A DNA stretch of 64,000 bases from Arthrinium phaeospermum (taxonomy: Eukaryota > Ascomycota > Sordariomycetes > Amphisphaeriales > Apiosporaceae): NCBI GenBank assembly GCA_006503535.1, contig QYRS01000004.1, positions 2,790,001 to 2,854,000 on the forward strand, in the 5' to 3' direction. How positions within the stretch are numbered: the stretch's first letter is position 1; the number at the start of each line of letters is the position of its first letter. This document shows, piece after piece, positions 1-64,000 of the stretch. A program made the translations under genes and the position numbers. Below the pieces are notes generated by a model, which ran no database searches, was not told where the DNA came from, and saw only the letters and a list, made by a program, of their open reading frames with translations.

Positions 1-2759
1 TCCCTCGACTGGTGGGGGAAGGAGCCCGTGTGGCTGGACTGGCACGTAAATGCCGCCATTTCCTATGCAGAGCCCGCCTCTCACCACTTATGGCACTTGC
101 ACCGGAGAATAAAACAATTGGATAAAAAAAGAGCCCTTACCGCCACGATTGAGACCAGGAAATTGAGTATTTTCCTGATTAGCTGGATGGGAACACCGAG
201 TTAACGAGTCCCAAGACGAAAGCTGGTCGATGTCGACGTAGAGTTGCGAGTGCGGAGAAAGACCGTGAGTAACTAGGCCTCGACAGTATCGATACTACAC
301 GACGAAACTGATTGTTAGATGCCGTAGGTTGCTTGATTCGCAGCTCGCGCAGCCGAGCCGGTGGCTGGGAAAAGTTTGGTACGCACCTCGACACTTGCAC
401 AGCTCTACAGCTTCAGGCGACGCCTTAGATCATGTAGGTCGTATGGAATATCCTCAGAATCCGGGATTAGACCTAGTGTTGGTCTAAAGCCGGTACAATC
501 TGGGGGACAGATCCACTTGATTGCGATGAGCCAAAGTCAGATTCCAGGTGTGCAGTAAATTGACACACGGTAGTCGACGGCGTGGAGGGCGGCGGCCGAG
601 GAATGAAAGTTTGCCGGGAGTCTGACGGAGGACGGATGGTGGAAGGACCCGAAGGGGGGAGTTGTGTCAAATTGTAAATTCCTGGTCGAAAAAGGCCGAG
701 GAATTCCAATTGTATCACAGGGAAATTGGCAGAAGAGAGATATTGGAGTTAACCAAGAGGAAGCAGGGGAGAAAAGAAGATTGGTCGACTGGTAACCAAC
801 TTCTTTAAGATCTACTGTTCTTCTGCTATCATCTCTTCTCGACCCTAATTCCTTTTTCCTTTTCTATGGGGGCGGACTGGTGGGGAGTATGGGCGAAGCT
901 TGGTAATGACTGGTGCCCAGATTCAGACTCTCTTCCTTCCCTCCTTATGAATGGCTCGAGCTGAGTCTCTCGGGAGGGGCTTGCTTGTCGGTAGGGGAGG
1001 AGAATGAATGGATTCGGATTGAAGGAGGATAGAGGGAAGGAAGGAGAGGGAGTGTGAATGTCTGTCGAGTAGGAGGAGGATGGTTGTAATGAAAAAGGAT
1101 TGGGAGAGATTGGCCTACTGGCACTTTTAAGACACTTGCTTGGACGAGCCCACTTTGGCACCCCAAGCAGCGTAGCAGACAGAGCACCACTACCAAGGAA
1201 AGGAAAGGAAGCACACCACACGCCCACACACCTGCAGCGAAGAACTGGAGACAGCCGACTGGGAGTAGCAGGAGAGGAGCATCCAGCGACGCCAGACCGG
1301 ACCAGGGCTAGGATAGACCCAGCAAGGTACGAGCGCCCGCGGGCCTGTAAGGACGTGAGATTTTGTCAGGTACAAGGTAGTCGTATCTAATGCTGGCACC
1401 AGCACTAGCCTTAGGGGGATACACCTCACACGTACCGTACACTGTACAGTACGCTCGCAGCCTGCACCTCTTTTCTGTGATGTTGCTTCTTCTCCGCTGG
1501 GCCCAAGTGCCCTTTTTACTAACGGATCCTCTCTCTGGCTCTCTCTGGCGCGTTCTATTGTCGCAGTGCAGTGCGCTCCTTTTCTTCTCTTACGTGCCTG
1601 ATGCCTGCCGCTAGCTATGCCACCCGTTTCCCTATCCGCAAGGATGGACGGTGCAGGGAAGAGGGAAAAAAAGCCACACACGGAGCCCAAGCGAATCCAG
1701 TTGGGACGATTTGATGATGACTGGGAACCTGAAGCATCACACCAAGTGTGAGCAACGAGCATAAGCCCAGCACAGTGCGAAGGGGAAAGAAGAAGCAGGT
1801 GATTCCCGTCAGAGCAAATAGGTAGAGACAGAACCTTGCTACTCAGGGACCAGTCTCGACAGTGGGGGAGTTGGGAGTTATTGAATTGAGCAACCTCTGT
1901 CTGTGCAAGGGCATAGCATAACGGCATTGAATGACTCGACTATGCTCGAACACCATGTTTTATATTTTATGTTCGTGAGCGTCCCTCCCCATCTGTTTAT
2001 ACTTTCCACCCGTTATCAGATGGCTATTTCAGAGACATTTCTATCAACCACCCACCCACACGTGTATTGATTCATCTGATCTCGTTCAATGTTATTGTGT
2101 TGCTGATGGATGAGCGGTCGGGAGGCCGGGTTTACCTACCTCTCCTTTTGTGCAGCTCGCTTGGCGACGAACCACTCAGAAGTCCCAGACGGCCGGTTTC
2201 TTTGTTTGTTTAGCGCACGCATAATAGGCCTTCTTTCAGTAGGCCCCTCGCCATGCATAGGATTTGGGAGGATGCGTGTGGCTATTGTATATGTCATGTC
2301 ACGATTGTGTATGCACGTAATGCCTCCCGGTGGAGTTGAGAGGCAGGCAGCCATCTGTACCTAAGCTGACTGACTGGGCCTCCATTGTTGGACCGACCGC
2401 CAATTTGACTCTTGCTACCACCTTGGCTCTCCACGAGATGAGGGACCCATTACATAGGTGATGCCATCATCAAACTAGCCCGGCATGTTCTCGCAGCTCC
2501 CTCCTCCTCGCGAAGATTTGCATCATGCCTGGTGAGGAGATAGTAAGAGATATTAGCTCCACACCACGAGAATGAGTGGTTAATGCGCCGGACGTGTATA
2601 GTACGCGACTTTTGGCGAAGATCCAGCTCTCAAGTTCCTTGGTGGGAGGTAGCGTTAAAGTGTTTTTCCGCGTCCGCTACAGCGAGCAACGCGTTAGCAG
2701 AGGAGCTACCGACTGCGGCGCATCTTTTAGGTGGGATGCACTATTTGAGGGATGGCTTT

Positions 2760-2787
2760 AGCACTGAAGTTTTAAGCCTTCAGTGCT
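2760..2787. repeat. Perfect 10-bp inverted repeat (hairpin)
   Basis: AGCACTGAAG at 2760-2769 is followed by an 8-nt spacer and its exact reverse complement CTTCAGTGCT at 2778-2787. It lies in the gene-poor region with no adjacent coding frame. It could be a chance hairpin or the remnant of a small element. Confidence 0.7.
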
Positions 2788-5700
2788 TCCCGGTCGGCTC
2801 AGGCGGGGTGACCAATACAGTGCTGGCATTTCGGCCTACCGGGCTTTCTTAAGTGTCTCGGCACCTAAAGTACCAGCCAATCTCTAATTACAGTACCTAC
2901 TGTCTCCAGGACTCTAGGTACTGCGTTTGATGGCAATGTCAAAAGATGCTGTTGGCCGTTGCCCGTTTGTACGGCAACTTGTGACAAAAGAGAAGGGATA
3001 GCTTCAGGAATCTCGTGTACATGCAGAGGAGACCGTAACTGGCGTGTCAATGGGCACTGCCTAGCACAGCAGTCGCGCACAACATACGACAGGGTAGCAT
3101 CCAAACAGCTCAGCTTCAGAATGCCGCCGCGGCTTGTTTCGCCCATGGAAAGGGGACGATCCAAGTCGATCAGTGATACAACGATCATCATGAGAAGCGA
3201 GCTAATGCACATCAGTCACGCTGTAAATGTATATCTCGCGTACTGTAGATGGCCCTGTAGGTCGGTACTACTAATCTACTCGAGAACCCCCGTCAGATGC
3301 TGGCTGGGCTGGAAGAAAAAAGAAGGACGGACGAGGAGGGGCATCTCCTCCTAGGCCACCACTGCTCATCGTTGGCTCGCGAACATGGGGGCAATAAGCC
3401 CATCTACGCCTAGTGTGGCCCTCTCAGCCCTTGGCTTCTGCACGAATACAAGGCATTGGGTATCCTAGAGCCGGACCAGTCACCGCGCCATGGGAGCTAT
3501 ATCTCGGGGGTGGCTTTGGGCCAATGAAGGCACTTAAACGCGGTCAAACACGTCCTGGAGGATTCAATTAATCATGCGCGCGACTGTGTCTAATTGCCAA
3601 GCCTGACCTGACGGGACATGCATCTAAAAGACACGCACACGCACGGTAAGTAAACTCTCGACTACTACTACACGCGGCGGCGGGCTTCGACTAGGAGTGC
3701 GCGTGTGCGTCTTCAAGGGCCAGACTTTCGGGGCCAGACCCATATAGAGGGCCATCGCGCAACTGGAATCGCGACTCCGTCGCCAATCGTGGGGTTGCAT
3801 ATACCAGAATGCTTGATACACATCTGGGCTATCTATGATGGTCCGGCCTTCTAAAGGCCGCCTCCCAGGTTGCGTGGCTTGCCTCCGCGTGGGATGACGC
3901 GAGCCACTTAACAAGGGCCAGTCATCTTTGATCAAACATGACCAACTGAAGCTGCCGTCTACCGTCTCTTAGAAAAGGCGAAGTGGGGTTGTTTGACTGT
4001 GAGAAGTGAGTATCCCCGTGATTGGCTACATGTATGCTATTCATGTAGGCAGGCACCGATAGCTTCAAGACCTGCTTGTGCTTCTGCTTGTCGTGGTCAA
4101 CATACCGTACATGACCTGTATTCATTACGCCAGCGCTGCCTGCATCTCCTGCACTTCTGGGTCCGACATACTTTGCCAATTGGATAGGGGAGCGCACCTG
4201 TCATTTTGACTCCCCACAATTAACGTCGTTCCTCATCTACATCTTACTTACCAGCGCGTTTGACCACGAAAGTAGCAAAGAGAGGGGTGGAAATGAATGC
4301 TGCAAACACGGTAGTAGTATAGATATATTCAACCTACAGGGGTTACCACTCCTCGGCGAGCCCATCCACATGCGTACCTGCCGAATTTGGTGCAGCCAAG
4401 ATGCTGCAACGAGCCATCTTCCTTCCGGGCTTCATTCAGGTTCATGTAATTGTTCCAATGTGTATGTCTGCGGTGGTACATGTATGCACAATGCTTGAAG
4501 ATCCGATGACATGGCGCTCTACATGCAACCTTCGATGTTGGAAGTCAGATTTGTGTATTACATGTAGTCGCTATGGAGGTAGATACATGTATGTATGTAC
4601 GCCATGGGCATTGTCTAAATATGCCAGCCAATGCCTATCCCACGCTAAACCCCACATAGATGGATATAAGCTAAAATAATATCCCTTCCGCCTCAAACCT
4701 TAACTCCGACGTACTGACAAGTAGTCATTTTCAACGCCCTCATTTGTGTCTGGGATCGATATAAAGATATTGAGATATGGCTCGCGAGGGTGACTGGTTG
4801 CTTGTGCGATTCGCATGGCTTCCGTGGTAGCTACGAATCGGCATGGGATCGAGGAAGTTTGCTTTTCTGTTGATTGTCTATTGGTGGCATTACCTGGAGC
4901 TGGAGAACCACCCAAAGATCCGCTCATAAGAATGTGATATATCTCACGGCGTGATGCTCAGAGCCTTCAACTCGAGCGGTGTGATACATATTATTGTTCT
5001 CGCCACTTGCTTCTACTGTATGGAAACGGGGACCCTTGCGGAAGTTTCCCTCTCGGCTCCTCGTCGCCAACCTGCGCGCCATGAGCGGACTATCGCGAAA
5101 TTTTCAGTAGCAAATTCGAGGGGCCGGGGAGCTCTAGAAGCAGCTCTAGGGATGACTACGGGACTACAGCAGACTGGCAGCAGCCCCTCCATGCAGGAAA
5201 ATTTGCTACTGTCTCCTTCCGACCGATAAATCCCTTCTATACTCCTCCGTGCGGTGAACTCGGCCCCAGCAACAGCCGCGCAAAATGGGGATGCCCCTCA
5301 CTCAAGAGGCAATACCCTTTCCGCAGGTAGCACGCCCGCTTCCGCCAACTGTTCACAAGGTCAGAGTTTTGCACCGCTAATGCGTGCCGACCTGAGCCTT
5401 TTGTCATCAAGCCTGCTTGGCTCCTCTTGCAATGCCCCTCCTACGCAGAGAGGCTGGGAAGATGGTAGCAATTGGGCCGTGAAGTCGGCCGATGGCGGTC
5501 ACTCGAGTCAAGCAAGGGCCGTACCAGCCGGATTTCATCATCGCCCGATCTCATCATTGCCTATTATCTAGTAGGCGCACCGATTGCCTGCTTACAATGG
5601 CGTCTCGCGAGTATAGTCCGCACCGTGTGTTCATACTGTCCGGGCAGCTCTTGGAATCTCCAGGCAGTTTTTATATAGTAGCCCGCCCATTCAACCATCA

Positions 5701-8700
5701 AAGTGAATCCTAGAAAACACAAGGTACGGATTAAGCATTACTTCATCACTTTTAGTGCCTTCATAAAGCCTTGTTCAGTTCCTTCCTACCAGTCAGTTGA
5801 ACAGGAAACTAATGCACGCGGCCACCGAAGGCGCCGGCTAATGAATCCCTTTCCCTAGCCGCACGCTCTTTATGACGTGGTTTCTTCGCGTTTCCAGTGG
5901 GGATCAAAAAAGCTTGGCCCCCCCTGCAAGCAGCGTTAGCTCCTGCGCTGCCTATCATTATCTGTCCCCCGAGGAACATGGGATTTCATCCGTTCGTCAT
6001 ATGGACTTTCTTCTTTCCGATGTCAAATCTAACACAATGTTCCGGCGGCTGTGTATGACGGTGATAGGGGAGCTGAACCACTGCCAACTAGCTGCTGTAA
6101 CGGTGCGCACCCCTTAACTTTGCTGAAGCATGCCACGGAGGTTGCTGAGCAGAGGCGATATGCGTTCCCTCTCGATGCTGCAGCCGTTTTAATCAAACCG
6201 CCCCAAAAATTAATGGTTGTTGCCGGCAGTGGACATCGCCTGGGCTCCTCCAAACCCCACCCTCTACTGCCACCCCTGGTTTGAGCGCCGAAGTTCGAAC
6301 GTCCGCTGTCTCCATCCTCCTTTTTTTAGTCCCATTTGCAGGTCGCGTCAAACGGCTATTACGGAGCACCACGTACAGTAAGGATTCAATCTCCGACGCC
6401 TCGTGGCCAGATTGCCACAGTGCACAGCAGCAACGTACTAGTAAGGAGGACAGCATTAATAAGAGCATTATTGGGAGCGCCGCCATGCATACAGGTAGCA
6501 GGCCCTTCCCATCTCCTATCCAACGTGTGGGGATGGCTTGGGAGCCCTTCCTAGCACGCGCCGGCCGCAGGCCCGTTCGTCGCCAGCCTTGCCGCGCGAC
6601 CTGGTGATGCTACGAGCCGTGTGGCGGACCGCACGGCGGAATGGCGCTGGCGAGGGGTTTCGATCAGTCGTTTTCTCATTTTCGCTAACCGGTCCCCCAG
6701 ACGACCGGATCTTTCTGGTGTCAAGTTTGCCCGTTCGGGTAGCAAAAAGATTGAAGCCCAGGGCGACAGCGTTGCAAACACCCAACCTAGCAGTATGTAG
6801 TACAGCACTTGGCTTAGGCGCAGACAGGGACAGAATTTTGTTCGTTTGCTCTACGCGTCATCAAAGAACACGACGTAATCTCGGGGTCCACGTCGACCAT
6901 ACCACGGGGGCGGCGAGAAATATAGTGATTTGCATTGACAAACGGGCCCTTGGTTGGACCCTTTGTATAAGCAGTAAAATGAAGGTTGATACCCTTCCGG
7001 CGTACGGATCGCCAAACGGCGTGATGGGTTCATCTCGAGAGAGTGCTGTCTGCTCCCGCCCGAGAAAATGCTACACGATGCATAAAGGGTGTGTGATTGT
7101 TCCATGCAATCAGCATTATGGAGAGGCTAATTCCCTTCTGGACCCGAACGCCCGGGGAGGACCCGATATAGTTGTAGTGGATCGACGATCTGGAATAAAA
7201 AGAGAAACAGGGGTCTAGCGGGGAATATGCAAATACATACCGGCCTACACAATTGAGGCTGACTGGCTGAGGGCAGGAGAGGTACAAGCATAAGAACCCA
7301 CCGGCTCGGGTCCAACATAATTCTAGAAAAGCCATGCGACGATGCATGGATAGCGTTATCCAAGCCTGGGGATAACTGGGATATGTACGTATGCTGTGCA
7401 AGCTGGGTGCTGGTCGCTATGCCTAATGCCGGAAACCATTAAACATTCACATGCCAATTACAGTTTGGCACTATGCTATTCTAAGCCTTCGAACGAGGCT
7501 TACCTAAAAAATGCTACCCCAAGGCGCCATCTCACCAAACAGCTGTCACATCGTCTGATGCTGTGGTGTTGCGTGCGAATTGACTTTGGGCGTCATCACC
7601 GTTTTGGATACATACTGTAATGGTAGTGTAGCTAATAGCTAGTACATATGTAAAGTGCTTGCAGATCGACCTCAGACCGGCTCACGATATTTTCACGGTC
7701 CACCACCCAGGTCCATCCCATCATCCCATCTTGCTTCTGTTCCCAACTTCAGAGATTTTCACGGTCGTCCCGGCTCGCCGGTTGCCCCGGTACGACAATC
7801 GGCCTCCGGCATGAGACATTGCACACTGTTTGACTAGGAAAGCCCTGATCAGTGATAGCTTCTCTCTGCTGCATGCATACCAATACTAATGGCATCGGCG
7901 GCTGACTGTTTGTACGTGCTATACGACTCAGGGAGCAGCAGCGCTGCAAAGAGACGCCGGCACCCGACCGCCGCAACTTAGCAGCTGCGATTATGTTTTC
8001 TTTCTGCCCTTGCGGCGGCTTCTCCCGCATGAGTCCAACTCTATTCCGCACGGCTCTGAATCATGTTCGGACGTCAAACAAGCTTGATCTGACACTTCTC
8101 GAACAGACTTCAGAGCGTACAGTACAGTACAATGGCTTGATGGTGGCCTGTAGCACCCTGTCTCCCTGTGTAGGCCCGAACACTGTGCCACGCCGCTGCC
8201 CCGAAGTTGCCTTGACAGCTTGGAATATTGGCGCTAACAGATTAATAATGCCTGCGCAGGTCATCAAGTATCTTGCTCCGCGTCCCAACCCTGGCCGGGA
8301 TGCACTGTACGCAGGCAATTCTTTTCTTTCTAAGTGCTTTGTAAAACGCGTTGCTGTTGGTAGTGCCCCCTCAACACCACCTGCATGCTTGCGAGTCGTC
8401 GGATGTTTCAAGATTATGAAAGAGAGCAACAGCAACAGTCCTATCGCTTACCAAGTCACACAATGTCGTATTTCATCGATTGCTTCCCCGCTCCCAGGGC
8501 AGCCTGCATGCCGCCAGGCCGTCAGGCTCAGGCTCTCGTCTCTCGGGGCAGGGGAGAGGACAGCGCACTGTATGTTATTTGGTGTCGTGCCGCATGTGCT
8601 TGCGCTGGTGCTTGCATATCACACACCACATGAGAATGCTTGCATTCGGAGATGGATTACATATCTACGAGTAGATAAATGATATCCTTTTTGTTTCTTG

Positions 8701-10131
8701 GTTCCGCCAATGCAGGGACCAGAAGCAAAATGCACTGGTGGCAGATCCGATCAGTGACGTGAATCATTGCCGTACTACAGCTGCACCACCTATGACTCCT
8801 GGTTTGTTTGAGCGATGCAATGATGAACCTTCTGCTTAAGGTTCACATCTTGCCGCCTCTGACGGGACACGATAACCCAATGAGTTGGATTGTTGCATTC
8901 GGCGCCGAGGCAAGTGCATGTAAGCAATTAAAGAAAAATGAGATCTACTGATGCGCTAGGACGCTCGTCTCCTTCCCTTTGCCGTGTTTTCCCTTGACCA
9001 GTGTCTGTGGCCGCCCGGAACGCCCAATTTGCTTCTCCTTTCGGAGGAGCTTGTAACCTCTTGGCACCCATCAACCTTGGTAAAGGATCGCTCGTGAAGG
9101 AACAGCCTGAAAAGCCCTGGTGGCCGCGGATTCCCAACACAGAAAGCAGCACGCGCGCTGTGATTCGGCGAACTACATACAGCCTGCCTAATGCCACACA
9201 CTCTTGGTAATGCCTGCCTAAGGTAAAGGAAGGCCTCCCAAGGTGCCGAATCATCGGTTCGTTCACTTATTAAAGGATATGCAGGTGGCTGGGAGCTCCC
9301 CCAAACGGCCCAGTCTAGGTTAGCCATAGGCTCTATTACTATTTTGGTAGCCAGCCGCCGGGGACCACCACGCGGTTGTTTCCAAGATTGTGCCGCTGTA
9401 CGCTGTACGAGCAGCTGAGCTAGGGACTATAATGGCAATGCCCCGGCCTGGGCGCGCATGAGGTTGCTACCCATAGGACTCGGGAGAAAAGAAAAAGGGC
9501 ATGACGGCCGCCCAATAGCATCCGGCCAAAAAGCCTGCTGGATGATGACTTGAAATACCTTGCCGCCCGCATCATGCAAATCGTCAGCACATCGAGCTTA
9601 CTATCGACTCAATGGACGATTGATTCCCGGTTTCTACCACGCCTGCGCTCCAGAGCTGCATGCAGGCCGCCAGTACTAGTAATCGACGCGAGCTAACCCC
9701 CCGTAGCCGGAGTCCCGAAAGAGGCATAGCCGCAGCGATATTCGCAGGAGACCAAACAACCCGATTCTGCATATATTCACAAGATCAAAAGTCCAAATGG
9801 GACCGTAGCATCAATTTCTGAATTCCGACTTGGTTTGACTCGCCAAATACCAGGAACCATCTCTTGGCGACACCTGAGGGTGCATCCAAGCGCTCTAGTA
9901 TGCTGATATAGCGGCCTGTCTGCCGGACCGATAGGCTCTTGACTGGATCTCACGATGCCACGGCCTCCTAGCTCTCCTCTCACCCCTCAGCAGACGGACA
10001 AGTGGGAGACTAATGTTATCCGGGGTAGAACGACACCACGAGCATCTTCGGATATCTCTTGGCCGTGCACGCGACCATGATTGGCTCAATATATCTGGCC
10101 AGCCCTGTCCATGGCGATGCAGCTTACAGTA

Positions 10132-10158
10132 CTATTCCCCATCTTAGGCGGGGAATAG
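10132..10158. repeat. Perfect 9-bp inverted repeat (hairpin)
   Basis: CTATTCCCC at 10132-10140 and GGGGAATAG at 10150-10158 are exact reverse complements separated by 9 nt. No neighbouring gene explains it. Confidence 0.65.
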
Positions 10159-11270
10159 ACCACTCACTCGGAGAAGGATGTGCGATGTGTCTTGTTTCTT
10201 GTTTCTACAATGCCTCGCGCCTGCGTATCCGTATGCATGCACAATGATCTAGCCATGTCAGTATGGAAGTCCGAGGACGGATAGCTACGCGGTGGTGGGT
10301 GTCGCATGGCAGGCGAAACAGTGAGTACGCTGGGCCCGGCCATGCTATGCTGTCTGAAGTCGATATGAGAACAAAATTGTCGAGATATGATAGATGTATG
10401 TTTCACGAGGTAGAGTTGACTAGCAACCGCGCATAGGAGAGTTACAGCTGCGCCATAACGCACACAGTGTCAGTAGTAGGTGTGTATCGCATCGGCCGAC
10501 AGAAATGAATGTCATACACTTGACAAGGTTTGCATGGATCGTGAAGGACAGCCCGGTCCTTTCTGGCCTGGCCAAGGTACTGACCGAACCTCCTTGTCCG
10601 TGTCATGTCGAATGACCATGGGTGGACACACGAGAAAAAATAGCATCCCACGCCGCGGGCTAAGTCCGTGTTGGGACGCGTTTAATTCACGGAAGTGTTT
10701 GAGTTGAGGATGACCCTTTACGCCCGCATATTGCGCAGCTTAGTTGCAACCATGGTGACGCAGAAAGGGCCTCAACCAAAGCTCGGCTTAGACCGATGGT
10801 CATCAGGTATGCGGTATGGTTTGCGAAGAAGAAGACGAATCTGCCGTGCTAACCATCATCATCTTTGGGTCAAGTGGCCGTGACATTTGACATTTGACGT
10901 TTGTGCATTGCCCGCGTCCCACCATCAAGGTCCCGAGCAATTAAAAAAACCACTTTACGCGTCGAAACGAATCAATTGGCGCGGAGAGTTCATGCTAAGC
11001 CACGCTTGACCATGTCAAGCTGCCAATCTGCAAGCCACTGCGCGAGGGCATGTTCCCTTGAACCTCTCAATTTCCAAATTCGGTCTAATAGATTGGGCAA
11101 AGGCACGCCCGTTCATCTCCGACTCGCAATCTTCTCAAGCAAGCCCTCCTCTCTCGATTCTTGCGCCGATAGGCTTTGGGCACCTGGCACCCAATGGGGC
11201 GGCAGGTTAGCAGGCCAACAAGATACCCGCGGGCATCCCTCACCTTAGCAGCTGCTTTATGCTCGATATT

Positions 11271-11341
11271 GCCTCGCTAACTGGATTGATCCCAAGTTGA
11301 TTGACTTGGTGGGCGACCGGTCAAAGGAAGCTTAGCGAGGC
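11271..11341. repeat. Nested inverted repeats
   Basis: The outer arms GCCTCGCTAA (11271-11280) and TTAGCGAGGC (11332-11341) are perfect 10-bp complements about 51 nt apart. Inside them CCAAGT (11292-11297) and ACTTGG (11304-11309) form a second short stem. The arrangement would fold as a stem with an internal hairpin. No promoter or transcript evidence is visible. Confidence 0.6.
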
Positions 11342-11835
11342 GAAGTTACGTCGTCCTGGGGCTAGCTGAGAGCTATGAGCTACTACCAGGTATACCGTAC
11401 CGTACCTTTCCCAGCAACTCGCTCTCGCTCACTCCTTTTTTCCCCCTTTCGCGCTCGACCATGGCCGCCGCCCAACAAGTCATCTCGCGCTTACTCGCAT
11501 CTCTAGTCCCGGCTGGGAGGGACGCGCTTCCCTGGATGCACGCACGAATCAATAGCTGGCTGCCTCTACGTGGTCGATGCCGCTGCTGTACGGAGTAAGC
11601 GTCTGTCATATCGAGCGCGGTATGATTTGGTTACCCGCGACAAAATCATGCATGGTCATTTCCGAGCGGAACGCAGCTAAGCCCCGGGCGAGATGAGAAT
11701 TCATCAGGGCTGGAATTGCCGTGTCTCTCATGGCCGCCGGGGAAGCAGATTCGCAAACGGCATCCCACTGTGACATGCTTTTTGGCTGCGAGTCCGATGT
11801 CTAATCTTCCTTTTTCCCTACTGTGTCTCACCACT

Positions 11836-11865
11836 TGTCAGCCTACGAAATTTCGTAGGCCGACA
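11836..11865. repeat. 30-bp near-perfect palindrome
   Basis: The core GCCTACGAAATTTCGTAGGC (11841-11860) is a perfect 20-bp palindrome. The flanks TGTCA and CGACA extend the symmetry to 30 bp with a single mismatched pair. It has no loop, so it resembles a dimeric protein-binding site more than a transcriptional hairpin. It lies about 370 bp beyond the stop codon of the minus-strand gene ending at 12233. Confidence 0.75.
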
Positions 11866-12232
11866 TGATTCGGGCACTGGAATGCATTTGGTGATTTGCT
11901 AATCTTCGGGTTTTATTATCGATGGATTTTGAAACAGATTGCCAGCCCTTCCACCACACCACATCTCAGGGGTATCTTGGTCGGTGTCTTGACCAGCCCA
12001 CGCATCGAGCGAACTATACAGGCCTCTGCTCTGGATGCCCTATAGCCAAGCCTTGTGGGAGGTCTATTGAGACTGACTACATTCGCACCAGTCAGTAGGC
12101 CATGCGCTTGTGCGGCCCAATTGCCAAAGACGAGAGCGCTTGCTTGCCCGTAAGGCTGAGCAAATCCCTAGGCACACCGGCGACGGTCTATCTCGACCGA
12201 CTGGTTTCTTTCGCCTGGAACTTCGATCGGCT

Positions 12233-14076
12233 CTAAACTTCCCGTGTCCTTCTCCAGCTAAGCCCATTCAGCTTGGGAACCCTCTTGGCTTCATTGGCTC
12301 CAAAACGTCTCTTGTGAAGAGTCTCGCCTCCCCGGACCTCAGTCCATACGGTAGCATCAGTCTTGACATCGTGATCCGTGAAATTGCCTCTATCCTGAGG
12401 GCGTTCTCCCTTGAGACGGTGAATGAAGGTCACAGCATCGGGTGTTCCTAGTGACTCCTGGACATCGTGCATATCAGATGGATATCCGGGATCTACCACA
12501 TGATGAGTACTGAACCGTCGGTATGGCGGCATTCGTTGACTCCCCAGCACGTCTTTGCGGTCCTCGCCCATCCAAATCCGACCGGCTGTCGGTACTGAAG
12601 AAACATAACACGCCTTGAATGGCATTATGCCGCTCAGTCGGTCTGTCCATAGCCGATCTGGGGATTCCTCGTCTTCGTCCTCGTCGTCTTCTGCTGACCC
12701 GTTCACGAGGACAGGGCACAACCCGCCCAGTAACCCCTTTTGAAGCGGCCATCCAGTCTCATTCATGGACTCCATTCCTGGCTCAGTCCCGGACTCCAAC
12801 TCTGACCCCATGCCAACGTATAGTTCGTAGAAACGCATCGAATCTTCTCCGTTGACTGTCGACACAGAAAAGGTACCTTGTGCCGCATAAGTGTCTAAAT
12901 CGATACCAAGACGGGCGAGGTCCCGGGCTCGTAGCATCGGAAACGTCGCGCCTGTATCCAGCATCATCTTAAAGGTGCACGATTTCAGCGCCGTGCTCTT
13001 CTCTTGAGCCTCACTGCCCCTACGTTTTCTCTTCGGGCTTCTTGCAGTCAACTTTCCTGCACGCGCTCTCTTTCGCTTGACCTTGTCTTCGCTGGTAACG
13101 AACTTCATGAAGATCGGCCAGAGGCCGAAGTCCTCATACTTATGCCAGGCTTGTTGTAGGCAGAAGCCTTTCTTCGCGTGGATCACGGCACCGCTGGGAC
13201 TGCTGCTCCCGTTGTCGGCCAAAGGAGGCTCGTGCCATAACCATCCGGGCCCGTACTGTTCCGCATATTGGTCCAGACGGTCGTCCCGGTCTACGCAGAA
13301 CGAACTATACGAGGGGCAAGTATCGACGATTCGTCCAGCATAGATCAGGGTAAACTGCTCAGAACAGGCGATCTGACCGGACTCGTAGCCATCAATTGCT
13401 GCTCGGATGTTCTCAATCTCGCCATCGCACCTGCTACTATCCAGCGTATGGCGCAAGATGGCGAGCCTGTCGGCAACGGCCCGCTCCTTTCGCAGCTCGT
13501 CTCTTGAATCGGTGTCAGTCCAACACCTCTCACATGCCAAATGCCAGACAGTTCTTACATAGGGGTCGTGTTCTCGTGAGTATTCTCCATCTTCGCACGT
13601 TTCTTCACCAGCTGAGCTAGTATAGTGCGTTGGTGCTGAACAGCATCGGGTTGGTGCTTCTCGTGCCATTTCACGATGTACTCCTGCTGCAAGATCTCTC
13701 GGTCTTTATGCTCGATCCGGCTCAGGTTCTCTCCGAGGCTCGCCCCGACAACCAAAGTTTCCCAAGGCCTCGGATCACTATCGTTTCCCTCTTGTGGTTC
13801 GCCGTCGATGGGTCCAGGTGTGTCAGCCGGAACAGTAGCCGCCTCTTCGGCTGTGTCGTTGTATCCTACCCCTTGGTGGGACGCTTGGGGTTTGACCGCT
13901 TCATAGCGGTTTGTTTGCTGAGCGAGCATCGAATGGGTATTCTCTCGTACCCTACGCCTCATATTGTCGTCCCAATCTGGGTTCGCAGAGTCAATGCCAC
14001 TTCGTCGTCTTCGTTTGTGGCTAGCTTCGCCGTCACCGACGGGTTGCGGACTAGTTGGTCTCTCAGACTTGGGCAT
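12233..14076 (-). CDS. Retropepsin-like aspartyl protease domain protein
   Basis: Two exons, 14076-13559 and 13502-12233, give a 595-aa protein. The 56-nt intron has donor GTAAGAAC and branch CTGAC, and joining keeps the frame. The N-terminus is hydrophilic with a KRRRR cluster. A very basic, nuclear-localisation-like segment lies at about residues 313-338. Just after it, a hydrophobic-hydrophobic-DTGA motif (catalytic-type Asp about residue 355) followed by a hydrophobic strand is typical of retropepsin-like aspartyl proteases. An acidic ED-rich stretch follows. I recall similar uncharacterised proteins in many Sordariomycetes, but cannot search. There is no reverse transcriptase, integrase or LTR nearby, so this looks like a stand-alone host gene or domesticated domain. 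It diverges from the large gene at 14693. Substrate and role are unknown. Confidence 0.75.
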
Positions 14077-14692
14077 GTTGGGTGTGTATGTCGGCTGTCA
14101 TGAACGAGCCCGCCACCAGGCAATCTCAAGAGCTGTTCTGATCCGAGTCTAAAGTCGCTTTCAGCGAAAAGCTGACGGCTCGAAATCGAATTGACAAAAG
14201 ATATGGGAGTATCTCATCTGAAAACGGACACAAATGCAAGCAGAGGAGCTAATTGAGGCTTTTTTGAGGTCAAAGAGCCATGGCCGCCACAATGACATTC
14301 TTTGTTCTTTGAGGCCGTCCCAATCCGCTCCCGCCAGTAAAGGGGGCCCGTCAGGAATGCCAATGATCTATCCCTAGAAACAGCAGATTCCTAAACAGGA
14401 CACCCACCCACGAAACGGTGTTCAAAACATATCCCATTGCGCATACATCCAGGGTGACTTTCTTTTCCTTTTTCCAAAATCTCCCAAGACTGGTCGTCGC
14501 GTTTTTTTTGAGTCAGGCCGTCGCGCATGCCTCGAGGTTTACATCGTCACTTGCGCTCGCTCTGAGTGCGCTTACGAGTCGCAATACTTAAGACCGTCTA
14601 TGAATTTTCAACGCGCCAAGTCTGTTTAATATTAATATCCCTTACTTGCCTTATCATCGTTTGATCAATAGTTGCGAGGATACTCTGTCGTC
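14077..14692. promoter_or_regulatory. Shared divergent intergenic region
   Basis: This 616-bp gap separates two divergently transcribed orphan genes and must hold both promoters. A TATA-like AT-rich stretch (TTTAATATTAATAT, 14625-14638) lies about 55 nt before the plus-strand ATG. No other site is assigned. Confidence 0.5.
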
Positions 14693-17600
14693 ATGGCGCC
14701 AAAGCGCAAGCAGTATAGAGGACCATCAGAGCCGGCCGACGACGCTTACGAACAGGGACACCCTGCTCGTCGCGCACGCCACTCGTCTCGGACACCTTCG
14801 CAAGCGCCGTCGGGAACCACGGGATCAACAAAGGCGAGGCCCGATGAGGTCTCACCAAAGATCAGGATCCCAGCGATCCTGCACTATCTGCAGGACAATG
14901 ACATCGACCACACTGCGAACTGGAGCTCTCAACTGGAAGAGATCATTGCCTATCTGGAGTACGCAGACGAGCTGAGGCGGAATGGCCACAAGGATTTCGA
15001 CGCACAGCTGAAAGGCGATCTCTTTGACTGCCAGGTGGTGATTGGGGTCCATAGAGCCTACGAGAAGCGGAACCGGGGCAAGACACCGTATTCAGAAACT
15101 AAGTTGCCCGATGCACCACACCAAAGCCGTCTTGCCTGGTATGACCGACTTCTGCCCGGGGACAAGAAGACGGGATCGCGTTCGCGCATCTCCTTGATCC
15201 CAAGGGAAGGAGCTCGAAACACTTCGCCTTTCCACCTGGCCAGTAAAAACAGTACCCCGCAGCTCCATGATCTATATTTCCGAACCACACGGGGACAGAA
15301 GCTTGTTGAAACCTTGACTAAGCTACACCGCGACGAGGGTCTGCTGTGGCAACATGATTCTGCCTCCGAGCCCTTCCAAAAACTAGCTGGGCCAAATCTC
15401 GCCGAAATCGAGAACGCTGTATATGAAGAGTGTGTGACTTCACAAGAGGCTCTCGTCAAAAAACACGGCTTTTACCATGACAGTTCCGAAGACGACAGAT
15501 ATATTCCTGCTTACAGGGCTGTCAAGCAGCGAGGATGGAGGCGCGCCGCTCTCCAGCAGCTATTGCACCTGTTCAACAACCAGGAGAACCGCGCAGTCAA
15601 CACACCTTGGAGGCGCGTGGCGCTACCTGCCCCTGTCAAGGAGAGAAAAGAGCTTCCGTTCCACACAGCGGCAAGGCTCAGAAACAGAGCCGAAGTAGAC
15701 GATGGCGTCAGAGGCGCGGTGACCCGTGGGATCGGCCACTCAAGCGAGGAGCCGTCGCCCTGGGTGTACTGGTTCTCCGAGTACCGCGAACAATCCAACG
15801 TTCTGTCGTCCTACACCCGTCGCAACTACATGTTGGCATCCTGGAATAAGCGCTCGGCGGTCGCCATCCCGCCCAATTTCCAGGGCCCCTATACCTTCAG
15901 CGGCAGGTGTGTGTACGATGACAATTGGCTGAAGGTCGGCAGGGACTGCGTGCTGCTCAGGAAGAACCTGAAGCGCACCGCAGGCATGCACCAACCGGGC
16001 TGTCGTTTCTTGCCAACCCTCATCGAGGACATCGAGCGAGGGCTGAGTGGAAGCGCCCCTGCCACCTCCCTACGGCCCCGGTCTCAAGTTGATTTCGATC
16101 CCGCCAAAGAAAACACCTTCCTCCTCCTGGACGAGTTCGACATGGCTTGGCTGAAGTTCCTGATGGAGCCCGGCTCTGCTCCAGGTCTTATCAGATATTC
16201 CAACCAGAGGCCAGAGGACAACCTCCTGATCTTGTTCGACCACCGAATCCAGACGCTGTTCAACGACACACACCAAAACATGTTCTGGGCCAAGACAGAA
16301 AGTACCGATGACCACAAGGGCTTCCCCAGCTACACAAGCCAGAAGGTTCCCCTGACCGAGTTGCTGGCCATCATCAACCGCGGAGGCCGAAAGCTCGGAA
16401 AGGAGAAGGGCCACGTTGCCTGGACGGCATCGGATCTGAACGACCACGACACCAACCCGCCGAATACGCTCTACCAGTTCACCCTCGAGGAAGCCAGGTT
16501 TGCCTGCATCAAACTAGCGAGGTTGGGTCGACTTTTGTAAGCTTGAGAGCCCCTACCATCCTTCGAATATTTGATCTTCTTGCTGACTTTTGAGTAGCTA
16601 CGAGGGACCTATCCTCGAAGACGTAGACGAGTACGTAAACTCGACTGAGTGGGATCAAGACACACAATGCCGCTTCTACCAAACGAACGACGTGAACGAC
16701 TGGGGCCATGTCGGCATGCACAAGACGGAGATCTTCCCGGAGCAGCGAATTATATGGCGCCACGAAAACGAAACCGCCTTTTCTAAGTTCAACCGGTCTT
16801 ATAAGCAGCATACCTCCAGCATTTTCACAGCTGACCCAGAGGACGGTCGACCGGATGGTTTTGCGGCTGAAACCCTCTTCAAAGTCGGAACATACCCCGA
16901 GGGCGGATTCGAAGAGGCACGCAAGTCGCCCATCTGGGAAGACATCGTGCCCATTGACGTGGCCGCCGCTCAGGAGCTGGGGCTTTCTGAGCGGACGTCC
17001 CAGTTCTTCCGCAACCTGGCTTTCCGCCTGGGCCGGACGATTCGACACTACCATCAACTTCAACAGCGCTCCGCCAAGAGTCCCGGTCTGTCTCGAAAGG
17101 AGCTAAAGTCGGCATCTGAGAAGTGGCGCGAAATGGTCGGAGAAGTCAAGAAGACAGCCAAGTTAGCCGGCTACACGCCCGCCCGGTTCACCACAGTGAC
17201 AGACGTCATCCCCAGAGCATCTCCTTCACACCCCGCAAGCGAGTCCAGGGACTTGACAACCCTCTTTGCCGCATTCCGGAAGGGCCTGATTAACGATTCC
17301 GTCCAGAACTACACCCAGACGTACCCCAGCCGCCCTACCTTCTCCACAGATGAGAAGGGCCATGTAGTCAAGACCTTCCACAGACAGAACGTATGGGGCT
17401 GGTCGGAAAAGGTGATTCGGGAACACCACGCCCCCTATATCCGGGAGAGGTACTTCGACGTGAGGCGCTGGCCCCTGCACCGCCAGAGCGAGGCCACCCA
17501 GAAGATCATCCGGACGCGCAAGGACGAAAACTTATGCACCCAGTCGCCGCTGGCTTGGTACCGCTACGGAATCCGGGTCGGACCGGCCGCCAAGAAGGGC

Positions 17601-20256
17601 ACTTTGAGCTACGAAAACAGCATCATCGATGTGCTGCCGTCTAAGCAGCAGCAGGCCGCCGTCGAGCTCGTGAAGAAGTTCAAGCAGGCGCTGGTGGTCA
17701 GCATGCGAAATGCGAACGTCAGCCTTTCGGACGAGTGGGAGCTCATCATCAACCCGCCCCTGAAGGATCCATGGAGACTCCTCGACGCCACGCGGGCACT
17801 GGAGCCGATTGTCCGGCCTACGTCCAAGTTCATTCCGGGTCCTGCAAGCTTCCCCATGGGCGACACGCTTCTTAAGCAGATCCAGATCAGCCAAGAACTT
17901 GAGTCAAGTAAGTATTTCTTTTCTTTCCAATTCTTAATACAGTAGTGCATCGAACTGTATTGGATAGAGCTAACGTCGGTTGTTACAGTCTTGGATCCCC
18001 AGCCGCAAAATCTGGGCGCCAAACTCCTGAACCAGTTCACGAGCTGGTTTGCACCTGAGCCGGACCGCATCCCTCTATTGCCCGAGATCGACGAAAACCG
18101 CGCCCCTCGCAGCAACCCCAGGAAGCGCCGCCTCCCGCCCGCTTTCCTGTCCGAGCTCGAACCGGCCCAGAAGGTCGCCGCTCTCCCCAACCCCTTGAAC
18201 GACAGAACCCCAGTACGACCGCCCCACCATACCAACGTGCGCGGCCCTCGAGTTATCGAGAGCGGCCGACGACCGATACCTACCAGAGCCGGTCTGTCTA
18301 CCTCCAATCTGGCGCATGCTCCTGATTCTGCCGAAGAGAAGGAACACAACCGCCGCGAGAAGGTCGAGGCTGCTGCTGTACTCCTGCGGGGCAAGGTCAT
18401 CGACCAGGAGGAAGTGGTCGCGGAAGCTGCGGTAGAAGCCCCAGCGCCGCCGGAGTGGAAGGTGAAATCGAAACCACACAATATACGCAAAGCCGACGAG
18501 GTACCGATCGTCGAGATTGTAAGAAATGACGACGGCGCCGCGGCTACAGCTGGGGAAAGTAAGGAAGCCGCAACGAAGAAGGCGGCCTTTGACCTGGTTG
18601 GGGGCAAGAAGGCCGAAGAGGGCTATGTCTGGCCTGCCTCGGTCCGACGTCCGCGCTACAGCATCGTCCAAGACGATGGCAGAGAGGTTGTGATGATCGA
18701 CCAAGACGAGCTCGGCGGACTCGAAAGGGCAGTCAAGGCGCCTTCGGCCCAGTGGTCCGCTACCGAAGTCGCGCCTCCCAACATCATCTTGCGGTTCAAC
18801 CCGTCGGAACAGGTCCAGAAGGGAGAAGGGTTCAGGCCCTTAGACAACCCCCTGATTGAGTTGACGGACAAGGAGTCCGAATACCCTGTGCCGGTCAAGA
18901 AGAAGCCCGCAGCGCCCGTCTTCACCTTTGGCACCCAGTCCCCCGCCGGAAGCCCCTTGAACCGTCGCGTCCCAGGAAGCCCCCTGGATCGTCGAGCCTC
19001 TAGCTCCGTATCTGGTAAGCCCCATAAATCTTGCCCTTGTTTCTGCGGTTCTATATACTGACTGATCAGTCCCGGCATCCGTAGCTTCCTCAAGGTCTCG
19101 ACACTCTAATGTCTCTAGATCCGTGTCTGGTAAGCATTCCTAATCCATACTATCCCCCCGATTATATATACTGACGAAAGAATCAGTTGCAGGATCCACG
19201 GCTACCTCGGGATCTCGACGTTCCAATGTCTCTCGCTCCGCGTCTGGTAAGTATTCCTTACCCATACTTTTCCCCCAATTATATATACTAACGAACGAAT
19301 CAGTTGCAGGATCCACGGCTACCTCGGGATCTCAACGTTCTAACGCCTCTGGCTCCGCATCTGGTAAGTGTTCCTAATCCATACTTTTCCCCCAATTGTA
19401 TATACTGACGAACGAATCAGTTGCAGGATCCACGGCTACCTCAGGGCCTCGATCTTCCACCGCCTCTGCTGCCTCTTCCGCCGTTGTCCCCCCTCAGGGC
19501 TCAGGGACTGGATTTGCTCCCGTCACCATCGCCGATATCACTCCTCCGGAAAGTGAAGGAACTTCTCGCTCAGGCTCGCGGGCCCAAACTCGGGGAGAGG
19601 TGTGGCACCTGCCATCCGGGAAGCCTGTCGATATCACAGATGTTCCTGCCACGGACGCCGACGGCAAGCCGCGACACGTCACCATCCGTGCCTGGTGCGC
19701 GCTCCAGAATGAAGCCTTCCCGAACGGCTACCGGGCGGTCCCGACGCCGGGGTCGAACAACCACTGCGGCGTGTACGCCCTGGTCATCAGCATGCGCAGG
19801 CAGTTTCCCACGATGCGGGGCGTCCGCGAGGTGACGTACGAGAAGCTGCTGGCGATGGGCACGGACCCGCGCGTGCAGGAGCGCCTGGCGGACATTGGCG
19901 GCAACTTTGCCACCGGCTTCGACGCCAGCACCAACTTCAGCATCGACATCCTGACCGCCATGCTCGAGGGATGGGGCATCAAGCAGGGCATCCGCCTGCA
20001 CCTGGGCATCGTCTACCCGATGGCGTCCCGGCGGGACCCCTTCGTCATCCTCAACGCGCAGCCCGATAAGGCCGAGGAGGACTGCGTCGTCTGGATCCAC
20101 AGCGCCGACGCGACGGTTCGGGGGAGGCGGGAGGGCATGACGGACGCCGAGATCATCGAGGAGGACGAGGCGCTGGACCGGACGGTGTACAACCACTTCT
20201 CGGGGATCATGCCTAACCCCCCGCCCCGCTCCAGCGAGCGGTTGAAGGGCCGATAG
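14693..20256 (+). CDS. 1,731-aa orphan protein, OTU-like C-terminus
   Basis: Seven exons are inferred: 14693-16536, 16598-17907, 17989-19014, 19070-19129, 19187-19246, 19304-19363 and 19421-20256. All junctions keep frame and total 1,732 codons. The start is ATG 14693 (MAPKRKQ); the open frame extends upstream only through non-ATG codons. Residues 1 to about 1400 have no domain I recognise; the section after about residue 1050 is hydrophilic, acidic and Ala/Pro-rich. The three 60-nt exons encode Ser-rich 20-aa repeats. The C-terminal 170 residues contain GSNNHCGVYAL (Cys about 1569), a VVWIH strand (about 1679) and YNHFSG (about 1711). This order resembles OTU-type cysteine proteases (GDGNCLY ... 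HY), so a deubiquitinase-like fold is plausible but unproven. Other papain-like fold peptidases are possible. Confidence 0.7.
19015..19420 (+). repeat. Tandem exon-intron repeat array
   Basis: Inside the 1,731-aa gene, a 117-bp unit (60-nt exon plus 57-nt intron) is repeated head to tail at 19070-19186, 19187-19303 and 19304-19420. A further exon-like half copy begins the last exon at 19421. A diverged 55-nt intron (19015-19069) precedes the array. Every intron starts GTAAG and ends CTRAC followed by ATCAG. Every exon is phase 1 on both sides, so any number can be included or skipped without a frameshift. Exons 5 and 6 both start VAGSTATSGS. The introns themselves are nearly identical, which points to recent duplication or gene conversion. 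Confidence 0.85.
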
Positions 20257-20618
20257 GTTGGCCGTTTTTCCAGGGGATAATACGTATTGATAGATCTTAG
20301 TGCCTTGCCAGGGCTGGGTGTTCTTGTTTGAGGTTTTTGAATGGAGTTCTCGCCCGATGAGTGGGGAGGGGGGACATGGATAGGGGGCACTCACACTTTA
20401 CCACTGTTGAATCTCATTTGTTTAGTTGGTTTAGTTACAGCATATGTTCAGTAATTCAATGTACCATTGGTTCTCTTCATGCATCGAATGATCCTTCCTT
20501 AACCGTGATACTCTTTCGACCCCCCTTCTTTCTTCATACCAAAGAAATGTCCCATTTGGAAACTAGATATTGCAATGCAACCCGCCAGTGCTGGCCCACT
20601 GCATCAGACAGTATTTCC
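20257..20618. other. Convergent 3' intergenic region
   Basis: These 362 bp lie between the stop codons of the large plus-strand gene and the minus-strand MDR gene. They must hold both 3' ends. No other structure was seen. Confidence 0.5.
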
Positions 20619-21871
20619 CTAGGCGATCTTGATGATCAGCCCTCCAATACCGCCTTTGATCTTTTGCACCTTCTCCGCCGCCTCCCGCACCGCCTCAATG
20701 TCCTCCATCTCCACCACCGTCATAACGGGCTGAATCTTGCCCGTGGCCAGGATCTCGCCGACATTCTCGACGTCCCCGCGCACCCCCGCGTCCCCCGAGA
20801 CGACCCCCCACTTGATGCCCGTCCCCCGGAGCCGCCAGCGGTAGTACAGCTGCGCCAGCGAGGCGAGCCAGAGGAACCAGAACGGCACCACGTCCCCCAA
20901 GACCTCGCGGAAGAGCTCCGCGGGGAACAGCGCCGCAATGGCCACGATGACGCCGCGCTGTCTGCGCGTCACCGAGATGTAGTCGAGCGTCCACTGCGTG
21001 CCGTACACGAAATCGACCGACCCGGGCGCGACGGCATCCGCCAGCCGCGGCGTCTTCTGGTAATCGATGAGCTCATCGACCGTCCCCGGCGGCAGCCGCT
21101 CGCTCACCAAGGGCATCTTGGCCGTGGAGACGGTAGAGATGACGCGCCCGGCGCCGTAGACGTGCTTGAGCATCTGGACGCCGACGCCGCCCGTGGCGCT
21201 GAGGGCGCCGGGGACGAAGACGGTCTTGCCCTCGAGGCTGCCATCCGCGACGCCCTGCTCGCGCAGGAGCCGCAGACCCAGCTCGATGGACTGGTACGCC
21301 GTGAGGGTGCTGCCGAAAGCCGCGGCGGCGGCCTCGAAGGACAGGGCGGCTGGCTTGGGGAGGAACAGGTCCTCGCTCCCGACGGCGTATTCGGAGGCGT
21401 ACCCCGGGTGCGGGTTGAACGTGAGGGGTCGGCTCAGGGCCATGCCGTAGACGGCGTCGCCGGGCCGAAAGGCCGTGACGGCCGAGCCGACCTGGACGAC
21501 GACGCCGGAGCCGACGATGCCTGCCCGAAGGGGGAATCTGCCGCCACGATGATAGTGACAAGGTCAGCCAAAGCCCATACTGGTATTGTATTGTCAAGCC
21601 AATGCACGTACTGGAGTTTGTTGCCGACCAGCATCTTCATCTTCCCCGCAATGATGTTGGCGTCGCCCGTGGCGAAGCCCGCGGCGTGCATCTTGATGAG
21701 CATCTGCTTGGGCCCCTGGATCTCCGGCATTGGGACCTCCAGGACCTCCAAGCCGGACATCTGCGTATACTTCCGCGCGCCGAGAGCACGCATGGTCTTG
21801 GGCAGATCCAAAGCATCTGGGCCCGCGGCGGCGGCTGACGACGACAATTTGGCGATTCTTCGTTCCATCAT
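20619..21871 (-). CDS. MDR-family (quinone-oxidoreductase-like) dehydrogenase
   Basis: Exons 21871-21612 and 21537-20619 encode 392 aa. The 74-nt intron has donor GTACGT, branch CTGAC and acceptor CAG, and the junction restores the GroES-like fold (KMLVGNKLQ joined to FPLRAGIVGSG). The N-terminal half has the medium-chain dehydrogenase pattern, including GSGVVVQVG and FRPGDAVYGM. The Rossmann half carries a glycine-rich VPGALSATGGVGVQ segment in the NAD(P)-binding position. The usual catalytic zinc Cys/His ligands are not evident, which favours a zinc-independent quinone oxidoreductase or enoyl-reductase-like enzyme. No polyketide synthase is nearby, so a trans-enoyl-reductase role is not supported. 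Two ATGs sit in tandem (21871 and 21868). Confidence 0.85.
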
Positions 21872-22352
21872 TATCTGAGACGCGATGAGTAATTCAGAAA
21901 TAATACCAGGGAATTACCAACAGGTGAAGAAAGGGCCGAGCTGGTATGTATACGAGAATATAAGTGCCTGATACCCCCCCTGTTCGGTGCATGTCGGTGC
22001 TCCGGGATCCACCGACCGCCGAATGGACCACCGAAACCACCGAAAAGAGCTCGCGGTATGAAAATGTGCCGTGTCATCAAAAATAAAGGAAATCAACGCA
22101 GAAAGACTCATATACATATCGCTGATGTTCAATGAATTATTTCAATTTGTACTCTGAATGTTTCCCGTGAAACCGACTAGGGTATTCTGGGAGCATGATC
22201 TCCCAGCCCAACCGCAAGAGACGGAGCCAATCTATATGCAAATCGACGCATAGTCAGATGCTGCATAGGTATCACTGTATATGTATATCTATAATATATG
22301 ATGGCCCAGTCCCAAATAACGTCTTGCAATTTTGACGGTGGTAATCGCCCAA
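21872..22352. other. Intergenic region
   Basis: A 481-bp gap upstream of the MDR gene and downstream of the M28 peptidase gene. It contains an AT-rich stretch (about 22280-22310) but no gene or repeat that I can name. Confidence 0.5.
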
Positions 22353-24860
22353 CTATTCGATGGTCTTCGTTGCGGCCTGGATGCAGTTATCAATGATGTC
22401 AACCCATCTCAGCGCATTGATAAAGTCCCGGTTATCAATACTCTCCGTCAGGCCAGGGAAAACAGCTAGTAATGTGTTAGTCAAGCTGACCTTTGTCAAT
22501 GGGTATGGCCGGATACTTACCTCCCGAATAGCCTGTCCAGATCCCGGGGGCGAACACAACATGCTTGAACCAGGGGCGGCCATCGAGACCACCCTGGAAG
22601 AGGAATGCCCTCTCGATCTTCTTGTACCTGGTGTTGGTAGCCCGGATCGCATGTAGGAGTTTCAGCTTCTTGATCAATCTCCACCACGGCAAATGCTCTC
22701 CGGCCTTCTCGGTCAGTTTCACAGCTTCCTCGTCCAGCTTGGTGGCCGCGCTAGTCAAGTCGGCTAATGACTCGTACAGCCGAGTCAGGGACAATTTGAA
22801 ATCCTGGACGTCACCCTTGGGTTCGGACCCGATAGAGCGAGCGCGGAACTCGACAATCTCCTCGTCGGTAGAGGGCTCGCTCTTGGCGTCGATGGCTGAG
22901 AGCTTCGACTCAATCTTCTCCACGTAGCCCTTGAGGGCCGTCGCATAATCGGTCGCATTGAGTGACACAACAGGCGTGTCGGCCAGCTTGCCCACCGTCA
23001 GACCAAGAATCTGTGCCATGGTCTTGTGGTACTCGAACTTGGGGTCACCAAACTCGCTCATCCAGTGGTAGCTGTCGTAGTTGCTGTGGTACTGGTAGAT
23101 AGGCGAGTCACTGCCGTAGCCGCCGAATCCGAAGTCGAGGGAGGGGATGCCGGCGTAATCCTGGAAGGCAGTAAAGTCACTTCCACTGCCCATCGTACTG
23201 ATGTGACCGTCCCAGGTATCGCGCACCGTCTGCCCCTTAACCGTCTGATTGGGCGACTGCACCATCGAGGTAACATCGTAGATGAGCTTGCTCAGCATGG
23301 GAGCAGCAGAAGCCGAGAAGTAAGGGCCACGGACACCGACGTCCAAGTTGACGTAGGCGACATTGGTAGCCGAGAGCCACGGAAGGTATTCCTCGACCCA
23401 CTCGGTGCTTCCAATCAAGCCGTACTCTTCACCGTCCCAGCTGGCAAAGACAATCGTCCGCAGAGGCTTCCAGCCCTTATCCAGCGCCTTGCCGAAGCTT
23501 CGGATCGCCTCGTTGAGGACCGCGGAACCACTGTTGGGGTCTCCTGCACCACCCGCGATCCATGCATCTCGGTGGTTGCCTACCACAATGACCTCGTCGG
23601 GTATGGTTCCATTGATGACACCAATAACGTCCCATTGGGGGGTGATCGTGTAGTCTTGGTCGTTCACTAGGTTGAGGACTACACTATCAGGAGAGGGTCC
23701 GATATTGTACTGGACTCCTTTATACCTGAGCCCAGCGTTCTTGGTCCAGTACTGATTGAATTCAGTGGCCTTGGGTCCATGTCCATTGAGAGCCTTCAGA
23801 ATGGGCACAGCCTCTGCATATGAGATAGGCAGAGATGGGATGCTGGGGATTGCGCCATCAACCGGCTGTCGCGGCACGCCGGGTTTCGAGGGATATCCGG
23901 GTGTTGTGGGGTCACCAGGCGCTACGCTGAGGAACTGAACACTCCCGCGCTGGACACTACTGGGATGCCGGGCAGGGCCGTTGGGGTAGGTCTCGTAGCC
24001 ATTCTCATCCGTGACTTCGCCGTCGTCGCCAGGATCCGTGAAGATGACGCATCCTACCATGCCGAGCTCCTGGGCGCGCTTGACCTTCAGTCCACGGAAG
24101 ATACCTCCATAGCGAGCTAGAGCAATGTGACCTTTCAGGCTAATGTTCGCCTTGACCAAGTCCTCGAAATCCTGGAAGGTTCCGTAGTTGACGTAGACGA
24201 AGGGTGCTGTGACATTGCCCGACGCAGAATAACCATGGAAGGTGGGGATGCGATTGGGAAGCGAAGATGTGGGGTCTTCGTCAAGCACTTCCTCCTCCAA
24301 AGTGGCTTCGAAGGTAACGTTCCAGCTGTCTGACTTGGTCTTGGACTTCTCCAGCATAGCAAGTCGATGACCAAGCGGGTAGTTGATGTAGGTGTCGTAA
24401 GCTACAATATCGGATTTGACGCCCCATTCATTCCACCGGTCACGCGTCCATTCGGCCTTGAGTTTTGTTAGCCGAAGCGGCGCATCATGTCTCTTCATCA
24501 TGAACTTGCCTGCGATAAGTTGCGACCAGCCAGGTGAGGGCCGGCGGTGTAGTACTTGCTCCATTCCGACGCCTTCTTGCCGCTGGGCGTCTCCAGCAGG
24601 ATTTGCTTGAGCTTGTCAAATGTGAAGCCATTCACGTGATGGCCGTTCCCTGGCGGGTGAGGCGAAGGGTGGGGAGGAGCTTCATCGTGGGGCGCAAAGA
24701 CGACGGTGAAGAGGAAGGTGGTGAATAGGCCGATTAGCGAGGCGCCGAGGACGATGGTGCAGAATCGGCGCAGAGTGTGGTGGGGGTACCGCCGCGAGGG
24801 CGAGCCTATTGTCACCGTAGCGATCAATGGTGTACGCTCCGAGCTCGCCATTTTCTCCAT
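22353..24860 (-). CDS. Membrane-anchored M28B glutamate carboxypeptidase-like
   Basis: Three exons, 24860-24510, 24456-22521 and 22465-22353, give 799 aa. The first intron (24509-24457, 53 nt) is a GC-AG intron: donor CAG|GCAAGT, branch CTAAC. The join yields NLSQ|AEWTRDRW, the expected family sequence. Domain order matches the glutamate carboxypeptidase II/transferrin-receptor family. A type II signal anchor lies at about 32-55, then an apical PA-like domain, the M28 zinc peptidase domain and a C-terminal helical dimerisation domain. Metal ligands are visible: GNHRDAW (about 409), a GDPNSG Asp (about 419), SWDGEEYGL (Glu about 459), NLDVGV, and YHSNYDSYHW (His about 577). The co-catalytic zinc site looks intact, so it is probably an active peptidase of the vacuole or secretory pathway. 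An alternative ATG is at 24851. Confidence 0.93.
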
Positions 24861-25704
24861 GACGGGCCGTCGTCGCTGGCAACCGATGCTGCTGTTGGTC
24901 TAAATGGTGAGGGAAAGGTTGAAGGAGACGGCGGTGGCATCCATCAAATTGGAGATTGTCTCTGAAAGGCAAGGGGAAGGTGGGCTGGGCTGGGTTGATT
25001 AAGTAAGATGTAGGTAGGTATAAGAAGGATGGCGAATGGATTGATTTGATTATGCCATAGTGGGGGTCGGATGTTGCTATCTACATCACGTCGCTTGACT
25101 CCGACCGACTCGTTGCCTCCGACGTAATGCGGATTATGAAACTGGACCGGGGGGTGGTGGCGGGGTTCAGGGAAGGCCCACAGCGGCTTCAGGCTCTCTC
25201 CAATGACTCGGCTCAGTTAGGTTACGTCGTCTACATCTTTTACATATACTTACACCTGCGACAGTCACTATTCGCAGAATGCACCTCCTAGAAATTCGCC
25301 AATCCAGTGTGATCTGTGACATAGCTGCCGAACACCAGGTCTCCAAGAAGTGGAAGTGATTTCGCAGACAAGCATATGCCAATAGTGTCATTGATACCAG
25401 ATGCAGCATAGCACTACACTGGAAGGTGATCATGGACAAGCCGAAGTAGGGAATGTAGGCGCTAATCTCCAAACCGCTCGGAACGGCGAATCGCGATGTC
25501 GGAGTCATTCAGGACCTACTACTGCAATATCCGACGCATGCCACGCCCCTCTTCAATTTCATCACGATGGCAGAAGCCGCTGACCTGTTCATCCCAACTT
25601 ACGGAAAACCAGGCTCTGTCCGCCGCAGGAGCTGAGCCGGCTGGCCTCAACAGAATTTTGCAAAGAATATCAAATTGATACCATCCTACTGACTAGCTAG
25701 CATA
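24861..25704. other. Divergent intergenic region
   Basis: These 844 bp separate the divergent M28 peptidase and MCT-like transporter genes and should contain both promoters. No open frame with family features was found. Confidence 0.5.
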
Positions 25705-27149
25705 ATGCCAACACTGCAGACGATAGGTCTCCAGGAGCTCGAGCGTCCTGGCTCGATTCATCAGCCCGGCCTGATTGATTCATCTTCGTCTCCTCGCCCG
25801 GCCGAGCCGGTAGAAGAAGAAACCGAAGCCCCCCAGTTGCCGCCAACTGACCGCGGAAGACCAGCATTCCTTGTTCTTGTCGGATGTGTCTTGGTGCAGG
25901 CACCTGTGTGGGGTAAACACCACCATAGCATTAGGCTCACTTATCAAAATCTGTCGCTCACTCACTTGGCATAGGATACTCGCAAGCCTATGGCATCTTC
26001 CAGGAATACTATACCTCTACCCAGACGGTGACAGGCTCGCCCTCCGCGATCGCCTCGATCGGGACCTCGCAAACCGGAATCATGTATTTGATGATGCCGT
26101 TGGCCTTTACCGCCCTCATCAAATACCCCCGGCTGCGTATGTGGTGCGGCCCATTGGGTCTGGCCGTGACGACGTCGAGCTTGGTGGCATCCGCATATGC
26201 GACGACTGTCGGCCAGCTCATCGCAACCCAGGGCGTGCTCTATGCGATCGGGTGTGGCCTCCTGTTCAGCCCGACCTCGCTCTACCTCGACGAGTGGTTC
26301 ATCGAGCGCAAGGGGATGGCCTACGGGGTGATGTGGGCTGGCAAATCGGTCGTGGGCGTGGTGATGCCGTTCATCATGAACGCCATCCTCCAACGATACG
26401 GCATGCGCACGACCCTCTTGATCTGGGCCGTCGTCTCGGCCATACTCACCATCCCATTGCTGGTGTTGCTGAGACCGCGCATACCGTTGAGGGCGAATAC
26501 AAGGACTGTTCAGCGACCGTTGTCCTTTGCATTCTCCAAGTCAAGCAATTTCTGGATGCTGCAGATAGGGATCACTTTGCAGTCATTGGGTTACCTCATG
26601 CCCCAGACGTACATTGCCTCCTACGCCCAGTCTCTCGGTCTTCCAGACATCACGGGCCCAATCCTCCTTGCTCTGTTCCAGGTAGCGTCAGTTCCAGGGT
26701 CGCTTGTCTTTGGTCCGCTGGGGGATCGCCTTCCAGTAACCACCGTGATACTAGTTTCCTCTTTAGGCAGTGCCTTGGCGGTATTCTTACTCTGGGGCAT
26801 TAGCCAGAGGTTTGCAGTCTTGGTTACGTTCTGTCTTGTGTACGGGTTCTTCGCCGGGGGGTTTAGCTCGACTTGGTCAGGGATCCTCCAAGAGATGAAG
26901 CGGCGGGATACCAGTTTGGACACTGGTCTCATTTTCGGGATGCTCATGGGCGGGCGTGGCGTTGGCTTTGTGCTAAGTGGTCCCATTTCAGGAGCGTTGC
27001 TTAGTATGAGCCACTGGTCTGCGGCAAGCCTTTCGGGCTATGCGACCCGATATGGGCCCATGATAGTCTGCACAGGCCTTACGGCCACGCTGGGTGCTTG
27101 GGGTTCTTTCTGGGACTTTGGTAAGCGCAGACTCAGAGTGTTACCCTGA
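25705..27149 (+). CDS. MCT-like MFS transporter
   Basis: Exons 25705-25912 and 25975-27149 encode 460 aa. The 62-nt intron (GTAAAC...ATAG) joins QAPVWG to YSQAYGIFQEYY, giving the conserved first membrane segment of fungal monocarboxylate-transporter-like (SLC16-type) proteins. A hydrophilic acidic N-terminus of about 50 residues precedes roughly twelve hydrophobic segments. The loop motif LDEWFIERKGMAYGVMWAG and the paired glycine-rich segments fit the MCT family. The substrate (monocarboxylate, riboflavin or other) cannot be told from sequence. The branch-site match is weak, so the intron rests mainly on frame and family continuity. Confidence 0.88.
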
Positions 27150-28622
27150 AGAACTCGCACGCTGCCGAACTGTGCCTGTTCTGATAAGGATTGGGGATTT
27201 GCATCATATGACGCATACTGGCCAGTCGATGCTGGACGATGAAGCCCTATTACTCCAGGCTCGAGGACAAGTGAGAAGTGGTAGGTTTTGGAGTGGTGAA
27301 TGTCCATACAAGCTTTATCGATGCATACTATATTCAGCCTGGGTTCTAGGAAATGACGTGAGATTGCGTGCATCGCCTATGGTTCAGGAGACGTAGGATC
27401 ATTAGACTCGCGCTGCCGTGCCACTGACCGTGGACGCAGGTCTATCTTTGTATTTTCGCTTTGATGGACTAAAGATTCCGATGGTATGGGTTAGAACAGC
27501 CATGAAAATCCCCTACACGCCTACGTAGTATTGAGCTTCTGTTTCAAGGGTCGTTCCTAGTCAACGCCTATCAGCATCTCCAGCCATAGGGCTGGTTAAG
27601 CTCCAACAGCATGTTCTACGCCGTTGTTGGCGCAAAGTGGGCATCGAAGCAACCCTTTTTCCTCCGTTTGACGACAAATTATACCATGTGACTTCGTAAA
27701 TGAGAAGTTGGCGCTGAGAGGGGGCTAGATATGCGACTCTGAGCCATGGACTCCGCTTGGCAAATCAGGAAAATTCAACAGTGATGTTTGCGACGTCTAA
27801 TTTGGTTATTTTCGCTGTCGACGTCGAAAATGGCACAGCTGCTGCCCCGCCAATCTGGGGGAATTCAAGACGACGCTATGGACCTGACCTATAACGGGTG
27901 GGTTGAAGGTGGATCGATCTCCCCACGAGATGCGCAGATGCGCTATAATAGGCATGGCGTTGGGCGTTTTCCTGAGCGCCGCTCAATATCCATGACGCTA
28001 CAGGAGTGCCTATACTGTATCCACCCACGTCTTTCCGAATGCGAGAGCCACTTTCGCATGGTCTTCTCGCATCCGGCCTGATAACTGCCCGACTTATAGG
28101 TTACGCATCTCGATAACCCATCTAGTACAGGAGCCGCGCCAAGTCAGTTTTCGGAAGGATGCGCTATGCGGCAAGCGGCTCTGTGTAATAGGTGGCTTCA
28201 TCGTTATGCATGTGAATTGATCTGGTTTTGAGGCTCGACTTTCTAGCTTACGGTGGCGCCGTAACGTCATTTAATCTGCGCCCAGCTACAAACAGAAATT
28301 TAGAGAGGAAGAGTAGCATTCCCTTTCTTTACACGGCCGCTTGGTTGCGCCGGAAACCTTGACTATGGCGGTGGGCGGAGGTGGCTCCTGGATGCGAGAA
28401 CGAGACAAGGGACCATGATCTGTAGCCATGTGCGGAAGTGGGAAGCAGTTATGGATATAAGATCTCGACCGCCCAGGCATGTATGGAGAGAAAGAAGTAA
28501 CTTATGCAGACGATACAAACACCGTCCAACATACTTCGAACTTGGTACTACTTGCTACTTTCATACATACTCTAACGCCTTTGCTTCAGCTCTCTCCCGC
28601 GATACAGAGACTTGAAGACAAA
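27150..28622. other. Intergenic region
   Basis: This 1.47-kb stretch between the MCT-like gene and the DUF2306-like gene holds only short unrelated frames. I see no gene, repeat or RNA in it. Confidence 0.5.
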
Positions 28623-29831
28623 ATGGGCGAGCCATCACGACCGCCAGCAAACGGCTTCGTCGCCGCCGCCCGCAAGATCTACAACCCCGTGGGCTTCTCC
28701 AAGGGCTACAACTTCATCCTGTGGTTCATCTTCGGCGGCGCCTTCTTGGGTTTCCTCCTGGCCCGGCTGCCGTACCTCAGCCTCCACGGCATCTTCTGCA
28801 ACCCCAACGCCAGCGGCTCCCTCGGGGCCCTCCCCGGCGAGTGCTACTACTACCTCAACTTCGACCGGTACAAGGTCGGCATCATGCTCCACCTCGTGGG
28901 GATCCTCTTCGCGGGCCTGCTGGCCTGCCTCCAGTTCACCCCGATCATCCGCTACAAGGCTCTGATCCTGCACCGCATCGGCGGCTGGCTCGCCATCCTC
29001 CTCTCGCTCATCGGTATCGTGGGCGCCCTCATGATCGCTAGGCGCGCCTTCGGCGGCGGCATCGAGGCCCAGACCATTACGGGCGTCATGGCCATCTCGT
29101 TCTTGGGCTCCTTGCTCCTGGCCGTGATCAACATCAAGCGTCTCCAGATCGAGGAGCACCGCAAGTGGATGCTGCGCGCATGGTTCTATGTAAGAGAAAA
29201 TCCTCCTGTAGTACATGAAAGACGTCGGTGTACTGACCAAATGCGCACAACAGGCTGGCGCCATCATCACCATGAGAATCATCCTGATCATCGCGGTCAA
29301 CGTCACCGCGCCCCTCGGCGACTACTACACGACCATGCCCTGCGCCAAGGTCGCCTTCACCATGGGCAGCGACGAGCTGACGCAGGCGCTCTACCCCGCC
29401 TGCGCGTCCTACTTCAACGGGACGAGCCCGAACCAGTGGACCATGGTGACGGCCGACTTCAACGGCACCGACGTGGTCCAGATCGCCGCCGCGCTGGACA
29501 TGACGGCGGGCATGGCTCTGTGGCTGGCCTTCCTGCTCCACGCCGTCGGCATCGAAATCTACGTAAGTCCTTATTTCCACGACGGTCAGTACCGCTCACT
29601 TACTCACCTGATGTTTCATAGCTGCACCTGACGCCGGCCGAACATCATCGTCTGCGAGGTGTCTCGTACCAGCGCCAAAAGGCGGCGGGCATGAGGAATC
29701 CGGGCCGCGCGGGCCTGACGGCCGACCGGCTCGGGGACTCGGAGAAGTGGATGCCGCTGGAGGAGGCGGAAGCCGAGAAGGAGCCCGCGGCAGATGCGAG
29801 CAGGGACTCCTTGCCAGCTCCTTCGGTGTAA
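28623..29831 (+). CDS. DUF2306-type multi-pass membrane protein
   Basis: Three exons, 28623-29189, 29254-29562 and 29622-29831, encode 361 aa; both introns are phase 0 (GTAAGA...CAG and GTAAGT...TAG). The ATG at 28623 is chosen for its A-rich context. About six hydrophobic segments are visible, at roughly residues 30-50, 78-100, 118-138, 145-165, 190-205 and 272-290. The pattern of His and Arg at helix ends (LHLVGILF, LHRIGGW, EEHRKWMLRAWFY) matches the DUF2306 predicted membrane protein family. The C-terminal 70 residues are hydrophilic and acidic. The molecular function of the family is not established. Confidence 0.85.
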
Positions 29832-30975
29832 GGACCGCTGGCTGGCTGTTTTGAATTGTCTCGCTCTCTTTCTTTGTGGGAGAGTCGCTTGATGGATGAG
29901 GCTGGGTTCAAACAACATTGCTGATTGGGATTGGGGAAAGGAAAGCGCATGGAAGCGATACTTATCTGGGCGATATATTTGCCATGATGGCTACTATCTC
30001 TGGCTCGGGCGTTTTTGGTTGTTAATTTTGTAGAGGTGGTTTCGCATATAGACTTGCAGATATACCTAGACAAGGTAAACATGGTATCTTACAACGGAGT
30101 AGATAATATTTTAAAGATAGTCCTCGATAGGGTCTTTTCCAACTCACATATGCGTTCCTTGTTCTTTTACAGAACGCAACTCCTAGAATGGAAAAGCAAC
30201 CAACATCGTTCCGGCACTGGTAGCATCACGCAGGGTAGGACGGTCAGTGAGGTTTTAGGAGAGTTCACGCCACACATCCACCTGCCACCTCCAAAATGAT
30301 GCCACTGGCGTCGTTACCTGCAACCCAATGGTTTTCCTTCCTCGAACACTGTTCAGGTCACACAAGTGACTGCTTGGATTGGTTCTCAATGATCTAATTG
30401 CTCAAAATGCTTAAAGTAGCTTATCAGATTTCCACTTCCAGTGTTGTGGGCCGTGAATACATAGAAACCTTCTGTACATGTAGCCAAAGTATGCTCAGGG
30501 TAGGCTGAGGTGCAGCTCACTGAAGCACCGAGAGTCAGTGGTGCATACTCTGACTCTTGACTTTGTTTCCTTTTATTCGGAGGGCCGCCGATCATCAGTC
30601 CGCATAGGCCCCAGCCATTCAGTTTCTGGGCACGCAATTGAGCGCAGCAGTGTGCGACCCAAAGAGATCGCGGGGGTTGATTGGATGATCGATCCCCTTC
30701 CCCGACGAAAGATGGTGTGGGGAGTGACCACCCGATCTTGCTTTGGTGCCCGCCTGGGGTAGCCAACCAACGATTGCTTACCCTTAAGCACGCCATCCGC
30801 CATCTCACATTGCGAAAGCAGCCAACTAGAAATGGGCTGCTCTTATTTAATCCTCAGCGGGAGATAAGAGCGCGCAGAGACCTCGCAGAGCAGTTGACTT
30901 TATTTACCCAGACTGAACTTCATAGGGTATTTCCAAGGGCTTTCATTTCTATTTTAACAACAGCACTTTTCTACC
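29832..30975. other. Intergenic region
   Basis: 1.14 kb lies between two plus-strand genes. It should include the 3' end of the DUF2306-like gene and the promoter of the SV2-like transporter. Nothing else supportable was seen. Confidence 0.5.
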
Positions 30976-32686
30976 ATGGATGCGGCAGGCAGCAGGAAGA
31001 GTCCGGAGTCGGACCCAGACCCATACACTTTTAATTCGGGGCCTGCTGGACAGCATGGCATGGTTGATAGTAGTTCGGAGGATGCCGGCAATGTGTTAAA
31101 AGGTCAAGTGGACTCGGTCTATGAAGCCAAAGCCATGGTCCTAAACAGGGCTGTAAGTCAATCGAATGGCTACTACGATGTTAGCAGGGGTCACGGAGCA
31201 GTGGGCTAACACTCCTCCAGATCCAGCACATTGGGATGGGGTGGTACCAATGGCAGCTTTTCATTGTCGTGGGTTTTGGCTGGGCCTCGGATAACCTCTG
31301 GCCGATAGTGACGTCGCTCATCTTGACTCCGATTGCCAACGAGTTCCAGGTGACCCGGCCACCTCTTTTGTCACTTGCCCAGAACATTGGCCTGCTCGCG
31401 GGTGCCATTTTCTGGGGCTTCGGTTGCGATGTTTTTGGCCGGAAATGGGCATTCAATTTGACCCTGGGCTTGACCGCGGTCTGGGGCATGGTAGCCGGGT
31501 CTGCCCCCAACTTCGCGGCCATCGGTGTTTTTGCCGCCCTTTGGTCCTTTGGCGTCGGTGGCAATCTACCAGTGGACTCGGCCATCTTCCTCGAATTCCT
31601 ACCCGGGTCGCACCAGTATCTGTTAACGGTGCTCTCCATCGACTGGGCTATTTCCCAGGTCGTCGCTACACTCATAGCTTGGCCGCTGCTGGGCTACATG
31701 ACCTGCCAGCAGGACACAGTATGTAAGCGCTCCGATAATATGGGATGGCGCTACTTTATCATCACCATGGGAGGCTTGACCCTGCTCATGTTCGTAATCC
31801 GATTTACCTTGTTTACCATTTACGAGTCGCCAAAGTACCTCATGGGCAAGGGCCGCGACGAAGATGCCGTGCGTATCGTACACGAAGTTGCACGGAGAAA
31901 CGGCAAGGATTCGGATCTGACGATAGAGGATCTGAAGGCATGCGAGCCTCCGGGCTATGTGAACCGGGCAGCTGCAGCGGACGCAGTCAAACGGAAACTG
32001 AAAGCCATCGATCTATCACACGTCCGGCCGCTATTCCAAACCAAGCGCTTGGCATGGAACACCGCCGGCTTGATGATCGTGTGGGCCTTCCTTGGTTTAG
32101 GGTAAGTCTTCCTGAAGCTGGCCCAAAAGCATATGACACTCACTCATGCGACTGTAATAGATACCCGTTGTATAACGCCTTTCTGCCTTATATACAGGCT
32201 ACACGCGGCGCCGATTTTGGAGACGGGTCAACGTACATCACGTACCGCAACTCGCTCATCGTCGCCGTCGTCGGCGTGCCCGGCGCCCTCCTCGGCGGCG
32301 TGCTCGTGGAGCTGCCGCGGCTGGGGCGCAAGGGGACGCTCGGTCTGAGCACCATGGTCACGGGCGCGTTCCTCTACGGCTCGACGACGGCGGCGACGTC
32401 GTCGAGCCTGCTCGGGTGGAACTGCGCGTTCAACTTCAGCAGCAACATCATGTACGCGGTGCTGTACGGCTTCACGCCCGAGCTGTTCCCGACCAAGGAC
32501 CGGGGCACGGGCAACGCGCTCACGGCCACGGCGAACCGCGTCTTCGGCATCATGGCCCCGATCGTCGCCATGTTTGGCAACCTGAAGACGGCGGTGCCCG
32601 TCTATGTCAGCGGTGCTCTCTTCATCGCGGCGGGGCTCGTGGCGCTGACGCTGCCTTTTGAGTCTCGGGGTAAGGCCAGTCTCTGA
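30976..32686 (+). CDS. SV2/SVOP-like MFS transporter
   Basis: Exons 30976-31152, 31221-32101 and 32161-32686 give 527 aa. The introns (68 and 59 nt) have GTAAGT donors and keep frame; the first has a CTAAC branch. A 60-residue hydrophilic N-terminus leads into GMGWYQWQLFIVVGFGWASD, the typical opening of fungal SV2-like/STP1-like transporters. Membrane segments follow with GCDVFGRKWAF (the MFS loop 2-3 signature), GNLPVDSAIFLEFLP, and a second half beginning YPLYNAFLPYI. The C-terminal half keeps the TPELFPTKDRGTGNAL motif characteristic of this subgroup. It is probably a plasma-membrane solute transporter; substrate unknown. Confidence 0.92.
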
Positions 32687-33643
32687 GACGCGAATATTAC
32701 ACATAGGTATTTAGGATTTAATAGACTCGATCTGGTCTGCGCGCTGCGCTTCGGAGAATAGAGAATATACCCACAGTGCACTCTAGTAAGTAGGATTGGT
32801 CTGAGCGACCCAACGCTGTCAAGGGGTCCCCTCGTGTTGGTAAAAGTCTCAAATTGAGTTTCAGTTGCAACGAGCTCCTGCTTGTATTCGAATGTGGGAA
32901 AAGCCACAACAAAATTCGGTTCACGGTTGCCAGTAGCCGGAAGGTACTGACGTGCACCACAGCACGCAAATCAGCAGTAGATGTGCACTGAACTACACAC
33001 TACTTATTGGCCAAGCGCATTCTGTGGGACGTTGGGCTTTCTCGGAACGAAAAATCAGGTCAAAAATACACCCCCGCCAGCACAGGCCTGGCTGACTGGC
33101 TGGTTTGGTTAGGCTGTTTGGTTAGGCTCGTCCCCAAACTGGAAAGGGCAATTTGTTTACTTTCCAAAATAATATCGCGGCCCGGCCTCTGCTCAATTGA
33201 TTCCCCATCTTCCCTTCCTCCATCTTTTGATATCAATCATTTTGATACACGCCCAGCAGCGAGCTTGTGGCTTCTTTCTTTGCCTGCTACTTTGACAGAG
33301 CCTCTTTACGCACCCTAATTCCCGCCTTTTGACTGCTTTTGGCAATGCAAATTGAACTTGCGAAGCTTGCCCCGTGGTAGTAGTTTTGTGCAGTTTTTCG
33401 TTGTTGTTGATTCGCGTCCCAGCCAATCCTGGCAACACGCGCACTCACCCACCCAGCCGGGCTCCGCAACCAACGCCCCTGCCGCTTCCTTTTATTACGC
33501 GACCTTAAATCAACATTGAATACAGTCACCACCAACAACAAATCGTGCCTTCGTGCCATTGCCCGGTATTGAGCAGACTTGCAGCATTACCTTAGCTACG
33601 CGACAATTCGCTGGCTTAATTGCGGTTCGGCACCGACTCCACG
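32687..33643. promoter_or_regulatory. Upstream region of the PPC89-like gene
   Basis: 957 bp between two plus-strand genes. The last 500 bp before 33644 are rich in CTTT/TTCC runs, as often seen in fungal promoters and 5' leaders. No gene seen. Confidence 0.45.
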
Positions 33644-36600
33644 ATGGAGTCCAAGACCAGCCGGTACCAATCCCGCATCCTTAGGGAGATGCATCAGAAT
33701 ACAGAGAATCCCTTCAACTCACCACCCTCGTCTACCGGTTCGCATGGAACCGTAACGCTTACCTCTGATATCTCCTATGATCCGCAACGGATGGGAGACG
33801 AGTCCATGCACTTCCTCTCCAAAAACGCAAACAAGAAGCAGAACGCGTACCAGATCAACGCGGCTGCGCTCGACGAAGACTTCATTGACTTCAAGGACTG
33901 GAAGCCGGCCAGTCGCGAGCAGACCACCGACATCTACAACGTCACCGGCGACAACATGGAGCAGCGCCGATCAGCGAAAGAGAACATTCCTCCCTCGTCC
34001 TCCACGGCCGCCTCCCCAACCGACCAGAAAATGCATGAACAAAATCAGAAGCAATTCAATGCGGGAAGAGATGCGCAGCGGCCACGTGCTCAAATGCAGC
34101 CTCGGGTCGACAACGAATCGGATGGCGACAGCACGCAGATGTCGAATTCTTCCCGTCGTAACGGGCAAAAACCTCGGCGCGCCAATGTCACATCCCTGAT
34201 CGAATCTCTCAAGGCTGCACAGGCTGCGAAGGAAGCCAAGTCTACCACGCCCCAGAAAGAGACGAGTCCGAGGTCGACATCAGCACAGCATGCGACGCCC
34301 AGACAAATACACCCGAGCATCGAGCGCATCCAACTGGGTAGCAATCGCCAATCGCGCGGAAACAACCTGCACATGAGCCCCGGAACGCCAAACCAGACCG
34401 GGCGATCGTTCTTCCTGCCCAACCTTACGCATATCGACGATTTCATCTCAGGTGCTCTCAAGATCCAATCCGTCGATAACGGCATGCCTGTGTTCGTCAA
34501 AAACGGAAAGGTCCACGATCGCGAGGTCAAGTCATCGCCGCAACAACACGCCGAGGTGGAGATGATTGGCCTACCAGAAGACGAGCAGCAGATCTTCGTG
34601 TCTCTTGATAAGATTCGGGACGAGATCCAAGCTCTCCAGGCCCATGACGACCAGGTCTCCCGTCAGGCTGAACAGTACCAAGAGGAGGTGTATGAGCTCC
34701 AGCTGCAATTGTCCAAGTTCCGGGGTCGCAAGGACAGTGCAATGGGTTCTGATTCAGACAACTCACTAATCATACATATGAACTCCCGTCAATCAGGTAA
34801 GCTTTCATACAACTGCGCATACCCGCACTCCGTCCAGTCACTAACACATGACAGAACTCGAGGATAAGGTTGCTACACTGCAGGCTAAGCTTGACAAGGC
34901 CAACCGCAAGATCAGCATCAACGAAATTCATACCGAAACATACATATCAGAACGCGACGAAGCTCTCAAGTCTGCCACTACCCAGTTAGAGAAAGTAAGG
35001 CGTCTCGAGTCGGAAGTAGAAGCTGCTCGTAAGGGCCTCGGCGGTTCTCACGGAAGCCAACGGGCCCACGACGCGCATGGTATGGAGGCAGAACACCGGT
35101 CCCTGCGCGACGATAACTCGTTACTTCGCGAGCAGTACAAGTCGTTACTTGAGGAGAACAAGTCGCTGCGCTCTCACAATACTGTTGTGACGCAGCAGAA
35201 CCAGGATCTTCAACAAGAGGCCAAGAGACTCCAGCGTCTCGTGGATGTCCTGCAGGGCGATAACGAGGTGCTTCAGTCCGAGTACAAAGTTATTGTCGAA
35301 GAAAAGCAGACCCTGAGGCAAGACAACCTGAGTTTGGAGCGCCAGAACGACAAGTTCTTCCATGACACCAAGTCTCTCCAGCAGAAGAACTCATTACTTG
35401 AACGCCGTGTCGGTGATCTTCAGGATGACAATGCCAAGTTGCATGAAATGGTGGACTCTGCCAATACCCAGACCGGCACAATGACGTTTGACGTAAAGGA
35501 TATGCGCGATCGTCTCGAAAAGAAGAACCGAGAGCTCGCCGATGAGAATGCCCAGCTTCAGCAACAGGTTGTAAGCCTTCAGTCCGATTATGCGACTAAG
35601 CGCCTGCAATTCGAGCAGGAGAAACGCCGGATGGAAGAGGAGCAAGACTACCTGCACGACCAGGTTAACCGCATCAGCAAACGATTCGAGAGAGTAGTCC
35701 AGGATAGCGAGGAGAGAGATCTAGAGTTCGAGGAACGACAGGCATCCTTAACTCAACAGCTCCAGGACATCGCCAACAGAGAGGCTGCGTTGGCAGCTCG
35801 CCTTCGTGAGAGTGGCGATCAAGAGTCGACGCTCCAACGAGAGCTACAGCGCAGAACCGAGGCCATTAATGAGGCCCAAAGGATCGCACGCGAGGTTCAG
35901 AACATGAAGACTTCTAACAAGCCTGTCAAGATCACACGCATTGTGGAGCCTACAACATCCAAGATCCGATCCACCACTAGCGACTTGTCTGTTAGAAACA
36001 CGATGACGCAAGATATGCAGATGGAGGATGACTACACACAGCAGATCGACTTGACGCATGGTTCGGATTTCGGAGACGCTTTTGCCAAGGCGGATATGAA
36101 CCGTCTTCAGAACGCCCTTCGCCAAAACCAGTCAGCGTCTCGACAGCAACGTCGGGGAGAGATCAGCGAGGACTACCTCGATGATGTTGATGCCGGCTTT
36201 ACCGAAGACATGAGCCAGAGCCTACCGCCTGCCTTTATCCCCGAACGAAACGCGAGTCCGTCAATGAAGACAAAGGCTGCCAATGCTAAGGGACAGGGAG
36301 CCCAGTCTAAGAGACTGCCTTCAGGTATTCTCAAGAACACACAGCACACTCGCCGTATCTCGGAGCAGGATAACACGACTGGACGCTTTAGTGTCAAGTC
36401 TGGTTTGAGTGATCTCAGTCTACCTGAGCATACTGGCGAGTCAAACGTTCTCCCCCCGGCACGTCGTCACTCGGACAGTCAACGATTTGAGATGGACGTT
36501 GAGGAGAACATGACATCAGCCCTCTTCATGGATGATATTACCCTCGATGCTCGAAAGCGCAGGGCTGAGAGAGAAGCCGCTAGGGACGCCACGAGGGATC

Positions 36601-37178
36601 ACACGAAGGAGCACACGAAGCGGTCTGTGCCTATGCCCAGTCTTTCGAAAGAGGCCAGGCGTGTTCTTGACGGCCTATGCCATGACCACGATTGCAGTAA
36701 CTGCATTGTGTGCACTAGGATCAAGTCGCATACATCCAGCTCGACCCGAAAAACGACGATACGCGTAGAGCAACCTGTTCCTGTCACTGATCGCGTGGCC
36801 AACCCGGAGCCTGTCGAAGGGACCGCATTTGAGGACCAGCCCACAATGCGCCCTGCCCGGAATCCCGCCGTCGCTTTGGCAGTCGTCATCAAGAACATCA
36901 AAGATGAGCTTGCACATGTCAAGTCGAAGCTTATGGCAAAACAGACAGAACTGAACGAGCTTGATCCTTCATTCGGACGGCGTCACCGACAGCAGCTGAC
37001 TGCCGAGATTAGCCAGCTATCGCGTCTTTCTGAGATGAAGTGCGAGCAGCTGTATCAGCTGTACGATGTGGTTGAGGGGCAAAAGATTAGCGGCCAGCAG
37101 ATGTCGCAAGAAGAGCTGGAGATCACGATAATGAGCATTCAGTGCAAGGACGATACCTGGAACGGCATCACGGATTAA
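33644..37178 (+). CDS. PPC89-like spindle pole body protein (Cep57 domain)
   Basis: Exons 33644-34796 and 34855-37178 encode 1,158 aa. The 58-nt intron has GTAAGC, CTAAC and CAG, and joins NSRQS to ELEDKVATLQ. The N-terminal 330 residues are hydrophilic and probably disordered. Residues of about 330-760 form a long coiled coil with heptad-rich E/Q/L/K sequence. A Cys/His cluster (CHDHDCSNCIVC) lies near residue 990. The C-terminus (about 1052-1145: PAVALAVVIKNIKDELAHVK ... YQLYDVVEGQK) matches the Cep57-type microtubule-binding domain found in fission yeast Ppc89 and its filamentous relatives. Its role is therefore structural, at the spindle pole body and in microtubule anchoring. I am confident of the family and less so of one-to-one orthology. 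Confidence 0.9.
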
Positions 37179-38359
37179 ACGGAGTTTGCCTGCGTTTTTG
37201 GACTGGGGTTTCCAGGAGGCTATGGATGGGATACGGAAGGCGTTAGGGCCGCATTATTGGCTGGCTGCATTGTATAAGTACAATTTTTTGTTGTTTGGCT
37301 GTACGGTTTAGGGGGACGACATCAAGAGAATCCCGAGATATTTTGTCTACTGCACACCTAAGATGGCCGCATGCCTGCCTGAGAGTGACTTGCACCTGTG
37401 GCCCGAACAAACATGATGGCCATGACGATGAGTGGTCTAGCCAACTTTGCGTATCTTAGGGTCGGCTTCTATGCCAACTGGATAACCAGACGAGGTAGTG
37501 AGCGTATAGATGTTTTTGAATCGTTAGGGTATGTGTTACCCAGGGCTATATATTTTCGTGATGGGTCTGAACCCCCTATTGGATCTTTGCACTTCCTACA
37601 AGCCTTACTGTCCAAATGATCGACCGCCGAATGCCTTCGCATTCACACAGCTCAAGTCTCGGTGAGCGGTCGGTGCTCGAGTGAAACCATGTTGCATGTC
37701 GATTGTGAGATTTATTCATACCGCCGATTGTGCCCGTTTCTTCATTATTCGTGTTATTGAATGTTGAAAAGGCAAGCTGACCTCGACGGAACAACATTCC
37801 GTCGCACATTTTCATCGACCTCTTCATCTGAACTCGACCTGCCCTTCAACTTCTCTCATCTCAAGCTTCCACCCTTCTGCTTACTCGGATGAAACCTCAC
37901 CACCAAGCCTCTCTTCTTCTTCTTCTTCTTTGACTTTCGCTATTGCGCGCGGTATAGCGCCGAGATTGTTGCTGCGCAACTCAAAAGCGTCCAACAAACC
38001 AAACTTTCCTCTCTCATTCCCATTTGCCCACCCTGGACATTCCCTCACAAACAAACCTCGCCTTTGAGCATTTCACCTGCTTTCGTCTGACATCCAAGGT
38101 ACGCGCTCTCGAAATGGGCTACTCTGCTATATCTAGCAGTGGTTGTTGTGTGTTCGCACTTGCTAATGAAGCACCAGACGAAGAAGTACTCGCGACTTCC
38201 TTTTCCCCTAGCTTGCGGGCAGCGGAAATAAAAATAAGAGGATCGAGGATCGCGCCTTCGACGGCAAAAGCCCAAGGCCTACTACTACTATAGTACGCCG
38301 TCGCTCCTTCTTCACCGAGCAAACCTCGACTCCAGGAAAAGGGAAGCGACGAAGAAGCA
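37179..38359. other. Intergenic region with TCT microsatellite
   Basis: A 1.18-kb gap. A (TCT)n/(CTT)n microsatellite lies at about 37911-37932, in a pyrimidine-rich stretch (37,800-38,050) that looks like the promoter or leader of the small gene at 38360. No other gene found. Confidence 0.5.
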
Positions 38360-38725
38360 ATGTGCCGACAATCCTACCTCACCTTCGCCTCCTGCAAATG
38401 CCAGCTCCGCTACCAGCACGAACCCTGCGCCCACGGCCCGGCCTCCCCCTCGTGCCGCGGCCGCCGCACCGTCCTGGTGCCCGCCCGGAACCCCATCTGC
38501 TACCAACACGCCTTCATCCAGCACCAGCAGCAGCGGGCCCGGGAGCGGGACCAGAAGTACCAACAGAGACGCCAGCAGCAGCGAGACTCGGGTACGGCCT
38601 CGGCTCGGGTAGTGGGAGGTACCTCGCTAACCCTGTTCTCCGTCGGCTCGGATGCGTGGAAGCGTGAGATGCAGGTCATGCTGGCCTCGGCCGGCCGCCG
38701 CGAGAGCTGGTGGAATGGTTGGTGA
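38360..38725 (+). CDS. Small Cys-rich hypothetical protein
   Basis: A single uninterrupted frame of 121 codons from ATG 38360. The first 50 residues contain Cys at 2, 12, 14, 23, 32 and 47 with His at 25 and 50. The pattern CKCQ ... CAHG ... SC ... CYQH could bind zinc. A Gln/Arg-rich helix (QQQRARERDQKYQQRRQQQRD) and a neutral tail ending in WWNGW follow. Short Cys-patterned proteins of this kind are common hypothetical genes in Sordariomycetes. There is no signal peptide, so it is probably intracellular. No function assigned; it could also be spurious. Confidence 0.5.
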   Translation: MCRQSYLTFASCKCQLRYQHEPCAHGPASPSCRGRRTVLVPARNPICYQHAFIQHQQQRARERDQKYQQRRQQQRDSGTASARVVGGTSLTLFSVGSDAWKREMQVMLASAGRRESWWNGW

Positions 38726-39243
38726 GAGCGCTAGAGGAGAACAGAAAAGGAAAAGGAACAGGAAAAGTCAAGGGCAACGTAAGGTGAAAAGGGGAGTTAG
38801 TGAGGAGTGTTTGCATGAAGCACACGAAAAGGCTTGTCATGGCTATCTTCCAAGTTGCCCCCAACGCAAGATTCCTTGCTACCAGCCTCTCTTGATTCTG
38901 GCTCAGAGGAAAGCGAGTAGATAGAACCGTCATTCCGAGATGTTAAGCGATAGGACATCTGCAGCGGACGAGCGAACACAGCGAGTTTCCTTCTGCAACC
39001 CCGACTTTAATGTTGCCACGACTAAAAGAAAATAGAGTGACAAATTGATGAAGTTTGAGAGTGTGGCGAATCACAGAAATTGATGGTTCATAGTCATAAT
39101 ATTCCCATGCCAGAAATCTGACAGGCGACGTCCTTGTATGTATAGTACAGCAGTATGCCTTGGCTCCTTGGAATCGCACACCCAACCGTGCCTGCGCCTT
39201 ATAACTTCTACCTCATAACGTTTTACTTCTTTTTTTGCTTCGT
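38726..39243. other. Convergent 3' intergenic region
   Basis: 518 bp between the small Cys-rich gene and the end of alanyl-tRNA synthetase. It should hold both 3' untranslated regions. Nothing else seen. Confidence 0.5.
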
Positions 39244-42200
39244 CTAGATCTTCAACTTCTCCTCGAGCCACTTGCGAGCAGTCTCAACCGCCTCGTCGAG
39301 CTTCTCCGCCTTGGTGCCCTGTCCTTGGCGGGTAGGCTCCTTGCCGCCGGACTTTCCGCCAACTACCTCGGAAACGGCGGCAGACCACTGCTCAGCGGTG
39401 ACACCCTTCGAGGAAAGGTCCTATTGTTTGGTTAGTTCAAGTTCTAGTGGTTCTTGAGGGACAGATGAACTTACAGTGCCAACATATACACCATGCACGA
39501 CGGCTCCCTCAGCAGGGCTTCCACCGAACAAGTAGACCGTCTTGGCCTTGTCCTTGGACTTGAAGTGGTTCATGACCTCGGAGATGGCCTTGGTGTTGGC
39601 GGAGATCGGCAGTTGACCAACGAAGTAGTTGGAGTCCTTGTTCTCGTCCTTGGCGAAATGGGCGGTGACCGCATCCAGCGCCGTCTTGCTCTCGGCCTTT
39701 TGGCGCTTCTTCTGCTCGTCAACAACCGCCTTGACCACCTTGTTGAATCTCGTCTTCAAGTCTTCCTTGGTAACAGCAGAGACAACGAGGTTGTTGAGAT
39801 CCATAGTGGTTTGCTTGACTTCCGCTTCCTTCTCGGGACCAAAAGGCATAGCCTCAATACGGTCGATGCGCTTGCCGAACTCAAGAGCTTCGCGCTGGAC
39901 AGCGTGGGCGGCGTCGCCGGTGTAGGCAACCATGCGGCGAATGCCCTTGGCAATACCGCTTTCCTCCACGATCACCAGGTCCTTGATGATTCCAGTCTGA
40001 TCCACATGAGTTCCACCGCAGAACTCGACGCTCACCTTGCGCCACTCGGGGTTCTCTGGTGTCTCGAGCATCATGTCGACGTCAATACCGACCGACACTA
40101 CGCGCACCGGGTTGGGATACGTCTCGCCGAATACAGCACGCACACCGTTGATCGCCTTGGCAAGGTCGAGATCGACTTCCTTGGAGTAGATTTTGCAGTT
40201 TTGCTGGATATAAGAGTTCGACAAATCCTCAATCTTCTTAAGTTCGGGGATAGTGACACCAGTCTTGTGCGAAAAGTCAAATCGCATCTTGTCCTGGTCG
40301 ACCAAGGATCCCTTTTGGTTGATGTCATCGCCTAGCACCTCTCTCAGGGAGTGGTTAAGAATATGTGTTCCCGTGTGGTTGTTTCGGATCGGCTGTCGTC
40401 GCAGCTCGTCGTATTCGGCGATAATCTCATCGCCGGCGTTGAGCTCACCGTACTCCAAATATCCGTTGTGGACGATGTAACCACCGAATTGCTGGGTATC
40501 AAGAACCTTGAATTCGGCAACATCATCGATAACTAACCGGCCAGTGTCGGCAACTTGTCCACCTTGCTCGGCATAGAAGTTGGTCTTGTCGAGCAAAATT
40601 CCAAACGGAGTGTTAGGGGGCAAGTCCTTAGTGGACTTCTTGAACTCATCGCCAGTGTAAATCAGTTGGACCTTGGCTTTGATGTCGCCCTTCAGGAACT
40701 TGGCTTCGTCGTTAGGGGTGGGAACCTTGAGCTGGTCCTTGAGCTCGGCGATCTGATGGACGTTCAACTTGGCAAAGGTTTGCACCGAGTTCTTGACGGA
40801 TTTGCTAGCTTCGCGGGCCTTCTCTCTCGCAACAGCAACTTCCTCTTCGTCGATGGAGAGCTCTCGTTCCTCGGCCATCAGCTTGGTCAAATCCTCGGGG
40901 AAACCGAAAGTGTCATACAACCTCCACACATCTGCACCAGTAAGCTTCTTGGAGCCGCTGCTCAAAGCCTGAGCAGCATACTTCTCGAATTGCTTCTCTC
41001 CACGGTCGAGTGTCCTGGCGAAAGCCTCTTCTTCTTCATCCAGGATCTCCTTGACATCGTGTTGCTTCTTGACAATCTCCGGGAATTGCTCGCCCATCTG
41101 CTCAACCAGAGCGGGCAAGATTTTCGAGAAGAACGAACCAATCTCGACATTGAAGTATTTCCGAGCGTATCTTGAACCACGTCGCAGGACTCGTCGTACA
41201 ACATAACCGCGGCCGTCGTTGTTTGGTACAGCACCATCGGAGATGGAAAATGTGAGCAGACGGATGTGATCGGCAACGACTCGGTACGCGGTATCGATTC
41301 CGTCGACATCGTCCTTGCCGTACTTGTCGGTATATTCTCGCGCGCCAGTGACCTCCTGGATCTTGGCGAAAAGGGGGGTGAAAATGTCGGTGGCGTAGTT
41401 GGAGATCTTATCTTGAAGAGCAGACACTAGACGCTCGAAACCCATACCGGTATCAATGTGCTTAGCAGGGAGGGGTCGAAGCGACTTGTCCGCTTGACGG
41501 TCGTATTGCATAAAGACGTTGTTCCAAACCTCAACAACCAGAGGGTCGTCCATGTTGACAAGGTGCGCCGCATTCCGGCCGCCGACCTTGTCGTAATGGA
41601 CCTCGCTACAAGGTCCACAAGGGCCTTGGTCACCCATTTCCCAGAAGTTGTCCTTCATGTTGCCGGGAAGAATGTGGTCCTCGGGAACGCCGACCGACTT
41701 CCACAGCTCCTTGGCCTCCAGATCGGGCTCGAGGCCCATTTCCGCGTTGCCCTCGAAGTATGTGACGTAAAGCCGGTTGGGATCTAAGCCGTAGACCTTG
41801 GTGAGAAGCTCCCAAGACCAGCCGATAGCCTCCTTCTTGAAGTAGTCACCGAACGACCAGTTGCCCAACATCTCGAAGAACGTGTGGTGGTAGCTGTCCT
41901 TGCCGACATCGTCGAGATCGTTGTGCTTGCCACCGGCGCGAATGCACTTCTGCGAGTCGACCGCGCGCTTCAGCTTGGACATGTCATTGGTGCTGGCAAT
42001 GGAGCCCAAGAAGATGGGCTTGAACTGGTTCATGCCCGCATTCGTGAACAGCAGAGTCGGGTCATCGTGAGGAACGACAGACGAAGATGGGACTACATAA
42101 GAGACAATTTGTCAGTAAACAGAGATTGACTTGGTTCAGAGCTACAATGTTGGGTATGTGCATCGCCGGGTGTTGTGGCAGGGGACGCCAGCATCGTGAG

Positions 42201-42298
42201 ATGTGGTGGTGACTCGTACCGATAGTATGACCCCTCTGCTCGAAGAACTCAAAGAAGGTCTTGCGAACCCCGACGCCGGTCCACTGCTTCTTCTCCAT
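39244..42298 (-). CDS. ala1: Alanyl-tRNA synthetase
   Basis: Exons 42298-42220, 42092-39475 and 39420-39244 encode 957 aa, the normal length for a eukaryotic cytosolic enzyme. It charges tRNA(Ala) with alanine. The first join restores [19 protein letters not shown], the class II motif-1 region. The catalytic domain continues with [15 protein letters not shown] and [10 protein letters not shown]. The editing domain has the zinc-binding NHTGTH (about residue 600) and CGGTH (about 715), so mischarged serine/glycine clearance should be intact. A C-terminal C-Ala domain ends in EEKLKI. Introns are 127 and 54 nt. The reading frame stays open for 151 codons upstream of this ATG, which may provide a mitochondrial form (separate entry). 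Confidence 0.97.
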
Positions 42299-42751
42299 GT
42301 TTGCTGAGTGTTTGTTGGCAGTGCTGCTGTAAAGTCGCGATACGGGAATCTTGCGAGCAGACTTATATCTCAGTCGAGTTGTCGCAAACAAAGAATTCGC
42401 CTCCCTCTGTGTGAAGGTGGGAAAAGTTGTAGTGGGGTACGATGTTCGGCGCAGAGGAGGCAGGGTATGACTCTGGCGGTGGTGGCGGGGTAAAGCCGAT
42501 AGCACGGGCACGGGTACGGGCGCAGGTGCAGGTGCAGGTGCTGCTGCGATTGTTGGAGCTGAGGAATGCTGCTGCTGCCGCTGCTGCTGGTCAATTGCAG
42601 AGTCGAGACCCCGGCCAAGGCTAATCAGCGCGGTGGGTGTAGAAGAAGCTGGAGCCGAGCAGTAGAAAGTTCTACAAGATTTAGTCACGCTGCCTATAAA
42701 CAACGACGGCCCTCGACTGCCACTGCCGATGCTGCATTGCTGGACTTTCAT
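42299..42751 (-). other. Possible mitochondrial-targeting extension of alanyl-tRNA synthetase
   Basis: From the minus-strand ATG at 42751 the frame is open without a stop into the cytosolic ATG at 42298. The extension is rich in Arg, Ser, Ala and Pro with only three acidic residues. It ends KIPVSRLYSSTANKHSAN, which resembles a mitochondrial processing site (RLY|SS). The upstream ATG has a poor context (C at -3, A at +4) and the downstream ATG a strong one (A at -3, G at +4), as leaky scanning would need. An Ala-Pro/Val-Pro stretch is encoded by GCAGGT-type repeats at about 42520-42540. It could instead be plain 5' leader. Confidence 0.5.
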
Positions 42752-43037
42752 TCGGGATCCCTTTTGTCAAACCAAGACTTGCCACCACTCGCTATCATAC
42801 AACCTTTAAAAATTCAATATCAGCGTCGAGGCTGGGTGTAGCAGGCTGTCACATTCACCAATCGCTCCGTGACTCAGTCTTCCTCCGATGATCGCTTGCT
42901 CGCTTGCTTGCTTTCTAGCATTGAGTTTGAACCGGGTTTGATTGGGTGAGATTGGAACGCAATAGAGAGAGGTTTGGAAGTGTCACCTTGCGCTTACTGT
43001 CGGGTCGGGCAAGAGAAGCAAAAGCAATTGATTGAAA
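42752..43037. promoter_or_regulatory. Divergent promoter region
   Basis: 286 bp between the extended alanyl-tRNA synthetase frame and the divergent gene at 43038. It should hold both core promoters. No specific site assigned. Confidence 0.45.
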
Positions 43038-43899
43038 ATGATGGAGGCACAGTTCGGTGGACCAAGCTTCAGCACCACCCCCGTTGGCGCTTTTGCTGGT
43101 GGTTCGCTACATCCAAGCTACCAGTTACCCCCCGGCGATAATCCCCCTTCGGCGGCCATGTCGCCAATCACGCCGCGCAAAATGCGCAAAAGGAAAGCCG
43201 AGTCGCAGGACAACGAAAGGCTTTCGAAGCGGCTCAGTCTGCTCAACTTAGGTATGTCTTAATAGTCCAACCCTTGCCTTTATCTCTTCTGCTGTCTACT
43301 GTAATACAAGTGGTCCTGTAGCTGACGTGGTTGCCCCTCTCGTAGAACGAAATGGCCGCGAGAAGCTCTACGTGCCCGTGGAGAGCCCCCATCTCCGGCC
43401 CACCGAGCCCAATTCACTGAAGCAGATTCCCGAAAGCGACGAGATGGAGCTCGACAACTCCAAGCACAAGGTCTACATATACGACTTGGACGCCGAGTTG
43501 TCCGACAGCGGCGAGTCGGACGACGGGAAGCTCGTCTTCCTGCCCGACATTCAGAAACACCTGCGCCAGCAGAGTCGCATCCCCCCTTCCATCCTCGCGA
43601 ACAAGGACGGCGAGCTGGCTGGCATGCAGATGGTGCTGTACAGCGAGCCCTCGTCCTTGACCGTGCCGGAGGAGCACGACAGCGTGCGCAAAGCCATCAT
43701 CGAGTCCAGAGCTCGGCTCCGACAGCAACAAAAAGGCGTTGAGGCTTCTGGCCCTACGTCTTTAAGTCCTTCGCCCAGGGTCCCCAACGGCCTGAACAAT
43801 CTGGCCAATGACCCTCCCTCTCACGCGAACGGAGTACTCGACACCACGCCCATGGGCGAAACGGCCGAGTACGACCCGGACGCCATGGATATGGACTAA
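43038..43899 (+). CDS. Conserved-looking nuclear protein, unknown function
   Basis: Exons 43038-43251 and 43322-43899 give 263 aa; the 70-nt intron (GTATGT...GTAG) is phase 1. A second ATG follows immediately at 43041. The N-terminus has ITPRKMRKRKAESQDNERL then KRLSLLNL, a basic nuclear-localisation-like cluster followed by an amphipathic helix. The middle is acidic (MELDNSK, YDLDAELSDSGESDD) and includes LVFLPDIQKHLR. The tail ends in the acidic DPDAMDMD. I do not recognise a named domain. Composition suggests a nuclear regulatory or adaptor protein; that is inference. Confidence 0.8.
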
Positions 43900-44410
43900 T
43901 GGAATTTAGCGAACATATTAATGACGATACCCACGAAGCATTTAGTCTAATAGGGGTTGGGCTCAACATGGCGTTATCAAGGGTAATGGAGTATGTGCTA
44001 TTGTAGTTGGGCTGACAATTTTAGGATATTTCTGACTGCTTTTCAATCAATAAAATGCATTTGCCTATTCCTGATAGTACATGGCCGTCGCGGGCTGGTA
44101 TCTCGTCCAAATCTGTCGTACTCAAGAAGGTCCAATCTGTCCGATTCATTCATCATTGCTCCATGAACGCCCAGCCCCCGTCATAATCCTCGGCCGTTAT
44201 AATTCCATCTAGCAAATGACGTTTTGCTTGCCTCCCTGATGAATGCAACCAGGCCTCTACAAAACATGGTGCAAATTCTTGTCAACCTGGCAACACATTC
44301 CAACGCCAAAAATACCCAGCTTGCGCTGTTCTTTGTTTTGCAGGGCTAAAAACCAAACAGAACAGCAAACAAAAGCAGTAGTTTACGAACTTTTGTTGGT
44401 AAACTGAACC
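43900..44410. other. Convergent 3' intergenic region
   Basis: 511 bp between two convergent genes. It contains short AT-rich runs that could serve polyadenylation and nothing else that I recognise. Confidence 0.5.
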
Positions 44411-45125
44411 TTAACGCCGAGGCGGGTCGGCGAAGGGGTCCTGCCCAGGCCGGGTCGCAACTGGCGGCGGCGGTCCGGGAGGCGCTGCGTACTCCTCATC
44501 AGGCCGGTGCGTCACGCCCTGGACAGTGTCGTTCTTGCCGTAACTGGGAGGCATTGGGCCTGCCTGGTACTGCGGCGGCATGGGTTGCATGCCATAGGCA
44601 CCAGGAGGGGGAGGCGGGTATTGCATATACTGCACGTTGTCGGGGTACTGATAGCGGGGATCCGTCTTGGCCAGTTCAGTCCTGGGAATGAGCCACTGTG
44701 GCATGTCAGTACATCTGTACGGTCACTTTGCGGGAGAGTCGCCAGGAGACTCTCGGGAAGGAGAAACCTACGCGATGGTATGCCATGGGCGCCAAGCCCT
44801 TGCTCACTCGCTTGCGTGCGTGCCAGCGTCCGACGAAGATCCACGTCAGAGTGATGAGGAGCAAGCCGGCAAAGATGGACCATCTGATAATGATGCCGGT
44901 CTGGTTGAATCGCAACATGCGTTAGCCAAGATTCTGGTTCAAACAACGGGCTTCGACGTTTACTGGGGCTGTGCTTACCTTGGTGTGCCAGAACGGGATC
45001 ACTCTACCATCGGACAGGCGGACCCATCCGGGCGGCAAGTCGTCGTTGTTGGCGCGAGCTGCGAGCTGGAAGGCATCGGTCATGACGGTGCCGACTCTCA
45101 TCCTAGGCATCTTGATAACGCCCAT
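44411..45125 (-). CDS. RCR-like single-pass membrane protein with PY motif
   Basis: Exons 45125-44979, 44900-44772 and 44695-44411 give 186 aa; both introns (78 and 76 nt) are phase 0. Start chosen at 45125 (A at -3); a second ATG is at 45110. The protein has a short luminal N-terminus with DLPPGWVRLSDGRVIPFW and one membrane helix (about 52-73, IIIRWSIFAGLLLITLTWIF). A basic stop-transfer RWHARKRVSKG follows, then a Pro/Tyr/Gln-rich cytosolic tail. This architecture matches the RCR family (chitin synthesis regulation, resistance to Congo red). The tail contains PPSY, a PPxY motif of the kind that binds WW domains of Rsp5-type ubiquitin ligases. It probably acts in plasma-membrane or endosomal protein sorting. 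Confidence 0.8.
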
Positions 45126-47320
45126 TTTGAGATACTACTGATTGATATTGGCGGGTTCCGCTCGTCTCCCCTGTATGTGCAATTTTCTTTCTTTTCGTTG
45201 ATTAAAGGCGAGTATGAGTGAACGTAGGTCGAAGGTAAGAAAAAAAAACAAGAGCCGGCCTGCTGTATTGAATTGAAAAGGAGATCCTTGCTCCTGAGGA
45301 TATGTACGAAGAGAAGAAACAAAAGAATGAGCAATGTCAACACCAGCTCAGAGTAGGTAATACAAAGTAGGTATATTGATGTTGTAAACGAGAAAGAGGG
45401 AGCGCAAGTGCCAAGACGATCCCGAAAGTTAAGTGTTCCTTCCCCAGAATCTTCGCAATGTCATTTCACGTGCGATGCATGCGTAACGTCGCAGTCGATA
45501 AGGGTGAGTCTGCGGCAGACGTGTGACAGGAGCGAGACCCTGAAACCGGGCAAGCCTGCCGCCCGCTTTCGAACTGCCCCCCAAGCCTACCTCAGCCAAC
45601 CCCAAGCAGGGATGCTCCGGGCGCAACGGCAGTCTTTTAGTGGAGCGGCTATGGCACATTGGCACGCTCAGGAACCTTCTGTGTAAGTCTGTTCTTGCGC
45701 CATTCCACTCCCATACTTCGGACGAATTTTGGCAAGACGGTTTTGTCGGGTATTACTTTGCGCAATTGCTTTGTTTCCTCTATATGAACAGATTGATGCT
45801 TGATGCCCGAAACAGCGAAACGCCAAGTCCCAAGCAGATTGCCGTCGCTGCCGATCGCCGTCGTTTTTCTTGTCTCGCCGTGCTGTGCCAATGAGGTGGA
45901 GATCTCACGCCCGAGGAGCCTATCGGTTCAAAGCTTGCAAAGAGCCCAAGGGTGCAGGAAAATAAGGTCCAGAGTCGAGACGACTTTCGGATTGAAATAC
46001 GAATACTAGCCAGCGGAAAGCTTGTCTTCTGATGACTAGCCAGGGCCCAGGAACAGCCGCCAGAGTCCAGACGCTTAAGCGGCAATCGCCGTTCGGGCAT
46101 GCAATTTCGCATTCTGGCAGATTGCTGTCGTCATCCCTGGCCATAGAACGGCGTAATATTCGCTAGGTTTACCAGCGGTAGGGAACGAGAGTCAGAACTC
46201 ATGAGAGAGAAAAGAGGCGACTCGAAACCGGACGACAATCGAGGCCTCCAGATACGGAAGACTCTGATGTCACTGTAAAACAAAACGTCCGGGGATCGTG
46301 AATTATGCCTGATACTGTCTCCTACACACGTCAAGCGAGTGAGAAAGTGAGCGAGTGAGTGGCTCAGCCTTGGGGCGGAAGAAGAGGAGATACTGCCGTT
46401 ATTGCCGTACTCGATGCCCCTGCGCCACCGCTCCGGCGTTTCAAGTTACAGCATATGTATGTGATCGTAGCTCGGGATCCGACCGGCCCCGGATAACGGG
46501 TCGATCAACGACGGGGTCACGGTTGAACCTGACGCCCTCATCTCGCGATCACTGGAAATGCAGATGGCTTATGTCGTGATCTCGTATCTGCCTATCTGCT
46601 GTGTTTATTCGAGCTCGCTCGATGTCGTCACCGTTGGAAGCCAGAGGGTATGTATCAAAGTCGCAAACAGCCATGAACCAGGCGGCAACTTCACAGCCAG
46701 TGCCGGAGAATCCGAGCTGTTACTCTTGTCACCCTTGGGCGTGGACGATATCGCAAGGAGTCCTCAAACGATTGGCTCGTCGGCGCCCAGAGGGACCCTG
46801 TTGGTTGACACATCCCACTCTTCAGCCTCTAAGTGTACCTATCTCACGAAACAATCGAAACTTTGACACTCTGCTGTTAGCAATCTCAACACCTGTTGAG
46901 CGTGGGAAACCTGGCCATGCACTATCTGAATCGCGGCTTCAGGGGACATTGCTTCTGGGCTTGAATCGTCCATCGTGCCATTTAAGGCATTGACGGACCA
47001 CGGGAGGATCATGGATCCATATATCTTACCCTGTGCTTGGGGAAGACCCCTGAGCTCGACCCCCCGTGCCTGCTGAGTGGCGCGGCCTCAACTTGCGGGT
47101 AGCATATGCTGGTGATGGTAGGTTTAACGGTATATTCGGCGTACACAATCTCAGCCTCCTTATAATGCGCAAGTAGAGATGCAATTTACACTGGCCCACC
47201 CATCCGTCCTTGGAGACGTATGTAATGAACCTCGAGAGGCGCGTTATTCTGTACGTATCAACGAAGTATGAATGCCAAAGTGGAACAAGTTTCAATTTGC
47301 TTAACCGAATTTTATGTAGT
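45126..47320. other. Intergenic region, 2.2 kb
   Basis: Only short frames with no coherent splice chain. I see no recognisable gene, RNA or repeat. It separates the conserved core from the sparser right half. Confidence 0.5.
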
Positions 47321-49771
47321 TCAAGCCCTATTCACGGAAGCCTCAATTCGTGGTGCTGCTTGGTCATGGAACGTTCCGTCGTCCGTGTCGGCGCAGGCTG
47401 GGAGTCGGACTTCCGAGTCCGACGTGCTGACTTCAGTACAAGTAGGAGAGACATCCGAGCCATGCAGACTGTGAACTTGGGTTTCGTACGCCACGCCCTT
47501 CACTTCACTACCAGTGGGAGTGTGGTCACCACTTCTAGGCGACCGGACATCACCCCCTTCCCCGCCATCGCACAAATCATCCAGATCCAGACCCGACACG
47601 GGCGTCGGCGGCCTTCGAAGTTTCGGATGCTTCAGGTCCGTGATATCGAGACTTGCCAGCACAGCGTTCGAAGGACTGATGGTGGGAATGGTGGAGGTAC
47701 AGCCTTGCCAGGTGTCGAGGCCGAACTGCTCTTCTGCCTGACGATGGATCTGTAGGTAGGTATTCGACGTCCACTCCAGATACTTGTACGATTTACGGTG
47801 GTACCTCGTGTGAAGACAGCTAGCGATGGGGTCTAGAAGATACGACACGAGGATGATAAGTCCGCCGGTTATGAAGGTGAAGTATAGCCCGAAAATACTG
47901 AACGATGTATGTGCAGTACTTAAGACTTTCTATTCCCAGATATCATATGTTAGAAGGACAACCTATGATAGAAAGGCTCAAGTTGAGAAAGGCTCGTATC
48001 TGAAAATGACTCACCTGGTTTGCGCATAAGGTTTTCTCGTAGTCACTGATGGGAGAATAGCGGAGGGCGTCGAACCCGGGCTCGACAGGCCCGCGTACCG
48101 TATTCACATACGATGCCTGCTGCGCTGCCTGCAGTGTGTTCCACCATTTAGTGACATCGAGCTTCCACTGGTCCTCGGCAATCTCCATGGCTATGCTGCC
48201 GAAGAGGCGATCCGACGACGACAGGGCCTTGGACCGGGTCTGCGATAGCAGCTCGTACAGCACAGAGGGGTTGTAGCCTTCGATCAAGGAGCCCCAGATC
48301 AGGGCACTGCCCCGTGGGTTCCGCGAGGAACCGCGATCCTGGTTCTCCGCGCCAAACTCCCCATCGGTGATGTTGAATAAATGGGCAGCTGCCGTGTATG
48401 CGTCGAGTTCGCTAGCTAGCGGTCCGCAGGCCTCGTCTTTGGGTAACGATGGATTGCACCATTGCCATTGTTGTACACAGCCAAGCGGGGAGGCCGCGAC
48501 GTCAGGACGATACCCTTGGTCGTAGCCTCCGGTAGACGCATACTGTATACGCCGGTAGGGGACGGTTGCTCGGTACCAGTCGTCCGCCGTCCGTTTGTTG
48601 AAGACAACCCCATTGCCCGACAGGAATATGATCTGGACATCCCCGTCGGGTCGTTGGAGTTCAGCCTTTGGCATGAACCCCCCTTCAAGAGCGGGCTTGC
48701 CTTTGATCGTCCGACTGACTTGGGCACTGAGGTTGAGTCAAGGTCAGTAACGGGCCTTAACCGACTTTCACATGCCGAAAAATGTTTGTTGGTGACTTAC
48801 GCAAGCTTGAAATCTTTCCCCCATACCGAGGCCAAGTTGTACCGATATTGCGTTTCAATATCTTCGGCTTGATAGGTGCTTTCGTCTCTTAAAGTGATAT
48901 TGTTCTTGGAGCCCCCGATCATACTGCCATAATTATAAGTGACAAGGGTCTGATTGGATGATGTAACTCTTCTCTCGTAGCCCTCGGTTTTCAACGGTGC
49001 GCAATGCAGCACCTGTCTTTGCTGAAATCTTTGGCCATCGGGCGTATTGAGGCCAAGGTGCTCGCGGCTGTCGATGTAGCCTGTATCTATGAGCAGATTG
49101 GAATTGTTTCTTCGACATAGACCCTCCTGAAAAGGGCAGCCAGCCGTGTAGTTGACGGAACTCGGCAGCTTTGGCACGATGAACCGTTTGCATTCGACCA
49201 TACTAGAACCGGGCTCCTTCGCGTAGCACTGGTCCGCATAGTTCATCGCCGTACTAATTCGCTGGTGCAGGTAGGATGTCATGAGCGTGTTTCCCGCCGC
49301 CGTATTGGAATTGTGTATGAAGCCGCAGTGGTTCGGCCGGAGTAAGACTTCGTTACCCACATCCGTGGAGATACGAGAAGAGAAACTACCGGCTACCACA
49401 AAACTTGAAATACAGATCACCACAAACACGATCAGTAACAACACCCCGTAAAGATGCCGCCGTGTACCTAGTCTGCGCCAGGACCACAAGAGAAGGGCGA
49501 GAGACATAAAGGCAGACTCAGGGCTGGAAGAATTGCATAGAATAATCTGGCGTTGTCGATGAAGAGCATCCGTGGATGCAGGGTCGGAAAACCATCGATG
49601 GAACAGAAAGCAGGAGATGCGCCAGAAACGAGTAGCGACGAATGCTATGAAAAAAGCTGTCAAGGCAATGACATAATTACCATGCTCGCGGTTCAAGGTC
49701 AACGTTTGACCAAGAACTGATCCGCGCGACCAGTTAGTCCAGACACCAAGATATACATCGTTGATATCCAT
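47321..49771 (-). CDS. Large orphan multi-domain membrane protein
   Basis: Exons 49771-48801, 48726-48015 and 47929-47321 encode 763 aa. The introns (74 and 85 nt) have GTAAGT and GTGAGT donors; the second has a CTAAC branch and acceptor GGGAATAG. The start is the ATG at 49771 (MDINDVYLGVWTNWSRG); the frame upstream lacks an ATG. Hydrophobic helices lie at about 30-50, 80-100 and 105-130. A large Cys-rich, N-glycosylatable region follows (Cys near 150, 184, 196, 211, 217; several NxS/T). Another helix sits near residue 570-590 (FSIFGLYFTFITGGLIILVS), then a cytosolic acidic/Ser tail. I recall an expanded fungal family of uncharacterised membrane proteins beginning DVNDVYLGxWxNWSxGxVLG. No function is known to me. 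Confidence 0.85.
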
Positions 49772-51067
49772 GATCTGTATCCAAGGTTGAGACTCGTTAT
49801 TCACATAGGTGACTGTATGATTGAACTCAAACTGGTTTTATATCGCTATACTTTATCGGTGGCCCAGCCTCTTAGGCATCCTATCTTCAAGCAATATCTT
49901 GGGGGCCGTAGCAACGATAGGCAGTCGGACCGCTTGCAGCATCACAACTTCTATTAGATGGGGCTATATTTAGAGGTTTACCTGGGGTATTGGCCAATCT
50001 CTATCTCGAGCGGCAGATAGGGCTGCTACCATGCAGGTAATATCCATTAAACGCACGTGTTGCAGTATCTAACCCTTGCCATGGGCCAGTAGGTAGCATG
50101 TCCTTCGATCGTGCTGCATCGTAGAGCTTCCCCAAAGCAGGGTAGACTTTTTTCCCCTACAAGTTGCCCCCCTCAATCCCCACAATCTGGTTAATTACCT
50201 TCCTCTTCAGGGTTGTTGCGTTTTGTCGTGATTCGTCGACTCCCGTTGCTTACGCCCAGCACCCCGATGCCAAGGGTGCGTCGCCTCAGTTGATTCGAAT
50301 TGGCATGTATGGTAGGTTACTGGGGTGCTGCACCCATGGGATATGCGACTGTACCCTACGGCTTGAATGCTGGGAATGCGGAAACGAAGAACTCCCATAT
50401 CAAATGGCTCGAAGAAGGTGCTGGGCATTACCTAGCAGACACTGAATCCGGCACACAGACTTCATCGCGCCATATAATGCGCTTCTTATTATGATAGGTG
50501 CTGAAAAGCAATGGCCATCTTAAAATGCTAGATTAGAAGAAGTATCAAGCCTTGTCGCCTGTCAACGGTATAGTTTTGTACCACTCACATATCAGAGAAC
50601 ATACAGGATGCCTAGTATTTAGCAAGGTACAGTTGAATGCGACAGGTTTTGGCTGTTCAAGCATCCATATATATATCTACTCCGTATATATAAGACTATT
50701 AAGCAATAGCTGTCCTCACTCCCCCTTTCCCGTGTCCTCAAAACAGCATCCTTCCATGGATACTTTCCTAAAAGCCACAGAGAGTTAGCTATGGCATAAC
50801 TTTGGATAGCAGAGCCCGCCGAACAACAGCAAGTAGAAGTTATAGAAGCGGCCTTCACTGAATGATGTTGAGACAAGTACCTATGCAGAGTCGCAATGCC
50901 TGGAAGCTAAGAAACTTCTAGTAACCCACGGATTGAGATACTGCTAGGTGTGTGGAAAGCCAGTTTATTAGGAACTTGCCAGCCGGCAAGGAAAGGTCTT
51001 TTACAGGTGCCATATAATGAATAACCCATGTCGTCAGTGAATCATATCCCAAAAGAACTAAAGCCTA
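49772..51067. other. Intergenic region, 1.3 kb
   Basis: Contains a TA-rich microsatellite-like stretch (about 50668-50695). A frame at about 50164-50500 shows a few protein-like segments but no supported start, splice chain or family match. I do not call a gene. Confidence 0.45.
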
Positions 51068-52332
51068 TTACAGAAGGAAGACGCCGAAAAGAGCCGCCGC
51101 CATGACCACACCTCCCGACACCACGCCAGACAACCCCATCGTGCCCGCCAAAGCCGCCGAGCTCTCGTACGAAGCCTGAGCCGAAGCCGCGACCGACTGC
51201 GCACTGGCGACCGCCACCGACGCCTTGGACCGGTCGTCGCCCGTCGCCGTGGCCGCGACCTTCTCGTAGCTGGACGCGACGCTCTCGGCGCTCTTGACCG
51301 CCTCGCTTGCGTGCTTGGTGGCCGAGTCGGCCGCCGTCGCCGCGACGCTCTCGGCGCTGGCCGCGACCGACTCGCCGTGGCTCACGGCCGACTGCCCCGC
51401 GGTGGCGGCCACGCTCTCGGCGCTCTTGACCACCTCGGTGGCGTGCTTGGTCGCCGAGTCCACGATCGACTGCCAGTCCTCGCGCTTGCCGAACCGGGCC
51501 GCGAGGCTCGTGGCCGCGGCCTGGGCCCGGGACGCCGCCGCCAGGGCCGCGGCCTCGGCGTCCTGCCAGCTGTCGCGCTTCTGCTGCTGCGAGTTCTTCG
51601 CGGCGACTTGGTTGGCGTTGGCGACCGCTGCGCTTGCTTGGGCGAGCGCGGAAGCGACATCGTCCTTCCATCTGTGGATTTGTTTCATCAGTCTCGCAAT
51701 ATTCACGACGGGGAATGAACCATCGTCGGGGCGGGTAGTACACCGAAGACGCCATGGTTGGCGTCTCAGGGGGTTGGGGCGATTCAAGTGGATGTTTGCA
51801 CACTTACCCGTCGCCAGCTGCGGCGGCTGATGCCTGTGCAAGAGCGGATGATACATCCTGCTGCCAGTCGCGCTTCCCGAATTGCTCAGCGATCTTGGAA
51901 GCCTCGGCCTGTGCGGCGGAGGCGGCAGCCAGTGCAGCGGCTTTGTCGTCCTGCCACTTCAAGACATATAAATTAGTAAATTGATGCCATTGGTTTTGAT
52001 ATAGCAGCTAGTATTGGGAGTGCTAAATCTGGCAGATGGGAAAAAAGAATTTGGTATGAATTGATTTGAGACTTCAATTTTAATTGGACCTAGGGACAAG
52101 ACGGAAAAGGGGGTAAGGAGTGAAGACAACGTACGTCTCGCTTGCCGTTCTGGGCGGCAATAGAGCTGGCCATGGCAGCAGCAGAGGAAGCAACAGCGAG
52201 AGCAGAGTCCCTCGCGCTTTGCCAGTCCTGGCGGTCCACGAGAACCGGTGCTGGAGTGATTCTGGGAGCCGGCTGGGCCGCGTTTGCTACGGCCAGGCCA
52301 GCTACCATCACGGAGGATGCCACGAAGTGCAT
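51068..52332 (-). CDS. Kex2-type repeat precursor protein, Ala-rich
   Basis: Exons 52332-52135, 51956-51808 and 51671-51068 give 316 aa. Introns are unusually long for this window (178 and 136 nt). A signal peptide opens the protein (MHFVASSVMVAGLAVANA). Then come repeats that begin DWQ or DSWQ, continue as an Ala/Ser-rich helix and end in Lys-Arg: KR at about 64-65, 94-95, 147-148 and 178-179, three of them preceded by Gly. The exon 1/2 junction restores GKRDWQ, which supports the model. Residues 180-290 hold longer Ala/Ser/Val amphipathic repeats (SATKHA(T/S)EVVKSAESVA). The last 20 residues are hydrophobic and fit a GPI-anchor signal. Lys-Arg sites are Kex2 targets in the Golgi, so secreted peptides of about 30-50 residues are predicted. 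Confidence 0.82.
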
Positions 52333-54400
52333 GTTTACTATATTGAAGAACTGGGTATATGTGTTTTAGAAGATGGACTGAGAGTGCCGGAACCCGAGAT
52401 TGGACGAAGATATGTCTAATTGCGGATGATAAAGTGGATGGGGAATGGGATATATTAATGGTCTTTTCTTCTTTTGTCACTGGCTACTGTGGAAGTTGAG
52501 GGTCCAACTGTGGTTTGCGACACAACGCGTACTTTATAAGACATGGGCAATGTTGGGTTCCAACACAGGCAGTGCGATAACTACATACCATCTACGCGCT
52601 GGTGGATGAGGTGGGTGGCAGCGCATTCGGCACTATAACAACGCTCCTGACGACAGGGCTCGCCGCCGGTGTCGATATTGTGGAGGATAGCGTTCGCCTG
52701 TCCTGACCCGAGCGGCTGGCACTGATCATCGTGAAGTGCGCATCATACTTCCAGGGTGTATGGGTCTCCAGATGTGCTCTCCTACTCTCAAATACATACC
52801 TGCGTACTAGACTGGCCACACACACTACTGTAAAGGCATGTCCTGCAAAGTCAAAGATGCGATTGAGTACTGCCGATCATTTTGTGCTTAGGCCAAAGAT
52901 CACCCTCCTCGGGACTCCTCAAGAGTTTGGGCCAGGTACCATCAAGGCAAGTTATTCCTGGATGCGGTGTCTGAGCCATGGGGTACTCCCGATACCTGAC
53001 GATACCCACAGTCTGTCGGCCATTGGCAGGGGATGGAACCGTGTCAATACCTAGATCAGAAGTCGAATCCTCTCTAGTCACTGAGATCACCTCGGAGACG
53101 GTCACTCCCGGTGTGGGCTGCGAAGGAGTCCGTTGTTCCGAGGTGCTGGATTCGTGCATAGCTGCAAAGCGTCGTCAGGCCTTAGCTTACGCCAATGGCA
53201 GTTTGAAAACCCAAACCGACAAGTCGAGGGAGATCGCGATACCGATCGCAAAGAAGCTCTAATTCCACCGAAAACCGCCCGGTACGGTGGTCAGCCATGA
53301 TCTTAGCGCTTGAGAAACGGGGTGTGATGGAGGCTACGTTAAGTACTTTGCAGTACCGACCTAAGGTTCGTAAGTGGCGGCAAGTGCGATTCCGCTTTTC
53401 GTACTTTCCTTCTCTCATTGCAACTGCGACTGCGATCTACGATTCCATCAAGTTCAGATGGCAAGAGGAACCCACGACGCTAGCCTGGATCTATGTTCAA
53501 TCAATTGCATGCCTAATCTGGCTCTGTCCTTGAATTTGTTTATACTACAGATTACTAGGTACATACATATGTGGTCGGGAAGATTCTGAAGATCTGCAAC
53601 ACTAGTGACGAGTATACAAGCAGCCAAAAGAAAGTACACATCTTGCCGGGACTGTCGATCATTCCACCATCATCTCCCAAACGGGAACACAGCCGTACTA
53701 CAGCGCAACCTTATTGGCGCTGATGCAACTCCTCGGGATTATAGCCCGTCTCCATGCGGAATTCCTTCGCCGGACTGTCCCCCACACCAGCTCAGCTCAG
53801 CTCTGAATGCCCTCCACTCCACATGCGCGTGTTGACGCAAGGATACGCCTTTTCGCCCTAACCGTACACGACCGTTTGATGGCTGCGACAGGAGCTGAAA
53901 ATTAGACGCTGCTGTAGGTAGATGGGTTCACTGTCGTCACTGTGGATAGGAACACCGAGCAACATCCACATGCGACTTAGCTAGCCTGTAGTAAAAGCAC
54001 CATGTTACCAGTCCACCGACTAGTTGTTACCAGGCTGTCATCAAACGAACAGGGGGGACACGGCAAGGTCTTGGCCATCCCTCTCCCGTCTCAGTAAGTC
54101 TTCAGCCCCAGATCCTGTGCGGGTTGCGCTTGTTAATGCGTGATACTGGTAGGACTTGCTCTTCAGAGGATGTCCCACAAGCCAATCAGCATCCGCAGGA
54201 CAGTAACAAGCCCTCTCCGGTGAGATGAATTGCGCCCAGGAGGTTAGATGTGCTGCCATAAGCACGCACGGCATGTGTGAGTCCGAATGGCATCCAACTC
54301 ATCTGGCAGCCACTTCGGGCCTCCATGCAACCACTTCGGGATATTGATGATAAGCTTTTGTGAGGCTTGATGAGTCTCATTCCCTTCGGACTTGGCAATA
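52333..54400. other. Intergenic region, 2.1 kb
   Basis: No gene that I can support. A minus-strand stretch (about 53159-52600) has protein-like composition in more than one frame but no consistent splicing. It could be a decayed gene; left uncalled. Confidence 0.4.
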
Positions 54401-55267
54401 TCACAAGGCCAAGAACTCAGAGTCTGGATCAATCTCACGCAGGCTGGCCTCTTCATCGGGCATGCCAATGTGCTCGTATTCGTAATGAAGCCACTCCGGC
54501 GGCCGGTGTGCGAGAAACGCCCGGCTCTGTTGATCCCAAGAAAAGTCGGCTGACCACGGGATGTAGCGCGGCCAGCTGGCGTATCTTGCGTTATGGTCCA
54601 GGAAACACTCCCAGCTCATCCAGCTCTTGATCGGGGGCTTGCGTTGGCGGTATCGGTAGATGTAATCGAAGTCTTCTGTGGTGTCCCGGAGCGGGCAGTC
54701 GTCGTACATGTGCGCCCTGGCCAGGTTGCACTTGGGGCAGCCATCTATCCGGCCGCCTTCGTCCACTGGGCCCACACAGTCTCGTATCGTGTGTCCCTCT
54801 CGATTGCAGTTTCCACATATTATCGACTTGGAACGGCGAGGCATTCTCGGTCGGGGTGCCGCGTTGACTATGCCCATTGGAGGGGACTGGCTTCTCTCCT
54901 CGCTACTTGTAGTTGAACCTCCGGAGGATGAAGACTTTCGGCCTGAAGGACCTGAGACGTTTCTCACTACTATCTCGAGGAAGTCATTCTCCCCAGCCGC
55001 CACGAGGTTATATAGGGACTGTTCTGACATGCGCACCTGAGCAGGGCCATTTCGGTGAAGAGATAAACCCTTCTGTAGGACCACCGAGAGCGCATGCAGT
55101 GACTCCCAATGCTCGCTGTCGCCTGAAATGGACGGGCTATACAGTGTCGAATCGGACATGCCTGGTGACATCACTGAAGGCGCCATTTGGGGTTCTACTT
55201 GGGGCTCTTTGGGAATCGCGTGGCCGCTGACTGTCTGAGACAACATGGCGAAGAAGTCTGAAAACAT
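54401..55267 (-). CDS. CCHC zinc-knuckle protein
   Basis: A single exon of 288 codons from ATG 55267. The N-terminal 110 residues are Ser/Pro-rich. A Ser-rich linker and basic RPRMPRRSKS precede a canonical CCHC knuckle (CGNCNREGHTIRDC, about residues 150-163). A second, variant knuckle follows (CPKCNLARAHMYDDC). The C-terminal 90 residues are rich in Trp, Tyr and Arg (KSWMSWECFLDH, YIPWSADFSWD), suggesting a folded domain. Zinc knuckles bind single-stranded nucleic acid, so an RNA-binding role is likely. There is no reverse transcriptase or gag-like region, so it is not evidently a retroelement. Confidence 0.82.
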   Translation of the reverse strand: MFSDFFAMLSQTVSGHAIPKEPQVEPQMAPSVMSPGMSDSTLYSPSISGDSEHWESLHALSVVLQKGLSLHRNGPAQVRMSEQSLYNLVAAGENDFLEIVVRNVSGPSGRKSSSSGGSTTSSEERSQSPPMGIVNAAPRPRMPRRSKSIICGNCNREGHTIRDCVGPVDEGGRIDGCPKCNLARAHMYDDCPLRDTTEDFDYIYRYRQRKPPIKSWMSWECFLDHNARYASWPRYIPWSADFSWDQQSRAFLAHRPPEWLHYEYEHIGMPDEEASLREIDPDSEFLAL

Positions 55268-55483
55268 GCTGGAGAATTATCGCTGCGATTGCAGAAAACA
55301 GAAACAATGAGCTTAACGGGCACAAAGAAGGGGACAAGGGGGATTACTATTATTATCAGAGGCCATAGAAACGTTCACCAAACCACGTTTTGGATTCAAA
55401 CAAAGGGTCATCTCGAAACGAATTTGATTAGTCGTGTTATATACAAACTAAGAGAATGGGAGGAGGTTCGGATGGAATTAGGG

Positions 55484-57137
55484 TTAGGTTGAGTGTTTGG
55501 CCTCATGAAGGCGAATCTGCACGCCCGTGCCCGAGCGATTCTCGATGGCGTGGTGAAGCCTGATTCGCCCATCGCCTTGCTCCATGTTCTCGATGCGGTC
55601 ATATTTTTGACAGAAACGAGACACGATGTAGCTGACTTCCTGACGGCCGAATTGTTCTGTTAAGCGGAGGTTGGGTGTTAGTAAAGCATCCATCCAGGGT
55701 TGATTTAGGTTTTAAGGGTCACGGGTCAGGGGTAAATAGGTAGGTAGAGTTCAACGTACGGCCTAAACACTTCCGCGCACCGGCGCCAAATGGGATGAAT
55801 TCCCAGCCCGGGCGGTGGGTGGCCCATCGCTCCGGCCGGAACTCGTCGGCATCCTCGCCCCAGATGTCCTTGCGGTGCTGCATGGCGTACAGCGGGACCA
55901 GGATCTGGGTCCCCTTGGGGACGAAGATCTTGGACTTTCCGTCGGGCCCGCCGCCGACGGGCAGGACCGTATCCCGCTGGGCGCGGCGCTCGTTCAGGGG
56001 GATGACGGTGGCGATGCGCAGCGACTCGTTGATGACCCACTGGATGTAGTTGAAGTTGTTGAGGGCGCGGAAGTCGGCCTGGTGGGCGCCAAACTGCGCC
56101 AGCACGGCGGCGCGCAGCTGCTCGTAGACGGCCGGGTGCCGGGCCAGGAAGTAGAAGACCCAGCCCAGCAGGCAGCCCGTCGTGTCGCGCCCCGCGATCA
56201 GGACGTGCAGGGTCTCGTTCCGGAGCTCCCGCGCGTCCTGCGTCTCCTTGGCGAGCTCGCTGAGCAGGTTGTACCGGCCGCCGCTCGGCCGCGTCTTCTC
56301 GGCCTTCTCGGTTTTGTTGGCCAGGCGCTCGGCTACGATGGAGTCGGCGAAGTCGTGGATGGTGTCGCAGTGCTCCTTGAACTCTTTGCTGTTCAGGAGC
56401 CAGTAGAACTTGGCGAGGGCGCCGCGCTTGTCGATCCACACTTTGGCCTCGTTGAAGTGGTGGTCGATTTCCTGGCCGTTCTTGTCCGTGATGGCGCCGC
56501 CCTTCTTGAGCGTGTGCGTGGAGCGCCCGAAGATGAAGTCGGTCGACGTGTCCAGGGTCAGTTTGAACAGGAGCGGGGCGAGGTCAAGGGTTTCGGTCCA
56601 TCCCGTCGACGAATCGGCCGGGAGAAGCGCGTAGAGGTTCTGTAGATGCTCTTCCTCCAGGTTCGGGTCGCTGATCATCTCCCGGGAGAACTGAGGCCGT
56701 AGCAGGGTCCGACTGTGTTTCCAGATGTCGCCACGGCTGGTGAAGATGCCCTTGCCGAGTAGGGGCATCCAGCTGGCCTGCCGCGTGTCGCTGATATCAA
56801 AGTCCGGGCTCGTGAAGAGGGCCCGGCAGTTCTCGGGGTCGCGGGTGACGAACAGCTCGTAGTCCAGGATGGGCACCTTGACCGTGTGGCAGTCGGGCCC
56901 GCAGGCGTTCATCGTGTCGACGACGAACTGGGGGCCCCGGTCCTCCTTGGTCGCCCGCATCGACTCGCGCAGGACCGAGTTGCCCAGCAGGTTCTTGCTG
57001 CGGATCACGGGGGGCGACTGGCACCCCAGCGCGGCGGCTTTCGCATTATTGCGACGCTTCCGCAGCTTCGACTTGGCGACGGTGTAGGCCAGCAGAACGG
57101 CGAGGAGGAACAGGGTAGCCTTGGCGTAGCGATGCAT
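55484..57137 (-). CDS. CYP52-like cytochrome P450
   Basis: Exons 57137-55760 and 55656-55484 encode 516 aa. The start is ATG 57137 (MHRYAKATLFLL); the open frame further up lacks an ATG. An N-terminal membrane anchor lies at about 5-22 with a basic stop (KSKLRKRRNN). P450 signatures are complete: I-helix IAGRDTTG (about 311), ESLR, RPERW, and heme loop FIPFGAGARKCLG (Cys about 455). The 103-nt intron falls two codons after the heme cysteine; the join gives CLGQQFG, typical of CYP52 fatty acid/alkane hydroxylases. The likely reaction is NADPH-dependent omega-hydroxylation of fatty acids or alkanes in the ER. Subfamily assignment needs a tree. Confidence 0.93.
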
Positions 57138-58284
57138 CTTGGGAGGCGGGATGACGGGATGGGGAAAATGACTCGGCACCCCAGAAAACAAACTTGGACT
57201 AGCAGAAGAAGCGAGGGAGGCGCCGAAATAAGTCGTGATGCGGAAAATCTACCCAAGGGGCGCAACTGATCTACAGGGCAGACCCAAAAGTCAGATCATC
57301 CCAGTACAGCAATCTCAGGTCGCATAGAAAAAAGTAATATGACGTTCGGTCGACTGAATATTCATCAATACAATAAGTGTATGTCTTTGGCCGATAATGG
57401 CAATCTCCCGCCATGCAAGCTATTGCTCGAACGGGCTTTTCAGCAGCCAAGCCCCTTACGCAATGATAACGCAGTAGGCCATCGCAATCTTGCCGGGGGC
57501 GTTCCTCCGAGTATAGACAGATGGAACCTTATGTGTACAATGGCAGGTGAGAATAAGGTCAAGCGGGCTATCCCAGGTGCTTGGGTTCCCCTGCAGGCTG
57601 TATGGCTTGTCACCCTGTTACGTCTCCCTGAGAGCTCGGCGCCGTCCCGAAACTTGGCGTCCTTTTCCAGATCTGCCGGCACCGCTTCACCAGAGATCTG
57701 GTCGAAAGGGGCATAGTCATAACAGTTCAAGTATCGGGAGAAAAAAGCAGGCATCAATTACGAACACCCCCTGTAGTCAGCTAGTATGGTACTTGAGCTA
57801 GTGCCCGCTCTCTTGATTCCCAAGCGATTTCTGTCAGCCGCTAGAGCATCCGCAGGTACCACATCTTCTAGTAACCTAGCCCCTATTCCGACCTAAAACC
57901 AACAAGGATAGCACGGCGCGGTTTAGCGTATTCGCGACGGCTTGGATCTAAGTAACAGCACAACTCCGCTAAGAGAAGAAGTAAGTAATCGTGGATGTAT
58001 TGACGTATACGGTAGCATTTGAATCTTCATACGGGGTCGTTAGCCTCAGATCCGTTCCTCAGACCAGCTCAGCTCGAGATGTCGATCACTTCATAACCGC
58101 TCCACGAACCCCCATTTTTCGGATCGTGGTTCTCCATTAACTCTATCAAGCACGTTCGCTACTATACTTCTTCTTCGTACTATCCGAGACACGAATTTCT
58201 TTGAAGACTCTTCATCGCATCCCCACAACCTTGACCCCCTCCTGATACCCTCTCTAGACCCAGATCCACCTACTCACAATCACG
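57138..58284. other. Divergent intergenic region
   Basis: 1.15 kb between the CYP52-like gene and the small secreted protein gene; it should hold both promoters. No gene seen. Confidence 0.5.
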
Positions 58285-58782
58285 ATGCGTCCCAGCACTA
58301 TCCTCTTCACTTTCGCGACAGCGGCCTCCAGTCTGCCTCTGCTCGGGCTGGAGAAGGTCACCGAGAGCCTCGCGCTCGACAAGGTGGTCAAGGAAGCCGG
58401 TGGGGTCGTCAAGGAGGTCGGGCAGCTGGGTGGAGGCGGCGGCCTCGTCAACCTGTCTCCCAACGTGAGCCCCAAGCTCGGGGTCAGCAACGACGGCTCC
58501 TGCACGGGCGTCGGTGTCTCTGCCTGCGACCCCATCAACGTGGACGGCACCCAGAACTCCAACAACCAGAACAACAACAAGGAGCAGCAGGCCTCGCCCA
58601 CCGCGACCCCCCAGGGTCAAGGTCAAAGCGGCAGCGGTGGTGCTGGTGGTGGTCTGATCAATGTCGCCCCCGTCATCTCGCCGGACGTGGATGTGTCCAA
58701 TGATAACAGCTGCACCGGCATCGGCATCTCCGTCTGCGATCCCATCAACGTCGGAGGAACACAGAACTCCCACAACTCCTAG
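58285..58782 (+). CDS. Small secreted protein with duplicated module
   Basis: A single exon of 165 codons. The N-terminus (MRPSTILFTFATAASSLPLL) looks like a signal peptide. Two near-identical modules follow, at about residues 54-94 and 124-165. Each has a Gly run, GL(V/I)N(L/V)(S/A)P, then VSND(G/N)SCTG(V/I)G(V/I)S(A/V)CDPINV(D/G)GTQNS. Each module has two Cys nine residues apart that could form a disulfide. The linker is Asn/Gln/Gly-rich (NSNNQNNNKEQQ). Short beta-prone repeats with paired Cys suggest a cell-wall or surface protein, or an effector candidate. I do not recognise a named family. Confidence 0.8.
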   Translation: MRPSTILFTFATAASSLPLLGLEKVTESLALDKVVKEAGGVVKEVGQLGGGGGLVNLSPNVSPKLGVSNDGSCTGVGVSACDPINVDGTQNSNNQNNNKEQQASPTATPQGQGQSGSGGAGGGLINVAPVISPDVDVSNDNSCTGIGISVCDPINVGGTQNSHNS

Positions 58783-59649
58783 AAAAAGGGGTCTAGACCT
58801 ATCATCATCCTTTGAAGCTGGATCATTTTGCAACCTCTGCCGTTACTGTATTACACTTAGTTGGCGGGCGGCGTAGGCACCTGTTTATTTTCACTTCTCA
58901 GTGACAGCGAAGGACATGGTTCTTTCAGTCATACGATATCGCCTCTTCCTCCGAGACATACGGGGGCGATTTTGTGCTTTTCTTAGATCAAGTCAGAACT
59001 GTAATGCTTCAATTCATTTATTTCGGCACCATCTTTCCGTTACATGCCGCCGACTTTGGGATTTGTGTCCTTGTCAGCCAGACAGGGTGTTAATGTGACA
59101 TAACGTTGACTTCATAAAAATGTCTTTGGAATGTGGATGCATCATGTAGGTTGGGAAGATATATCCAAGTGTGCTTCGTTTGCTTTGAGCAGTACTGACT
59201 TTTGCGATGTGCATGTTCCTGCGCGTGTCACAATTGCAGTCTGCAGATTGTATTCACGTACGCCGCAAGACCCTGCAGATCAATGAATGTGATGATCTTG
59301 GAAGTTTGAAGATTAGGTATTTATGACCGGGATTTCGTAAAAACCGTAACTAAAAAGTAACTAATGAAATGTCTCAAAACCCGCGTTGAAGATTCCAGAC
59401 TCGTACAAGCGAAGCGAACATGTCCAATGCCCCATGCTAAAAGAAACTCAATTGTGCCCCCCTTTCCCGAGAAAATGCAATATGTGAAGTGATGTGGGTT
59501 ACCGAAACAAAGCAAACTCAAACTGACGCCACATCATAAACCAACGGGTCTGATGTTTCTGATCCCCTGAAAATCCCAAAAGCTGGAAGAGAAGATCTCA
59601 ATTATCCTGCAGTATAATCGTACTATGCACACGCCTCTCCGCAGTGTCT
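58783..59649. other. Convergent 3' intergenic region
   Basis: 867 bp between the small secreted gene and the second P450. No supportable gene or repeat. Confidence 0.5.
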
Positions 59650-61341
59650 CTATATGGCCGTTACCTTGACGGCGACACCATCTCGGGGTCGGAGTACCAC
59701 TAAAGAGCGCGAAAATTAGACTTTTGGATCTCAAACTGAGGCAGGGGGGGGGGTGTGGGGAATCAACTTACGCCTCCACATCTTGAGAGACTCGGGGTCC
59801 TCCACGTTCACGTCGCGCTTGAACTCGTACATGCTGAGCACGCAGCAGAGGAGGATCTTCATCTCCGTTTCGGCGAACTTGCGGCCGATGCAGCCGCGAG
59901 GGCCTTGCAGGAAGGTCATGTAGGCATTGGGGGTGCACGACTTGGGGAGGTCGTCCCATCGGTCCGGGTCGAACTCGTTGGCCGTCTTGCCCCAGTATTC
60001 GGGCATGCGGTTGATGGTGTTGGCCAGCACGTAGAGGGTGGTACCGGCCGGGACCTTGTAGCCAGCCAGGACGTCGTCCGCGATGGCCTCTCGTACCGTC
60101 ATGGGGATAGGAGGGATGTAACGGAGAGACTCGCGGCACACGTTGTCCAGGTAATGCAGCTTGTCAGCGTCGGCATTGATGATTTGCTCAGGGTCGAAGC
60201 GGGTCTGCTTGTCGAAGAGGAAGGGCATGTGATCCTTGATCTCCTCGCGCAGACGCGACTGGATGACGGGGTGGGTAGAGAGGAGGTGAATGGTCCAGGC
60301 GACGCCCGTAGCAGTCGTATCGTGGCCAGCGCCCAAGAACGTCATGATTTGGTCGCGCATGGTTTCAAAAGACAAGCCAGTCTCGCCCAAATCCTTGAGC
60401 TTCTTGTTATCTCTGGCAATGAGAGACAGGATATCCTTGCCACCGGTGTTGTTCTCGGCCTGCTCCATTTTCTCTGTGACGATTTCGGTAGCCTTGTCCA
60501 GAATGATGTTGCGAGACGTCTGGACATCCTGGTTCATCTTGGAAGGAATGGCTTTGCTGGCCGGGATGAAGGCTTGCAGACCGTGCATGATGCGGGAGCC
60601 AATGTCGAAGGCGAAGACGAGACGGTAGGCCTCGCGAATGGGAGTCTCGGGATGCTCGAGAGAGTTGATCTCGTATCCGAAGCCGGCCTTGCCAATCATG
60701 TCGAGGGTGGTCCTGTTGAGCCACTCGAGAACTTCAATCGACTTGGTGGTGACGCCCTCGGCTGTCATCTCGTCCCTCCAGCATTTTGCGAGAAGGAGCG
60801 ACTTCTCCCAGAAGACGGGGGTGAGGGCACGGATGGACTGGATGGAGAAACCGGGCGCCAATGACTTGCGCTGGTGGATGTGCTCCGCGCCCTCCGCCAG
60901 CAGAACTCCTTCGCCGAGAATGCGAACCATCCAGAGCTTCGCACGCAGAGGCTTGGGGTAGTTGTAGGGGTTTCGGACGGTCATGTGCTTCAGCGCGTCA
61001 TCGTCGGCAACGGAGAGACGCTCAGAGCCGAAGGGAAAGAAGTAACGGATCATAGGACCGTGGATGGCATGCCATCTTCGCTGCGGCACACCGCACTCTT
61101 CGGTGATGATGCTGACGAACTGGCCCCAGAGAGGGAAGCCGGTGACGGTAGGCACATGCCTCAGCTCGGAAATGTAGAAGGGGTATATCCAACTGGCCCA
61201 GATGACGGCGTACAGAGGGATGACGGCCGCGCAGGCTTTGGCGACAGTGGAAACGACTGGGAGCTCGGCATGCTTAGCCCACGCAAACGAGGCAGCTCCA
61301 GCAGCTACCACGACGGTGTTCAATGTGACTTTAGACGCCAT
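59650..61341 (-). CDS. Cytochrome P450 (second)
   Basis: Exons 61341-59772 and 59699-59650 encode 539 aa. The last exon is only 50 nt and supplies LRPRDGVAVKVTAI, the normal last beta strand of P450s, which supports the join. N-terminal hydrophobic segments lie at about 8-20 and 33-55. Signatures: I-helix FLGAGHDTTATG (about 336), ESLRYIPPIP, FDPDRW, heme loop LQGPRGCIG (Cys about 483). The overall pattern resembles fungal CYP3/CYP5-clan enzymes more than CYP52. The substrate is unknown. The 72-nt intron carries a run of ten C on the coding strand; reading through it would replace the last strand with RKLIPHTPPPASV. Confidence 0.93.
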
Positions 61342-63077
61342 GGTGATGCCTTGACTTGGAACAGAAGTGTCAGGAACAGTAGGTTATACGAGACAAAAAC
61401 AGAGGGTAGGATGGGAGGGAAAGTGAAGCAAGTCCGTGAGTGTTTATATCTATTGCTGGGTGAGCAGTGGAAATGCTTATGATGTTTACAGCCAAGACTG
61501 GGACTGATCGGCAAGAAACCAGTTTTATACCTAAAGCACGACAGACAGACCTGTCAGTCAGATGTCCATCCATAATCTCTCCTCCCTCCTTCCGAACCCG
61601 AGTGTCGCGCAGGCAAAAGAAGCCAAGGGTATTGGAGGCTCCACCGGAACCTGAACTTTGCATCATGAAAATACTCACCACGACGCGATAGCCTTCGGGC
61701 GGTGGCCTGATCAGCTGTGACTGGCCAGCCAGGAGAAGGGACACCAAAGTAGCAAAGTTCCGGTGCTATACGAGCACTTGACTGGCCGCCCCCTTGTGAT
61801 GACGATCTTTACGGGTAGTGCTCTAGAACGACGAAATCTCAGACATCACAAATTGGGAAGACCATCTGTGCTGCAGGGCAAACGTACGATTTACCATGGA
61901 AAATCTCAGGCAAGGAAGCCCCTGCCAATCACCTCCCCCCTTCGGGACGTGGAACAGGTGCGCCATTGTCAGCAAGGAAAATTGAACAGGTAGGGGGTAC
62001 CCAGGCTACCCGAGACCCACCCCTAAGCATCTAGTACCAAAAAGCAAAGAACAATGTACTACTTCCGCGTCTACCTACATCTCTAACAGCCCACTATCAC
62101 AACCATTGATTGAATTTTCAACGGTACGGCTGTGACGTCAAAGTTGACGATGCCATACATGCGGTGCACTCTGAGTTGGGCTTGCTATAATCTCGGCGTA
62201 ATTATGCTTAGGACGGCAGTTGTAAGAACTAGAGGGCGTTAGCAGGACTGAAGGCTACCAAAGCCACTGATGCTTAAGCGGCGGGAAGATTGTGGTGTAG
62301 TAGGTGACTCGGAGTGTGCTCTGCAAGTATGGAGAAACTGAAAAACGCCTTTACGGTTTGGGACTATACTCGAGCTGAGGTTGGGATCGGCAGCTAAACA
62401 GTGTCTTGGTAATAAGTAGGTTAGAGATTAGCCTACCCGACAAGTTACCGCGAGTCCCAATTGAGTGGTTTCGCACCAGGGTCGGTGACTTCGTAGCCGT
62501 TCCGGCTAGATGCCCGCCAATGGGACAAGAGATCGGCGATTATCTCGAGCTGAATCACCCCTGTTATTGCGAGCAGACACACGTTTGCCTACCCATCAGC
62601 CTGCGGGTGGAGATATCGTCAACACAAAAACCATGTACGAATCATTGCATAGGCGGCACCTCCACATGGCCCCTCTAAACAGCACTATTGTACGCATGCG
62701 GAAATTTCACCAAGCACCTGCATCTCGACCTAACCGTCAGAAGACTGACACGACCGCTCGGAGAGGAAGGAGATCGGCATGGCGACTGGCGACGCCATCT
62801 ACGCGATCGGGCAGCGGCAGCTAGCCGACGAAGCGAAAGGGCCCTTCACAGTATGCCACTTGAGCGCGCGAGCAGACATCTGAGACTCTTGCGTTAGGAC
62901 ATGCAAACTCACGGACTCTTGATACCCGGTGGCCTGAGAAGTACATATATCTATTCCGCGCTCCTCGTACGATTATTTGAGACCTCCCATAAGTCGTCCT
63001 CATCCCTCATCCCGTTGACACTCCTCTCAGAGCCGGGCACCTTTTCTTATACTGCATCACTTGATTATTGCTTCATC
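61342..63077. other. Divergent intergenic region, 1.7 kb
   Basis: Between the minus-strand P450 and the plus-strand elongase; it should hold both promoters. Only short frames; no gene, RNA or repeat recognised. Confidence 0.5.
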
Positions 63078-64000
63078 ATGTCTATGGAAAGCTCTTTCCC
63101 CCTCGCCAAGTCGGGTGTCATCCCGCTGGCGCCTTGGAAGGCCTTTGACCATGTATACACCTCGGTCATGGGCTACCGGGCAGAAGAGTTCCGCTTCGTC
63201 GAGGGCAAGACGGCCTTTTCGACCTGGCCTGAAGTCTTGGGCATGATCGTCCTCTATGTCACAGTCGTCTTCGGCGGACGCGAGTTCATGCGCAACCGCC
63301 AACCACTCAAACTGAACGGCCTCTTCAAAATCCACAACCTGTTCCTGACCCTGCTGAGCGGTGGTCTCCTTGTCCTTTTCATGGAGCAGCTGGTTCCTCA
63401 ACTCTGGAGGGACGGCTTGTACGAGAACATCTGCGGTGCGGATGGCTGGACCAAGCCTCTCGTCACCCTTTACTACGTAAGTCTTCCAACGAGATATCGG
63501 GACTATTTAGTGAGGCACATGGCTAACGGGGTGAAACGCTCGACAGTTGAACTACATTACGAAATACATTGAGCTTATCGACACCGTTTTCTTGATGGTT
63601 AAGAAGAAGCCGCTCACGTTCCTTCACACCTACCACCACCCGGCGACCGCCCTTCTCTGCTTTACCCAGCTCACCGGTAACACATCCGTCTCCTGGGTCC
63701 CCATCACCCTGAACCTGACAGTTCACGTGGTGATGTACTGGTACTACTTCCAGAGTGCTCGTGGCATCAAGGTCTCGTGGAAGGAGTGGATCACCAGACT
63801 CCAGATTGCGCAATTCGTTATCGACCTTGGTAAGTGGCTTGACGGGAAGTCTTCCAGTCCATGTATAACAAATGCTAATTGGGTGCCCTAGGTTTCATCT
63901 ACTTTGCCTGCTGGGACTACTACGCTAGTGCCCACGCCCCGTGGCTGCCCCATGTCGGCCGCTGCGCCGGCAAGCCCTTGGCCGCTTGGATGGGATGCGT
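63078..64000 (+). CDS. ELO-family fatty acid elongase, 3' end missing
   Basis: Exons 63078-63476, 63547-63829 and 63892 onward; the gene runs off the right edge, so only about 263 codons are visible. Start at ATG 63078 ([11 protein letters not shown]). Intron 1 (70 nt) is phase 0 and intron 2 (62 nt) phase 1; both keep frame. The ELO signature HTYHH (about residues 159-163) is present, preceded by the conserved [15 protein letters not shown] and followed by [10 protein letters not shown]. Several membrane helices are evident. ELO proteins carry out the condensation step of long-chain fatty acid elongation in the ER; the family includes yeast Elo2/Elo3 for very-long-chain and sphingolipid fatty acids. 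Chain-length preference cannot be judged. Confidence 0.93.

What the first reader, a model, noticed from the sequence alone, without database searches (positions are those of the whole stretch)
19015..19420. Tandem array of in-frame 60-nt exons and near-identical 57-nt introns
Three consecutive 117-bp units, each a symmetric phase-1 exon plus a complete spliceosomal intron, are repeated head to tail, with a diverged intron before and a half unit after. Both exons and introns are conserved, so the exon-intron unit itself is duplicating. Each exon adds 20 Ser-rich residues without changing frame, whereas a retained intron brings an early stop (for example TAA in the first copy). This is a ready-made device for length variation by copy number or exon skipping, in a linker just before a putative protease domain.
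Basis: partly seen in the sequence, partly recalled or inferred. Interest (0 to 1): 0.8.

Follow-up and report, generated by a model that had tools for sequence, protein, structure and literature searches.

The report
Tandemly repeated exon-plus-intron in fungal gene
A fungal gene carries three head-to-tail copies of a short piece that holds both a bit of protein code and a whole intron, a rarely described way for a gene to gain introns and lengthen a protein linker, and one already reported in another fungus.

The parts
14693..20256 (+). Host gene, open model of seven exons and six short introns, 1731 aa plus stop
   Evidence: sequence-only model; transcript ends unknown; six annotated Apiospora proteins align along it
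16537..16597 (+). intron A, 61 nt
   Evidence: the annotated relatives' proteins continue across it
17908..17988 (+). intron B, 81 nt
   Evidence: the annotated relatives' proteins continue across it
17989..19014 (+). exon 3; its last 24 nt resemble the ends of e4-e6 (17, 15 and 18 of 24)
19015..19069 (+). intron i1, 55 nt, probably the ancestral intron; GTAAGC...CTGAC...CAG; retention gives TGA at its branch site
   Evidence: same position and spacing inferred in P0004 and P0005
19070..19129 (+). exon e4 (first array exon), 60 nt, phase 1-1
19130..19186 (+). intron i2, 57 nt; second in-frame acceptor ends at 19192
19187..19246 (+). exon e5, 60 nt, phase 1-1
19247..19303 (+). intron i3, 57 nt; no stop if retained (exitron-like); second acceptor ends at 19309
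19304..19363 (+). exon e6, 60 nt, phase 1-1
19364..19420 (+). intron i4, 57 nt; second acceptor ends at 19426
19421..19442 (+). half unit at the start of exon 7
19096..19442 (+). 117-bp tandem array as delimited by TRF, 3.0 copies
19603..20256 (+). C-terminal OTU-like domain (modelled with fair confidence for about residues 60-228 of the 277-residue exon-7 segment; low confidence after that)
   Evidence: no Pfam match for this segment

Best explanation
This is an intron-bearing coding minisatellite. An ancestral single short intron (i1) and part of its flanking Ser-rich exon were duplicated head to tail (inferred: replication slippage or unequal crossing-over), and the 117-bp product was then amplified. 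Each duplication delivered a complete, phase-matched intron with its own donor, branch site and acceptor plus 20 codons. The gene thereby gained three introns and about 60 linker residues without losing its frame (sequence shown; splicing inferred). The most likely function is modest and near neutral: a longer, flexible, Ser-rich tether between the large N-terminal part and the C-terminal OTU-like domain. Copy number should be mutable, and the introns should be spliced constitutively by intron definition.
For: Array and unit anatomy. With the six introns removed the model is open over 1731 codons. The intron that relatives share at this place resembles i1: the genomic frames P0004 and P0005 run past the donor and end at the codon that in the window is the TGA of the CTGAC branch site, at the same spacing, with 7 and 9 of 14 residues of the translated intron alike. 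The 60 extra residues are absent from 6 of 6 annotated Apiospora proteins found: A. marii joins RASSSVS directly to GSTTSSGPRSSTASAAS. The A. kogelbergensis model seems to read straight through one intron-like stretch with no array. One place only in the own assembly. The linker is the longest of seven, 203 aa against 120-180, and A. rasikravindrae has an unrelated repeat of its own there. The kind is documented: Cryptococcus CNN00420, about 107-nt repeats with a full intron, EST-supported, copy number differing among strains (PMC2395259, section 10).
Against: No transcript data. Conservation of splice signals among i2-i4 is not above the rest of the intron (1 of 10 variable sites falls in 13 essential positions, P = 0.27). 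The 6 e5/e6 differences fall 1, 2, 3 on codon positions 1, 2, 3, too few to show coding constraint. The i1-i2 divergence looks older than the split from A. marii (judgement, not computed), so absence in A. marii may be loss or a gene-model omission rather than a recent gain here. i1 homology to i2-i4 is weak. The frame is also open with i3 retained, so openness does not prove removal of i3.
Confidence: 0.78

Rival explanations
1. The array is mostly intronic in practice: one intron of 406 or 412 nt from the i1 donor to the i4 acceptor is removed, and e4-e6 are cryptic or skipped.
For: Skipping e4-e6 and using the distal i4 acceptor gives RRASSSVSGSTATSGPRSSTASAAS, the same junction as annotated in A. 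marii (GRASSSVSGSTTSSGPRSSTASAAS) and, in pattern, in A. saccharicola. Frame is kept.
Against: The two introns of the gene outside this region are 61 and 81 nt. e4-e6 have canonical sites and are open in the right frame in all three copies.
Confidence: 0.12
2. A working device for protein-length variation: regulated skipping of e4-e6, alternative acceptors 6 nt apart and in-frame retention of i3 produce linker isoforms that tune the OTU-like domain; retention of i1, i2 or i4 removes the domain.
For: 7 of 7 skip combinations, 4 of 4 acceptor choices tried and i3 retention keep the frame; retention of i1, i2 or i4 truncates.
Against: Such frame neutrality follows automatically from duplicating a phase-symmetric unit. 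No RNA structure beyond shuffles (z -0.12). Exon skipping is uncommon in filamentous ascomycetes (recalled, not tested). The six annotated relatives do without the units.
Confidence: 0.08
3. Introner-like element family: i2-i4 are copies of a mobile intron.
For: Near-identical introns in a fungus; introner-like elements are known in fungi (PMC4457414, listing and start of abstract only; PMC8469720 passages).
Against: The exon is duplicated together with the intron at a like divergence (e5/e6 54 of 60, i3/i4 52 of 57). The 3' intron motif occurs without mismatch only at these three places in the assembly (two further sites have 3 mismatches; reversed control 1), and the 425-bp array matched only here (the tool scores best candidates only).
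Confidence: 0.01
4. Assembly or gene-model artefact.
For: Only one assembly was seen.
Against: Units differ at 13-18 of 117 positions, so they are not one unit repeated; the gene is open over 1731 codons.
Confidence: 0.01

Closest known systems
Cryptococcus neoformans CNN00420 intron-containing repeat (Sharpton et al. 2008, PMC2395259; abstract, passages and section 10 read)
   Same: Repeat of about 107 nt made of exon ends and a full-length intron, near-identical introns, single-copy gene, gain by repeat expansion.
   Different: There ESTs support splicing and strains differ in copy number; here neither could be tested. This is an ascomycete, the unit is 117 nt, and the linker leads to an OTU-like domain.
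[quoted passage not shown] fission yeasts, PMC3629103, passages read)
   Same: Tandem duplication is the source of new introns.
   Different: There a new intron is made by duplicating only part of the signals, with a donor from formerly exonic sequence (potato) or proto-splice sites AGGC in 24-nt repeats (fission yeasts); here each copy carries a whole intron.
Fungal introner-like elements and Hypoxylaceae sister (stw)introns (PMC4457414, listing and start of abstract only; PMC8469720 passages)
   Same: Near-identical spliceosomal introns in one fungal genome.
   Different: Those spread to many unrelated exonic sites and have symmetric structure; this is one locus and the exon moves with the intron.
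Intragenic coding tandem repeats such as yeast FLO genes (named in a passage of PMC2395259; otherwise recalled)
   Same: In-frame tandem units that change protein length.
   Different: Those units hold no intron (recalled).

Membership tests
Intron-containing coding repeat expansion (CNN00420 kind) | Repeat unit holds a full-length intron plus ends of the flanking exons | tested here: met
Intron-containing coding repeat expansion (CNN00420 kind) | Introns of the copies near-identical, single-copy gene | tested here: met
   49-52 of 57 identical; one place in the own genome for the array and for the exon-7 protein (best candidates only)
Intron-containing coding repeat expansion (CNN00420 kind) | Each unit keeps the reading frame when spliced | tested here: met
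Intron-containing coding repeat expansion (CNN00420 kind) | Splicing at each copy supported by transcripts | not testable with these tools
   no RNA data held
Intron-containing coding repeat expansion (CNN00420 kind) | Copy number differs among strains or orthologues at the DNA level | tested here: inconclusive
Introner-like elements | Copies at many unrelated loci | tested here: not met
Introner-like elements | Intron multiplies without flanking exon | tested here: not met
   exon and intron duplicated together
Tandem-duplication intron gain from proto-splice sites | New intron runs from a site in one copy to a site in the next | tested here: not met
   each 117-bp copy has its own donor, branch site and acceptor
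OTU protease domain (C-terminal part of the gene product) | OTU fold | tested here: inconclusive
OTU protease domain (C-terminal part of the gene product) | Catalytic Cys and His | tested here: inconclusive
   Cys115 of the exon-7 segment is invariant in 10 of 10 rows; His226 is His in 8 of 10 and Leu in P0003 and P0009, which share the same tail; no residue could be matched to the OTU histidine

The most novel reading that the evidence does not exclude
The array is a living, strain-variable exon-intron minisatellite in which the ladder of phase-symmetric units, dual in-frame acceptors and an in-frame retainable intron yields a graded set of linker lengths in front of an OTU-like enzyme, so that intron number and protein length evolve together within one species.
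Probability: 0.12. Interest if true: 0.6.

Novelty: new member of a known kind. Interest (0 to 1): 0.38.

Why it matters
Recently gained introns with a visible source are rare. The Cryptococcus authors wrote that future comparisons should verify whether gain by repeat expansion is ubiquitous (PMC2395259, passage). A second clear fungal case, in another phylum (Cryptococcus as a basidiomycete is recalled; Apiospora is an ascomycete), with the likely ancestral intron still in place and relatives in the same genus whose annotated proteins lack the units, makes that testable. It also shows how a phase-symmetric unit lets a gene gain several introns at once at no cost to frame.

Tried and rejected
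Introner-like family: rejected. RNA-structured device: the array folds like shuffles, and no Rfam family reaches its gathering score in the window. Splice signals specially conserved among i2-i4: not significant (P = 0.27). Coding constraint from codon positions: too few differences. Domain by sequence: Pfam none for the exon-7 segment; scanning the 10 members of alignment A3, one weakly hits Imm71 at E 0.078; PDB by profile: best E 0.44 and 0.7, unrelated molecules. First structure model with 4 sequences: mean pLDDT 46, not used. BFVD viral models: no match at E 0.001; the first row is an OTU-domain protein at E 0.29. Relatives' DNA in genome contigs and viral contigs: none confirmed; metagenome contigs not scanned because its cap is 0. 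Background survey: in 264 kb (20 stretches of 10 kb from two contigs, plus the window), 8 tandem rows of period 30 or more, of which only this array contains an intron-like pattern; that pattern is loose and also matched the reverse strand of this array, and the sample is about 0.5% of the assembly. Literature: ten searches, most of them with capped listings; apart from CNN00420 I saw no fungal exon-intron tandem array of this kind in the rows listed. That says nothing beyond those ten searches of open-licence papers. Papers: PMC2395259 abstract, passages and section 10; PMC8469720, PMC3629103 and PMC12202052 passages (the last only to look for an assembly like this one; not used); PMC4974935 abstract and outline; PMC10999098 passages and section 10; any other paper named was seen in a listing only.

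Full report
What is there. The window is fungal. Its own assembly is 48.4 Mb in 19 contigs, and the gene's nearest annotated relative is from Apiospora marii (Apiospora: Xylariomycetidae, Amphisphaeriales), with 429 of 436 residues identical over exon 2. The finding lies inside one gene that I modelled from sequence alone: ATG at 14693, stop ending at 20256, six introns of 55-81 nt, one open frame of 1731 residues. The 117-bp array spans 19096-19442 in 3.0 copies without indels. Twenty random windows of the same first-order composition never scored above 70, against 547 here. Units differ at 13-18 of 117 positions.

Anatomy. Each unit is a 60-nt exon and a 57-nt intron with phase-1 borders. 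Donors are GTAAG in all four introns of the region; branch sites are CTGAC or CTAAC; the first acceptor is CAG. In i2-i4 a second CAG lies 6 nt downstream, in frame, so the far one could be used at the price of two residues. The last 24 nt of exon 3 match the ends of e4, e5 and e6 at 17, 15 and 18 positions. For e4 the match of 17 lies exactly at the exon end, and the best elsewhere in exon 3 is 13. So the duplicated segment probably once reached back into exon 3. i1 itself resembles i2-i4 only weakly outside the splice signals: 100, 415 and 306 of 2000 interior shuffles score as well.

Effects on the product. Removing any subset of e4-e6 keeps the frame, 7 of 7 combinations. Retaining i1, i2 or i4 truncates the protein; retaining i3 adds 19 residues without a stop.

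Relatives. Three protein searches were made: one search gave P0001-P0003, one search gave P0004-P0005, and one search gave six annotated proteins, P0006-P0011, all from Apiospora. In some searches only the roughly 8000 best candidates were scored. P0004 and P0005 are unspliced genomic frames of exon 3. They run past the donor into the intron and end at the codon that in the window is the TGA inside the CTGAC branch site of i1, at the same spacing, with 7 and 9 of 14 residues of the translated intron alike. Their stop codons themselves were not seen. So the intron at this place is probably old and i1 its direct descendant. P0003 (a genomic frame from an unnamed contig) and P0009 (spliced, A. 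arundinis) have an identical 258-residue tail but differ just upstream of it, which points to one intron there in that species too. An A. arundinis genome paper says its annotation used RNA-seq reads (PMC10999098, section 10); that P0009 belongs to that assembly is my inference. The A. kogelbergensis model (P0011) seems to read through a single intron-like stretch between the two exon ends, without an array. A. marii and A. saccharicola join exon 3 directly to exon 7. Of the six annotated relatives none has the 60 extra residues or the array peptide SVAGSTATSG. The linker from PP(N/S)II to the LPSG-type motif is 203 residues here and 140, 138, 128, 120, 180 and 130 in P0006-P0011 (P0011 includes the read-through stretch). 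The A. rasikravindrae linker is lengthened by a different repeat, so this linker tolerates repeats.

An ambiguity that I could not remove. The annotated A. marii junction is also what this gene would give if e4-e6 were all skipped and the distal acceptor used. Without A. marii DNA I cannot tell a single-intron allele from a gene model that skips an array. The weak i1-i2 similarity, against the likeness of i1 between species, suggests that the first duplication is not very recent. Then A. marii either lost units, or hides them, or the copies diverged fast.

Uniqueness and background. The 425-bp array sequence matched only here in the own assembly. The intron 3' motif occurs without mismatch only at the three places in the array; two other sites match with 3 mismatches, and the reversed-pattern control gives 1. 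The tool scores only best candidates. In a 264-kb sample none of the 7 other tandem rows of period 30 or more has an intron-like unit.

How it works. The best-supported account is duplication of a segment with a whole intron by slippage or unequal crossing-over, followed by amplification, each step adding a phase-symmetric exon and a ready intron. Shown: the unit, the frame, the intact splice signals, the single place in this assembly. Inferred: the ancestral status of i1, the mutational mechanism, actual splicing, the mild effect on linker length. The same kind of event is in print for Cryptococcus CNN00420, where ESTs support splicing and strains differ in copy number (PMC2395259, section 10). 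Hence 'new member of a known kind'.

Noticed in passing
19603-20256: Protein identity to A. marii falls from 97.5% (310 of 318, exon 3) to 87.3% (193 of 221) past the array: the OTU-like part differs much more than the rest in this pair.
   Followed up: no
18951-19004: What looks like a 27-nt tandem duplication in exon 3 (SPLNRRVPGSPLDRR; the two 27-nt halves agree at 18 of 27), shared with A. marii and absent from P0004, P0005 and A. saccharicola.
   Followed up: partly
51275-51461: A second, more diverged tandem array, 66-bp period, 2.8 copies, 67% matches, GC-rich.
   Followed up: no
P0010, last 40 or so residues: The annotated A. rasikravindrae protein seems to leave the frame in the OTU-like domain (by eye), a likely model error or a broken gene.
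   Followed up: no
P0011, linker: The A. kogelbergensis gene model appears to retain the i1-equivalent intron as coding sequence (GKNES...SYILTGV, by eye).
   Followed up: partly
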